Positions 1 through 64,000 of a DNA stretch of 64,000 bases are shown in pieces (the first letter of the stretch is position 1; each line of letters begins with the position of its first letter). The position numbers and the translations under genes were made by a program. The notes under the pieces are model-generated. The model was not told the origin of the DNA. It made no database searches and was given only the letters and a program-made list of their open reading frames with translations. The stretch comes from Morchella semilibera (Eukaryota; Ascomycota; Pezizomycetes; Pezizales; Morchellaceae): the NCBI GenBank assembly GCA_009192285.1, contig WBVU01000010.1, forward strand, positions 1,734,111 through 1,798,110, in the 5' to 3' direction.

Positions 1-2
1 AT

Positions 3-2534
3 ATTACTCGCTATTATATCCAGAGGGGCGAGTTCGAAAGCTTGGAATACGAACTTGGTGTTGAAATCGCCCCACCCAGCATCGAGGAGCTTTATAACCC
101 AACCACCTCCTGCATTATTGAGATCACGACCCAGTCCAAGGAGGGATTGGAGGCAGCTCGTTCTAAGATTCAGGAGATGTACCTCCAGGCCAAGCCCTTC
201 ATGGTTGCCCGTCTAGATGTAGAGCCACTTCACCACCGCCACATAGTCAAAAAGGACACGCTCCTTGAGGGGCGTCCTGTCAAGATTCTATTTCCAGAAG
301 ACTTGGATGAGCCCGAGCTCGTTCTTGTATATGAGGGGGGATCCACAGAGCCGGAAGAAATCGGTGCAATCTTGGAGAAGGTAAAAGAAGAGATACTTGC
401 CTTTTCAGGAGAGCAGGTTTCTATTATCTCCAAGACTATCAATATTCCCAAAGAGTATAGGTTCCCTCACTAGAATTCTCCACATTCGCTAATCATTACC
501 TTAGAAATCATGCCAAAATTCGGGGGGAGAGAGACACAACCCTCAATGCCTTGAACCCTAGCTCTGTTCTGGTTCAATTTGGTATCCCGAAAGCACGCCC
601 CGGTAAACCGACACCAACCGGAGATGAGAACACTATTACCGTCCGTGGACCTCAATCCAATGTTGAGGCCACTATTAAGAATATAAACAATTTCCTTGCT
701 TCAGAAAACCCAGAGGCGATCATTACCGAATCTTTTGAATACCCTGCGCAGTTTTCCGGGAACTTGATTGGTGTGAGGGGCGCAAATATCAACAAATTGA
801 GAGACGACCTTGGTGTTGAAATCAACCTTAAAGAAGGAAAGGGTGAAATCAAGGGTGTCCGGGTGGCTGTTGATGCCGCCAGGAAGAAGCTCACCACCCA
901 AATCAAGGAATTGGAGGATAAAGCAACCGTTAGGTTAGTTATACCGCAGCAATTCCACTCTACCATAATTGGTCAGAAGGGAGAATCTGTACGGAGACTG
1001 GAGGCTAGGTATGATGTTCGCATCAACTTTCCCAGGTCATCAAAGGCAGATTATGCAGAAGAGTACGACACCTGGAACAAGCAGCAAGGGCCTAATGAAG
1101 TCGTTATTAAGGGGGGTAAGAAGGGAGTAGAAGAAGCTCGTGTAGAAATCATAGCACTTCTCAAATACGAGGAGGCCAAGAGCCATACCGTAGAAATCCC
1201 TATTGCTGCCAAAGCTGTAGAGTTTATGTTCAGGAACTCGGCAAAGGAGATCAAACAACTCCGCGAGGAGTCAGCAGCTAGGATCGACATACCACAAAGA
1301 CCAGAGGAAGGCTCAGAGGAGCAGATGGTTATAAAGATTCGAGGAACAGTAGAAGAGGTGAATGAAGCAAAAGCCATTCTTTCAAAGATCGTCAAAGACG
1401 CCGAGCAGGCAACTGTCCGAAAGATCAACGTTGATAAGAAATACCACCGCTCTTTAATCGGTCAAGGAGGTAAGATGCTTCATTACTTTACGCATTTAGA
1501 TTCAATACTGATACTTCAAAGGGAAAACCCTCAGAGAGATTGTTGTTGGGGCCGGTGGGCCGGATGACAGGACTGCGCTTGCCCGCATGGTCCGATTCCC
1601 TAACCAAGACTCCGAAGGTGATGAGATCACTGTTCAAGGCAATGCAACAGTTGTCGATAAGATTATCCAGGCTATTGAGAAGATTGTCACGGAGAAGGAG
1701 AACCAAATTTCCATCAATGTTGAAGTCGCCCCCGAGAAGCACAGGAAGTTGATTGGGCGTGAAGGAAGCATCCGCAAAGAGCTTGAGGCTAAATTCAAGG
1801 TCACTATCGATATTCCAAACCGCAACCGTCCTGGTCAGACCGTCAGCTCTGATATTAAGATTACCGGTGCCGAGGAAGACGTCGAGAAGGCTAAAGAACA
1901 TATCCTCGAGCTTGTTAAAGACCCTGAAGGCGAAACAATCATGGTTCCCCGCTATCTGCACCACTCGATCTCGGATATTATCCGTGAGCTCTATAAACGG
2001 TATAGGGTTAACGTCAACCATAACAACGAGCCTCGTCCTCCAAAGCCTGAAGACAAAAGGCCCCAGTCTAACGCCGACCTACCTTTGATTACCGATGAGG
2101 TAGATTCAGTGCCAAAATACAACTGGGATGTCCAGGAGAACATTCATGAGACAGACAATGATGAGTATCCTTGGGTTCTCAGTGGATCACCTGAGAACAT
2201 TGCTAAGGCTAAGGCCGACATCGAGAGTGCTCTTGAGGTTGCCAAGAAGCAGACCTGGATCGGCTATCTTGATCTGCCTGACCCAAGGAAATACCGCTTT
2301 GTGGTCGGCCCTGGGGGTACGCAAATTGAAAAGATCCGCCGGGAAACAAGCTGCCGAATCAACGTCCCAAACAAACAGCAAGGCTCTACAGCCCCTCCTG
2401 AAGGACCAATTGTTATCCATGGTAGCAAAGATGATATCGAGAAGGCTAAGGGAATAATTCTCGAGCTTATTAATAATGATGGTAGTGGTGGAAAGGGCGG
2501 GGATTCGGATGGAGACAGGCGCAGGCAGAACTAA
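3..2534 (+). CDS. SCP160: Vigilin/Scp160-type multi-KH-domain RNA-binding protein, 5' truncated
   Basis: The frame is open from the left edge, so the N-terminus lies outside the window. Exons are 3-460, 505-1469 and 1522-2534, joined by introns of 44 and 52 bp; the joined frame gives 811 residues and a stop. Repeated KH modules are visible with GxxG loops (GVRG, GQKG, GQGG, GREG, GPGG). Other repeats have degenerate loops (IRGERDTT, FMFRNSAKEI), the usual mix of working and decayed KH domains in vigilins. The tail ends in a short Gly/Asp/Arg-rich stretch. Family knowledge: vigilins bind mRNA and polysomes at the ER and influence translation and ploidy maintenance in yeast. The second intron falls exactly inside a GQGGKTLRE loop, which confirms the join. 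The gene family is secure; the yeast symbol is by family analogy. Confidence 0.9.
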
Positions 2535-2979
2535 GTACTTTAATTTTTTGTGTATATCTTTGTGTTCTAGCTGGGGAGAACTATTTTACTTTTTACTTGT
2601 AGATGTCATTTACAATATTTGCGGGAAAAAAATTTAGGGCGAATTTTATAGATAGACCCGCCTTATAAAACGGCGGTCTGCGGATGTATGGGTTACGACT
2701 TTCTTGTTTTAAGGTTCTTAGCTTGTTTTCAACTTTTCAATTTTTTGTTCTCTCCATATTACCTATTTCAAGTGTGCCAAAGTGATTTCTATGATCGCCA
2801 CGAAACAAATTAAAAGAGCTCCCATCCTGGAATATCGCATATAACTACATGTACTTACATGTATGTATTGTGGCTTATGAGGCTCATCGCAGGGAAGCGA
2901 AGTGGCATGCGTAGACGTCGCCCATCGATCCCCTACTTACATCATCTCGTGCAAGAATCTTATCCAAATAAACAAGAGC
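2535..2979. other. Intergenic, vigilin 3' end to RING gene
   Basis: The first 150 bases are AT-rich and probably hold the vigilin 3' UTR. Two TACATGTA palindromes lie near 2847-2865. No gene or RNA is visible. The rest is presumed promoter and 5' leader of the RING-H2 gene. Confidence 0.5.
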
Positions 2980-3772
2980 ATGGCAAGCTACGAAGGTAAC
3001 AAAACTAGTGTTTGTCTTTTAAACCAAGATGCTAATGCAGTCCCAGATGATCATAACATTCGTGGGACCATCACTTTCCAACCTCCACCTCGTCAACGGA
3101 TAGACCTCTCTGGCTTCTTTGCCACTCTTGATCCCTCAAACAGGAATGAGGGAGGGCAAGTCGAGGATAACGAGGCGCCTTTCCGATCATTGGCTGCCGC
3201 TTTTCAAGAACTCCCGGATACACCGGTGGTGGAAGCTCTGCGGCAACAGTTGCTATCGGAGGCGGGCGATCCGGATGCGAGGGTCAAAGGTGTACCGGAT
3301 AGCTTTTTTGATGGATTGGAGAGGGTTCCAAAGAATAAGCTAAAAAAAGTATGTACTCCAGTCGATTTGTTCCAATGTGCCCGAGCTAAGAGTAAATCCA
3401 CGCAGGACGATACTTGTAGTATCTGCAACACTGCGTTCCTTGATGGTGAGTTCTTCGGGCCAGAAGTGGTCTCTGGCTCTAAGAGGCGATTAATAAGATT
3501 AACAAACTTCGGCAACTCAGACCAATATCCTTTGGTGGTTGTACTACCCTGCCATGCAGCCCATATGTTCGATCTGGAGTGTATCCAGCCATGGCTGAAG
3601 CTTCATTCAACGTAAGGAAGCTCTGTCAAGTAATAATTATTCCCTGCTACTACTGACTTTTGGCCCCATTAGGTGCCCCCTCGACCGTATTGATCTGCTG
3701 AAGAAAAAGGAGCCTATTCCTCCATCGGTAGATGATGACGAGGAGGAGGACTGGGATCAGAACTATGGCTGA
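2980..3772 (+). CDS. RING-H2 zinc-finger protein, probable E3 ubiquitin ligase
   Basis: Exons are 2980-3611 and 3673-3772, with a 61-bp intron between the RING histidine-rich part and its last cysteine pair; the product is 243 aa. A C-terminal RING-H2 finger is visible: CSIC, then after a long loop PCHAAHMFDLECIQPWL, and CPLDR encoded after the splice. The intron therefore has to be removed for a complete finger. The N-terminal 130 residues are polar with no recognised domain, and the last residues are very acidic (DDDEEEDW). I chose the ATG at 2980 because the frame upstream has only a GTG and reads through probable leader. RING-H2 proteins usually recruit an E2 and ubiquitinate a substrate; the substrate here is unknown. 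No signal peptide or membrane segment is seen. Confidence 0.8.
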
Positions 3773-5095
3773 TAGATCTAAATAATAAGTATTTATGAGG
3801 AAACGGAAGAAATGGTCTGCTGGACGTTGAGCTTGAGCATGCCTGAACCTTCCGATTATTTAGATATGTTAAAGATACCATAAAAGCATAGATGTCAGCA
3901 CTACGTGTACCTACATGTAGTATTCATTATGTTCACTAGCTTAATTAAATCGTTATATATGCAATCTCTAAAATGAAGGAGGGGAGTATATAGAGCGGTG
4001 GAGGGTCGGGCGAGAGGGGTATGGCGAGGCTTGGCTCACGAATGGGAATTCTACATAACTAGAGTACAGTAGAAATCTGCATTAATTTGCTAGTAAAAAC
4101 TGCCAAGCCTCGCCATACCCTCCCTCTCGCCCGACCCTCCACCACTCTAACTATTTCACGATTTTGGCTGTCAATAAAACCTATATAACTTATATAAAAA
4201 TGTGTGGTGCTATAGACATGTGTGCAAGACTCCCTATTACTGCCTCTAGATGGAGGATGGCTTACGTCAGGTACTCGCACTGCATTGTGATTGGAAGGGG
4301 GGGGGGGGGGGGTAAGGAGTGTATGGACTTTGTGTGGCATTCCCTGGTTAGGAGTGCCCCTGTGACTACCTTACGATTGTGGGTTTTAGAATATTACATC
4401 TATTACTCCCATAGTTAGTAATCTACGCTACCGGTAGCGAAATATGTACCTGCCAGTAATGAAATTCACCGGTGGACAATGTTCATATATACTAACATTT
4501 TAGCCGTGAGGTCTATAAAATTGGTATCGACTGGTGGTAAAATAATTTGCTTTTGACACATTTACCGCTCTATTCAATATAAGGTGGTGCTGCAAGCTCA
4601 AGAGGGTGTTGTAACAGAATATCCTTGGCTCGAGCCTTAGGTTATGTAGTACTCGTACTACCTACTCGCTATCCACCATAAGAACCTGAAAACGCAGGCG
4701 CCAACATTTGTATGGCCAAGACGATTCTCCATACAAATTATCCTACTACCAACACGTGTGTATGGCAGCGAACGGGGGTTTAGGTCCATGGGTCCTGAAA
4801 TTATACATAACGTATATTACCCGTTGTTAGTAGTGCATAGGCCAATGATCAGAATTTGATAAACTGATTTGACGAATCTAACCGTCCCAAGTTTCTCTTC
4901 CTAAGTATATCTTGTAATTATTTTTTGCTCCATCTAATAGCAACGTATAAAGTAAATACATGTACATATACCCATGTACATGCGTGTGCCCATTACAAGT
5001 AAATGCCAATTAACGTCAATTATTGACTACCACAACTAAGTATCAAAAAAGAAAATGCGAAGCCTAAACCCAAATCCTACTAAAGGAGTCGTTGC
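3773..5095. other. Intergenic region with a foldback element
   Basis: No gene is supportable. It contains the 3992-4148 inverted repeat (listed separately), a poly-G run near 4300-4313, a short inverted repeat (TTTGTATGG...CCATACAAA, about 4708-4738) and one TACATGTA. The RING and F-box genes converge on it, so both 3' UTRs lie at its ends. Confidence 0.5.
3992..4148. repeat. Foldback (MITE-like) element with about 43-bp arms
   Basis: The left arm at 3992-4034 (GAGCGGTGGAGGGTCGGG...) is the near-perfect reverse complement of the right arm at 4102-4148. About 67 bases of AT-rich loop separate them. There is no coding capacity. The structure fits a small non-autonomous inverted-repeat element or a hairpin-forming remnant. 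No clear target-site duplication was found. Confidence 0.7.
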
Positions 5096-7143
5096 CTATG
5101 ATCTCTGCAGGAACTGTGTAATTTCTCGCTGCTGCTTCTCCCTCCTCCCCAAATTGTGGCGGCAAGATGAATAATTATTAGTTGAAGAAGGAAATTTAAT
5201 CATATACTCCCATCTCCCCAAGATCAAATGAGTCAGATCCTGTTGGTGAATTCCCATCTCAACGAAATGTTGGGCCAGCTCCAACAGAGTCATGCGCTCT
5301 TTGTATTTGCACCTATGAAATGTAGGTCCGATGTGGGTGAGTTGCATCGATAATCCGTGACACGTGAAGATGCGATCCTCTTCATTCTCGAAAAATTCAA
5401 AGATGCTGGGATGGAGTAAATCTCGGTATGGAGAAGTCTCGCGGTCCAATGTCTCTTCCAATAGTTTTGCAAAACGGTAAAGAAGTGGAATCCCTAGATT
5501 ATTGCAGCACCATCTACAATCTCGCAAGACGGCCTCTGGGGTACCCTTAGGAAACTTCAGCACTATCCTGGATGAGCTTGCTTCCTTGACCTTCTCTCTC
5601 ACTATATTACCCCAATTCTTTGCGGAGCCTTCACGGATGAGGGCATGCATAACTTGTTGGACTGTCTCTTCGAGAAGATTATCGTGTTTGAGCCGGCTTT
5701 GACGCTCGAGGGCTTTATGGCGACGGGCATCTTCATCGAAACGGATTCTATCACGTATAAGACGAGGAAGGGATAGAACAAACTCCTTTTTGGTGAGAAA
5801 TCCAGGTTTGTTAACAGTGCTATTGTAGGCCGAGAGCGCAGGCAAGGTTTCGTCAGGTATGGGATTTGGAAGGACCTGTTTGGCATCAATAAACCTTATT
5901 TCCACTTTAGTAAAGTTAGGGACGTTCTCTCACCTTTTCGCACCAGATTTTATACACCTCTTTCCTGGCATTTATTATTTTGACCCTTTCATCTTCTTTA
6001 TCTTTTTTCATCATCCGTGGGACCTCGGCTCCCCAGTCCTCCAAATTCCAGAAGATCTCCCGCGTATCTTTACTAATAGTCGATTCCAAATACCATTCAC
6101 GGAATCTCTCTTCAAGCAACACCTCCTCAGCCTCATTTATCCGTTCATAGGCTTCCTTTTTCCAGCAGAGCCTTGCTCCCGTGGGTAGATCATGCCATTT
6201 TATAGTGTGGCATATGCGCTCACGTTTTTGAGCGTCCCAATCGGATGATTCTCCTACTTTCCTCTTGAGCATTCGTTTGAACTCGGATGCGGAAAGCGTC
6301 AAAGTTCTGATACAGTCCTATAGAGTGATCGGTTAGTTATTGGAGTCGATGGCTGAAAAGTGTTTACAAATTCTACCTGACAACACCGGACGCTCCAAAC
6401 GTAGTATGGACGGACTTTCTTCTTAGTATCACAGTAGTCACACTTCTTGACAGTTGTCATATCAAACAGCTCTTCCTCGTCAAAGCCCAGAGGAAGTTCC
6501 CGCGGTAGGCCCGGGTAGCTCTTATCGCAAGCTTTACGCCAGATACTAAAAACATTGGTTTTCAATACAAATCCCAGAGAAATGAAGAATAGCTCAAAAG
6601 AATCAAGAATAAAAAATACCTTGGAGTTCCAGACAATAAATCTCGGAACCGTCTACACGCTTTCTTGCATTCGACAAGGACCTCGGGCCTGCATTCGCTA
6701 AATATCTGTAGAATGATCTCGCTCGGCAAAAACGGGATTTTCATATCCTCTATTTTCTTCCCTCGGGGATCCTCAACCCAACCGTCAAAAAGTGAATAGT
6801 CGATATTGATGCTTTCACATGTGCGTTTCAGCAGTTCTTCGTCCAATTCTTCTGGGTCGGGTGTCTTTTCACCCTTGGTGCGGCACCTTTTTTGCGCAAA
6901 TTTTTGAATGATGTCATTCGATCTTGATTGGTGACGAGACTTTGAACTGGATTCATTTACGTCGATATTATACAGTCTCTTTGAAGGAATTAGGGAAGAG
7001 TTAGATTCATTCCCACTGCCGACGTCTGGAGGATCTGCATAAGTAACCGTGCGAGGGTTAAGGCGGTTTGAGCGGCGAAGCGGAGTGGCAGAAACCTTCA
7101 AGCTTCGAGGCGGGGCCGTAGGTCGGGATGAAGCTAAAACCAT
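5096..7143 (-). CDS. F-box protein with a cysteine-rich motif
   Basis: Exons on the minus strand are 7143-6620, 6545-6377, 6317-5944 and 5894-5096, giving 621 aa. An F-box is seen in exon 1 (LPSEIILQIFSECRPEVLVE, followed by CRRFRDLL). Exon 2 adds a small Cys pair motif (CDYC...VRCCQDC) that is common in a large Pezizomycotina F-box family. The remainder is charged, helical-looking and unrecognised. The N-terminal 100 residues are basic and Ser-rich, probably disordered. F-box proteins bind Skp1 and act as substrate receptors of SCF ubiquitin ligases; the substrate is unknown. The last intron needs a weak GTGCGA donor, because the more obvious GTGAGA donor would leave a 29-bp intron and break the frame. 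Confidence 0.75.
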
Positions 7144-7807
7144 GATTCCCGGATGAACACAGGGCTGGGTGAGCAGCTGTGGTTGTGGTTCCGAACGAGA
7201 TTTAGAGAGAATATCGCTGTTGGATCTAGCTTTTAAATCTAGCTGTTGAGTCTAGCTGTTGAATCTAGCTAGCTGTTGAATCTTCGAATGTAGGATAAGG
7301 TGGGGGTGTGTATGTAACAGTGAAACAATCCGTTGATGAAACTGATTAGGGACCAGGGTAGGGTATGCATGTACCTTGTTGATCGTCCTTCAAGTAACAC
7401 GCGCAGAATACATTACGTTACTAGATCAAGTCTGAAGTTGAGGGCAAACGAGAGCCGCAACATTCATTCCTGAACAAAGCAATGCTTATAAAAGCCATGA
7501 ATTCGTTTTCTACGCCTCCTAGCTCTCAACCCAAGCTACTCGCATCATTAATCTATAGTTTGGGGGCTGATAACCACAGCGGCGCACCGCTGTTCCCTAG
7601 CGGTCCCCATAATGATATGTACTCTAATTATATAAAATATGACTAAACAAGAAACATGCATTTTTGGACCGCTAAAGAAGAAAAATCCCCTCCGCTCACA
7701 ATGACCATAGAACTACGGCTTAGAGTTCTCAACGACCTCCCATTTCTCCGCCGAAGCATAATTTCGCCTTATATAACCAAAGAAATGATGCACCGAGCAA
7801 GTTAACA

Positions 7808-8342
7808 CTAGTAAAGTGAGACTTTGACGGAGCTATATGAGCTACATCTTTTTTTGTCCACTAATTGCGACCCACGCTCCTGTTTCGTCCTCGATACCGA
7901 GAGATTTGCTTGTCTAAACTGGTTAACAGTTTTATGAGCACTCACTTTAGCCGAAAGGCAAACCCACGGACACCACTCAGTGTCCAAAATGAAAAAAACC
8001 CAGCGAGCCTCCTCTTTGTGAGTAACAATAAGTAGAATGATCATCCTGTCATTCGGGCCATATATGTAGCCCTCGATCACTCGAACCCTTTTTTCAGCAT
8101 GTAGGGTATGCCCAATTCCTCCGCAATTGCGGTTTCCAGTGTTTGGTGATTGACATCGGAGAGAAAAACACCGTAGTGGGTTGGAGACGTGATGATTTCG
8201 GGCTTGATATCATGAATATCAATAATCTATATCTATATATAGCATCTTTCTGACGCTTGTGGGCAACGTATTTCCGTAGGAGAACCGCTGAGCGATAGTA
8301 TCGTAACTGGGAGACCTCCATGACGTTCCCGAACATGACCAC
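7808..8342 (-). pseudogene. Possible broken coding remnant, unrecognised
   Basis: Two adjacent minus-strand stretches look protein-like but are in different frames. One includes HYGVFLSDVNHQTLETAIAE and reaches a stop right after KKGFE near 8090. The other begins VIEGYIYGPNDRMIILL in a neighbouring frame at the same point. This is what a frameshifted or decayed gene would look like, but no family is recognised and chance cannot be excluded. Confidence 0.25.
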
Positions 8343-8352
8343 TATTGCATTT

Positions 8353-8440
8353 CATACAAAAAGTCAATCTTGGCGGTTCTTTGTGTGCATGCAATATCAG
8401 TCGTGCTCGGAAACGTTATGGAGTTGCGAGTACATGTAGG
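8353..8440 (+). repeat. Diverged direct repeat, copy A
   Basis: About 88 bp that aligns with 9719-9806. Both copies share CATACAAAAA, TCTTGGCGGTT, GCAATAT and GTCGTG blocks in the same order. Most of the differences seen by eye are C/T or G/A transitions. Confidence 0.65.
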
Positions 8441-8774
8441 TACATGTAGTTATCAAGTGATCCATGCTTTATTCCGTACTTGTACTCCTATCCTATCATT
8501 GGCATGAGCTTGGGTATAAATAATGTTTCCATTATGAAAAAAAATTCTTTCCCTATTGCTGAAGGCCTATCTATCATCTGGCGCTGGGGGTCGGTAAGTT
8601 TGGGATCTGGTGGGGTACCTCATACTCAATTACATGTAGAGTTAGGGGTATGTTTAACTGGTATGACTCCTTGAGCAGGATAAATTCTACAGGTGGTTTC
8701 CAGCCTCGGTCGGTGTTACATCGATTAGTCCAATACTTCAGCGCAAGCCGCTTCGTGGCTTATTTTCTGCTCAT

Positions 8775-8859
8775 GTACTTGCCGAATTTTTAAGTTTAGG
8801 ACGGTTGCCACACAACTTTTGGTTATATCTCGTCCTAAACTTAAAAATTTGGCAAGTAC
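8775..8859. repeat. Hairpin, 29-bp arms
   Basis: Arms 8775-8803 and 8831-8859 are almost perfect reverse complements (GTACTTGCCGAATTTTTAAG in the left arm) around a 27-base spacer. A short inverted repeat with no coding content. Confidence 0.75.
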
Positions 8860-9023
8860 GTACCGCGTGTATACATACATGTACTTACATTAGATGCTGC
8901 CCCTCGGAGGGTGGGGGGGCAAAAGTTGGTAATAGATCTTCTTATCTCCCTTATCAAATAGTTGATCTCCCATAAAAAACTCTCGCCCTCTGTTATAGGA
9001 GGGCAGAGGTTGACAGCTTAAGG

Positions 9024-9176
9024 GATAGACGACTTCCCTGGCACCCAGACACCCCCCCCTCACTCGGACAGTCAATGACCATTGGTAGAGAAGCCACTTA
9101 AACTGCTGGTCTTCCCTTTTCTACATTAACTGAGTGAGGAGGTGTCCGGGTAGCTACATGTAGGGAAGTCGTCTAT
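9024..9176. repeat. Foldback element, about 42-bp arms
   Basis: The left arm 9024-9065 begins ATAGACGACTTCCCT and the right arm 9131-9176 ends AGGGAAGTCGTCTAT. The arms are imperfect: the right arm contains an extra TACATGTA-bearing insertion. About 65 bases separate them. Confidence 0.65.
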
Positions 9177-9261
9177 ATACATCTAAAGTACAATACACTA
9201 CATGTACCCTGGGGTGCCGGAAACGGTTTACCAATCACGATTTCAACCACATACGACCCAA

Positions 9262-9391
9262 ATACCGCAAAAACTCGAAAAATTGGCTATCTCCGGCCAG
9301 GGATTACCTCCTTCACGATCGGTTAAAGGGGATAGATCAGGTCTGCTTATAGTAATTTTTGATCTCGTATGCATAACCAATTTTTCGAGTA
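9262..9391. repeat. Foldback element, family related to 9489-9640, degraded
   Basis: The left side (TACCGCAAAAACTCGAAAAA) matches the left end of the neighbouring 9489-9640 element. The right side retains only a short inverse arm (ACCAATTTTTCGAGTA, 9376-9391). It looks like an older, partly decayed copy of the same element. Confidence 0.55.
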
Positions 9392-9488
9392 ATGTACATA
9401 AATAGAAGGAATCAAAGTGGTTGTGAATTTACTAAGACCTCACCTAATAGCGCAATCCCAAGCCGTTGCATACATTACCATACATGAA

Positions 9489-9640
9489 GTACCGCAAACA
9501 CTCGATAAATTCGCTATCGCTGCGCAGGGGTTCTTTGGTGAGAGAGCCTCAAGGGAGAGGATCGAGAGTACCTTCTCTCACCAAGAAATCCAACTGAACC
9601 CCTGCGCAACGATAGCGAATTTATCGAATATTTGCGGTAT
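9489..9640. repeat. Foldback (MITE-like) element, about 55-bp arms
   Basis: The left arm from 9489 (GTACCGCAAACACTCGATAA) and the right arm ending at 9640 (TTATCGAATATTTGCGGTAT) pair almost throughout, including the GCGCAGGGGTT and CTCTCACCAAG blocks. The centre is about 35 bases. The element has no coding capacity. Confidence 0.75.
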
Positions 9641-9718
9641 ACTCCATATACAGATGAAACAAAAGTCCTTCAAAACCAACAAAACCTTTGGAGAGTACTC
9701 GCAACTTCATATTACATG

Positions 9719-9806
9719 CCATACAAAAATGTAGTCTTGGCGGTTTTTTGGGTGTATGCAATATTAGTCGTGTTCAAAAACGCTATGAGAGCGAGTACTC
9801 TACATG
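9719..9806 (+). repeat. Diverged direct repeat, copy B
   Basis: Homologous to 8353-8440 in the same orientation. This copy carries more T and A at the variable positions (for example TTTTTT for TTCTTT, TTCAAA for CTCGGA). Confidence 0.65.
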
Positions 9807-10034
9807 CATATGCAGGTTATAATTATATACCTAACTTATTAGATATTAATTTAATATTGCATGTACCTAACTGTCCAAAGGCTTAGACAGCTACCCCACA
9901 CTCTCGGAAAGTTCCGTTGTATTACTCTAAACGTACATGTACCATCAACATGAAGTATCTACATGTATGCAATAGCTCGGGCCGACATTTCACCCCGCAA
10001 TTCACTCCTGAAGTCCGAACAAACCCTACATCTC

Positions 10035-10042
10035 TATATAAG
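10035..10042 (+). promoter_or_regulatory. TATA-box-like element of the HOT gene
   Basis: TATATAAG lies about 94 bases upstream of the ATG at 10136, a plausible spacing for a fungal core promoter. The functional role is inferred from position only. Confidence 0.4.
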
Positions 10043-10135
10043 TATCACGGGATCATGTTTGGTGCTTAACCTAGTACATAAAATTTACCATCTTCTCTAT
10101 CTTCCTTCACTCTGCTCAACTTAAAGAGCTCAACC

Positions 10136-11794
10136 ATGGTTGCTGCACGCGTTGTCCCTACTGCTCGCACACGAGCCCTAGGGCTTCTCAGAACAGTTCA
10201 ATACACCCACCCCCCTTCATGTCCATGTCACGGCCAACCTTCACACCATCATAACCACAAACAGTCCTTGACAAACCTCTTCAAGGGTGGAAATCGAGGG
10301 ATTACAACGCCTACGGGCTATGCGGGAGTGAAGGAGTACGCCTTTGAAATGGCTGCATCTAGCATACGTTTTGGCCCTGGCTCAACGCAGGAAGTTGGGA
10401 TGGACTTTGCCAATATGAAGGTGAAGAAGGTGGTTGTTGTTACTGATCAGACAGTGGCGAAGCTACAATCCATGAATACCGCAATTGAAGCTTTAGAAAA
10501 AGAAGGAATTAAGCATGAAATCTATAGCGACGTCCGCGTGGAGCCAAAAGACTATTCGATCAAGAATGCGATTGAGTTTAGCAAGAGGGTCAATGGAGAT
10601 GCTTACCTTGCCGTGGGTGGGGGAAGTGTCATGGATACCGCAAAGTTGATGAATTTGTACACATGCTTCCCAGAAGCAGATTTCTTAGATTTTGTGAGCC
10701 CTTTTACTTTCTCGGAGCCATAACGGTCCAACGCTAATATCTGTTACTAGGTCAATGCTCCCTTAGGCAAGGGACTTCCGATTACGAAATCTCTGAGGCC
10801 GTTGATCTGTGTCCCAACTACTGCAGGGACTGGTAGTGAAACAACTGGCACAGCTATCTTGTAATTCTTATCTCTGATAATCCTCCTTTTTGGTTTAAGC
10901 TTACTAGATTGCATGTAGTGATCTCGTGGACAAGAAAGCAAAAACTGGCATTGCTCACCGTGTCCTCAAACCAACACTTGGAATCTGTGACCCTCTCAAT
11001 ACTCGTACAATGCCATCGGCTGTTCATGCATCCTCAGGACTTGATGTATTATGCCATGCTCTTGAATCATATACAGCAATACCTTATAACGAACGTACCC
11101 CAAGGCCAACCAATCCAATACTTAGACCGGCCTACCAGGGGGCCAACCCCATAAGCGACGTATTCTCATTTAAAGCCTTACAGATGACTATTAAATACCT
11201 CCCAAGGGCTGTCAGAGATCCTGACGATTTTGAGGCACAATCTCAGATGCTCCTTGCAGCAACCCTGGCCGGGGTCGGGTTTGGAAATGCAGGTGTACAC
11301 TTGTGTCACGGAATGAGCTATCCAATCTCGGGAGGCAACAAAGGGTATAAACACAAGGGATACGATGTTCCGCATCCAATTATTCCCCATGGTGTATGTA
11401 TCCACTTTGAAAAATGCCTTAAAATTTAACTAATGTCTCGTGACAATAGGTCAGTGTAGCCGTTACCGCACCGGCCGTCTTCAAATTCACCGCAGCCTCC
11501 AATCCCGAGCGCCATTTAGCTGCAGCTGAAGCATTCGGAGTAGACATCTCCAATGTTAGAAGAGAAGATGCCGGCGAGATACTCAGCGAGGCGCTCAAAA
11601 GATTTCTTTACGGGCTCGGTGACCAGCCGAAGGGTATTCAAGACCTGGGTTTTAACTCGGGTGATATCCCAGGACTTGTAGAAGGCACAATCCCACAGAG
11701 AAGAGTTTTGATGTTGGCACCAAATTTGAATGAGGATATTGCACCTCAAAGGGAGGAATTATCAAAGCTATTTGAGGGGTCACTTGTGTTTTAG
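10136..11794 (+). CDS. Hydroxyacid-oxoacid transhydrogenase, mitochondrial (ADHFE1-type)
   Basis: Exons are 10136-10693, 10751-10860, 10919-11393 and 11450-11794, giving 495 aa. It belongs to the iron-dependent (type III) alcohol dehydrogenase family. The family reaction couples oxidation of gamma-hydroxybutyrate to succinic semialdehyde with reduction of 2-oxoglutarate. The N-terminus is basic with few acidic residues ([18 protein letters not shown]), consistent with mitochondrial import; a Cys/His-rich patch ([13 protein letters not shown]) follows. Family motifs visible include [10 protein letters not shown] for nucleotide binding, PTTAGTGSE, and a metal-site segment around [12 protein letters not shown] plus HLCHGMSYP. 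The joins restore [17 protein letters not shown] and HGVSVAV, as in the family. A TATA-like box lies at 10035. Confidence 0.9.
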
Positions 11795-12478
11795 TGATAG
11801 CAGTTCTATATTGAATTTCTAAGGCTATTTTTTCATTTCTCTCCCCTTGCCTTCCCCTTCCCTCCCTTCATTTTCTTAACGCATATGATTTGGTTTAGCT
11901 GCATATATTAAACAATGTTAACTCACAAAATACCTCGTGATCACAGGTTATCACTCGATTCCTCTTTAAATATTAGATTAGCCTAGGTTTTCTCTTCGAA
12001 GTAAACCCGTATAAAGAATGCATGCATATGTGTGTTCGTCGTTGTATTAAGTAATATTGATTTAGGTCTGTATCCATATGTAGGCATCGTATGAAATTTT
12101 AAAGATGCCCTATGTACTTACCAGATACTTGATATACGTAAACTGAATTTAGATCGCATAAGATGACATTGTGCAGAGTCTCCATGGGCTAAGGTTTTGT
12201 GTATTTGTTGTCACAAAAACAATGGACGTCAGTTCACTCTTCCCTGCTAGCGTAACCATAGCCCCACTAATCGCCGAGAGAACAAAAAGCGCTTTTCACC
12301 GCATCAACACCAACACTCATCCCATCTCCCCGCTCTACAACACCAAGAGCTCCAATATTTGTGGGTTTAAAGGCGAAGACGTTCCATATCCATAGAAGGG
12401 TTTTTATTAAGCACCCACTTACAAATTTCCCCTTTCGGTGGTAACCTGGCAAATCTACCCCTCATTACCCCTCTCATC
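11795..12478. other. Intergenic, HOT 3' end to SUP35
   Basis: The 3' UTR of HOT is followed by the SUP35 promoter and leader. One CGAGTGATA-type 9-mer lies at 11949-11957 (reverse orientation). No gene or RNA is recognised. Confidence 0.5.
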
Positions 12479-15050
12479 ATGTCCACAAACACTCCGAATT
12501 CCTGGGAAGACGCCGCAGGCGATGACAATGATCTCGCCAGACAAACGCAAGAGCAACTGAACATTCAACAGCAACAACGCCAACAGCAACCACAGCAGCA
12601 ATTCCGACCGTCTTACAACGCCCCCTCGTTCTCTCCCGGTGCCGCTACTTTCACCCCCGGTGCGGCCTCTTTTGTACCCGGTGGTACCTATGGCGGTCAA
12701 CAACAGCCATACGGATACAGCCAGCAAAACCCACAATACCCTCAGTACGGGCAATATGGCGCGCAGCAGGGATATGACCAATACGTGCAGTACGGTGGAT
12801 ACAATACTGGGTACGGACAACAGGCAGCGTACGGGCAGCAGCCAGGCCAGTTTTATAATCAGCAGCCACAGCAGCAGCAAACGTATCGCCCTCCTCATAT
12901 TCAAAGACAGCAGCAACAGCAACAGCAACAACAACAGCAACAGCAGCAGCAGCAGGTACCTCAGATCGCTAGGAACCCCAACTCCGGAGCTAGCACCCCA
13001 GTACCTACGGCACCTAAGCCAGCTGCTGCTTCGACCGCTGGTGCCGCCCAGGCCGCGCCGAAAGTTTTGAAGATAGGAGGAAACGAGACTCTGGGCGCCA
13101 AAGTCCTTACAATCGGAGGTGCCGCAACTCCACCAGCAGCTAAGAAGGATGCCCCTGCTGCCTCCGCCAAGGATGTTCCGGCAAACAAAGAGCCTGAAGC
13201 TAAGGCTGCCTCAGCAAAACCAGCAGCTGTCGTCCCAACTACAGCTCCAAAGCCGCCAGCTACGGGCACAGCCTCCGCCGCCGCCGCCGCCGCCGCCGCC
13301 GTAGCGGCAGCCGCAACAGCTGCGGCACAGAAGAGGGAAGCAGACGCCGTCGCAAAGGAACAGGAGGAGGAAGTCGATGATTTAACCCTTGAGGAGCTCT
13401 ACGGAAAGGTACTGAGCTAATAGCCTCGGAGTGTACACTTTGAACCCTTTGCCTATCCCTTTTCCCTAGTGAGGGTGTGGAGGTATCTGCTACAGATTAA
13501 GTGCATTATTATTACTAACACATGGGCCTAGGAACATGTAAATCTCATCTTCATTGGACACGTCGATGCTGGAAAGTCGTCACTCGGGGGTGCTATTCTC
13601 TATGCCACAGGAATGGTTGACGAGCGTACGATGGATAAGTACAAGCGTGATGCCAAAGAGCAAGGTCGTGAATCATGGTATCTCTCGTGGGCACTTGACT
13701 TGACAAAGGAAGAACGTTCCAAGGGGAAGACAGTTGAAGTTGGTCGCGCATACTTCGAAACCGAAAAACGACGATATACTATCCTTGATGCTCCTGGACA
13801 CAAGACTTTCGTACCTAGTATGATTGGAGGTGCTTCACAGGCAGATGTTGGAATTTTAGTCATCTCTGCGAGAAAGGGAGAATATGAAACCGGGTTTGAG
13901 AAAGGAGGCCAGACTAGAGAGCACGCTGTTCTTGCAAAGACTCAGGGTGTCAACAAATTGATCGTCGTGGTGAATAAGATGGATGACCCCACTGTGGAAT
14001 GGAGTCAGGAGCGCTTTATCGAGTGTACAACAAAACTGACACAGTTCCTGAAAGGAACAGGCTATAACCCCAAAACAGGTAATCATACCGAAAAGATAGG
14101 AATTTATTCAAAAACTGATCACGTGTAGATCTGTTTTTTATGCCTTTGTCGGCACTGACTGGTGCTGGTCTGAACTCAAGAGTACCAAAGGATCTTTGTC
14201 CATGGTATGACGGGCCTTCACTCCTTGAGTATCTGGACGGCATGAAGACCTTGGAACGTAAGCTCAAGGCACCATTCATGATGCCAATTTCCAGCAAATA
14301 CAAGGTACGGTTACTTGATCTAGGCCCATTGAATTAACCTCCACCCATCTTTAACTTCCATAATATGTAGGATATGGGAACTGTGATCGAAGGAAAGGTT
14401 GAATCAGGATTTGTTAAGAAGGGTGGTAACCTTCTTATGATGCCCGGGCGCACGCCTATTGAGGTCGTTGCGATCTACTCGGAAACGGAGGAGGAAATCA
14501 ATCACGCCCAATGCGGAGACCAAGTTCGCATACGAGTTAAAGGTGTTGAGGAGGAGGACGTGACTACCGGTTTCGTGTTGACCTCTGCGAGAAAACCCAT
14601 TCACTGTGTTACCGCTTTCGAAGCCCAGATTCATATCATTGATCTCAAGAACATTTTGACTGCCGGATTTGGGTGTGTCATGCATGTGCACACAACTATT
14701 CAGGAAGTTGTCTTCACACAGCTGTTGCATAAACTAGAAAAGGGGACCGGAAGGAAGTCTAAGAAACCGCCTGCTTTTGCAAGTAAAGGTGAGACCTATG
14801 GTACCTTTTTTATCCCGTAAATGCTAATGTTTCATGCAGGGCAAGCAATCATCGCCCGCCTTGAGGCAGCCAGCGGTGATTCCTTTGCTATTGAAACGTA
14901 CGAAGATTATCAGCAGTTGGGGCGTTTCACCCTTCGTGAGCAGGTATATTACTCAACCCCCGGGATCAATTAATTGAGTCTAATTTTTATTTCCGTTTTA
15001 AGGGACAAACTATTGCAATCGGGAAGGTCACGAAGCTTATCTTGGAGTAA
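12479..15050 (+). CDS. SUP35: Eukaryotic release factor eRF3 (SUP35), translation termination GTPase
   Basis: Exons are 12479-13408, 13532-14078, 14129-14304, 14371-14788, 14840-14943 and 15003-15050, giving 740 aa. Residues about 1-165 form a Q/N/Y/G-rich prion-like N domain with QYGQYG-type repeats and a run of more than ten Gln. A charged/Ala-rich M region follows, with an Ala run near residue 265. The GTPase core starts near 311: G1 GHVDAGKSS (residues 319-327), DAPGHK, NKMDD and SALTG, then two beta-barrel domains. G1 ends in Ser-Ser where yeast has Ser-Thr, a conservative change. With eRF1 it drives GTP-dependent peptide release at stop codons in the cytosol. The first intron (123 bp) separates the prion-like and linker part from the catalytic core. 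Confidence 0.97.
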
Positions 15051-15566
15051 ACCGGAGTGAAAACGCTAGTGCCATTTCGGAGTACTAATGCAAATGGGGA
15101 TTTGATATCGTATTACTTTTTCTGTCGATATTGATATTAGACCGCCCTCCAGCGCATTACTTACGTCCTTTTTGTATCTCTTTATTTCAAAATTTCTTTT
15201 TCTTTTCCTTTCTGGGTTTCCTTTCAAATTGATGATGTGGGGTATGATGATCTGGGGAAGAGAGAAAAGTCGGGCTGTAGGGTGGCTTTTTTTCCAGTTT
15301 GATAGTTAGGGTAAACAAAATTATATATTGGTGTCTATTTATTCACTCTCTAGCTACATGTTCTCTTCGCAGTTTACTGGAATTGAGTCCCGAAGTAGAT
15401 TTATCCTATTGTTTAGTTCGTTCTACATATGAGCAAATATGCATCCTGGCAGCTTTCTTTCCTTTTCCGCTTAAGGTTTTATCCGGTAAAATACACGCAG
15501 ATTAAACCCTACCCCTAGCTCTCCCGCCTTTAGTTTCTAACCCCACATCAACAAACTCAGTACATC
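15051..15566. other. Intergenic, SUP35 3' end to ATG12
   Basis: A T-rich 3' UTR of SUP35 and the ATG12 leader. Nothing else is recognised. Confidence 0.5.
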
Positions 15567-16139
15567 ATGGCAAGCCCAAGCCCTGGCCCGGAAGACCTAT
15601 CAGCTCCGCCAAAAATTCCAGAAGAGGATGCTGGCGACCTTCCTGTTGCGCTTTCTGCATCCTTGGTCCTGACCTCGCTCCCACGAGATGGCAGGATGGC
15701 TCTCGATAAGGCTCTAAGCCCTAAGCCTACGAAAGGTGCTTGCTCGTATACCATTATCAACTTTTTTAGTTCTTTAATTGGAACGCGTATTAATTCTTAT
15801 ACGTTTATAGTCTCTATCCGTTTCAAGGCCATCGGCTCAGCCCCCATCCTTAACAAAGATGTCTACAAGATCAGAACGAACCAGCGATTCGAGAATGTTG
15901 TCAAATTTCTTAGAGACAACCTAGGTATACATACCAGCGAGTCAATATTCACGTATATCAATGCTACATTTGCGCCGGCCTTAGACGAAAATGTTGGGAA
16001 TCTGTACAACGTGAGGAAACTTCTGCCCAGTCTTGAAGGATATAGAAACCTGGCTGACCGACTGTTTTTCTGCGTGAAGTCTTTCAAGGTTGAAGATCAG
16101 CTGATTGTTTCGTATTGTCGAACGGCAGCTTTTGGATAA
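15567..16139 (+). CDS. ATG12: Ubiquitin-like autophagy protein Atg12
   Basis: Exons are 15567-15735 and 15811-16139, giving 165 aa. The first 55 residues are Pro-rich and disordered, as in fungal Atg12. The ubiquitin-like fold follows: VSIRFKAIGSAP, FENVVKFLRDNLG, and FTYINATFAPALDENVGNLY. The protein ends in YCRTAAFG with a terminal glycine, so no processing is needed before Atg7/Atg10 activation. Atg12 is conjugated to a lysine of Atg5, and the Atg12-Atg5-Atg16 complex promotes Atg8 lipidation on the phagophore. The 75-bp intron joins PTK to VSIRFK and must be removed, since reading through inserts unrelated sequence before the fold. Confidence 0.93.
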   Translation: MASPSPGPEDLSAPPKIPEEDAGDLPVALSASLVLTSLPRDGRMALDKALSPKPTKGACSYTIINFFSSLIGTRINSYTFIVSIRFKAIGSAPILNKDVYKIRTNQRFENVVKFLRDNLGIHTSESIFTYINATFAPALDENVGNLYNVRKLLPSLEGYRNLADRLFFCVKSFKVEDQLIVSYCRTAAFG

Positions 16140-18072
16140 CCCCCGTGGCGAAACTGATTTGTTTTAGTCCTATACACAGTGCACGCATAGAAAGGAGAGT
16201 GCAGGCGATGTTGCATCTTTTGTTTTTCTATCAACATCCTAATAATTTTTATTTAGTGGACCTCATGCTTCTGAATTGCTTGTTCTGAAACCTCTGGTTT
16301 ATTACGTTTATCCAACAAATGAGCTGCTGCACTCTACAATAAAAAGTGACGCGCTTAACGATGTGCATGTCCCATGACACAAGGTCACTTGCTTTTTGCC
16401 TCAAGAATACAAAGTCATTATGATATAGTTGCAACCAGTGAGTGATCCCAATGAGATTCAACAAAAAGCAAGCGAAATTGTGGCAAGCAGAAAAAATCCG
16501 CTGAATTCAACATATGATTATGCGGGCATTGCATTGACTTTTCTTCCATCTGCCACCAATATCGGAGCTCGAAAACATAAAGACGTGTTGTGGTAGATGT
16601 CGTACTGCATGCGGCCGGTAAATGATCAAGCTTCTTCATCCATCCCTCTCGACATCAGATGGAACCCAGCTACACCAGCAGAAAGTTGCCGAAACAAAGG
16701 GATCACTCTCTTATATGTCCGTGCACAGGTCCCGTAAACTTCCGAGCCACTGCCATGACCTACATACATACATGAATCAAGTCACAGCCCTATGTTTATT
16801 CTCGGGATATTTCCAGGCAGGCCAAGAAGTATTGAAACCTCATCTTCAACGGCAGCATCTAAATTTGAGTGTCTAGTCCGAATTTTCCCGGGAGACTGAG
16901 ATCGATGAAAGATAAACCGGTTTCACTCACAGAAACCAAAAGGACCCATACGACCCTTTGGTTCTGAAACTATTGAACTCTTGCAAGTTCTAGTTTGCTG
17001 GAAAGAGGTTGACTTCGACATCACGGAAAGATCCAAAACCTTCACCCCACAGGCCTGGACTCGGGACTAGACCGCAGACCTCCCGCATTCAAAAAGGAAG
17101 CATACCACTAGACCGGGCAATGTAACTTGATTGTTCTCAAAATAAAAGTTATAAGGCTTGGCAAACAACTTGCTCCTTGGCAAAACGCAACCGGAAAAAC
17201 TTGGCGCCGAAATGCTTGTCCTCGACCCCGCGTGGGGGAACGGATGGTATATGATAACCCTTATCATATGTCGAGGACCTCGGCACCCCGGTACCAATCT
17301 ATTTTAAAGTATGCAGCATCTACACCCACACTAAATGTACCTAGTCTAAGTACATGCAGCTCCGACTTTCTTTCTAGAGCTCAAGCTTGATAAGGGGATG
17401 AGCATCAACCAGATAAACATGAATGCGCCGAACGCGCCAGAAAATCTAGAGCCAGAACATGCGTGTGGAGAGCATGTACTTTCTCTACTCATACGCGCGA
17501 AAGAAAAAAAAATAACGCAAAATTTAGAGAATAGAGTGGATATGCATGCAGGTCCTACATTGTTTGCATGGTGGCTGCATTTGCCGCAGATTGGTTGCAC
17601 GTTTCAGTTGAGTGTAATATCACACAGCACCCCTCCCATGGCCATCCGTCCGGGAATGCTCAGTGATAATCGCTTTTGATAGGCAAAGTCGTATGGCAGC
17701 TGATTTTTTAAAGTAGATGGCGACCGACATTCAACTGAAAATCCGTGCTCATAAAGGGATATTGGCGCATGAATACACGTATATGTAGATGACATGTCAC
17801 TATAAAACTCTTAAATTTCTAACAAGCTAGAAATGCTCATAAATCACAGAAAAGAAATTTTGAAGCACACAAATACACATTCCTCCAGCATTGCCTATAC
17901 AGGAAGTAGAAAATAAACTCAAAACGCCTGCTTCTGTAGCCCACAACAAAAGGAAATGGAAAAAAAGAAAAAAGAAATGAAAGTACGGTTTGGAAATCCA
18001 TGCTTCTAACCTCGGTATCTACCAAGCGACACGGAGGAGTGACTTTTATCTAAGATTCTCTGAAATAGGCAC
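16140..18072. other. Intergenic between convergent ATG12 and PEPCK genes
   Basis: No gene is supported. It holds a tRNA-like relic (17052-17120, minus), a short hairpin at 16931-16965 (GAAACCAAAAGG / CCCTTTGGTT) and another at 17218-17279 (GTCCTCGAC... GTCGAGGAC with an internal TATGATAA/TTATCATA palindrome). Both gene ends point into it. Confidence 0.5.
17052..17120 (-). tRNA. tRNA-like relic or tRNA-derived SINE fragment
   Basis: On the minus strand, GCCCGGTCTAGTGGTATGCT resembles a tRNA 5' half with an A-box. An anticodon-like stem (CTTCC/GGGAG) and a T-arm-like GTCTGCGGTCTAGTCCCGAG come next. The anticodon loop is too long by several bases and the B-box is several bases off consensus, so a functional tRNA is unlikely. 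The order and spacing of parts suggest a decayed tRNA or a tRNA-derived short element. Confidence 0.3.
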
Positions 18073-20003
18073 TTAAACAGCCGGGGCAGCACTCTTAACC
18101 TCAGCGGTAGCTTCCGACTCGTACTTGGAGAAGTTCTTGACAAAGAGCTTTCCAAGGTTAGTGACTGCACCAGTGAACTCAGTGGCGCTGCCAGACCAGC
18201 TCTTGCTGGGGTTCAAGAATTGATCAGGGACACCAGAAACTGAGAGAGGAACCTGGAGATTAAAGGTCTCGTAGGTCTCGTACTCGGCATTTGCCAATTC
18301 ACCAGAGTGACTGTAAATTGTTGTTAGTAAATAATAGAAGGAAGGGGATACTTCGGGTATGGACTTACATAGCATCAAGAATGGCACGAGTGTACTTGAG
18401 GGGGCAACGTCTTCCACCCTTGTTGGCGGGGGCACCGACCCAACCAGTGTTCAAGAGCCAAACGTTGGCCTTGTGCTCAGTGATCTTCTCGGACAACATG
18501 CTGGCATATCTCATGGGGTGGAGAGCAAGGAAGGGCTGTCCAAAGCAGGCAGAGAAAGTCGCAGTTGGCTCCAAGACACCATCCTCAGTGCCGGCCATCT
18601 TGGAGGTATAACCAGAGATGAAGTGGTACATGGTCTGGGCATTATCCAGCTTGCTAATTGGGGGAAGAACTGCGCTGGCATCGCAAGTGAGAAGGATAAT
18701 GTTTGATGGGTGAGCATCAGCAATGCAAGGAATCTTTGCGTTCGGGATGTACTCGATAGGGTAGCAAGCTCTGGTGTTTTCGGTCAAGGTAACATCATCG
18801 TAATCAACCTCCCTAGTCTCAGGGTTGAACACAACATTCTCGAGAACGGATCCAAAGCGGATGGAGTTGAAAATATCAGGTTCCTTCTCGGCTGAGAGGC
18901 CGACGCACTTGGCGTAGCATCCACCCTCAATGTTGAAGACACCCTTGTCAGACCAGCAGTGCTCGTCATCACCGATCAATGATCGGTTGGGGTCAGCAGA
19001 CAAAGTGGTCTTTCCAGTTCCGGAGAGACCGAAGAAAACAGTGACATCCCCGTCCTTTCCCTCGTTGGCAGAAGAGTGGAGAGTGAGGACGTTGTGCTTA
19101 ACAGGCATTTCGTAGAAGAGAATGGTGAAGACACCCTTCTTCATCTCGCCAGCGTACTCGGTACCAAGGATGACCATCTCCTTCTCGGCGAAGTTGATGG
19201 CAACTGAAGTAGAAGAAGTCATACCGGTGGTGAATCTGTTCGCAGGGAAAGTACCGGCATTGTAGATGGTGTAGTCGGGCTCAAAGTGAATAAGCTCTTC
19301 AGGCTTGGGCCTGATGAGCATGTTCCTCATGAATAGGGCGTGGTAGGCACGAGCGCAGACAACACGAACTCTAATCCTGTAGCGCTCATCCCATCCGGCG
19401 AAACCATCAACGACGTAAATCCTGTTTCTGGTGTTCAAGTAATCGACAGCACGCTCGCGGTTGATCCTCCAAACCTATAATAATGTTAGCGCAAGGCCAA
19501 GCGCACTAGCTACCCCACAAAACCGGGTGATTACGTACTTCGGGTTCCATCGGCTTGTTGACAGGGCCCCACCAGATCTCCTTCTCAGATGAGGGCTCTC
19601 TGACGATACGCTTGTCAAGGGGAGAACGACCAGTCTTGGCTCCAGAGTACGCAGTCAAGGCACCTGAAGATGTGATGGCAGTACCGGTCTCGTAAACCAA
19701 AGCATCTTCGTAAAGAGCTGCTACTGAGGGATTTGCGACAATTGCAACGCGGTCGTAGTCGATGTTGGCCTTGTCGTGGAGCTCCTCTTCAATTTCAGTG
19801 TGCTCACGAGTAGGTCTAAATTGTGACGTCAGTGAAGCTCTTTCGTAAAGGCAAGATCCGTGGAGGAGAAGAATCCTCGACGAAGAGCATCGTCATATCC
19901 ACGAGTGGGTTTCTCCTAGGAATTGTATATGTAGAGAGAGCTTGGAGACTCACTGTACACCTCCAGGGTGGAGCGAAGTTCGGTTGACTGACCCAGAAAC
20001 CAT
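18073..20003 (-). CDS. Phosphoenolpyruvate carboxykinase (ATP)
   Basis: Minus-strand exons are 20003-19954, 19815-19539, 19474-18369 and 18310-18073, giving 556 aa. The ATP-dependent PEPCK family converts oxaloacetate and ATP to PEP, ADP and CO2, the committing step of gluconeogenesis in the cytosol. Visible motifs include the P-loop [13 protein letters not shown] (about residues 256-268), the substrate-site [10 protein letters not shown], the metal-site [20 protein letters not shown], and HPMRYASML. The first exon is only 50 bp and encodes [17 protein letters not shown], which matches the start of fungal enzymes. Expression is usually repressed by glucose; a TATAAAG-like element lies on the minus strand about 170 bp upstream of the ATG. 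Yeast calls this gene PCK1; filamentous fungi often use acuF. Confidence 0.96.
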
Positions 20004-23000
20004 TTTGACTATGGAGTTACTTAAATGGAAAGCTTTAAATGATAGAGATGTAGTAGTATGGAATGATTTGTGGCAAGCTGTATGTCGAAGGGGAGTGTGT
20101 ATCGAACTGTGAACTGCTGCTGATGGTGATGATGATAGTGAAGTGGAAATAAAGCTGGGGGAATTCGATGGCTTTATATTCCTTTGAACAGCTTGGGTAG
20201 CAAGAGAGGTGGACCATAGTATACGGCACTTACTCGGAAGCATCCTCAAGGTTCTTCGGGAGGACTCGTCAAGTGGCTAGCCATTCCAAGAGCTAACCGT
20301 TGTGTCTCACACTGGCTAGAGTGATGATCCAGTTGATCGCCCCCTGTTTGGCTCAGCTTGGTAACTGGACCTCGGAGCAATCCGGCGGTACGGAGGCACT
20401 CTTCCAGCTCGTCCAGCTCCCAGTTGACCGAGTCGCAGCCGGTATTACCTTACGGAAGGAATCGGAGAGAGTACACTGAAACCCATCCCCTGGGTCAAGG
20501 CCCACGTCACAACCGAATTTTTTCTGGGGAAATAAGACTTAGGCGACGAGAAAAGGCCGGAACTCATCCGAATAATGCTCATTAAGCGATGATTTCCACC
20601 CCTGGAACTTACACTTTACATACAGCATCCAATACTGCATGCACTGCATAAATAAATAAAATGCATTTCTCCTTGTAGTTTGTGCATGGGTAGGAAAGTT
20701 ACGGAACAATTCAATTCCTTAAAATAAGCACATGCTGCGTTCAAAACCCAATACTTTAACACCGAATCGTCGTCAAAGGAAAGGAAAAAAAAAAAAGGAA
20801 AAAGGAAAAATAACCGCAGCCGTAGGAAACCGAAGAGGTCTCACAGTCTCGGCCCTGCCTTGTTACACATCCAAGGTTCATTCAGGTTCCAACTTCCAAC
20901 AGCACCTGGCCACAAGTTTATTTACCTTATGTATTTCCTGGGGGTAATTGGCATCGTGAAGTCTGTGTTTTTTTTTCACGCTTAGACCTCACGATGGTGG
21001 TCCCGTGGCAACAATACACGTAAGTCGCAGCTGAGACTATACAGTAACAACAAAAAAAAAAGGGTCACACGCACGTATAGAAAGCTTTCCACCGACTTTT
21101 CAGCTGCCTAAAGGAAGCAGCAAGGAGATACCTGTTATAATATGTATGGTAGAATAAGATGGCGCAGACTAGAGTACACTGAGTTTCTTTTGAGAGGAAG
21201 GAAATTAAGAAAAGAAAGATGGTCTACATACAACACCGAGCAATTCAAATATTACTCGCATGCACGCGACACTGCTGCTCTGACGGGAGTGCCCAGATGA
21301 GGTAGGAACAGTATCAGAACGCGACATACCCTAGGTCCCCCAGGATCGTGCAGTCATGCACAGTATGTAGTGTATGATACTCTAACATGTATGTAGGTAC
21401 ATACATGTACCTAGTACTCTACATACTCTACACTACATGTACTCTAGAGTAGGTGCGCACTCCAGCTCCGGAAGAAACATTAGCCAGGGAGGCTGAGCCA
21501 GGGTCAACAATTGGGTACCGCGCAAGTTTCCTCCCGTTCCACACGCTAGAGCACCCCGCATATTCGAACGGCTCGCCAATCGTTGAGAAAAGAAACAAGA
21601 AGGCCAACTGCCATCTCTCCACGACATATTGCCAAGCTTCCCAAAGAAAATTTCTCTGGTGAAAATTGCACCCCATACGGACTCTCTCTGCAACCAACCA
21701 TCATCAACCAACGACCTCAAGTTCCTGAAATTTCAATTCCCTCGTCTTCTATTTGCAAAGAGCTCTCATCCAACTCCTTCGGTATTCGAATTAGAGTCCC
21801 GAACTTAGATTTCATCATCCCTTTGTCCGGGCTCGGGGATTTGCTAACTAAGTTCCGAAGCGTTATTTTTTTTTCCCTTTGTTGTACTACAGGAAGAATG
21901 GAATGTATGCGCCAAGTATAAATGTCAACCCGTTTACTCCCGTATATGGTGCAGCGATACAGTCGTGGATTCCAGGTACCATAGTTGCATGGTTGGTAGC
22001 ACATAGAATGCAACTTCTGACACCCTAGTTCCGAAACTCCGAGGATGATCAAAGCAGTTTCAACTCAAAGCAGGCATGCTTTTCAAGGCATCGCAGGAAG
22101 GCTGTCGACGTTGGAGCTTCCAAATGGCTATTCTGAGGAAAAAGAGTTATTTTTGCTGTGTCTGATATGTAGGCTTCAGGCGCTCTAGAGCAATTCTGAA
22201 TAAGCTGATCCCGGTGATGCTAAGTTAAGATAAGTGTTTCTCCGAAGCAGCCCGAGAACTCCTGTCGATCCAAGGGAGCGACTCCTCCGTACATAAAACC
22301 TTGAAGGGTGAGGCCCGCCGCGAATAACGTGCAGGCAGTTGGTTTAGGTCAGATTGACTAGTGCACGGACCACAGCGGGCTTTATTTCGTGGTCTCGTGG
22401 TCTGAGATACATTTTGCTTCCCAGAGGAAGAATGACCATTAATATACCATTAGGTGGGTCGCGATCTTGACTTTGGTCAGGACAGTAGTGACAAACCTAT
22501 GCTATGCTCCTAACAATAGCTTGTTGGAACCAGGAAGGGTCACTCAGGATTTTGCCTGATGACAGAACATAAGCTTTTATTGATCTAAATTAAAACGCAC
22601 TAGTTGCGCCTGGGGCTTCTGTGCAGCGTCACGAAATATCAATCATTGATGATTAGTAAAAGATCAGTCACCGGGTATCACTCGACTTGGCGGAAAGACC
22701 TAGCCATCGAGGGGCAACGGCCAATACCAGCAAAGATGGCCTCTAATTTTTTATTTTTCGGACTAAAACGTTTCGGTTTGGCCACTAGAGGGGTTTATAC
22801 TTGGGTTGTCAAAAAAAACAAGACTGGGGATCGCGTGACACTATGAGAGATTTAATATCAGCGGTTATAGTCATGTTTTTACATAGGCGAAGGCCTAGGT
22901 ACGTGTATGTTTTTAACATATATCCCGGCTTTATTAGAATAGGAAATACCCAGGGAGTGGATTTAGTTCATGAGCTAACCGCCACAGGCCCGATCGGGGG

Positions 23001-23837
23001 TTTTCGGAAGAGTTAAGATTCCCTCGTGAGGCAGAAATATCCATACATGCTTACTAGATGTGTTTCTGCCGAAACCACAGTTGTCTATTTGTTGCCCTCA
23101 GTCTCCCCATATATCCGGCCCATAATTTTGCCTGCCGGAGAGGATCCAGAAACTTTATCGTAGATAACCCACATCATAACAGAACCCGTTTTAAAGTGAG
23201 AGTTTTTTTTTTGTTTCTAGTTATGCAGTGGAGACTATAGTAAATGCTATACGTGCACACTACATTTATAATTATCGATCGGAACACATGGTAACAAGAA
23301 TACATATGTAAGTTAAAAGTAGAGGATTTTGCTGCTGCTGGTATTAAATCTAATAACCAATAAAAAGTGTTTTAATTATACAGCTCACTACAGTATAGTA
23401 CGTATCTCGCATTTTAAAGAACACCATACTGTACCTACATGTAAGTACATGTAAGTAGCACCATATCCTATCTTAGTACTACTATCCCATGGCTCGTAGC
23501 TTGGTTTTGACCCTTTGACTACAGCCCTCCTGCAACCCACCGCGACAATGACTCGACTCCCAATTAACAGTTTCTGAATTTTCGAGTGTATTCCGATAGC
23601 CGTACCATCCCCCTTCAGCTCTACCCACGAGACCAAACGCTGGATATATTAGTGTACGTACACCATTATTTAAAAAAAACTAATGGATTGATAATTATAT
23701 ATATAACCGCTATATTATGCATGCCATATACATAATTACTCGTTGGAGGGATACGTATTCTTTACTGGCTCCAATCTACACCCCAATCGCCCTATAAGGG
23801 TACCTTTTATTAGGGTAATCGCCTTCGATCGCGCGTA

Positions 23838-23890
23838 TAGTTATTGAGACACATATAGTTATTGAGACACATATAGTTATTGAGACACAA
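23838..23890 (+). repeat. 18-bp tandem repeat, three copies
   Basis: The unit ATATAGTTATTGAGACAC is repeated three times head to tail with almost no divergence. Confidence 0.85.
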
Positions 23891-24153
23891 ACTCAGATCT
23901 CCCTGTTTATAAGGCTAGGACAGGCCCTATACGGGTACGACTTCGTGCCACTTTTTTAACTTATATATGTAACGGGTATTAGGTACAGGAGCATATTTAT
24001 CTGCATATATATACCAGTGTAGAACTATGGAATATCCTGATTGCTAGTTGTGATGAATTAGGACCACGACATTACTTCCACGTATACGCATATATGTTTG
24101 TAATCTGGGCAACCGTTTAATTGTTGTCATGCAGTTTGGCGGTTGTTGCTGAA

Positions 24154-24362
24154 GTACATGTATATGTACTACGGGGGTAGGGGTAGTCTCGTTCCCAGAC
24201 CCAATCGGTATTTCTTTAGGTGGTGTGCTCAATAAAATACTACATCTCCAACCACACCAAAATAGGGGATGGGCACGAGACTAGGGTAGGGGTAAGTCTC
24301 CAGAACCATGGCCTGTTGCAACCATGGCCGCAGTTCTGGAGACTTACCCCTAACCCCGTAGC
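24154..24362. repeat. Composite foldback element, GGGGGTAGGGG family (copy 1)
   Basis: An inner hairpin has arms 24281-24309 and 24333-24362 (GTAGGGGTAAGTCTCCAGAA and its reverse complement). An outer partial arm at 24171-24195 (ACGGGGGTAGGGGTAGTCTC) can pair loosely with 24270-24290. The inner loop (CCATGGCCTGTTGCAACC) is shared, in reverse orientation, with the 25760-25859 copy. Confidence 0.7.
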
Positions 24363-24631
24363 ACGTCTGTTTCGGAGGACGATTGTTCTTAGTAAAACTG
24401 TATTATATAGAGAGTTTCTATCCCTTTCCTTGTTAATATTCATCAGTTCGATGATACACTCCAATCTACATTGTCGGTTCACATACAAAGACCTGCTTCC
24501 GCGAAAAATGTTTACCTATGTTACATATCATGTAGTACCGTGACGATGGATCCGAGTGATATTTCATGAGTCGACCCCATGACCCCATATACCTTTTTGT
24601 TTAATTCATGAATTCCATGACCTGATCGATT

Positions 24632-24668
24632 GATACATGCATATGCATACATGCATATGCATACATGT
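24632..24668. repeat. ATGCAT/CATATG short repeats
   Basis: The 14-base unit CATGCATATGCATA occurs twice in tandem and runs into a TACATGTA. Confidence 0.7.
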
Positions 24669-24856
24669 AGCCAATAGGTTATGGCAAAACTTACCTCCGT
24701 TCAAGAGTCAGGGCAAAACCCCCCTCCCAACGAAAACACCACCACCCCGCCCCTTAGAAACATGAGCTGCCCATTCCCTGCGCTAGCCCGCACGTGTTTT
24801 CATACGTTGATTGACTGACTGGCTGATCAGTCTCGGGTACAAGAGCAGTATGAAGT

Positions 24857-24857
24857 A

Positions 24858-24908
<51 letters not shown>
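24857..24908 (+). repeat. (TAAA)n microsatellite
   Basis: About 13 uninterrupted copies of a 4-bp AAAT/TAAA unit. Confidence 0.95.
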
Positions 24909-24909
<1 letters not shown>

Positions 24910-25759
24910 CTCCGGCACAAGAAAGGGACATTAGTGAGAGTTGACAACGGATAATAATCATTGCTATCTAGACGTCTTCTTTTAGTCTAGAAGTCCATTA
25001 ATTCTACATATGAGCAGGTTCCCTGTTAATTGTAGCATATATATTTAATTTAAAGGTGAGCTATAGAGAATGGTAAATTACTTTTAAGGTATTTACCGCT
25101 TCATAGAATGTCGATATCTAGCCTTAAGCTGAATTAACTCCTAGCTCCAAAGGCCTAGATACGCAAGTAGTCACACGAAATTTTTGTGACGAGCTAGAGA
25201 TCTAGATACTATACTGATAATTGTAGTTTTTGGCGTCGGTGGTTAGGGGCCGGGGCCGGCCCGATCAGCTAGACGATCATTATCTTTAGCTTTCATCTCG
25301 TCTCCTGTTAAAACAGTTAGTAGTTAGACATATCATATGGAAAATTTATGCCGCAAAGTGTGTATATCTAAAGTAGATGTCTATTTGGAGGTATCCTTAT
25401 GTTTTGTGTAAGAAATTTGATAATTGGTTTGTTACCTTACCTTGCATACATAGTTTTATGCGTGTGCTATAGCTAAAGTGGCGGCTGGGCGCTTCTCTCT
25501 CGCAAAGGGTTAGAGTTACTGAGTTCTAATCTTCTGGTTAGCGCCTCTGAAAACCGATCGACCGAAACAATTATCATAAGGTATCACTCGTTATTCACTC
25601 CTCTAAGACAGGGAGGCATAATTGGCGGAGAGACACTGAGACGAGTGACAAAAGTACGCAAAATAGTCCTAAGAGTGTTTCATTAAAGGTGCTACCCGTT
25701 GAAGAAGGATGTCGCGAATCCGAGAGATTCATCCACCTAAGGGAAAGAAAAATGAATGA

Positions 25760-25859
25760 TACATGTACTACGGGGGTAGGGGAAAGTCTCCAGAACTGCG
25801 GCCATGGCTGCAGCAGGCTATATTTATAGAGACTTTCTCCTACCCCCGTAGTACATGTA
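25760..25859. repeat. Foldback element, GGGGGTAGGGG family (copy 2)
   Basis: The arms 25760-25790 (TACATGTACTACGGGGGTAG...) and 25829-25859 are near-perfect reverse complements. Both ends terminate in TACATGTA. The loop begins CCAGAACTGCGGCCATGG, the same sequence as the reverse complement of copy 1. It looks like a small non-autonomous hairpin element. Confidence 0.78.
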
Positions 25860-28800
25860 TGTTATACTCCTTGGTGGGGACAGGGTGGGTTAGGGTTGAC
25901 GTGGTAGCAACGAAACAAATTTTTATTTTGACACCAGCATACATGTAGTGAAAGAAGGGAGTGGCCAAATTGGAGCTAACACGGACTCTATGAGCAAAGA
26001 CTACGACACAAACCTAGAACCTGGGAACTCATGTATCGTTCATCATCATCATCCTCCTAACCCCAGACTTCCCCACCAAGCCGCAAATTCATCTATAGGG
26101 GGGATCCAATTGGGGCAGGGGCTCCTTCCTAGAATTCGGCCCTGCTAACAAATGCTTTCATGCATATATCCAGGTTTCATGCAGTGTCCTGACGTCTTGC
26201 CCTAAGCTAAAAAGTACATGTAAGTTCAAAATGTCAAGACGGATCAAACATAATGGGGAGTTCTCCGCCCCTACCCCATCCTCCAGTACCGGAAAGGCTG
26301 TCTTTGATCTCAGCTCCAATAAAATTCAGAATTGTACTACACATCAGCGTCGACGGTTACACCCGTGGATCCATAATCATGACTCCACTTGCACACATAC
26401 ATTAATACTTATAGGACAGGCATTAGCCCAGGCACCTGGTACATACATATATGCTATGCAGTCTTTAAAACTGCTGACGATGTTTTTGTTGAAACAAAGC
26501 CCGCATCTAACGTGCATACTGCCTGCAGATGGACACCGTCCTCCCCCAAAATTTAGATGAGTTAGCCTTGTTAGCCATAATTCTCTCACTATCCACGTGC
26601 GGACCCCTTTACCCTAGACTAACTCAATTAATTCCCAGGAATTGACTGATCAAGGCAATGTTGAACCTAGCCCCCGAAGCACATTGGCGCACGTTTCACG
26701 TTTCTATACAAAAAGATTTCGGCATGAAGATCACCAGAGGATGACGCACTGAATCTAGAGTTCACTAGCTAAAACTGCTCCCACCTCTTCTACATGTATA
26801 GTTTTGGGCCCCAAGAAAGGGCCCAATATTTAATACCTGGCACACAAGTATCAATACGATTTTCAAAGCCCCTATTAGGGTTGGAGAAATATTAGATGAT
26901 ACAAAGGCCACCTGCATCTTTCTTCTACTGACCCTCACTAGATGGCAAGATTAGTGAATTAAACAAAAATCACCGGATGACAAGGTAGGTTAAGCTTCAA
27001 CCAATACAGTGAGACCCTATTGATCTTATTTTTCAACATATCACAGAAAATATCTGAAGAAGTCTACATCACTTTTCTAGCCAGGATAATGATACCTCTG
27101 TGTAACCAGTTCGCGTCCACCTTTCTTGATCTCGGTATTCTGACCGGCATGGCAAACGTGGACAGAACAAGGATTCTAGACTTGCAGACTCTAATGAAGG
27201 AAGTCCCTAGAGGACATGAGATCGACGGGGCGAACCGTGGTTTCAATCTTCGACTCGCCGATTCAACTGGCCCTCTCCATTCCCGAAGAACTAGTCCCAT
27301 ATGCAAGTACCTACTTATGACATATTGAGCTCATCGCAGGTGACATGACGGGGCAGAAGAATAAATGTTATTCCGCACTAGTGCGTTTGAATTCCTGGAT
27401 ACAGTGCCCTCGGACTCCTCTCAAGTGTTTGGCTTCGGAGTGCGTAGACACGGTGCTTGGAACATGATTAGTGGAAAGAAATTGCCTAGAGTTGGAAGAC
27501 CCCAAAAGTCATGAGTGGCCCCAGCTAAATAGGTGTTTGGAATGTTCGAAGTTGCGGGAAGTATGTACCCTTAAGTGATAAAAAATCAAACTACATGTAG
27601 TATGTTGACACCAAGCCCCGAGAAGAAACAATTGAATACAGTACCATACCTATTTCTGAAGGGTGTTGGGTAACTATTTGTTGAATGCCCTATCATTGGT
27701 CGCCACACTACACTAAAGTTTTGATTACGAATTCGAATACCTCGAACCGGTCTGAGGATACTAACTATTCGTGACATAAGATATGTGATATTCTTTTGTA
27801 TATTATGTATTTATGCCGAATGTACCTAAAATGCATGCTGAGCATGCGGTCAACAAAATCAGCTAACGGATGTTTGGTGTTCATCCTATCTAATCGACCA
27901 AACCAAGTCTTAACTAGGGTTCTCCATGTTCAGCGGAAAGCTTGAAGATGAAAATTTCGCTTAACTCCCCGTCAATACGGGAGGCTGGAGCTGGGGTGTA
28001 TGTATGTACGTCCCAGTCCAAGACAGACCGGCACCCAATCTCCCCGCATACCTACATAACAAGGGCTATGTATGTGCATTACCCGTATCCGTATGGGAAC
28101 GAAAATGGAAGAATATTCCACTGACTCAAATGTAGGTACACTGGTACTTGTTGCTCTCCTGGGAACTTAGCTTATGCAGCTCGATTAAAAGATGCATTAC
28201 TTGAGACAGTGAGGCATGGGTATATATGTCCATCACGCGTTTAATTTTCGCGCTTCGAAGAACAGCTATCGTATATATCAGATAATGCTAATAAAACCAA
28301 TTACTCTAGGGATGAGGCAACACCTCGTACGTTACAGGCTACACCTATGTAACCTGAAAGAATGTGGTATTTCATAACACCTACCCTAGCACCGATATGA
28401 AAGCTTACTATTAGGGGCCTGACAAAACCAAGATGACGCGCAACGCGCTCGGAGCACGGCGTTTAACTAGCGCTGCCGTGGCAGAATCCTTCTGACGGAG
28501 ATGATGGCTGATATGGCCTTCACCACCGATATGGATGAACCATGAGTCCATGACCCTGAGAATAGTTTCCGAATATTTTCCGAATAGTCTCCGACGTCTT
28601 ACCTTTTCGGAAGGTTTTCTGTTACACAGGGGATTCGCTATCGTCTACAGAGGGCTTACCCTTTTCTCTACCTCTTCTTGCCACGATCATCCTTGTCGGC
28701 GGGCCTGAAAATGGGGTTTAGGTATGAATGAAATGAATACGTGGTTGCGAAAATGTATCAAGAACAAAGACCTCCGCCCCATTAATTATAATACCAAATG

Positions 28801-30897
28801 AGAATTGCAACGCGAGCGGCTAATAGAATTACGCAACCGACTTCAGTAAGCATCATCGAGTGATATATTGTGATTCTCAACAACGTGGGATGGTGAGATT
28901 AATCTCCGGATCTAAAACCCCAAGACATATCACAATCTTACTATTGAAAGTTACTAAATATACAGGCCCCACTCTAGCAATAACAACGCCGCTTGCCGAA
29001 TTGCGGGGTACCATAATAGTGGCCAGCTGCCTATGCGGTCTTGCCAAATAATCTGAAATCGTGGGAAATGGCCCGAGCAGAATTTTTCTTTGGATGTTGC
29101 ACTTGTTAATGGGTTGAGTAAAGGAAGGGTGGCGCTTTGTGCCTCGGGCCGAATTCCGATATGTGTACAAACGATAGGAAGGAGCCGTCTAGCCAATAGA
29201 AACTGCTCGGAAACCAACAATAAAAAAAAAGGGGATATCTTGTGGTGCTTGGGCCTATTGTAGCACCGTGAGTAGATCGGGATATAGTGTTCTTAGGGTG
29301 GGAAACGATCTGGTAAATGGGTCTCACTTTTGAATTCCGTTATTATATAGGGACCGATACATGTAAAAAACAACTGCCATTTGGCCGAAAAAACCGAACC
29401 ACTAGAAGGGGGACAACGAGGCCAAATAAAAATCATGTATGAACCGGTATCCAGGTTTTGGAAAGGACGGATATCGGGTGCGGCGTACGTTGGTACAGAG
29501 TTCAACAGACATTAAACTGTCCGAGACAAAACAGGCGCCTCACCTCGCGAGTGAAAAATGACGAATTGCTACTGAGAGTCGAGATGCCGTTGTTGCTACC
29601 CGGGAAGCAGTAATCCAGAGGTCAAAGTCCCCTTGCATATATATGGCTTTTTTCTTTTCTTTTCCCAGGCTCTCTGGATGCATAAACGCATTAAGCGAAA
29701 TAGTTATCTCGAGTAAGTCCTTCCATATTTAGGGATAGGAATGATATTTGAACGTTGATAGGTGGGAATCCTGTCCATGACAGTACTGTCGGCCCTGACC
29801 AAGGTAAAGGATCGGCGGCGGCGGTCTGTGCGTTTAGCGAATTCAATCCGAGTAAGGAGGAGTGGGTCCCAATCTGCGCCACGAACTTTGTTCTAAGGTC
29901 GTGGAAGACAGTCAGTTAACTAGAAGTACGTAGCTGAGCTATATAGCTGTTTCGGGTGCATGTGCTTACTCTACTTTTAATCGAATCTGTGAGCGGTCGT
30001 TCATATGTAGTAGAGCTGCATGCAGAGCACACAATTGCACAAGCAAAGCTGCCTTTGGAGGAGTCAAGCTTTTGGTTGCCACAACCAATATTGCGGTGTT
30101 GGATCCGGAGTTCGATTTGGTGTTGGTGGCGAGTGAGTAAATGGAGCGCCTGCTCTAATCTACCCGGCGAGAAGCCACCGATATAATATTATATGCGCAC
30201 CTTTCCTTTGGTCTAGCAATTAGTACCCACGGGAGGGAGCTTACAGGGTGGGCTTTGAGGTTGCAATGGCGGATTCGTTACCAACAAAATGGATGATGCC
30301 AACGGATGCTGTTTTGGGGGGGGGGGGGGATGGCATTTCATCCTGACTTTCTTCCATGCGGGGCACCGTAGAATACACATAAGCACTCCACACTGGTGCG
30401 AGAAGGTACAATGTACCTACACTGCACATTGCATATAGATTATATAGTGTTTGTCTGGATCCCATACTGAATTGGCTACCTTCGTACTGGGTTGAAGGTG
30501 AGATGTCACATTATTATTATTTTATTTCTTGGAGCTTTAATTCATGCTTTTGATATGATACATGTACATGTAGCGAGAGGAACCTGAGCCGCACACCCTT
30601 TGATATTTTTTGCATGCAGCTAAGAAAAAAAAACGGGCGCCTTACTTAACTTCAATATGAAGTATGTAAGCCGTGTAGTGCGCACTCAAACATGTGAAAT
30701 TTGATGGTTTGTGAACCAAAGCCATGGCTAGAGGTATGCATGTAGTATAAAAAGGCTTATTATATGGTATATCATAGCTTATATTTTGCTATGATATTAG
30801 ACACGTACATACATGATGGAATCATCCAAAGACAAGGCGATATATTGCAGCCCTTGCTTCATCACTTCTCTAAGCGCACAAGTACTCTCTCTCTTTT

Positions 30898-30923
30898 ACT
30901 TTTTTTTTTTTTTTTTTTTTTTT
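30898..30923 (+). repeat. Poly-T tract
   Basis: An uninterrupted run of more than 20 T, within a T-rich stretch. A poly-A run of similar length lies at 31447-31468. Confidence 0.9.
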
Positions 30924-33261
30924 GTGTGTTTTGAGTTTTTGGGTGCGCTTTGTGTATGGTGCACAGTGCTCGGCTTAGCATTCCCCATTTCAGATGTTCT
31001 ATGGCACTTCTACTGCCCTTCTAGCGTGTTGTAAATTGATGAGGTGTGGGCCGTGTGGCTCTTCAACCCCTGTCTGTGAGGGGAGGAAGGAGGGTGTGTG
31101 TACCCAGTCGCCATTTAACCCCCTTCCCACGCTCGAGCCGCGTGGGAACTGCGTGGAGGATAGACTGACCGCTGCCCGGAAGCACCTACATAAGATGTAA
31201 GTACATGTATGTATGTAGGGTTACATGTACCCTATATCTTCCGTACAAAGAGGGCTATTTGAACGAAAATCGATTGAAGGCTTGCCTCCCCCCCCCCCTT
31301 CCCCCCCCACTCAGCTGCAGTCTCAAGGCACTCAAAATCGTGTTCGGGGGTTTCGGCCTCCGCTATCCTAATCTTATTTCTTGCCCTCTCCCTCTCCCTC
31401 TCTCTCTCTCTCTCTTGGCCGTGAAATCGTGCGGTGCTTTGCCAGGAAAAAAAAAAAAAAAAAAAAAACGGCGGCCTCGTGGCACCCCAGGATCATCTTG
31501 GAAAACCCGGGATCGCGCGTGGGGAAGGGGAGGGGGTGATGGAATAAACAATTAAGAAATCATAGTATTGGTTATGATAGCAAGATAATAATAATAGTAA
31601 TAATAATAACAATAACAATAATAATAATAAAAACGGAAATCGAAGAAAATTACGTAGATTGGGATTCCAGAAGTCGAAACTGCCGGGTGGATCATGGAGC
31701 AGAGTGAATGTCTTGGGGGGAGGTACATGTAGTGTCTACTAATGTTGTAAATAGAAACCAAATCTAAATACTTGTATGATGATCGATGGCCCAAAGTAAC
31801 CAACCTGGAATCAAATCCTCACCGCCGACGTATGCAGAGTGGTACTGACGGCTACTTTTTCAAGGGTTGACCGACAATGGGAAGGGATGAAGGGCTGTAT
31901 CGGGTGGGGGGGAGTTGGATATGGAGAGGGAAGGGGGTAGATTTTAATTCCTCTTCTTCTTCTGCAGAATTTTGAAAGACATAGGAAACGAAAGGGCCAC
32001 CACCCCTCTATCTGGGCTCCCCTGTTAATTCTGCTTTCCCCACCCATGAAACCGTCAACAATCCGAAGCCCTTGTAGGTTGTTACGTCTTGGGGCACCCA
32101 TACCCACCACGTCCACACACGAGCTCATTCTCTAGTCCCAAGAGTATCTAGACCATCGACGTAAAGGCGCTCGCTCTTCCCCTAGCTTCCTAGAGTCCCC
32201 CACAAGCAAGCCTGGGGGGTAATAGGTCGTACCTTTGGAGCGCCATACACCTACATACGGTACAGACCGATTTTGACTCTTCTCCTTCTTGCTTTTCCCA
32301 GCATCCGCCAAAAGAGAAAAAAGGAAGAAGGAAAGAAAAAAACTCCCTTGCTACTTCCCTTCCAACCTCACTCAGGCGTTACAACTGTATGTAGTTGGCA
32401 CAAACCCGTACCTACATATAGACGACTCACGCAGTGTTCCTGTTTCTCTGATCCCCAATAATTCGCGTGAACCCATTCCTATAACCAGCCTTTTGGAACC
32501 CTTGTTCAGTTTGGGTTGACTTAATTTTTTTTCTTTTCTTTTTTCTTCTTTGCCTAATCTATTTTGTCGCCTACGAGGAAAAGCCCCGAAAGTAGAGAGA
32601 CTGACCGGTACCGGTGTTTCGCATTTCTCTTCCCAAAGCCGAATTTCCCTCTCCTCCGCGCCTGTCCTTACAACACCGATAATCCTACCAGCCTTGCCTA
32701 CACACACACACGCACACACACACACACACCCACTCGCACTACTATTACTACTACAACAACCCTACCTTATTTTCTGCCCTTTTGGCACCCTCTCCGTTCC
32801 TGGCCAACCATTTGCACTACCTACCCAATTGCTCACCACACCCCACCTCTATCCTGTGCGTGGTTTCCCTCTCTTCCCTCTCTTTTGCAGAACTTCTAGA
32901 AGTCTCCTTTCCTTCCTTCCTTACCTACCCACTTGCTCCATCACCGGGATCCTTTGGGCCTTAACTCTCTCCGTTCATATTCCAACTACTATCCCTTAAA
33001 CCCTGCTTCTGCTTTTTCCCCCAATTTTCTGTTCCTGTTAATCTCGTTCATCGAAACTTTGTTGGCGATCACTCAAAAACTGCACCTGAGGAATACTAAT
33101 TCTATTTCTTCCTCTATTTCTTTTTTGCAAAAGAAATTCGCAAGCAACGGAACACTCTTCGAAGAATAAGAATCTAAAGGTGATAGCGTATTAAAGGCCC
33201 AATTACTTGTTTTGTTTTAAATCTGGCCTTGCCATAACTTAGAGAAGCTCAAAAGGACAGT

Positions 33262-35223
33262 ATGGGCAATTCCAGCGGGAAACCCGTTGTGTTCACAGAT
33301 GAAGGTTGATTCTACCACATCTTTCTTGCCAGTAAAGCTCTAGCTAATGATGAGAATTCGCAGTCAACCTAAATCATTTCCGCCTTTTACGAGTAGTGGG
33401 GAAGGGTGCTTTTGGGAAGGTTCGAATTGTGGAAAGGAAGGATACGGGCTTGACCTTCGCACTCAAATATATTAGAAAAGATGAAGGTGTGGCTCTATTC
33501 GGAGAGAGAACCGCGGAAAGCGGAATCGGGCTGATGCGTGGAAATTGCAGTGGTTCGATCGGAGAGTGTCCGGAATATTATCAGGGAACGACGGATGTTG
33601 GAGCATTTAAATCATCCATTTCTGTGCAATCTGAGATATTCTTTCCAGGATATCGAGTACTTGTACGTTCTCCCGACGCATTCTCTTCACCTTTTAAGAA
33701 TTCGGTGGATCTTAACGGTTGGGTCTGATTTTAGGTATATTGTGGTCGATTTAATGAATGGTGGGGATTTGCGTTTCCACATCTCTCGAAAGACATTTAC
33801 GGAGGAAGCGATCAAGTTTTGGATGGCGGAGTTATCTTGCGCATTGAAGTATATCCATTCGAGAGGCATCGTGCATCGTGATGTTAAACCCGACAATATA
33901 TTGCTTGACGGCGATGGCCATGTACACTTGGCGGATTTTGTAAGGCTCCCAATATTAGTATGGCTGTGTACAGGAGCTAATTGGAACTATAGAATGTTGC
34001 ATCAGACATCAACCCTGAGAGGCCATTAACAAGCAAGTCGGGTACATTGGCTTATCTCGCGCCCGAAGTTTATGCGGGAAAGGGATATGGTACTGAAGTG
34101 GATTGGTGGTCATTGGGTGTTGTATTTTATGAGTGCATTTACGGAAGGGTAATTATCTCCTCGGTCTTAGGCGGTTTTGGTTCTGACATGAAGTAGCGGC
34201 CGTTCGTCTCCGACACCCATTCAGAACTTGCTAAAGAAATTGGGAAGGCGGACCCTGTATACGCAGTTACAAAACCACCAGTATCGCCGATCTGTATGGA
34301 CTCAATACGGAGTCTGTTGCAGGCGGACATCTCCAAACGTATAGGTGCGCTGACATATGAAAGCTTCACCAACCACAGCTTCTTCTCCGATTTGGATTTT
34401 GAGGCATTGGAGAGGAAAGAGATTGAGCCAGTTTTTAAGCCTTCAAGTGACAAGACGAATTTTGATGCGACATATGACCTGGAAGAGTTGTTATTGGAGG
34501 AAGCACCACTTGAAGCACGAGCGCGAAGGCAGAGACCCAGAGAGGTATTAAGGCCTGATGCCACAGCGCAGGAAATCAGAGAGGAAGAATTACACAAGAT
34601 GATAGAGACACTTTTTGAGCCCTTTGATTATACTTCAATAGCGTATGATAAGTATGTTTTTTTTTGTCAATAGTTATGATGGTACTTACTGATAGTTTAG
34701 TAGCTACCCCGGTACTGTTGATACCGAATCTCAATCTGTGGGCCCACCACCGGACTGGGTAAAACCTTCAAACCTCCCCGCTGGGTGCGTAACAGGAGGA
34801 ACGGGAAGCCCTGTTTCGATAAACGCCACATCAAAGAGCCAGAAGTCAACGGTGGGATCTCCGACTTCGGGGTCCCCGCCGATACCGACAAAGTGTAATG
34901 GAGACAGGGGGGTTTCGTCATCACCGCATATGTTGCTGAAGACAGTAACCGCGCCTGAGCGGCCAGCGCCGGCAAGACCGCCAACAGCAGGGGCGAAGGC
35001 CAGGCACGGGGTCAGGAACCAATCAGCGAGTGGTGGAGTATCGGTCACATTGGACGAGACCGGTTCATGGTCAGATCTGGCTGATAAATCAGCGCCGGTA
35101 AAATCAAAGCCTTCTGGTATGCTAGGATTCTTTTCAAAGAAGAGAGGGAGAGCATCTAGCCCGAAGCCGCAAGAACGTGGGGTTCTTTCTAGCAGAGAAG
35201 GCGGTAGGGTTGTCATGTCATAA
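33262..35223 (+). CDS. YANK-family (STK32-like) Ser/Thr protein kinase
   Basis: Seven exons: 33262-33304, 33364-33486, 33551-33662, 33735-33939, 33993-34148, 34197-34651 and 34701-35223, giving 538 aa. The N-terminus MGNSSGK fits an N-myristoylation signal. Kinase motifs are GKGAFGKV (27-34), catalytic Lys49 in [14 protein letters not shown] (140-147), and DFN at 160-162 in place of DFG. The activation loop runs into [19 protein letters not shown] and [16 protein letters not shown] are marks of the AGC-group YANK/STK32 family. The C-terminal 150 residues are Pro/Ser-rich and probably disordered. The long CT-rich stretch upstream is probably its 5' leader. The substrate is unknown; the last intron acceptor (34700) is less certain than the rest. 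Confidence 0.88.
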
Positions 35224-36751
35224 CAATCCGCCCGTAAGCGGCTCTACGTTATGAATACGACTTATCTAGTGTATGCGGATTTTCCCTATATTTCTTGCAT
35301 TGGCATTCCTTTTCTTTCATCCTTAAGTTTTCGCTTATTTACACGGCGTGCGGGAGGCTGCAGATTTTTGATTTTGCATTAATTCGGCTTTTTTTTCTTT
35401 TTTCTTCTTTCCCTTTCTTTTTCCCGTTTATACTAAGCCTGCCCTATAAATTCGAAAGGCGAAGGCGATTGTGGTCGGGACGGATTATGGTGTATCAAGC
35501 TAGAAGGCGCACATCTCTACTTTTTTCCTTTTTTACCTGGGCTTTAACTTTTTTCTTTTGTTTTGTTTTGCCTCAATTTGACTGAGACAAAAGTCCTTTT
35601 TATATGGCCGGGACCAAAAAGCATTATTGACGGGCGGGAAAGAGACCCTTAAGTTCTCTTTTCTCTTTTTCACCGTTTACCGAAGTTTTCTTCTTCCTCT
35701 TGACTCCTCCAAGTCCCTTATCCATTGTAAATATATAAGTCCGATGACTTATTTAGTTTATATATTAGTGACATGAATGAAGACGAAGTCAAAAACAATA
35801 CATTAACCTGGGTTTGGCAATTGTGCGCAATCGAGGGTGGGGGGGGGGAGTAACAATTTCCTGCAGGATCGGGTGAGATGAGCTGAGGTGAGGTGAGGTG
35901 GGGTTTGAGATTTTTATATGAATAGGTCCTGCGATCGATTCGTCTATGTTTAATTATTGACCATGACACTTTCACGTGGCTCTCAACAGGAACAACTTTA
36001 AAGCGTGGACCAATCGGGAGGGGCCGAGAGACGTCGATAAGTCGCGGCTGAAAGTTCCAGGGATTCTAGCCGAGATTCTACAGACTGAGTTAGACTGAGA
36101 GAGATCTACCTTGCTTTGCCTCTGGAGGTTTGTTGGTTGGTTGCATCGGTTCCTATGGCAACCCGTCCAACCAAAACAACATCTAGAGGTTTGTACCTGC
36201 CTACACCCTTCCCTGTTCGCTGGCAGAGGGCGGGAGGAATAAACCCACCAAGACGCTTGGTATTTGGCATTACGCGTGTCTCTCTTTCTTGTCTTTCACT
36301 CTCCTCCGTAACTCTCCAGTTCTCTCTGTGTTTCGCTTCGCATTTGCTCTCCCGTTCCGTTGCTACCGTGTTCACGAATTACGTTGTCGCTATTTGGTTT
36401 GGGGGCCTCCTATAGTTCAACTTTTTTTTTTTTTAGTCGATTTATTTATTTTTCTTTCCTTTTTTTCATTGCCAGGAGGGGACCCCTCGCTGCAGTGGAG
36501 GTTTACACTGCAGGTCCATCACTGCAGGTTACTCGATCCGCCTTGCCTTGCGTGCTAGTGGTGGTAGGTAGGTAGTCAATTGCCTGCAGCTCTGCTTCGA
36601 TTATATCAACCTGTCATATACATATTGAGAATCTCCCCTGGGGGCATTCTTGGGAGCGAAGGAGGGGGGGGGATCAACCCTGCCTATTACCACTTCGACT
36701 CAAAATTAACGAATTACGAAGCACACGAATTACGACTAACGATTAACGACT
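35224..36751. other. Intergenic, kinase 3' end to glucanase promoter
   Basis: T-rich 3' UTR, then mixed sequence with a poly-G run near 35840 and GAGGTGAGGTGAGGTG-type short repeats near 35886. No gene is recognised. Confidence 0.5.
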
Positions 36752-39136
36752 ATGCCGCGGTATGCGCTCACGCACCAAAGGGATGACTCTCACGACTCGA
36801 CTTATGATGAGATTGAACGGGAGAAGATCGAGGCGGCACTAAGGAATGAACGCCGTCGGGAAAGAGATTTGGGGAGAGCAGAGAGCAGAAGGCCCCGTAG
36901 AGGAGAAAGTCGGAGAGGAGACATTGGCCGTGGTGAGAGTAGGCGCGGAGAGAGTAGACGTGGGGAAAGTAGACATGGGGAGAGTAGACGTAGTGAGAGT
37001 AGACGTGGGGAAGGCAGGCATGGTGAGGGCCGGCGGGGTAACGCTCAGACTATTCGGGTTGTGAGGTCTGAGAGCACAGATGATGAATGGAGGCATCGAG
37101 GTGGTGACCTTGGTGAAAGACCTAGGAGGAAAAGCAGGACGAAACGGAAGTCTAGACATGGAATTGTCGTTGATGGCACTAAAGAGGAGGACTTGGAAGC
37201 TGCAGAACGCCTGAGAGGAAGAAGGAGTCGCAGTCGGAGCGCGCCGCCGCCGCCGCCGCCTAAGAAGAAAAAGCGATGTGGGCGTTGCTTCTGTATGGTT
37301 CCTGTTTGTAATACAGACTTTTGCTTGTGGGGGCAAACGCTGACTGTGATTAGGGATTGCTCTTGGAGTATCGATACTGCTACTCATCATTCTGATCCCA
37401 GTTGGTGTTGTAATTGCTAAAAAGAAGAATGGGGCTGCAGCCAGCTCTGCGGATGTTGATTCTGGCCTTGGCAAAGGGGCACCTTCTGGGGACATTTCGA
37501 ATATTGACCCTAACAGCGTTCCGGTTAGTCATTACCACTGGATCGGGTTTGAATTGATGATGCTGATTAAAACCAGAGTGAGTATAAAGGGACGTATATC
37601 GATCCGTTCACTTGGCTCGATACTACAGATTTCAATCTGACATTCACTGATAAGAAGATTGGAGGACTCTCCGTGATGGGCTTGTTTGACGATTATGATG
37701 ACTCCGCCCAAGCCAACTCCAATGTCCCAGCACTGAATGGGAAGTGGAATTATGGTACCGATGCTGGAACAAACCCTATCCGTGGCGTGAACCTTGGAGG
37801 TTGGCTCATTATTGAGCCGTTTATCACACCCTCATTCTTTGATGCCTATTCCCCAGCATATGGTGTTGTTGACGAGTACACCTTGACCAAAACACTTGGT
37901 GAAAGCAAGACAAAAGAAACCGTCGAAAAACATTACTCGACCTTTGTCAATGAAGCCACATTCAAAGGGATTCGAGATGCAGGCCTTGACCACGTTCGTA
38001 TTCCATTTGGGTATTGGTCTATATTTCCAGAAGAGGGGGATCCATACCTTCCAAACGTTGGGTGGAGATACCTGCTTCGTGCAATTGAATACTGCCGAAA
38101 GTATGGCTTGAGAGTCAAACTCGACTTACACAGTGTGTATGGAGGAGCGAACGGATGGAACCACAGTGGGAGGCTTGGGCCAATCAATTGGCTGAATGGA
38201 ACCGACGGAGAACTAAATGGACAGAAGACACTAGATCTTCATGCTGGGATGGCAGAGTTTTTCGCGCAGCCCAGATACAAGAACATTGTTACGATGTATG
38301 GCCTAGTTAATGAGCCAAAGATGATCTATCTTGACCCTCAGAAGGTCATTGACTGGAGTACTAAAGCTCATGGTGTTATCCGGAAAGCTGGGTATGAGGG
38401 CTATATCATTTTCGGTGACGGCTTTAGGGGCCTTAATTCCTGGAAGGGTGTATTCAGTGGGCTTGATAAGATGTTATTGGATGTGCATCAGTACGTCATC
38501 TTTAACACAGGCCAGCTCTCTGCCAGCCATACTGCGAAGGTGAAGTTTGCTTGCATAGGGTGGAGCCAACAATTGGCGCAGAGTCTTAATACTTCTACGG
38601 GGTTTGGGCCCACTATCGTTGGTGAATGGGGGCAGGCAGATACGGACTGCACCCCGTACTTGAATAATGTGAGTTGAACCATGCACCACTTGAGTGGCCG
38701 AACTGTCGCTAATGTAGTGCAGGTTGGCGTTGGCTCGCGTTGGGAGGGAACTTTGAACACCACGGATGGCACAGCAGTAACCACACCCAGCTGCCCCAGC
38801 GGAACGGACTGTTCATGCGAAAAAGCAAATGCAGACGCGTCGACATACACAGCTGAATACAAACAGTTCTTGAAAATGTTTGCTATAGGTATGTTTATCA
38901 ACTCTTGGATTGCCGCAACGGTTATTGATTCCAGAACCACAGCCCAAATGGACGCATTCGAAGTCGGCTGGGGATGGCTTTATTGGACGTGGGACACGGA
39001 GAAAGCCACCCAGTGGTCTTACAAAAAGGGCATAGCTGCTGGAATATTGCCGGCGAAAGCTTATGATCGTGACTGGAGCTGTTCAAATGACGATGTTCCC
39101 GATTTTCTGAGCCTAGGGCTACCGGAGGGCTATTGA
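36752..39136 (+). CDS. Membrane-anchored exo-beta-1,3-glucanase, GH5 (ExgD-like)
   Basis: Exons are 36752-37292, 37354-37523, 37577-38668, 38723-38888 and 38943-39136, giving 720 aa. A very basic cytosolic tail of about 180 residues contains tandem RGES/HGES repeats. A single membrane span follows at about 182-202 (ALGVSILLLIILIPVGVVIA), giving a type II topology with the catalytic domain outside. GH5 motifs are IRGVNLGGWL, LHSVYGGANGWNHSG, acid/base Glu483 in LVNEPK and nucleophile Glu587 in VGEWG. Family role: glucan 1,3-beta-glucosidase, remodelling cell-wall glucan. The intron at 38889-38942 is 54 bp with no in-frame stop; splicing it restores FAIAQMDAFEVGWGW as in relatives, so it is probably removed. 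Confidence 0.92.
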
Positions 39137-41215
39137 TTCGCCTCCTGGTTTTGTTTTGCTGACTTGGGCTACAGCGCTGTTAATATCCCGGCTCGTTCTT
39201 GTTCTATTTTTTTGTGTTCGCTCTCCTTGTCTGTCGCCCTTTGCTTCTCAGGTGTTTTAAACGGTGGGAGTGGTCCTTTTTTTTTCCTATGGGGAATAGC
39301 GGTGTTTAGTACGGTCCGGATGAAAAATTACCTATTTAATGGCTGACGTAATTGAGACTATAAGAAGTGTATTTTTTTAATGATTAGCTTGCTCGTAATC
39401 ACGGGCTCTTAGATAGTGATGAATGGCTGAGATGATAGATTACGGAATTCGATGCTGTTTTTATCCAATAGACCAAGTACTTGATGAGTTGTATAAGCGG
39501 GAGTCCGATATCTAAGTATCGTGGCTCTATGAGGACCCGAGAAAGGTAAGGTGTGTGGAAGCCTCATGGGTGTGCGGATAGTCACAGAATGTCACTCGGA
39601 TTAAGAATGCATTCCCTTTGGTGGGGGTAAGTTACGTGTGGTCCTTCCTTATAGCGCCACTACACGCCCGATAGCGCGGTTGGAGCCTTAATTATGCTGA
39701 CATTGTCGCTGCCGCTTCTGGGAGTGACTCTTGGGAGAGAAGTGCTGGCTGTCTTTAGCCTACTGAAAGATGATGGTCAGTAGATGCAGATGTGAGGGGA
39801 GGTTGTAGGTATGTTGTGATAACAGGGGCTAGCCAAGTAACCGTACACCAGGTTTTAGGACTTAGGGGTCGGTCGGTGATTGGGGGCCAGGCTCTCTGCA
39901 CAGGTTGGACCTTGGTGGGCAGGCCCCGAAAGTAGAATCACACACAGCTACTAAGGAGACTGCTCACTACTCAACACTTGGGCCTATCATGATCAGTATA
40001 ATATATACAGCTAGGATAATTCATCTGGTCAAGTTCAAACTCTTTCAGTTGCTGGGGCTAGCTTGCCTCACCCAAAGTGTCCCGTAATGTAAGTGATTGT
40101 CCGCCCAATCTTGACCATTATGAAACCTGCCTTCTTCTTAATTAATTCTGCTGTCATGCCAATTGCTTGCTCGGTGTGACTCCTACGTGTAAATACATGC
40201 TCTATATCCACTATAGAAGTATATCTTCTGTTCCGTGTTGTACACTCAACGTTTCAAGGCTGGTATCTGTGAGCGGTGAACGCATTAGGTTACAAGTACA
40301 TGTATGTAGTTGCCAATTTTTATTTTTATTTTTTTGGTATAGAGGGACTGCACGCACTGTGCTTACTTCGGCGACGCAGGGAAACCGACTCACGGGAAAT
40401 CACTCGCAGGCATACATCCTCTTTCTTATTTATGAATACTTCATACATGCATGCGACGTAGGTTATGGCAATCGCCCCCTCCCCTCCCCTCTACTGTATA
40501 TGGAGTGACGCAATTTTCCTCTTCGGTAAATAAATAAAACAAGAAAAATAAAGAAGCTTCTCAACACTGGCCGGCCTGGCGCGCTCACTGTCTCGATCGA
40601 GCCTCACAATTCACCAGGTAATTATAAGCACCCTTAACAATTTCAAATTCTGCCCAAATTTCTTCTCCGCCCTTGCATCCATGCAGTCTGTCTTAACTCA
40701 ATGCCTCTTTTCTTGATCCGGAAATATCCTGTAAATAGTATGATACATAGTGCAGTACATACACACTAAGGTTACCACCTCGCGGCCGCAAGTTGTGTAA
40801 ATTTTAGGGGACAGCTCTACGGTACATACAGTGTTCTTTTTGGTGGGGTGGCCCGATTGCCGTACACAAATCGATGTAATCTAGTACATACATGTAGTAG
40901 ACATAAAGATTAACTCACACACACACGACTATCTCTCTGGCCCCTCTATCTTAAGAATAGAGAGAACAAACAGAAAAAAGACTCTAAAACAAGAATGTAA
41001 AGATAGGGTCAAATAATAATAATATAAGGGAAAAAAAGAATTGTGCCTCCCAAAATATAGATTTACAATAAGAACGCACAGCCCCTGACTTTTGGTTGAT
41101 TAGCCAAAGAAGAGGAGAAAGGAGAAGAAGCGGAAAGAGGGAAAAAGACCGCAGTATAGTGAACTAAAAAGATAAATCAAAACATTAGACCAATTATCTA
41201 GTCCCTCACCCGTCT
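39137..41215. other. Intergenic between convergent glucanase and panB
   Basis: No gene is seen. It holds two TACATGTA motifs near 40297 and 40888, and A-rich sequence near 40970-41190 that is probably the panB 3' UTR. Confidence 0.5.
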
Positions 41216-42726
41216 CTACTCCTCAAACTCCTTCGCCCGCCTCTCCACAATCGCCTCAAACTCCTCGAGCTCTCCCTTACTGATGGGATACGTATGCTCG
41301 ACCGCCGGATACTCGCCACTCTTCACCTCATCTACACCCTTCCATGTCAGCCCCCTCCCCTTTCTCAAAAAACTGGCAAAAGGCAAATAAAAACTCACCT
41401 CGATACCTCTCAATCGCCCTCTTGCTCTCCTCAAACACACTGCCATACCTCCTGACAAACTTTGGCATGAACCTCCCCTCGGGGAAGTTTCCCAGCGCAT
41501 CAATCTGCACCAGCACCTGCCCGCTGCACCCGCCCCCCGCGCCGATCCCAATCGTCGGGATCCGCAGCTTGCTCGAGATGAGTGCCGCGACGGGGGCCGG
41601 CACGGCCTCGAGGAGGAGGGAGTAGCAGCCCGCCGCTTGCAGCGCCAGCGCGTCGTCGAGGATCTTGCTGGCGGAGGAGGCCGTCTTGCCTTGTACGCGG
41701 AAGCCACCGAGGGCGTGGGAGCGCTGTGGCATTAGGCCGATGTGCCCGAGGACGGGGATGCCGATCGAGGTGATGCGCGAGATTGTGGGCGCCATTTCGG
41801 CGCCGCCTTCGAGCTTGACGGACTATTGGGTGTTAGTAGGGGAAAGGGTTGAGGGGTGGAAAGGGGTGGGGAACCTCGACACGGCCTTCTTGGATCATGG
41901 AGATGGAGGAGCGGACGGCTTGGTCGGGGGAGACTTCGTAGGAGCCCATGGGGAGGTCGCCGATCTGTGAGATTTCATTGCTACGGATTAGGATACACTG
42001 CATACTACAATGATACTTATATATATATGTATATATAGATGTAAGGGAACGGGGGGAGGATTTACAGTAAAGGCTGATTTAACAGCTCTCGAAACGGCAC
42101 GGCAGTGGTGAAGCATATCCTAATAAAATAAATATTTGTCTACATTTTTAATCTCCCAGATTAATTCATGGTTTTTTTTTTTAATTACCTGTAGTTTTAA
42201 TTGATTCGTATCCTAAACAGTCAGGGTGGGTAATGATCAGCAAAGCCACTTTATTATACCGTTGTTGTGGTGGGGGGGTTGTTGGCTCGTCGAGTGATAG
42301 GACGAGATGGAAGGGGAAAGGGGGAGGGGGGGGAGGAACATGAACAGGAACCAGTTCCATCCCCCCTCGAGTGATGAGCCATGACCACATGTATTATAAT
42401 ATAATATATATACACACCTCCATTCCCAAAGCCACCATGGCCAACGAGTCTCCGACAAGAATCATATCCATGTGCGCCTGGTCGGCGGCTAAGCCAGAGG
42501 GAAAATCGTGGGCCGTCATCATGGCTATGGGGACCTTGTTGGCGTGCATTGTGCGGAGCGAGTTTATGGTGATCTTCTTCCGTGGGGGAAGGGAGCCAGG
42601 GGATATGGGTGCGTGGGAGGAATAACCTCTGGCGCTGTTTGCGCAGCGAAGGATGAACGAGGAGGATCCAGCGCTGACACTGACGGGGCGGTTGAGAGCG
42701 AGACGGGTGAGGGCTACGCAATTCAT
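41216..42726 (-). CDS. panB: 3-methyl-2-oxobutanoate hydroxymethyltransferase (ketopantoate hydroxymethyltransferase)
   Basis: Minus-strand exons are 42726-42418, 42119-42066, 41964-41875, 41822-41399 and 41331-41216, giving 330 aa. The enzyme transfers a hydroxymethyl group from methylene-THF to 2-oxoisovalerate, the first step of pantothenate and CoA synthesis. Motifs include MMTAHDFPSG, DMILVGDSLAMVALG, SVKLEGG, GHIGLMPQ, LLLEAVPA and GIGAGGGCSGQVLV. The first 50 residues are Ser/Arg/Ala-rich, which suggests a mitochondrial leader. Intron 1 is unusually long for the window (298 bp) and holds poly-G and TA-rich stretches. The last acceptor is placed at TGTAG so that the frame reads YRDEVKSGEYPAVEH. 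Confidence 0.92.
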
Positions 42727-42893
42727 TGTCGGTAATATACGTAAAGGGAAGAAGAGATGAAGAGAAGAGGGAAAAAAAAAGTATTTACAACTGAAGGAGG
42801 GGGTAGATATGTATGGGGTGTTCAAAGACTGTGGGTGTAAAGTAGAGTTGTTGGGAAAAAGAAGTAGCTTTGTAGTAGCAGCAATAGTAGTAG

Positions 42894-42931
42894 TTAGTAG
42901 TAGACAGTAGTAGTAGTAGTAGTAGTAGTAG
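42894..42931 (+). repeat. (AGT)n microsatellite
   Basis: An interrupted AGT array ending in about nine perfect copies, upstream of panB. Confidence 0.9.
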
Positions 42932-43509
42932 GGAGATATATCAGACGAGTCAGTTCAGATAAGGGTACTGTAGAGTGACTCCTTCTAAGCTAGAGTCCCT
43001 CTTTGTGAATTTTTATTAATTTTTTTTCCTTCTTTCTTTCTTTTCTTTCTCTTTCTTTCTGTTTTTAGTCAGGGGAACGGCATCCCTCGGCCCGTTTGTG
43101 AGGATCTTACTGATCAGTCATGACCGAGATAGAACGAGAAGAGAAAAAAAAAATTCCCTTTTTGCCGACAACCATGTGCTTGCCTTCTGAATGCGGCGTT
43201 AGGCCTAATGTGTGGCGCTACCGAGTTGCCCCACCATTGGAAAGCGAGGCCAACAACCAACGGTAACGGAGACAACGGTTTTGAGAAGTGAGGATCTTTG
43301 TTAGTTAGGCAAGGCACCATAATATAATTTTTATGTTTTGTAGAGACTGGAGTAAAAATTAACATCGTGTCAGACATCAGACACCAGACTGGCTGAGAGC
43401 ATGATATGAATAAATCAGTCAGTCAGTCAAAGACTGTTCGCGTGCACCTGACACCTTTGGATCCAAGAGGGGATGCATCGTTGCATGCATTATTTAGTTA
43501 ACCTGCCCC

Positions 43510-43514
<5 letters not shown>

Positions 43515-43548
<34 letters not shown>
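43515..43548 (+). repeat. (CT)n microsatellite
   Basis: About 16 perfect CT dinucleotides in the panB/UBC8 interval. Confidence 0.9.
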
Positions 43549-43550
<2 letters not shown>

Positions 43551-44297
43551 GACTCCAGACTAAGGTAGGAGGTACATCTCATGTAGTAGTTAGTAGCTCC
43601 TCCTTCCTTTCCCCCGTCCTCCCCCTCCCCATTTCCCATCCCCTCCCCTCAACTGGCCCCGTGAGACCTGAGATAAGCATTGTATTTAACTTGTGACGGT
43701 GTAACGGATGTCGAGATTGCGCTAGAACCTCATACAACACGACAGACAATGTGTACGATATGCTGGAATCATGCAATTACATTCAATCAGATCAGAACTA
43801 CATAATATTATGTACATGTATGACAAGTGACTGCCCCACCACCACCTCTTACATAGATATCTGCATTATATACTCCACCTCTTTTACGTACTACTGCTGC
43901 TGCTCTTCTCTCTTGTTCTTTTCTCACCATCTGAGTGCTCTGTGTGTTCTACAACTCTGATACCTTTGCCTGCCTCTCTCTCTCTCTCATTGTTGTCACC
44001 CCTCCCCCTCTCACTCTCATCCCCTCCCCTACCCATCCTCCCCCCATCGTGACATCGGCTTTCTCCTTACTCTGCACATCTTCCAGCCTTTCAATTTAGC
44101 CACCCATTTATCGGTTTATCTTGTCTCCTACTGCTCCTCCCCTCCCCGCTCTCCTCCTCTACCACCTACCATTCCTTCCACAACCTCGCCACTTGCTCAC
44201 TCCGCAATTAACAACTGATCGATCATCAACAATCCCCCCCCCCCCGCCTTAACCCAGCAGCTCTCGAACCACCCACTACACACCCAACTCTCCCACA

Positions 44298-45601
44298 ATG
44301 AGCTCCCCAAAGAGAAGAATAGAAACAGACGTACGTTCCAGGGACCTTATTTGGGGATCATCTACCCTTGCACCACACTTTATTCTCTGCTAACAGCTTA
44401 TCTTTTAGGTCATGAGGTACCACAACACGTCCCCGTCCCCTCTACCACCGCAATTCCGCGACCCTGTGCAACTCGTGTGCCTTTCCCCCAATTTCCGTTA
44501 ACGTTGCTGACTGACCACGCATACAGGCTGTAAGTTCTTTGAAGCTTCCGAAACAAGCGAGTGAGGCCCCGATATTGACCTTTTACTAGCTTGATGAGTG
44601 ACTATGAAGTTACCCTCGTCAATGATAATAGTAAGCCCCCCCCCCGGGCAACCAAGGGAGCTTTGAAACTCCCTCCGGTATAACGTCACTAATACGCCCC
44701 CCTCCCCCCACAGTGTAAACCTAGCCCTCTCAAACTCTTTCTTTCCCCACAACTTCTCACATGACGCAGGCAGGAATTCTACGTCCGGTTCAAGGCCGAA
44801 GAGAGTATTTCGTACCTCCTCTCCCCCCACCCCCCCCCCCACCACACCTTGTGCTTTTTCGCGCTTTCCCGGTGGTGCGCATGGCTTAGCCGTCGGGCCG
44901 CGCGCACACCCCCGAAACGGAATGGGAGGCGTGGGCATTCTGGAAACAGATTTGCCGGGCAAATCACGAGTAAAAAAAAAAAAAAAAAATTCAACTAACT
45001 TAGTGCACAGCTCCCTTCGCCGGTGGCAACTGGAAGGTGCATGTCGAGCTCCCCGACCAGTATCCATACAAGAGTCCCTCGATCGGCTTCGTGAACCGCA
45101 TCTTCCACCCAAATATTGACGAACTGTGGGTCCCTATCTCTCTCGCCCGGTCACATACACTCCCGGAATATAGAGGGGAAACAGAGAATTGATGCAGTAA
45201 TGAGGTTAGAAGCGGAAGTGTCTGTCTTGACGTCATCAACCAGACATGGTCACCCATGTTTGACATGATCAATATCTTTGAGGTGTTCCTACCGCAGCTC
45301 CTGCGCTACCCCAACCCTACAGATCCCCTAAACGGAGAGGCGGCGGCTCTGTTAATGAGGGAACCGAGGCAATACGACATCAAGGTTAAGGGTAAGTTTG
45401 GCTAGAGGAGAGGGGGCTTCTGATCCTATCAATTCTCCAGAAGCTAATGGGAGGTGGGTGTCAATAGAGTATGTCAATAAATACGCAACTAGAGAAGCTG
45501 CCGACGCTGCCACAGACGAGTCCGAAAGCGATGACGACATGTCGTCTGTTGGATCATTTGATTCCGGGGATGAGGAGCCTGCTGGTACCATGGAGGTCTG
45601 A
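44298..45601 (+). CDS. UBC8: Ubiquitin-conjugating enzyme E2, Ubc8/UBE2H type, with micro-exons
   Basis: Proposed exons are 44298-44330, 44409-44416 (8 nt), 44527-44529 (3 nt), 44590-44630, 44714 (1 nt), 44770-44804, 45011-45125, 45210-45391 and 45468-45601. The total is 552 nt or 183 aa, the same length as human UBE2H. The start [11 protein letters not shown] matches the family. The fold is seen in [20 protein letters not shown] and [19 protein letters not shown], with catalytic Cys84. The C-terminal tail is acidic ([11 protein letters not shown]). In yeast, Ubc8 works with the GID/CTLH ligase to degrade gluconeogenic enzymes. The 8-nt exon gives V-M, the 3-nt exon completes R-L-L, and the 1-nt exon completes Met29 in NDNMQEF. 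The exons from 44770 on are secure; the micro-exons rest on frame, splice signals and family conservation. Confidence 0.88.
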
Positions 45602-46504
45602 CAGAAAATGCTTCTCACTAATTATCATTATTTATACTCCCCGAAGGACGTGCTCCGGTAATCGGAACGACTCTCTGGTAACTCGGCATTTTGTGTTGTG
45701 GTCATTACTCCTGGCGTTTACCCTCTTGTTTTTTATTTACTCTTTTTCTACTCTTTTTCTCCCCCCCCCCCCTTTTTTTTGTTTCTCTTCTTTGTTTTTA
45801 TCGTCGTGAGGAATCTCTCTTTTAGTCATAGTGTTGTTCCCCCCGTGTCTGTGTCTGGTGTGTGTGCATCCTGGAATATGGAATTAAGGAGTTTTGTTGT
45901 TTTGTTACCAATCAAGCACCTCTTTATCGGAGGGGGAAGGCGAAGACTGTGGGTATCTCTGGATGATTTAGTGAGTAGGACAGGACAGTAGTACATGTAG
46001 TTGAGGTGATTTAAGCCGGTGGTGATGTGTCTGTATGGCGAGTGATATCCTGCACGTTTTTCTCTTTTCCTTTTTCTTCGGAAGTATATATACCACAATA
46101 CCATCTCAACGCTTCACGGGTGAATGGGTGGGACAGACTGAGGGGAGGAGGGAACCTGTGTCTGCGTTCCTGGCTATTGATATGTTTTCCGCCTGCTACA
46201 AAAACTACATGTACATATGTACGTCATTTTTTCTTGCTACGAGTGATATATCATGAACCAGCAACACACAACACCTGCACCCGCTAACTAAAAGGGCTGG
46301 CTAATAGACCAATGACCAAAACAGCAAGAACCCCGGAAAGCCATAATCAATTCCTCCTTCTATAAAAAAAAAACATACACCGCTATGCTTTCTAAATACC
46401 TTATCAGACAGCGTAGTACATCACAACCCCCCCCCCCCCCTAAATCACTACTTCACATAGTAAAAGAGGGAAAACGGGGGGAGTCCTGGTTTTGGTTCTG
46501 GTTC
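45602..46504. other. Intergenic between convergent UBC8 and PAP2
   Basis: Contains both 3' UTRs, poly-C and poly-T runs near 45762-45780, two CGAGTGATA 9-mers (46039, 46240) and two TACATGTA motifs. No gene is recognised. Confidence 0.5.
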
Positions 46505-47718
46505 CTACGAACGTGGCAGGCCCAGTTCCGGGTCCGGGCTGTCGGCGCGGCGAGGGAGCATCTCGAAGTCGCCTCGCGAGTCGCCGCCCAGCTTACTGCT
46601 GGGCTCGTCGTCGTCGTCGTCTTCGCCGTGCTTGAAGGGGATGCTACAGTGCTTGCTGGATAGAGGAGGGAAGTAGCGTCGCTGGGGAGGGGATATTGTG
46701 TCAGCACCACCGCTCACTCGTCCGCACCATGCACACTCACATAACTGTAGTAGCCCACCGCCATGCCAATCAGGCTGCCCACACACACATCAAACACATC
46801 ATGGCGATAGTCCTCCGTCCTGCTCACGGTGATGAGCGTCGCGCCCACGGCGGGCAGGCCCGCAAGCACCACGATTGCCATGGCGGCGCCGCGCCTGAAG
46901 GCGCGGAGCTGCCCGGCCAGGAACAGGGCGAGGTATCCCAAGCCGCCCCAGGAGAAGCTGCTGTGGCCGCTGGGGAAGGAGCGGAAGCCGTCGTGCAGCG
47001 TGTGGTGGTCCGTCTGCGCGCACACCTCCCACGTCACGAGCTGGTGCTCGGGCGTGCCGGGGCGCGGGAGGCAGCGCGCGATCAGGTCGGGCCGCGGCCG
47101 CCCGACGCCGTTCTTGATGAGGTCTGTGATGAAGGTGGTGAGGCTGAGGGAGATTGTGAGGCCGAGGAGGGAGACGTGGAGCAGGTGGAGGCGCTGCGGC
47201 GTGGTCAGGCGCTTCCTGTGCGGGGTGAGGAGCGTGTAGAGGATTATTGTGAGGAGGGGGAGGCCGATGGTGAGGGTGAGGAGCATGGGGACTGGGACTC
47301 GCTCGAGCTCGGCGTGGGGGTATTGGATGTCCCGGTTGTCGAGACTTGGGGGGTGGGTTTAGTCTTGTGGTCATAGCCCGGAGGAGGAGGAAGGGCGTAC
47401 CTGAACATGCGGTGGAAGGGCTCGAAGAAGGTGATGGCGAGGTTCTGGAGAGCGAGCATGAGCACACCGAGCCAGTCTGGGGCATAAGATCTCTGTTTTT
47501 GGGGCAAGAGGAGGTCAGGAGCTGTCAGTGCTGTGGTACTGAAGAGTGGGCTGTAGAGTAGAGTAGAATAGATTATATATTGTATATACTCACGTATATA
47601 TGTGAATATATTCAATTTGAGGGCATGGAGGCAGCCAGACCTGCCAGAATCGACGGAGGGTGCCCATTACACCGGACCCGTCGTGGTAACGGGCCTTTGC
47701 CGTGGCGGAGCCGGGCAT
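46505..47718 (-). CDS. PAP2-family lipid phosphate phosphatase (Dpp1/Lpp1-like)
   Basis: Minus-strand exons are 47718-47594, 47490-47401, 47344-46741 and 46681-46505, giving 331 aa. The three-part PAP2 catalytic signature is complete: KNGVGRPRP (from residue 149), PSGH (196-199), and SRTEDYRHD (246-254) with the catalytic histidine near 253. Several hydrophobic segments flank these motifs, fitting a six-span membrane protein. Family members dephosphorylate diacylglycerol pyrophosphate, phosphatidate and related lipids at vacuole or Golgi membranes. The tail is acidic (KHGEDDDDDEPS) and probably cytosolic. It is divergently paired with MED7, with ATGs 341 bp apart. The exon 1 to exon 2 acceptor is placed after CAGAG to keep the frame. 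Confidence 0.88.
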
Positions 47719-48059
47719 TGGGAGCAGTGCGGCCGTGAACGGATGAGTGAGTGAGTGAGCGAGTGGTGGTTGTGGCTGCGGTGATGTCGGTTTTTGGTTG
47801 TTTTTGGTGTTTTTGGTGTTTTTGGTTGTTTTTGGTTGTTTGCTGTTCGGGGCCCACGGGAATCGAACTGAAGCTGCGGGTGGAATGGTAGTGCTGACAT
47901 GTACGCCCTCAGCTGAACTTCCACTCCCCCCCCAAGCGGTCAACAACAGAAGAACAACACCAAACAAACCCTTGCATATCCATCATCAACCTTCACCTCC
48001 GGTCAGTCCACAATCCACAAGCCCGCAAACCCGCAAAATACCTCACACACACACAACAA
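47719..48059. promoter_or_regulatory. Divergent promoter, PAP2/MED7
   Basis: A 341-bp interval between the two start codons that must serve both genes. It holds a tandem TTTTTGGTNG repeat (47790-47841) and a GAGT repeat just before it. No clear TATA box is seen. Confidence 0.5.
47790..47841 (+). repeat. 10-bp tandem repeat TTTTTGGTNG
   Basis: Five head-to-tail copies with slight variation (TTTTTGGTTG or TTTTTGGTGT), inside the PAP2/MED7 divergent promoter. Confidence 0.85.
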
Positions 48060-48859
48060 ATGGCCGACCAACCCCCCGGAGCGCTCTCGGCAGCCTTCCC
48101 GCCGCCCCCAACCTTCTTCAAGCACTTCACGGCCGAGAACCTCGCGGCGCTCAAGGAGCTGAGGGCCGCCCTCCCCGACGGGACACTCCCGCCCGCCGAG
48201 CAGCTCCCGGAGGAGCTCAAGTGTCTGGTGCCCCCGCCGCTGCCAGAGGGCGGGTACCGCGCGTTCGGCGATACCTGGACAGTATGCTGCTCCCCTCCCC
48301 CCTCCCCCTCCCCCCCCCCCTCTATGGAATATGATTGTTATGAATTAAAAAAAAAATACAAATACAAATCTTTCTCTCTCTCTCTCTCGCACAGATCCCC
48401 GAGATCTACCCCTCCCTGATCCAGGCCGGGATCCAGCAGCTGTACCCCGAGGGCCCCTTCGACCGGACGCTGGAGCTGCGGCGCCTGGCGCAGTCGCTGC
48501 TGCTCAACTACCTCGAGCTCGTGGGCGTCATGGGCATGGCGCCCGACCAGTTCCACGAGAAGACGGCCGCAATCGAGACGATCCTCTTCAACATGCACCA
48601 CCTCATCAACGAGTACCGGCCGCACCAGGCGCGCGAGACGCTGTGCCTGCGCATGGAGGAGCAGCTGGAGAAGATTCGTAGGGAGACGGAGGAGAATCGG
48701 GGCGCGGTGGCGCGCATCGAGGAGGTGCTGGCGGGGATGGCGGGCGTGGGAGAGAGGGCTGAGGCGACGGTGGGGGGCGGGGCGGTGGCGGCGGCGGCGG
48801 CGGTGGTGGTGGGGAGGGGGGGGAAGGGGAGGGGAGTGCGAGGAGGAGAGGAGGAGTAG
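48060..48859 (+). CDS. MED7: Mediator complex subunit 7
   Basis: Exons are 48060-48281 and 48395-48859, giving 228 aa. The N-terminus has the Med7 pattern: a Pro-rich segment (FPPPPTFFKHFTAENL), then LVPPPLPEGGYRAFGD. The C-terminal part has the coiled-coil region beginning LRRLAQSLLLNYLELVGVM and HHLINEYRPHQARETL. Med7 pairs with Med21 and Med31 in the middle module of Mediator in the nucleus. The last 40 residues are Gly/Ala/Val/Arg-rich low-complexity encoded by a G-rich stretch (48770-48860). The intron contains poly-C, poly-A and CT runs. Confidence 0.92.
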
Positions 48860-49300
48860 GGCTGTGGCGAGGGATAGGGAGGCGTGGAGGATGTTGGGGT
48901 TGTGAGGAGTTTTCTGGGTTGTTTTTTTTTTTTTCGTTTCGTTCTTTCTTTCGCCCCCCCCCCTCTCCTCCTTTTGTTTTACTTTCTTTTTCCCCCCCCG
49001 TTTAAAGGAGTTTTGGGAGTCTGTGTTGGGGGGCAAACACAATGTAAATAATAGGAATAATAGCGATCAACTGACCAGGCTTAGAGACGAAGTATTGGGA
49101 AATCAAATCCGCTCTCTATCGAGGACTGACAGAGATTTTTAGCCTAGGTACCTTTATTCAATATCTCTTGACTCGATCTTTTCAAAAGCAAGTGCACGCA
49201 TAAGTCAACACAGCTTCACAAATTCTCACTCGCCCAGAACCAATGCCAATATATTGTTTTTTATTTATTTACTCTACCCTATCTACCCCCCTCTCCCGCT
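48860..49300. other. Intergenic between convergent MED7 and ADE13
   Basis: T- and C-rich runs near 48920-49000, then AT-rich sequence. It holds the two 3' UTRs; nothing else is recognised. Confidence 0.5.
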
Positions 49301-50885
49301 CTAAACATTCAACTCGCTCACCTCCCCACTCAACTGGCCCCTCCACGGCTCCAGCGCGGCCGCCACCTCCCTCTCCACAAATCTGACCGTCTGCTCGGGC
49401 GCGCGGCCCACAAACGTCTTGGGGTCCATGAGCACGTCGATCTCGGACCATATGGGCTTGAAGAAGTCGTCGCGCTTGATGCGGTCGATGAGGTCGTTGT
49501 CGCGGCCCTGCTGCTTGACGACGGCGCTGGCCTCGTGCGACAGCACGCGGATGCGCTCGTGGGCGTCCTGGCGCGAGGCCCCGAGCGCGACCATGCGCAT
49601 GATGAAGTTCTCGGTGGCCATGAAGGGGAGCTCCTCGCGGATGCGGCGCGCAATCACGGCGGGGTAGACGACGAGGCCGCTGACGACGTTGTCGAGGATG
49701 CGGAGGAGGACGTCGGTGGTGAGGAAGGCGTGGGGGATGTCGATGCGGCGGATTGCGCTGAGGGGGGTTGTGTTAGGTCTCGAGTGGTGGTGGTGTCATT
49801 GACATCGGTTGGGAGGGGAACTCACGAGTCATCAAGGGTCCTCTCGAACCACTGCGCAGAGTAAGTGTCCAGCGCGTCCTTGCACAGGTTCGCCAGATGC
49901 CTCCCCAGCGAGCACATGCGCTCACTCCGCATGGGGTTCCTCTTGTAGGCCATGGCCGAGCTGCCAATCTGGTCCTTCTCAAAGGGCTCCTCCATCTCCT
50001 TTGTGGCGGCCAGATGCCTGATATCGCCGCCGATCCTCTGGCAGGTTGCGCCAAAGCTGCTCATGGCCGCGATGACGTCCGCGTCGACCTTGCGGCTGTA
50101 GGTCTGGCTGGTGACGGGGTATGCGTACTCGAAGCCGGCCATCTGCGTGACGAGGCGGTCGAGCTCCTCGACCTTGTCGTGGTCGCCGCCAAAGATTGCG
50201 AGGAAGGAGGCCTGGGTGCCCGTGGTCCCCTTTGCGCCGCGGAAGCCGAGGTCGCCGTGTGCGCGCGTGAGGTTGCGCAGGTCCCAGAGCAGGTCCTGGA
50301 TCCAGAGGGTGGCGCGCTTGCCGACGGTGGTGAGCTGCGCGGGCTGGTAGTGGGTGTAGCCGAGTGCGGGGAGGTCCTTGTGGGCGAGGGCGAAGGTGGA
50401 GAGTTTGTGGATCACGTTGGAGAGCTTTGGGAGGACGATCTCGAGGCCGCGGCGGAGGAAGATGAGGTCCGCGTTGTCTGTGCAGTAGCAGCTTGTGGCT
50501 GTTTAGGGGGTGGGGGGGTATTATTAGCTGCAGCGATGCAAATTGATGGAGCAAACATAACATGCATACCCCCCCAGTGGATGATTCCCGCAGCTGCAGG
50601 GGCAACCTGGCCAAAGGCGTGAACGTGGGCCATGACATCGTGACGGCGGCGCTTCTCCTCCTCCTCTGCGACCTTGAAGTCTTCGGGGGTGAGGTCGAGA
50701 TGGGCCTCCATCTGTGTTATTGCCTCGTCGGAGATTGGGAGGCCGAGCTGCTTCTCGGCCTTTGCGAGCCAGACCCAGAGCTGGCGCCAGGTGCGGAAGC
50801 GGGTCTTGTTTGAGAAGAGCTGGGCCATCTCTGGGGAGGCATAGCGGGAGGCGAGGGGTGTCTGGTAGATGTCGTTGTTGGCCAT
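49301..50885 (-). CDS. ADE13: Adenylosuccinate lyase
   Basis: Minus-strand exons are 50885-50570, 50498-49826 and 49757-49301, giving 481 aa (yeast 482). The enzyme cleaves SAICAR to AICAR and adenylosuccinate to AMP, each with release of fumarate, in the cytosolic purine pathway. The fumarase/lyase-superfamily signature [11 protein letters not shown] is present. Other family segments are [28 protein letters not shown] (the first intron falls inside it) and [15 protein letters not shown]. The gene is strongly G/C-biased at third positions, like its neighbour MET10, unlike genes in the left half of the window. Divergent from MET10. Confidence 0.97.
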
Positions 50886-51717
50886 TGTGGGTGAGGGTGA
50901 GGATGGGGATTGAGGGATTGAGGATTGAGGGGATTGAGGGGATGATGAGATGAAGAGAAGAAGAAGAGGTGAGGTCAGAAGATGATCTCAGGGCCAATGA
51001 CAATTTGTGCGGGTGGGGCAGGAAAATCTCGTTACCCCCCATCTAATCTAAATCTAATCTAATCTAAATCTAGATGAAGATCCCCTACAATCAGTTGCTA
51101 TCTTATCTTATCAGCGCGATCAGTAGGCGGAGATGCAGGGACCAAAACGTCAATTCCAAGGGCGATGGCGTGCTCAACGTCAATAAGACGGAATGAGAGA
51201 AAAAAATACCCACCCCACACAGCACAGCACACAGCATGGCAAGGGGCCTTGTTTGTAATTCGAATGGTAATAGAAATGGAAAAGAAGAAAAGAAGAAAAG
51301 AAGAAAAGAAGTAGAAAAAAAAGAGTGAGGGAGTACGTGAATGCCCACCCAACACATTGGACCAATGATCGCTGGACCCAAAAAGAAAAGTAGTAAAAGG
51401 TTTATCCGTTCCTTCCCCTACATGATTAAATCCCCCCCCCCCCCTCTCTCCCCCATTTCCCCGGGTCACTCTCCCGGGTCTCTCGCAATTAAGCCGAAGG
51501 GGGAAAGGAAGGAAAAAAAAGTCTTATTAGTCAATTGGTGGAATTCTGGCTAGAACTCGAGTCTGTTACAAAGCAGGAATCTTTTTTCGTAAAAAAAAAA
51601 GTATATACCCAAGTCCTTTCTCTCTCCCCCTTCCTTCCTTCCTCCTCCTTCACTCCTCCTCCTCCTCCTCCTCCTCCTCTCCCTTCTCACCCATCCTCAC
51701 TCACCCCCCCAAACAAG
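50886..51717. promoter_or_regulatory. Divergent promoter, ADE13/MET10
   Basis: 832 bp between start codons. It holds imperfect TCTAATCTAA repeats (51039-51072), an AAGAAGAAAAG repeat (51281-51312) and a CTC triplet repeat (51652-51680) immediately upstream of MET10. No canonical TATA or Gcn4 site was identified by eye. Confidence 0.45.
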
Positions 51718-54700
51718 ATGCGTCTCCAGGCCCCAGAGACCGGTGGCTCTCCCTCAATCTTCAGTATCCAGGAACAGGCCCTCGCCGAAGCCCTCTCCCA
51801 TCCCAATGGCATAAAGACTCCTCTGGACAAAATCTCCCCCGTATTCCCCTTCACCAACCAGGACATCTCCCGCATCTCTGGGAAAACAACCTACACGACC
51901 GCGCAGACCCTCGTCCAGCAGGTGGCCTACACCCTCTCGGACAAGCTCTTCTCCTACTCCCCCGCCACATTCGACCTCGACGCCGCCGCAACCTCATGGT
52001 CCTCCGCCTCCCGGCCCAACGGCCGTGGCGCCGTCACCTCCGTCAACGCGATGGAGACCCGCCTCGGTGCCGCCAACGTCCTCCTCGGATACGTCTTCTC
52101 GCCCGACGTGAGCGCCGAGAAGCGGGCCGTCGCAAAGTCAATCATTGCCTCGACGGCCTCCCTGCTGCCCATGCGCCCCGCCCTCCACCAATTGGCCGCC
52201 GCATACCATGATGCCAGCCCCTTCGTGGCCCATGTCGCCGCCGTCGACCTCGACGCCAGCTCCGGGAAGATGGTCAGCGACTACAGTGGGGCCGTGACGG
52301 TCGCGCAGGAGACTGGGGTCGCGCTCGTCGCCTCCTTCTCGGCGCACGAGGCGCAGCACATGGCGCTGTTTGCGACGCTGATGGCCACCGTCCTCCCGAC
52401 TGTTCACATCTATGACGGTGTCGCCGTCTCCCGCGAGAGCATAAAGGTGACGGATGCGCTCGAGCAGGGCAGGCTGCAGAGCGTCTTTGACGGCATCCTC
52501 GCAGAGCAGGCAGAGGTCAATGGAGGAGGGTCAAAGGCTGACCAGGCAGCAAAGGTCAATGGGATCCTCAAGAGCCTGAACGCAGAGCTGGGAACCGCAT
52601 ACTCAATGTTCGAGTACGAGGGCCACCCGGAGCCCGATGCCGTCCTCGTCGTCTTTGGATCAGTAGAGAGTTCCCTAGCCACTCAGGTCGCCGCCGGTCT
52701 CTCAAAGACCGGAGAGAAGGTCGGTGTCGTCGTGGTCCGTGTATATCGTCCATTCTCCGAATCCTACTTCCTCGAGGCCCTCCCCAAGAGCGTCAAGCGC
52801 ATCGCGGTCCTCGGCCAGGTCAATGATCAGACCGCAGTCAATGACCAGACCGTGCGGAGCGCCCTCTGGACCGACGTCGTCGCCGCCACCTCCATGAGCG
52901 GCATCTGGGAGCTCCCCCCGCCCACCCTCGACGTAAAGTACGCCCGCGAGACCGTCTGGTCGCCCAAGCAGTTTGCCTGGATCTTTGATCAGATTGTGCG
53001 CAAGAACAGCGTCTCCATCGATATCCCGGAGGAGGCACTGACCTCGGAGGCATCAAACATCGACTCCTTCGAGCTCCTGTCCGAGGAGGGCGCCAGCGCA
53101 AAGCAGTACATCTTCTGGGACCGCGACGACGCCGCCTCCGCCCCCGCCCCCGCCGTGATCGCAAAGGTCCTGTCCGAGGAGAACGCGGAAAAGAGCATCT
53201 CCTTCTCGGCCACCTACGACAATGTGCCCCTCGCCGGTGTCCTCCAGGCGGAGATCAAGTCGGCCAAACACTCTGTCGAGGCCTCCTTCCACGTCGAGTC
53301 CGCGGACGTCGTGGTGGTCAATGATATCGCCCTCCTCTCCGCATTCGACATCCCCGCGCGCACCAGGGCCGCCACGGGATCAATCATCCTCAAATCCTCC
53401 ATCAAGGACGAGGACCTCGAGAAGAAGCTCCCCGCCGCATTCAAGCGCGCAGTCGCCATAAAGGGGATCAACCTCGTCCTCCTGGACGTCCCAGAGGATG
53501 CCTCCGCCGCAGTAGAGAACGCACTCGTCCAGCTCTCCTTCCTGAGTGTCGCCGGTCTCTCCGCATCCCTCGAGAAGCTCTCCGCCGCAAACCAAGACTC
53601 CGAGGCCGTTCACACCGCATCTACCGCCCTCTCCACCGCCCTCCGAAAGGTCGAGGTACCCAAGGAATGGGCCTCCGCTGTCTCCGAGAGTGAAGGCACC
53701 GCCGCCCTCCCCGCCCTCCCCTCCGCCACCTCCTTCACCACAAACGACGAAAAGAACCCCGCAGAGCCAATCTTCCACCTCAAACCCACCTACTCCGCCG
53801 CCCAGACCCTCTCCTTCAAGGAGGCCTACGGCGCGCAATCCGCCCTCCGCCCCGACCTCGCCATGCGCAACTACGTCGTGAGGGTCAAGGAGAACAAGCG
53901 CCTCACCCCGTCCTACTACGACCGCAACATCTTCCACATCGAGTTCGACCTCAGCGGCACGGGGATGGAATACGGGATCGGCGAAGCGCTGGGCATCCAC
54001 GCACAGAACGACGCCGCCAGCGTCGCCGCCTTCATCGACTTCTACGGGCTGGACGGCGACGCCATCGTCGAGGTCCCCTCGCGCGAGGACCCGGACGTGC
54101 TCGAGGTCCGCACCGTCTTCCAGGCCCTCGCCCAGAACGTGGACATCTTCGGCAAGCCGCCCAAGCGCTTCTACGAGGCGCTCGCCGAGTACGCCGTCGA
54201 CGACGCCGAGCGCAAGGCCCTGCTCACGCTGGCCTCCGCCGAGGGCGCCACAGAGTTCAAGCGCCGCGCAGAGGTCGACACGTGCACGTTCGCCGACATA
54301 CTCGACGAGTTCCCCAGCGCGCGCCCAAGCTTCCATGACCTGGCGCGCATCGTGAGCCCGCTCAAGAGGCGCGAGTACAGCATTGCGTCGTCGCAGCAGG
54401 TGCACCCCAACGAGGTGCATCTGCTCATCGTGGTGGTCAACTGGACGGATTCAAAGGGGAGGGAGAGGTTCGGGCAGGCGTCCAGATGGCTCAGCCGGTT
54501 GGAGATTGGAGCGGAGGTCACGGTCAGTGTGAAGCCCAGTGTCATGAAGCTTCCACAGCTGTCTACTCAGGTTCGTATTCTCCTTCTTCTTCTCTACTCA
54601 TTATATTGAACTACAGCTAACCCCATATATCCCAGCCCCTGATCATGGCCGGCCTCGGCACAGGTCTCGCCCCCTTCCGCGCCTTCGTCCAGTACCGGGC

Positions 54701-55094
54701 GTGGCAAAAGTCGCAAGGCATCCCCATCGGCTCCGTGCTACTGTACATGGGCTCGCGCCACCAGCGCGAGGAGTATCTCTACGGCGAGGAATGGGAGGCC
54801 TACCAAGCAGCGGGCATCGTGACGCTCCTGGGGCGCGCCTTCTCGCGCGACCAGGCAGAGAAGATCTACATCCAGGACCGCATGCGCCAGACGCTCGACG
54901 ACATCATCGACGCCTACACCAAGGAGGAGGGCGCCTTCTACCTGTGCGGGCCCACATGGCCCGTGCCCGACGTGACGGAGGTGCTGATGGAGGCGATTGT
55001 GGAGGGCGGGAAGAGGGAGGGGAGGAAGGTTGATGGGGCAAAGAAGATTGATGAGTTGAAGGATGTGGGGAGGTATGTTTTGGAGGTTTACTAG
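51718..55094 (+). CDS. MET10: Sulfite reductase (NADPH) flavoprotein alpha subunit
   Basis: Exons are 51718-54570 and 54636-55094, giving 1103 aa. The N-terminal two-thirds carries a pyruvate:ferredoxin-oxidoreductase-like region, as in yeast Met10. The C-terminal part is an FAD/NADPH reductase: RNYVVRVKENKRLTPSYYDR, FAD-binding RREYSIASS, NADPH-binding MAGLGTGLAPFRAF, then GSRHQREEYLYGEEW and YLCGPTWPVPDV. It passes electrons from NADPH to the siroheme beta subunit to reduce sulfite to sulfide for Cys/Met synthesis. I chose the ATG at 51718 because upstream sequence in the same frame is a CT-rich leader. The only intron is 65 bp, just before the NADPH motif. Confidence 0.96.
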
Positions 55095-57488
55095 GCTTTT
55101 TTTTTTTTAGGTTTTTTTAGGTTTTCTTTAGGTTTTCTTTTTTTATATTCTTATCTTTTTTAAAAAAAAAATTTCTTGTTTTTTGGGGAGGGGGGGTTCA
55201 AAGTGTATATTGTAAGTGTGGTTTGTTACGGAGGGAAGAGAAAAAAAGGGAAGGGGGATTATATAGAGTAAATTAACAAAAGAGAGGTCTCTTGAGGGCG
55301 TTCTCCACCTGAATGAATGGATGAATATAGAATGTAGCTATGACGATGGGGGGCGCGAGAAAGTGGATAGAAAATATGCCCAATCCTGGCCGAGTGAGAG
55401 CCTATGATCCCACCCGACCAATTATTTATTATTTGTTTCATACATGCATGCAGCCCTAATCCCACTGTGCATATGAAACTACCTGATCTATACCCCTTCA
55501 GCCAATCATTAAGGAGGCCATTCCTGGCCGCAGATGGCCCAAGAAGAAAAAACAGATCTGGTGTGGCTTTACTGTCTAATGCTCTATTATACGGGAGCAA
55601 CTGACAGACGAAAGGATGCCGGGGATTTCTTGGTGGTGTCTATCTAGCTACAAGCTGTATCCACATGTACCTATCCTCCAACGCCATCAGGGCACCTCCA
55701 TGCCACGGGCCCCTCTGGAGCCACTATTTGGGGTAATACCTCATCACCACTACATGTATCTATCACTAGCATATACTTACTTATACCCACCATGCACCAG
55801 ACCCCGCACTGGCCCGTACAAAGGGGGTGGCCTCCCACAAGGTATCTAGTCTGCTGGGGTCGGCTTGGAGCTGCATGCCGCTCCTCTGCTAATACCGTGA
55901 ACTAGACGCTTTGTCGGCGCCGTCTATTTCTGGGGGTGGTGCTCGAATTGGGGCTGGGACTGGGACGGGGACTGATGGGCTCTGGGGCAGGCACAAGAGC
56001 TCGTTTCTGGAGTAATATGGCTCGCCTCATTCCCTCGGTACGGGCCCAGGAATCGTATACATGTGCCTTGGTACATGGGCAGTGACGGCGCGGTTGATGA
56101 TGGTGGTGGTGGGCGGTGGGTGATGAAAAGAAGAGATCTCATGTGGTGGCCAAACCCACAAATGGCTGGTGTGGGGTAACAAGGGCTTAGGGCACAAAGT
56201 TGATGTGCTGTGGCTTGGCTTTGGCGCTGGCCGCTGTATTATCTACATTCCCTGGCGGGTTGGGTGTGGGTTCGGAGGTGGGAAGGGCAACATCATGGAA
56301 TATCACTCGGTGCCATTTACATCTCCTTTCCCCTTCTCCTTTGGCTCAGGTACGTACCTGCTATGGTAGATATGTAACAACGGCGGCCGAGAGTGCTTTG
56401 TGGTAAAACTATACATCCCATATGCGTATATATATCTTCCTCCAGGAAGTGGGTTATGAGTCTTGATTCTTTGGACACGAGTGGGTGGTGTCTGCGTGTT
56501 CATCGGGGTTACATCATCGATTACTAGTTTTGCTCCTATTAGCTCGTTATTTATAGCTTCCGTAAATATTGGGCCTTTGCTGGAGGTCTGTTTTGAGGGG
56601 GTTCTGGAGTATGGTATAGAGTTATGATCATGGTTCCTAGTTCTGAGACAGAGGGTGTAGTCTGTTGAGTTATGGATACTACATGGGTAGGGTGTACCGG
56701 GGATCCCCCCAAAGCTCTTTATCAGTACAAGGCATTAAGTTGCGGGGTACTATGGCACCAAGAGAGCAATTAGCGCAATAACAGGAGAGGGGGATGCTGG
56801 ATACCATCGATATTCAGCGGGCTATTAGTTATTGCCCGTTGTCACAAGTAAGGGAACATTGGGAGAGTAGCCACCAAACCCACCAAACAAGTCGAATATT
56901 TCAGGGTAGTGCTCTTGATGGAACACTTGAGCTAAAGGTGCTCTCATAACCAGAGAATCCATCTATAAAGTTTTCCTCCAATTTCCTTGCGGTTATGGAG
57001 TAATAACCATTTGAAGTTGCGCCCCCATACCAATTTTGGTTGCAACACGAATGTTCAGTTGCTTATGACACCCGGCAATATATTGGCTGGGCTGGTACGA
57101 ACGATTCCCGAGATGTCGCTCATAAGCTCACAAGAACTCTTCTCGGCGCGGTCATTCGGCCTAGGTATACCTCCTTAACAGCCTAACAGACTAGTAATCT
57201 ACCCATCCCCAGTCACGAACTCCATCAATCAACTATTTGCTAGATAGAGCAACCCTCTCAAATTCGCTTCTCGAATAAACCGTGCACCATGAAACGAGGC
57301 ATAAAACATCTGCCCTCAAGCCAAACACCACTTCCAGACCAACCTCGGAAGTTTTATCAGAGTAAGCCGTCTATGAGACCAACGATAAGTAGTACATAAA
57401 GGTACTTATCTATCACAATGCATTGCCCAAGGCCCAAAGAAAATGATGCCAAAATCCCCCCTAGCCATTCCTCAAGACACATTCTTCT

Positions 57489-57836
57489 TAGTGATGGGCC
57501 GAGACAAGACGGGACAAGACTTGGAGGGGTCTTGTCTTGCTTGTCTTGTATCTTTTCACTCTAGTCTCGAATGTCTCGAGACAAAAGCCTAGTCTTGAGG
57601 CTTCATGGCCCTGTGACTTTGACGCCCGAGCTGGCGGGACAGAAGCCTGTCCCAAAACCCAAATCCTCGTTTGAGAGTTTGTACCATGAGCTTTAGGGTA
57701 AATTGGGATGGGTTTGTTAGGCTCTACACCGCCGAGTGATATCAAATTGTATGTTGGAAGAGGTCTTGTCTTGTCCTGTCTCATCTTGTTTTGCACAAAG
57801 TCTCGAGATATGTAACTTGTCTCGTGCCCATCACTA
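57489..57836. mobile_element. hAT-like MITE, 348 bp, with terminal inverted repeats
   Basis: The ends are TAGTGATGGGCCGAGACAAG and its near-exact inverse (CTTGTCTCGTGCCCATCACTA). Inside are many GACAAGAC/GTCTTGTC sub-repeats, so the whole can fold back. No transposase is encoded. The TIR start TAGTGATGGGC resembles hAT-superfamily termini. A clean 8-bp target duplication is not evident, though CTTC occurs on both sides. Confidence 0.7.
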
Positions 57837-59433
57837 CTTCAGACCATGCAGATGTTACATTCTCGAGCGGCCCCAATAGCTCTAAGACTAAGCAGCGCGA
57901 AACATACCATTTAATTCATCTTGAACATTTAGCTCACGGGAGAGCTCACTTCTTAAATGCAGATATCGTATATATGCGACTACAACACCTTGAAATGCCT
58001 TTTGTTCACACAATTATCAGAGAGCTAGTGCTTCTAATAGTGCTTTTCTTGTGAGGTACTGGGGCGGTACTAAAATTCCCAGCTACTGCCAACCGAGGCC
58101 ACATTTCTCCCGGCAGCAGAAATCTCCTGACAATATATGATGCTTACTGGCCCGACGGAAACAACTCAATATTAACTCCCCAGCCCCAAAGCTCCCCCTC
58201 ATGGAGCCACAAAGCGTCTCTTAAAACAGCACAACCTTGGAACCCCATCTAGTCCAGAAGCGGTGTAAAAAAATCTATGCAAACACCCACTCGGCTCGAT
58301 AATGCCCACGTCTTTTCAAAGTTTACTCTTGGAGCAGAGCCACAGAAGCCGAAAGCGAGAACCTAATCCTACCATACGTTCATATTATCCCCAAGAGCCT
58401 CCCGTGCCCGCTATCCCCCAGACAAACTGCAAATAGATCAAGATATGATCTGCCCGGCTACCGACTCTGGAGTAACCATTTGGGACATCGAATATCTGGG
58501 ATATATTCCTACTAATATTAACCTTGGGATAACATTAGTGGGAATATATTATCACCGATCTTATAACGACTCCACCATCTCGCAAACTAACTCATCAGTT
58601 TAGAATCTATCTATATGCTGAGTGGTGTGAAAAATATTTCCCAAATACCTAGCCCACGATAAAGCTCACGTACCACGTTGCAAACCCAAGGTCCATGCTT
58701 GGACCATGCCATTATCAAGACCCATAACCTATATCAAAGCCCCTATCATGCCTTCGGGTATTCTCAAGCGGGACCTTTCGTTCCCGTAATCCCTCAGTCA
58801 ATAACTCATCAAGGGACTAGAAGCATCTCAGTCAATCGAGGCCGATGACTGTTTGAATTACTTGGTACACCGAACACTTGGGACACCCAAAACTTGGAAC
58901 ACCAAATACGGGTCAGATCTTTCTTGATGACAACCAAACACCAGTTGGGACAATGCGAACACCCCTTTCTAACCGTTGACATCTTACGAAAAGCTCCTGC
59001 AGCAGCCCATATACCTATGGCCTCACTTCCAAGCAAGCCGAAGCTTAAGCCTAGTGATGACTTGTACCCATCGAAACAAGACCCCCCAAAACCCCTTCTC
59101 CCCTGTGCGGGGCCGCATGCAATGCATGTAGCTTTGTCCTTCATAGCGCGATTTCACAAATCCCCAAATGACCCCCAGCAAACCAAAGCTATCCTGCTCA
59201 TGAGCGAGAGCACGTTCATGTTCATGTTCATCAAAGAATCAACCCACATTCCCACTTGATGTAAAGCCTATAGACCAGAAGAAGTAGCAGAACCAATCTA
59301 TCCCACAGCCCACAACCCACCGAGGCAGCAAACCAACCAAGTAGAACTCCAAGCCCAAACTAAAGTCTAAGCCCCCTGTTCCCAAACACCGCCTTGCAGG
59401 CCCTCCAAGGGGAGAGGACCAGGAGGGGAAGAA

Positions 59434-59472
59434 GCCAAACCCAAAAGAACCAAACCCAAAAGAGCCAAACCC
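59434..59472 (+). repeat. 15-bp tandem repeat
   Basis: Two and a half copies of CCAAACCCAAAAGAA with one base changed; it creates spurious Phe-Gly repeats in a minus-strand frame. Confidence 0.8.
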
Positions 59473-61506
59473 ACTACCCCGCATGCCAAACTTTCTCGAC
59501 CCCTCAGTGGACCCAGAGGCCGAGAGAAAAGAGCACACAGGTGGGCCAACTTATGCCCGTACTCAATTTAGCGTGATTATTCTAGTTGGACGCTGCTGAT
59601 GATGGTACATGAATGCGTTGATGGTTGATGGTTGATGGTCGGTGATGATGTGAGATGGAAGAGAAGTGTGGTTGGAAGGAAGGAAGCGTGGTTGGAAGGA
59701 CAGGTTTGGTCCGTCGCACAATCACAAAATATCACTCGAACCACCTGACCAAGCTCCTCCCCCCCTGGACCACCCACCCCCTTTCCTGCTGTACTACACA
59801 CACAACCAAGAAGTTATTTCACCGTTGGTAAATGAGTAAATGCAGCCCCATTCGTTGTTCCCGCGTGTAACCACAATTTCAGGGACCGCGACCGTGGCGG
59901 GTAGAAGCCCAGGGTGGTGGTGGTGGCGGGGGTACAGGTACTAGAATTTATCCACAACTGTAAGTAATAAGGTATGGTAGTACACATATGCTCTTCTGGC
60001 CCCTAGATAGAAAGTCTGGTTTAGAGTGGTACTGATTGGAATTGTGGTGGTACAGGTTGGTGCGGGTTAATGTGGATGGGGGGGGGGGTTGTAAGGTGCT
60101 GCGGAAACGGCCCAAGTCTGTCCGGTACAGAATGCGGCCGTTGTAATTGTAGCCTATAGAGGAAGAGGGGGGCACGGATTCTACACGAATTCAGTTGACC
60201 CTTAACATGGCCACGGCCTTTCATCGAGCCGTAGCAGATCCGGATGTACCATTGACTACATAAGTACATACATGTACTTGTGCAATGTTTTAATAAATGT
60301 GTGTCCGCATATGCAAATGGATTAACCGCACTAAACAAAAAGACAAATAACCGAGTGAGGGCCCACGACATGCATTTGGATCCATAATCTCACCTGGCCC
60401 GGAGCTGAGTTTGATTTCGAGTTTATTTTCTACATTATTTTCCTTATAATGACTCCCCCGAAGCTACCTAAAGCGGGAACCATATCTTTGGCTTCTATAC
60501 ATGTAATCCAAGGGGCCCATAGTTTGTGGGAACATGTTTTTGTTTCATTCGGTGGGCATAAGGGAACCGACTGCATGTTAATTGTGTGGTTTTTAATAGG
60601 TTCGCTGAAGAGATGGTAGCGAGTGATAGCTTATGAAGAAAGAAAAGCACAGCCTGTTTCATCTACTCATACTCGTACCGTAGTGGGGGCGAATCCCTCA
60701 TGGGGTTTGGGGTCGTGACACCTAAAGAAGCACTCATGTAATCTGTGTTGGATTTGAGCAAACCTGAACGCGCGGCGTGTGGTCAGCAAACAGAGGCAGA
60801 TCGGGTGGCAGGGAACAGAGTGTAGGGTGAATAGTGAACTGGTACGCAGAGATGAAGATGACCTACGTAAAGACTACATATTGTGACGCTCATACCAGTA
60901 CATGCACTCCGATATTCCCTCCTCTTCCGATTAGCTCTCTGGCCCTCTAATACGAACCGCCCTGGTTTAAACATCCCACTTGTTGTACTGATACTGCATT
61001 GATTCTCGCCCCTAATAGACGCTTATCTTATTGTGAGCTCACATATCTCGTGTGATAGAAATGGGGATAGGGTCGTGTAGAGCTGCATATAGCATAAGCG
61101 TAATGCAAAGAGAAGGGATTTACTACTCGTGTGCTCTAATTCAGAATGAATAAAGCAGAGAATGCGAATTTTCCTGATGATGCATGTGCTACGACCCGCC
61201 AACTCAAACATTGACTGACTAACATATCTTATTCCCTTGTATACTAATGTGTACGACTGGGGAAACGAGCTGGCGTCGTATCTAGCTGAGTAAGAAGACA
61301 CATATCACTCGCAGTGATTACTATACATAAATCGAGTCGCGCTACGGACGTCCAGCTACTCTGCTACATGGACTCAATCTATATTCTGTCATATCGTATT
61401 CTCACCATCGTGTCTACTTGAGGACTACGACCCCCTCTCTCTCCCCCCCAAACCTACAAACGCTACACCATACACTCACGCAGTGACTGTGATATAAGGA
61501 AAGAAG

Positions 61507-63587
61507 ATGGCTTCCACTACTACAAATATCCCTCAGGAACTACATTCAGACGGGCTAGACTATCGTATCGACATTAACACTCACACCTTCAGCACTCCCT
61601 CAAAACTTATTCATAATCAACAAGATGTCGACCATTTCCTCACCTCCCCCGCCTACAAGCTCATAACCTCCTTCATCGTCCATCTGAATGCCTCCGTCTC
61701 ACCTCTCGAACACTCCACAAACACTCTCCGCAATCCCTCTGATTATACCCTCGTCTCCCCAACCATCACCGTCTCCCCAGAAGTCCAAAATATCATCGAA
61801 CTTCTCCATGCCCTCGAGAACCTCATCACTCAAGCGCCACCAGAATCTGGCCCCCGCCGCTTCGGTAATGTGGCCTTCCGCAAATGGCACACTCTCGTTG
61901 AGGCTTCTGCGCCCGCGCTGCTAGCCCAGCACCTCCCAGCCCACATCGCCTCCCACGCCGATGCCAAAGCCGAGCTTCTCCCGTATCTCCTCGGATCCTT
62001 CGGGTCTTCGCAGCGCCTCGACTACGGAACCGGCCATGAGCTCGCCTTCGCCGCGTTCCTGTGCTGCCTGTGGATGCTGGGCGGGTTCACCCCCGGCCGA
62101 GATGAGGTCGCACTGACCTTGCGGTGCTTTGACGCTTATTTCCACCTCGTGAGGAAGCTAGTACTGACTTATACGCTCGAGCCGGCGGGATCTCACGGTG
62201 TCTGGGGGCTCGACGATCATGCCTTTCTGCCGTATGTATTTGGCAGTGCGCAGCTGACGACCTATCCGCCCAGCAGTAGCAGTGGCACCGGCGAGGCGGC
62301 GGAGGCGAGTGCGAATGCGCCCAAGATGGTGGATCCTGCAGTTGCGAGTGCGCTCGAGGATGTACCGAAGCCCGGCGATGTGGTGACCGGTCAAGTCGTG
62401 GAGAGGGAACGCGTGCGCAATTTGTATTTCGGTGCGGTGGGCTTCATCTACGATGTCAAGACCGGGCCGTTCTGGGAGCATAGTCCTATTCTGTACGATA
62501 TCTCGGGGGTGCAAGGCGGCTGGGGAAAGATTAATAAGGTATGTACAATTCTGTACTCTTGCCCTTTTTTTTTCCTTTTTTCCTTTATTACTAGTAGCTA
62601 CTCTACTGCCTACTACCTTGTAGGCAGAGTAGTAGCTGCTTCTACTATTATTCCAGATCTTCTGTTGAGCGCGTCAGATCGGGGGCGACGCTAATAATTG
62701 TTTTTTTTCTCCTTTTTTTTTATTATTATTATTAGTACTACATGAGCTTCTTTTTTTTCTGTTTCTGTTTCTGTCTTGTTTTATCATTCTTATTTTTTGC
62801 TAATTTGCAATGTTTTCTTTTCCTCCAGGGAATGCTGAAAATGTACAACGCAGAGGTGCTTGGAAAGTTTCCGGTAGTCCAGCACTTCCCCTTCGGCAGC
62901 ATCTTCAATTGGGGTGTTCCCAGCAGCAGCGACAGCAACAGCAACACTGCTGCGACAACTCAACAACAGCATTCTAACAACAATAACAATATTAATAGCA
63001 GCACCTCCACCTCCCGGGGAATTCCCGACACAGCATCAGCACCAACAACCAGAGCTCCCTGGGCCACGACGAACAACTCATCACAATCACCGATACCAAA
63101 CACCTCCGCGACCACCACCAGAGCTCCCTGGGCGGCAGCCGGAACCTCCAGCGCATCAAACACCCCATCCACCAGAGCCCCCTGGGCCAAACCACCATCC
63201 GGAAGCATAATGACCGCGAAACCCGGCGAACAGCCCCTCACCACCGCTCCCTGGGCTGCCCCCAAGGTCCCGCCGTACCCCACTTCGGCCGGAATCAGCG
63301 CCGCACACCCGCCCCCGCTGAAGCAGCTGAGTGGGGAGGATACTGTTGCTCCGTGGAAGCTCGGCGGTGAGGATGCAGAGCCGGTGTCGCCGCCGCCGGC
63401 GACGGAGGCCAACTTGGGGCCGAAACGGACATCGTCGCCAGATAGTCGGTTGGCGGCAAGTTTGGATGGCGAGGAGGCGGAGAAGAGGAGAGGGAGCTTG
63501 GGCACTGGTGGGGTTAGAGTTGCGGAGACGGGTGACCTCAGGTTGGGGAGAAAGGGGAGTGTGGTGAAGGGAGAGGGGGATAACTGA
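61507..63587 (+). CDS. PP2A activator / peptidyl-prolyl isomerase, PTPA family (RRD1-like) with long tail
   Basis: Exons are 61507-62538 and 62829-63587, giving 596 aa; the 290-bp intron joins WGKINK to [24 protein letters not shown] motifs include [51 protein letters not shown] and FPFGSIFNW. The family activates PP2A phosphatases through a proline isomerase-like action in cytosol and nucleus. Typical members are about 320-400 aa; here about 210 extra C-terminal residues are Ser/Thr/Asn/Pro-rich with five spaced APW(A/K) repeats ([32 protein letters not shown]). Because the tail is Asn/Ser-rich and repeat-bearing, it is probably disordered and a possible docking region. RRD1 is more likely than RRD2, but I cannot be certain. 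Confidence 0.88.
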
Positions 63588-64000
63588 GTAAGTAAATCAG
63601 ATCACGTTGTAGGAAATGTGATAATAAGAGATATCATGTGGTGTATTAACGGCGTTACGAGAAGGTCATCATTGTCATTGTCATAATTCTTGTTAACATG
63701 GTGTACTGTTTTAGTTGTTAAGTGCTCAGTTACTTAGTAGTAGTCATAGCACTTTGAGTAACAGTATTAAGGTAGAGAGTCAGTGGGTAGTATTGCAAGT
63801 AGTAATAGCTTGAATATATGCCATCACCACCCAAACCAACCAACATGGATCACTTTTCTGTTTTTGTTTTTGTTTTTTGTTTTTTTTCCCTCCCCGTGCG
63901 CACTGTTTTATCGTTATCTCGTGGTCCCTATCCACTATCTCGTGATTATGCCATCGTGATTGCGACTGACTGACTCCCTATTAATTGTTGGGGTATATCT
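63588..64000. other. Intergenic, downstream of the RRD gene
   Basis: AT-rich 3' region with several AGTAGT-type short repeats and a T-rich run near 63860-63890. No gene start is recognised before the window ends. Confidence 0.5.

Follow-up and report, generated by a model that had tools for sequence, protein, structure and literature searches.

The UBC8 gene and its surroundings

The window analysed here is a stretch of 64,000 nt, C9:1734111-1798110 of an assembly that comprises 56.8 Mb in 23 contigs. On its forward strand, at 44298..45601, lies a gene for an E2 of the UBC8/UBE2H type, whose product resembles yeast Ubc8 and human UBE2H over the full length. Its conserved neighbours, at 13532-14128 (+) and 49822-50502 (-), are an eRF3-like GTPase and an adenylosuccinate lyase. 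In the segment 48001-56000 the G+C content rises to 58-60%, while the remaining 4-kb steps of the window have 43-54%, and several long open frames overlap there on the two strands. An Rfam scan of the 64-kb window gave no match. The genome holds 70 matches to Fungal_trans, a domain of fungal transcription factors, as opposed to none in 14 control genomes, which together with the yeast-like proteins identifies it as fungal. In the assembly, the contigs of a pair (C9/C10, and also C12/C13) share their genes, which lie at almost equal coordinates. Since C10 is in addition identical to the whole window (64000/64000 bases), these chromosomes are apparently present twice in the assembly. The offsets between C9 and C10 gene coordinates change elsewhere, so that these are separate contigs, perhaps built from shared reads.

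The gene model consists of the following features, all on the + strand:

44298..44330, +, UBC8 exon 1, 33 nt (spliced model; aligned to yeast Ubc8)
44409..44416, +, apparent UBC8 exon 2, an 8-nt micro-exon (GTCATGAG) with the weak donor GTACCA
44527..44529, +, apparent UBC8 exon 3, a 3-nt micro-exon (GCT) with donor GTAAGT
44590..44630, +, UBC8 exon 4, 41 nt, ending in phase 1 (spliced model)
44631..44713, +, intron 4, 83 nt: donor GTAAGC, branch ACTAAT, acceptor CCCCCCACAG
44714..44714, +, putative UBC8 exon 5, a single T, the middle of the ATG for the Met of NDNMQEF (frame, path enumeration, chance tests)
44715..44769, +, intron 5, 55 nt: donor GTAAAC, acceptor ACGCAG, without a perfect branch site
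44770..44804, +, UBC8 exon 6, 35 nt, starting GCAGGAATTC (44787 was also weighed as its end)
45011..45125, +, UBC8 exon 7, 115 nt (spliced model; alignment to yeast Ubc8)
45210..45391, +, UBC8 exon 8, 182 nt, carrying SGSVCLDV (spliced model; alignment to yeast Ubc8)
45468..45601, +, UBC8 exon 9, 134 nt with the stop, encoding an acidic C-terminal tail (spliced model)

These nine exons (33, 8, 3, 41, 1, 35, 115, 182 and 134 nt), whose numbering at the junction of exons 4-6 is that of the initial annotation, give a predicted product of 183 aa. Among the best 60 of its 238 matches, yeast Ubc8 (8pmq) stands at E = 7.4e-65 and human UBE2H entries at 1.1e-62 and 4.3e-62, followed by two entries with general E2 names (7.5e-56 and 5.3e-52), after which there is a drop, the remaining matches starting at 4.8e-24. 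The Pfam domain UQ_con is matched at 124.1 bits (cut-off 27) when T44714 is included, and the Cys of SGSVCLDV in exon 8 is presumably the catalytic Cys. Within this genome, the only close matches are the C9 copy and its C10 twin, other E2 genes having at most 45% identity.

A direct join that is one base short

With one exception, all of the UBC8 exons join in frame. The exception lies between exon 4, which ends in phase 1 (AATA|GTAAGC) at 44630, and the next conserved exon, which begins at 44770; both coordinates, proposed by the initial annotation, agree with the sequence. As it had also noted, joining these two exons directly puts the frame off by a single base, leading to NDNSRNST... and then a stop, and UQ_con finds no match in the resulting product. 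Retaining both introns 4 and 5 likewise leads to stops. Within the interval, CCCCCCACAG|T|GTAAAC places a single base directly after the AG of an acceptor and before the GT of a donor (CACAG|T|GTAAAC at 44709-44720): the acceptor ends at 44713, the T is 44714 and the donor starts at 44715, while the branch-like CACTAATA predicted upstream of the acceptor is found at 44687-44694. Adding T44714 restores the frame and creates the Met of NDNMQEF, which aligns without a gap to yeast NDSMQEF, whereas reading on past the T, with intron 5 retained, gives NDNM-stop, again as anticipated. This Met is absent from human UBE2H, which has GGLNEF at that place, and the residue argument thus rests on yeast Ubc8. 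Filamentous-fungal Ubc8 sequences tend to have NDNMQEF here and KGPEETPF further along.

All paths leading from exon 4 into exon 6, as far as its GAATTC, were enumerated, with no more than two GT/GC-AG introns, each 40 nt or longer. Open, in-frame sequences resulted from 16 of the 154 paths, ten of them with GT donors only. The path through T44714 has the best summed alignment score (85 against yeast, 39 against human), and it is the sole one of the 154 that neither adds nor loses a residue and keeps the conserved Met, which supports the one-nucleotide exon that the initial annotation had put forward. In the runner-up (74 yeast, 41 human), T44714 is again a one-base exon and length is kept, but this path depends on the donor GCCCCC and lacks the Met. 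Taken together, the frame, the conserved residue and the flanking splice signals point to T44714 as a coding exon of one nucleotide, used constitutively in a functional UBC8 gene, a reading to which we assign a probability of roughly 0.77.

Other apparent short exons in the same gene

UBC8 also seems to need the 8-nt and 3-nt exons. Between the ATG and the AAT of exon 4, 1037 chains with up to three GT-AG introns were enumerated, 149 of which are open, and the best open chain (108 yeast, 58 human) uses both micro-exons, bringing R-L-L-M-S-D into register with yeast K-L-L-M-S-D. When the 3-nt exon (GCT) is skipped, the frame stays intact and one residue is lost, with scores of 91 and 46; the Pfam match barely differs (124.1 bits with it, 123.6 without). 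Against the Aspergillus nidulans donor consensus GTRWGY, the 8-nt exon donor GTACCA has three mismatches and the 3-nt exon donor GTAAGT is perfect.

The same approach also shows how far such enumerations can be trusted. The plain join of exons 6 and 7 (44792-44804, 45011-45018) reads KA-EETPF against yeast LGPKDTPY, with a one-residue gap. Among 264 GT-AG chains for this junction, 67 of them open, a gapless alternative uses a 20-nt micro-exon at 44950-44969 within intron 6 and outscores the plain join (95 and 86 against 85 and 76). This micro-exon was judged unlikely on account of its poor donor, GTTCAA. In our judgement, which leans on the KGPEETPF of filamentous fungi, the gap in KA-EETPF reflects a real loss of three bases. 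Since enumeration here favours a doubtful micro-exon, a gapless path is no proof, and the case for the one-base exon rests on its signals too.

Splice signals and chance expectation

Splice signals were scored against the A. nidulans consensus GTRWGY / RYTRAY / YAG, as given in PMC12403724. This was used instead of a model specific to the genome, because three attempts at self-training proved too noisy: they yielded 49 single-donor candidates (14 with GTRNG), 59 candidates, mostly with unlikely GTC donors, and 22 candidates, several of them doubtful. By the A. nidulans consensus, intron 4 has no mismatches in either donor or branch site, and the intron 5 donor, GTAAAC, has one. In intron 5, no RYTRAY site with fewer than two mismatches was found; its best candidates, each with two, are CATGAC, TCTCAC and TCAAAC, located 5, 10 and 35 nt from the intron end. 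A perfect branch site is present in all seven other introns of UBC8, and of all that the gene itself shows, the weakness of this site in intron 5 speaks most strongly against the one-base exon. The looser pattern YTNAY, which can serve as a branch site, occurs in intron 5 as CTCAC, whose A lies 10 nt from the intron end. The start of exon 6 has a tandem acceptor (GCAG|GCAG|), and use of the second AG would break the frame if T44714 is included.

How often would such an arrangement appear by chance? Two null sets were used: 40000 dinucleotide shuffles of the 139-nt interval 44631-44769, with both flanks at least 40 nt, and 2623 genomic 139-nt tiles from the window and 12 other 10-kb stretches, both strands, with the site's own tile excluded. 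The looser motif classes are not rare: YAG-N-GT occurred in 4.1% of shuffles and 7.8% of tiles, and YAG-N-GTR in 1.3% and 3.6%. YAG-T-GTR was found in 0.16% of shuffles and in 1.0% of tiles, the latter, from real sequence, being the sober number. The full signature, YAG-T-GTAA with an upstream YTRAY site, is rare (3 of 40000 shuffles, 1 of 2623 tiles), a figure that flatters because this strictest class was defined post hoc.

Alternatives to a one-base exon

The strongest competing explanation, although an unlikely one, is that the allele is truly frameshifted: exon 6 would be missing one base at its beginning, owing to a loss either in the genome itself or during assembly, with a single intron being spliced and CACAG|T|GTAAAC occurring by chance. 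The poor branch site of intron 5 would fit such a history, as would the in-frame loss of another residue nearby (KA-EETPF). Moreover, UBC8 is not essential in laboratory yeast. On the other hand, the remaining exons are intact, and chance seldom yields the motif with precisely the base that is needed. The loss, placed between 44769 and 44770, would lie outside any homopolymer; exons 4 and 6 contain no homopolymer longer than three, the longer ones being in introns. The two separately numbered contigs agree exactly, though their reads may be shared, and this identity speaks only against a local sequence error and is no evolutionary or constraint test. A plain ...AG|TGCAGGAATTC joint in close relatives, if present, would date the origin of the one-base exon. 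Scans of GTDB and IMG/VR turned up no fungal orthologue, GTDB giving three remote prokaryotic E2-like matches out of 39 pattern matches and IMG/VR none out of three.

Could a single intron account for the interval without the T? The best GT-AG intron that does so without a deletion, 44678-44773, has a GT donor and a CAG acceptor and leaves an open, in-frame path, with a net 14 extra residues kept in the protein. However, it bypasses the perfect donor and branch site of intron 4 and loses the conserved MQ, scoring 51 and 23 against the 85 and 39 of the T44714 path, and Pfam matches its product over no more than residues 48-155, at 114.5 bits. Its use is very improbable. A single GC-AG intron at 44635-44769, giving NDNSKQEF, is open in frame, one residue longer and, at 121.8 bits, hardly below the 124.1 bits of the one-base-exon model in Pfam, but its donor, GCCCCC, is unlike a GC donor, these usually needing an otherwise strong consensus, and the conserved Met is replaced, so that this reading can practically be set aside.

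How the one-base exon might be spliced

If T44714 is indeed an exon, we infer that the 139-nt interval 44631-44769 would be spliced out in two parts, as ordinary GT-AG introns (83 and 55 nt) recognised by intron definition. The AG of the intron 4 acceptor also forms positions -3 and -2 of the intron 5 donor, and the two junctions would consequently not be recognised simultaneously, but the introns would be removed successively. Intron 4 is likely to go first, because it has the stronger donor, branch site and acceptor. Its removal would generate ...AATAT|GTAAAC, a complete donor for intron 5. The UBC8 junction would thus offer a compact natural substrate for studying how the spliceosome treats overlapping acceptors and donors.

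The putative ultra-short exons of 8, 3 and 1 nt fall within about 300 bp, so placed that two pairs of introns are separated by 1 and 3 bases. One may speculate that this cluster is conserved in this fungal lineage and that inclusion of the single base works as a switch of the all-or-nothing type, an idea we consider unlikely. If it were true, failed inclusion would lead to a frameshift or to NDNM-stop, and the efficiency of splicing would set the level of the E2.

Comparison with known one-base exons

Few exons of this kind are known. According to a 2024 abstract, functional micro-exons were previously undescribed in filamentous fungi (PMC11121469), and no case of a one-base exon in UBC8 was found in the openly licensed literature. 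If real, a one-base exon beside a 3-nt exon in a conserved fungal ubiquitin enzyme would suggest that the kind is commoner than the few reports show, and it serves as a warning that real exons may hide at the out-of-phase joints of conserved genes. Reads that cross a one-base exon go unmapped unless the mapper is given the junctions (PMC8831610).

Single exonic bases are also found in organelles. In a fungal mitochondrial rnl gene, one exonic base remains between two adjacent introns, as is predicted for UBC8, but those are group II introns in a mitochondrial rRNA gene, whereas the UBC8 introns are spliceosomal and lie in a protein gene (PMC12308204). The same paper cites a similar case in Ceratocystis (PMC12308204), and the placozoan mitochondrial cox1 has a one-base exon as well (PMC5436844). 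Among nuclear arrangements, the stwintrons of ascomycetes resemble the arrangement proposed for introns 4 and 5, in that no normal exon separates the two introns and that these are removed consecutively under intron definition (PMC12403724). In a stwintron, however, no base between the introns reaches the mRNA, while UBC8 must keep T44714 (PMC12403724). Reading introns 4 and 5 as a stwintron was rejected, as the frame needs a base between the introns and the base before intron 4 is A rather than the G of a [D1,2] donor (PMC12403724).

The land plant VPS55 gene likewise requires a one-base micro-exon for its full protein; in contrast to UBC8, this exon is backed by RNA-seq and RT-PCR, and alternative isoforms as well as its broad conservation have been demonstrated (PMC8831610). 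The plant APC11 gene, the precedent named by the initial annotation, holds up as one: its one-nucleotide exon is constitutive and was tested with reporter constructs, and Guo and Liu propose that the two flanking introns are removed successively (PMC4674806), as is proposed here for the predicted UBC8 exon. That both proteins act in ubiquitin pathways is probably a coincidence.

The initial annotation had known of no fungal UBC8 report, which still stands for the openly licensed literature, but a fungal nuclear one-base exon does exist in the Fusarium CYP621A gene, supported by RNA reads and presented by its authors in February 2026 as the first fungal case (PMC12940212). The two share a nuclear location, one base with AG-N-GT flanks in a conserved motif, and a requirement for this base by the frame; even the interval is of the same length, CYP621A in F. 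graminearum also having 139 nt (PMC12940212). They differ in that the base is G in CYP621A and T in UBC8, an E2 gene, and in that CYP621A has many orthologues in addition to its RNA reads, whereas the UBC8 exon is predicted from the sequence of one genome (PMC12940212). The T44714 exon would therefore probably be new as an instance, but not as a kind.
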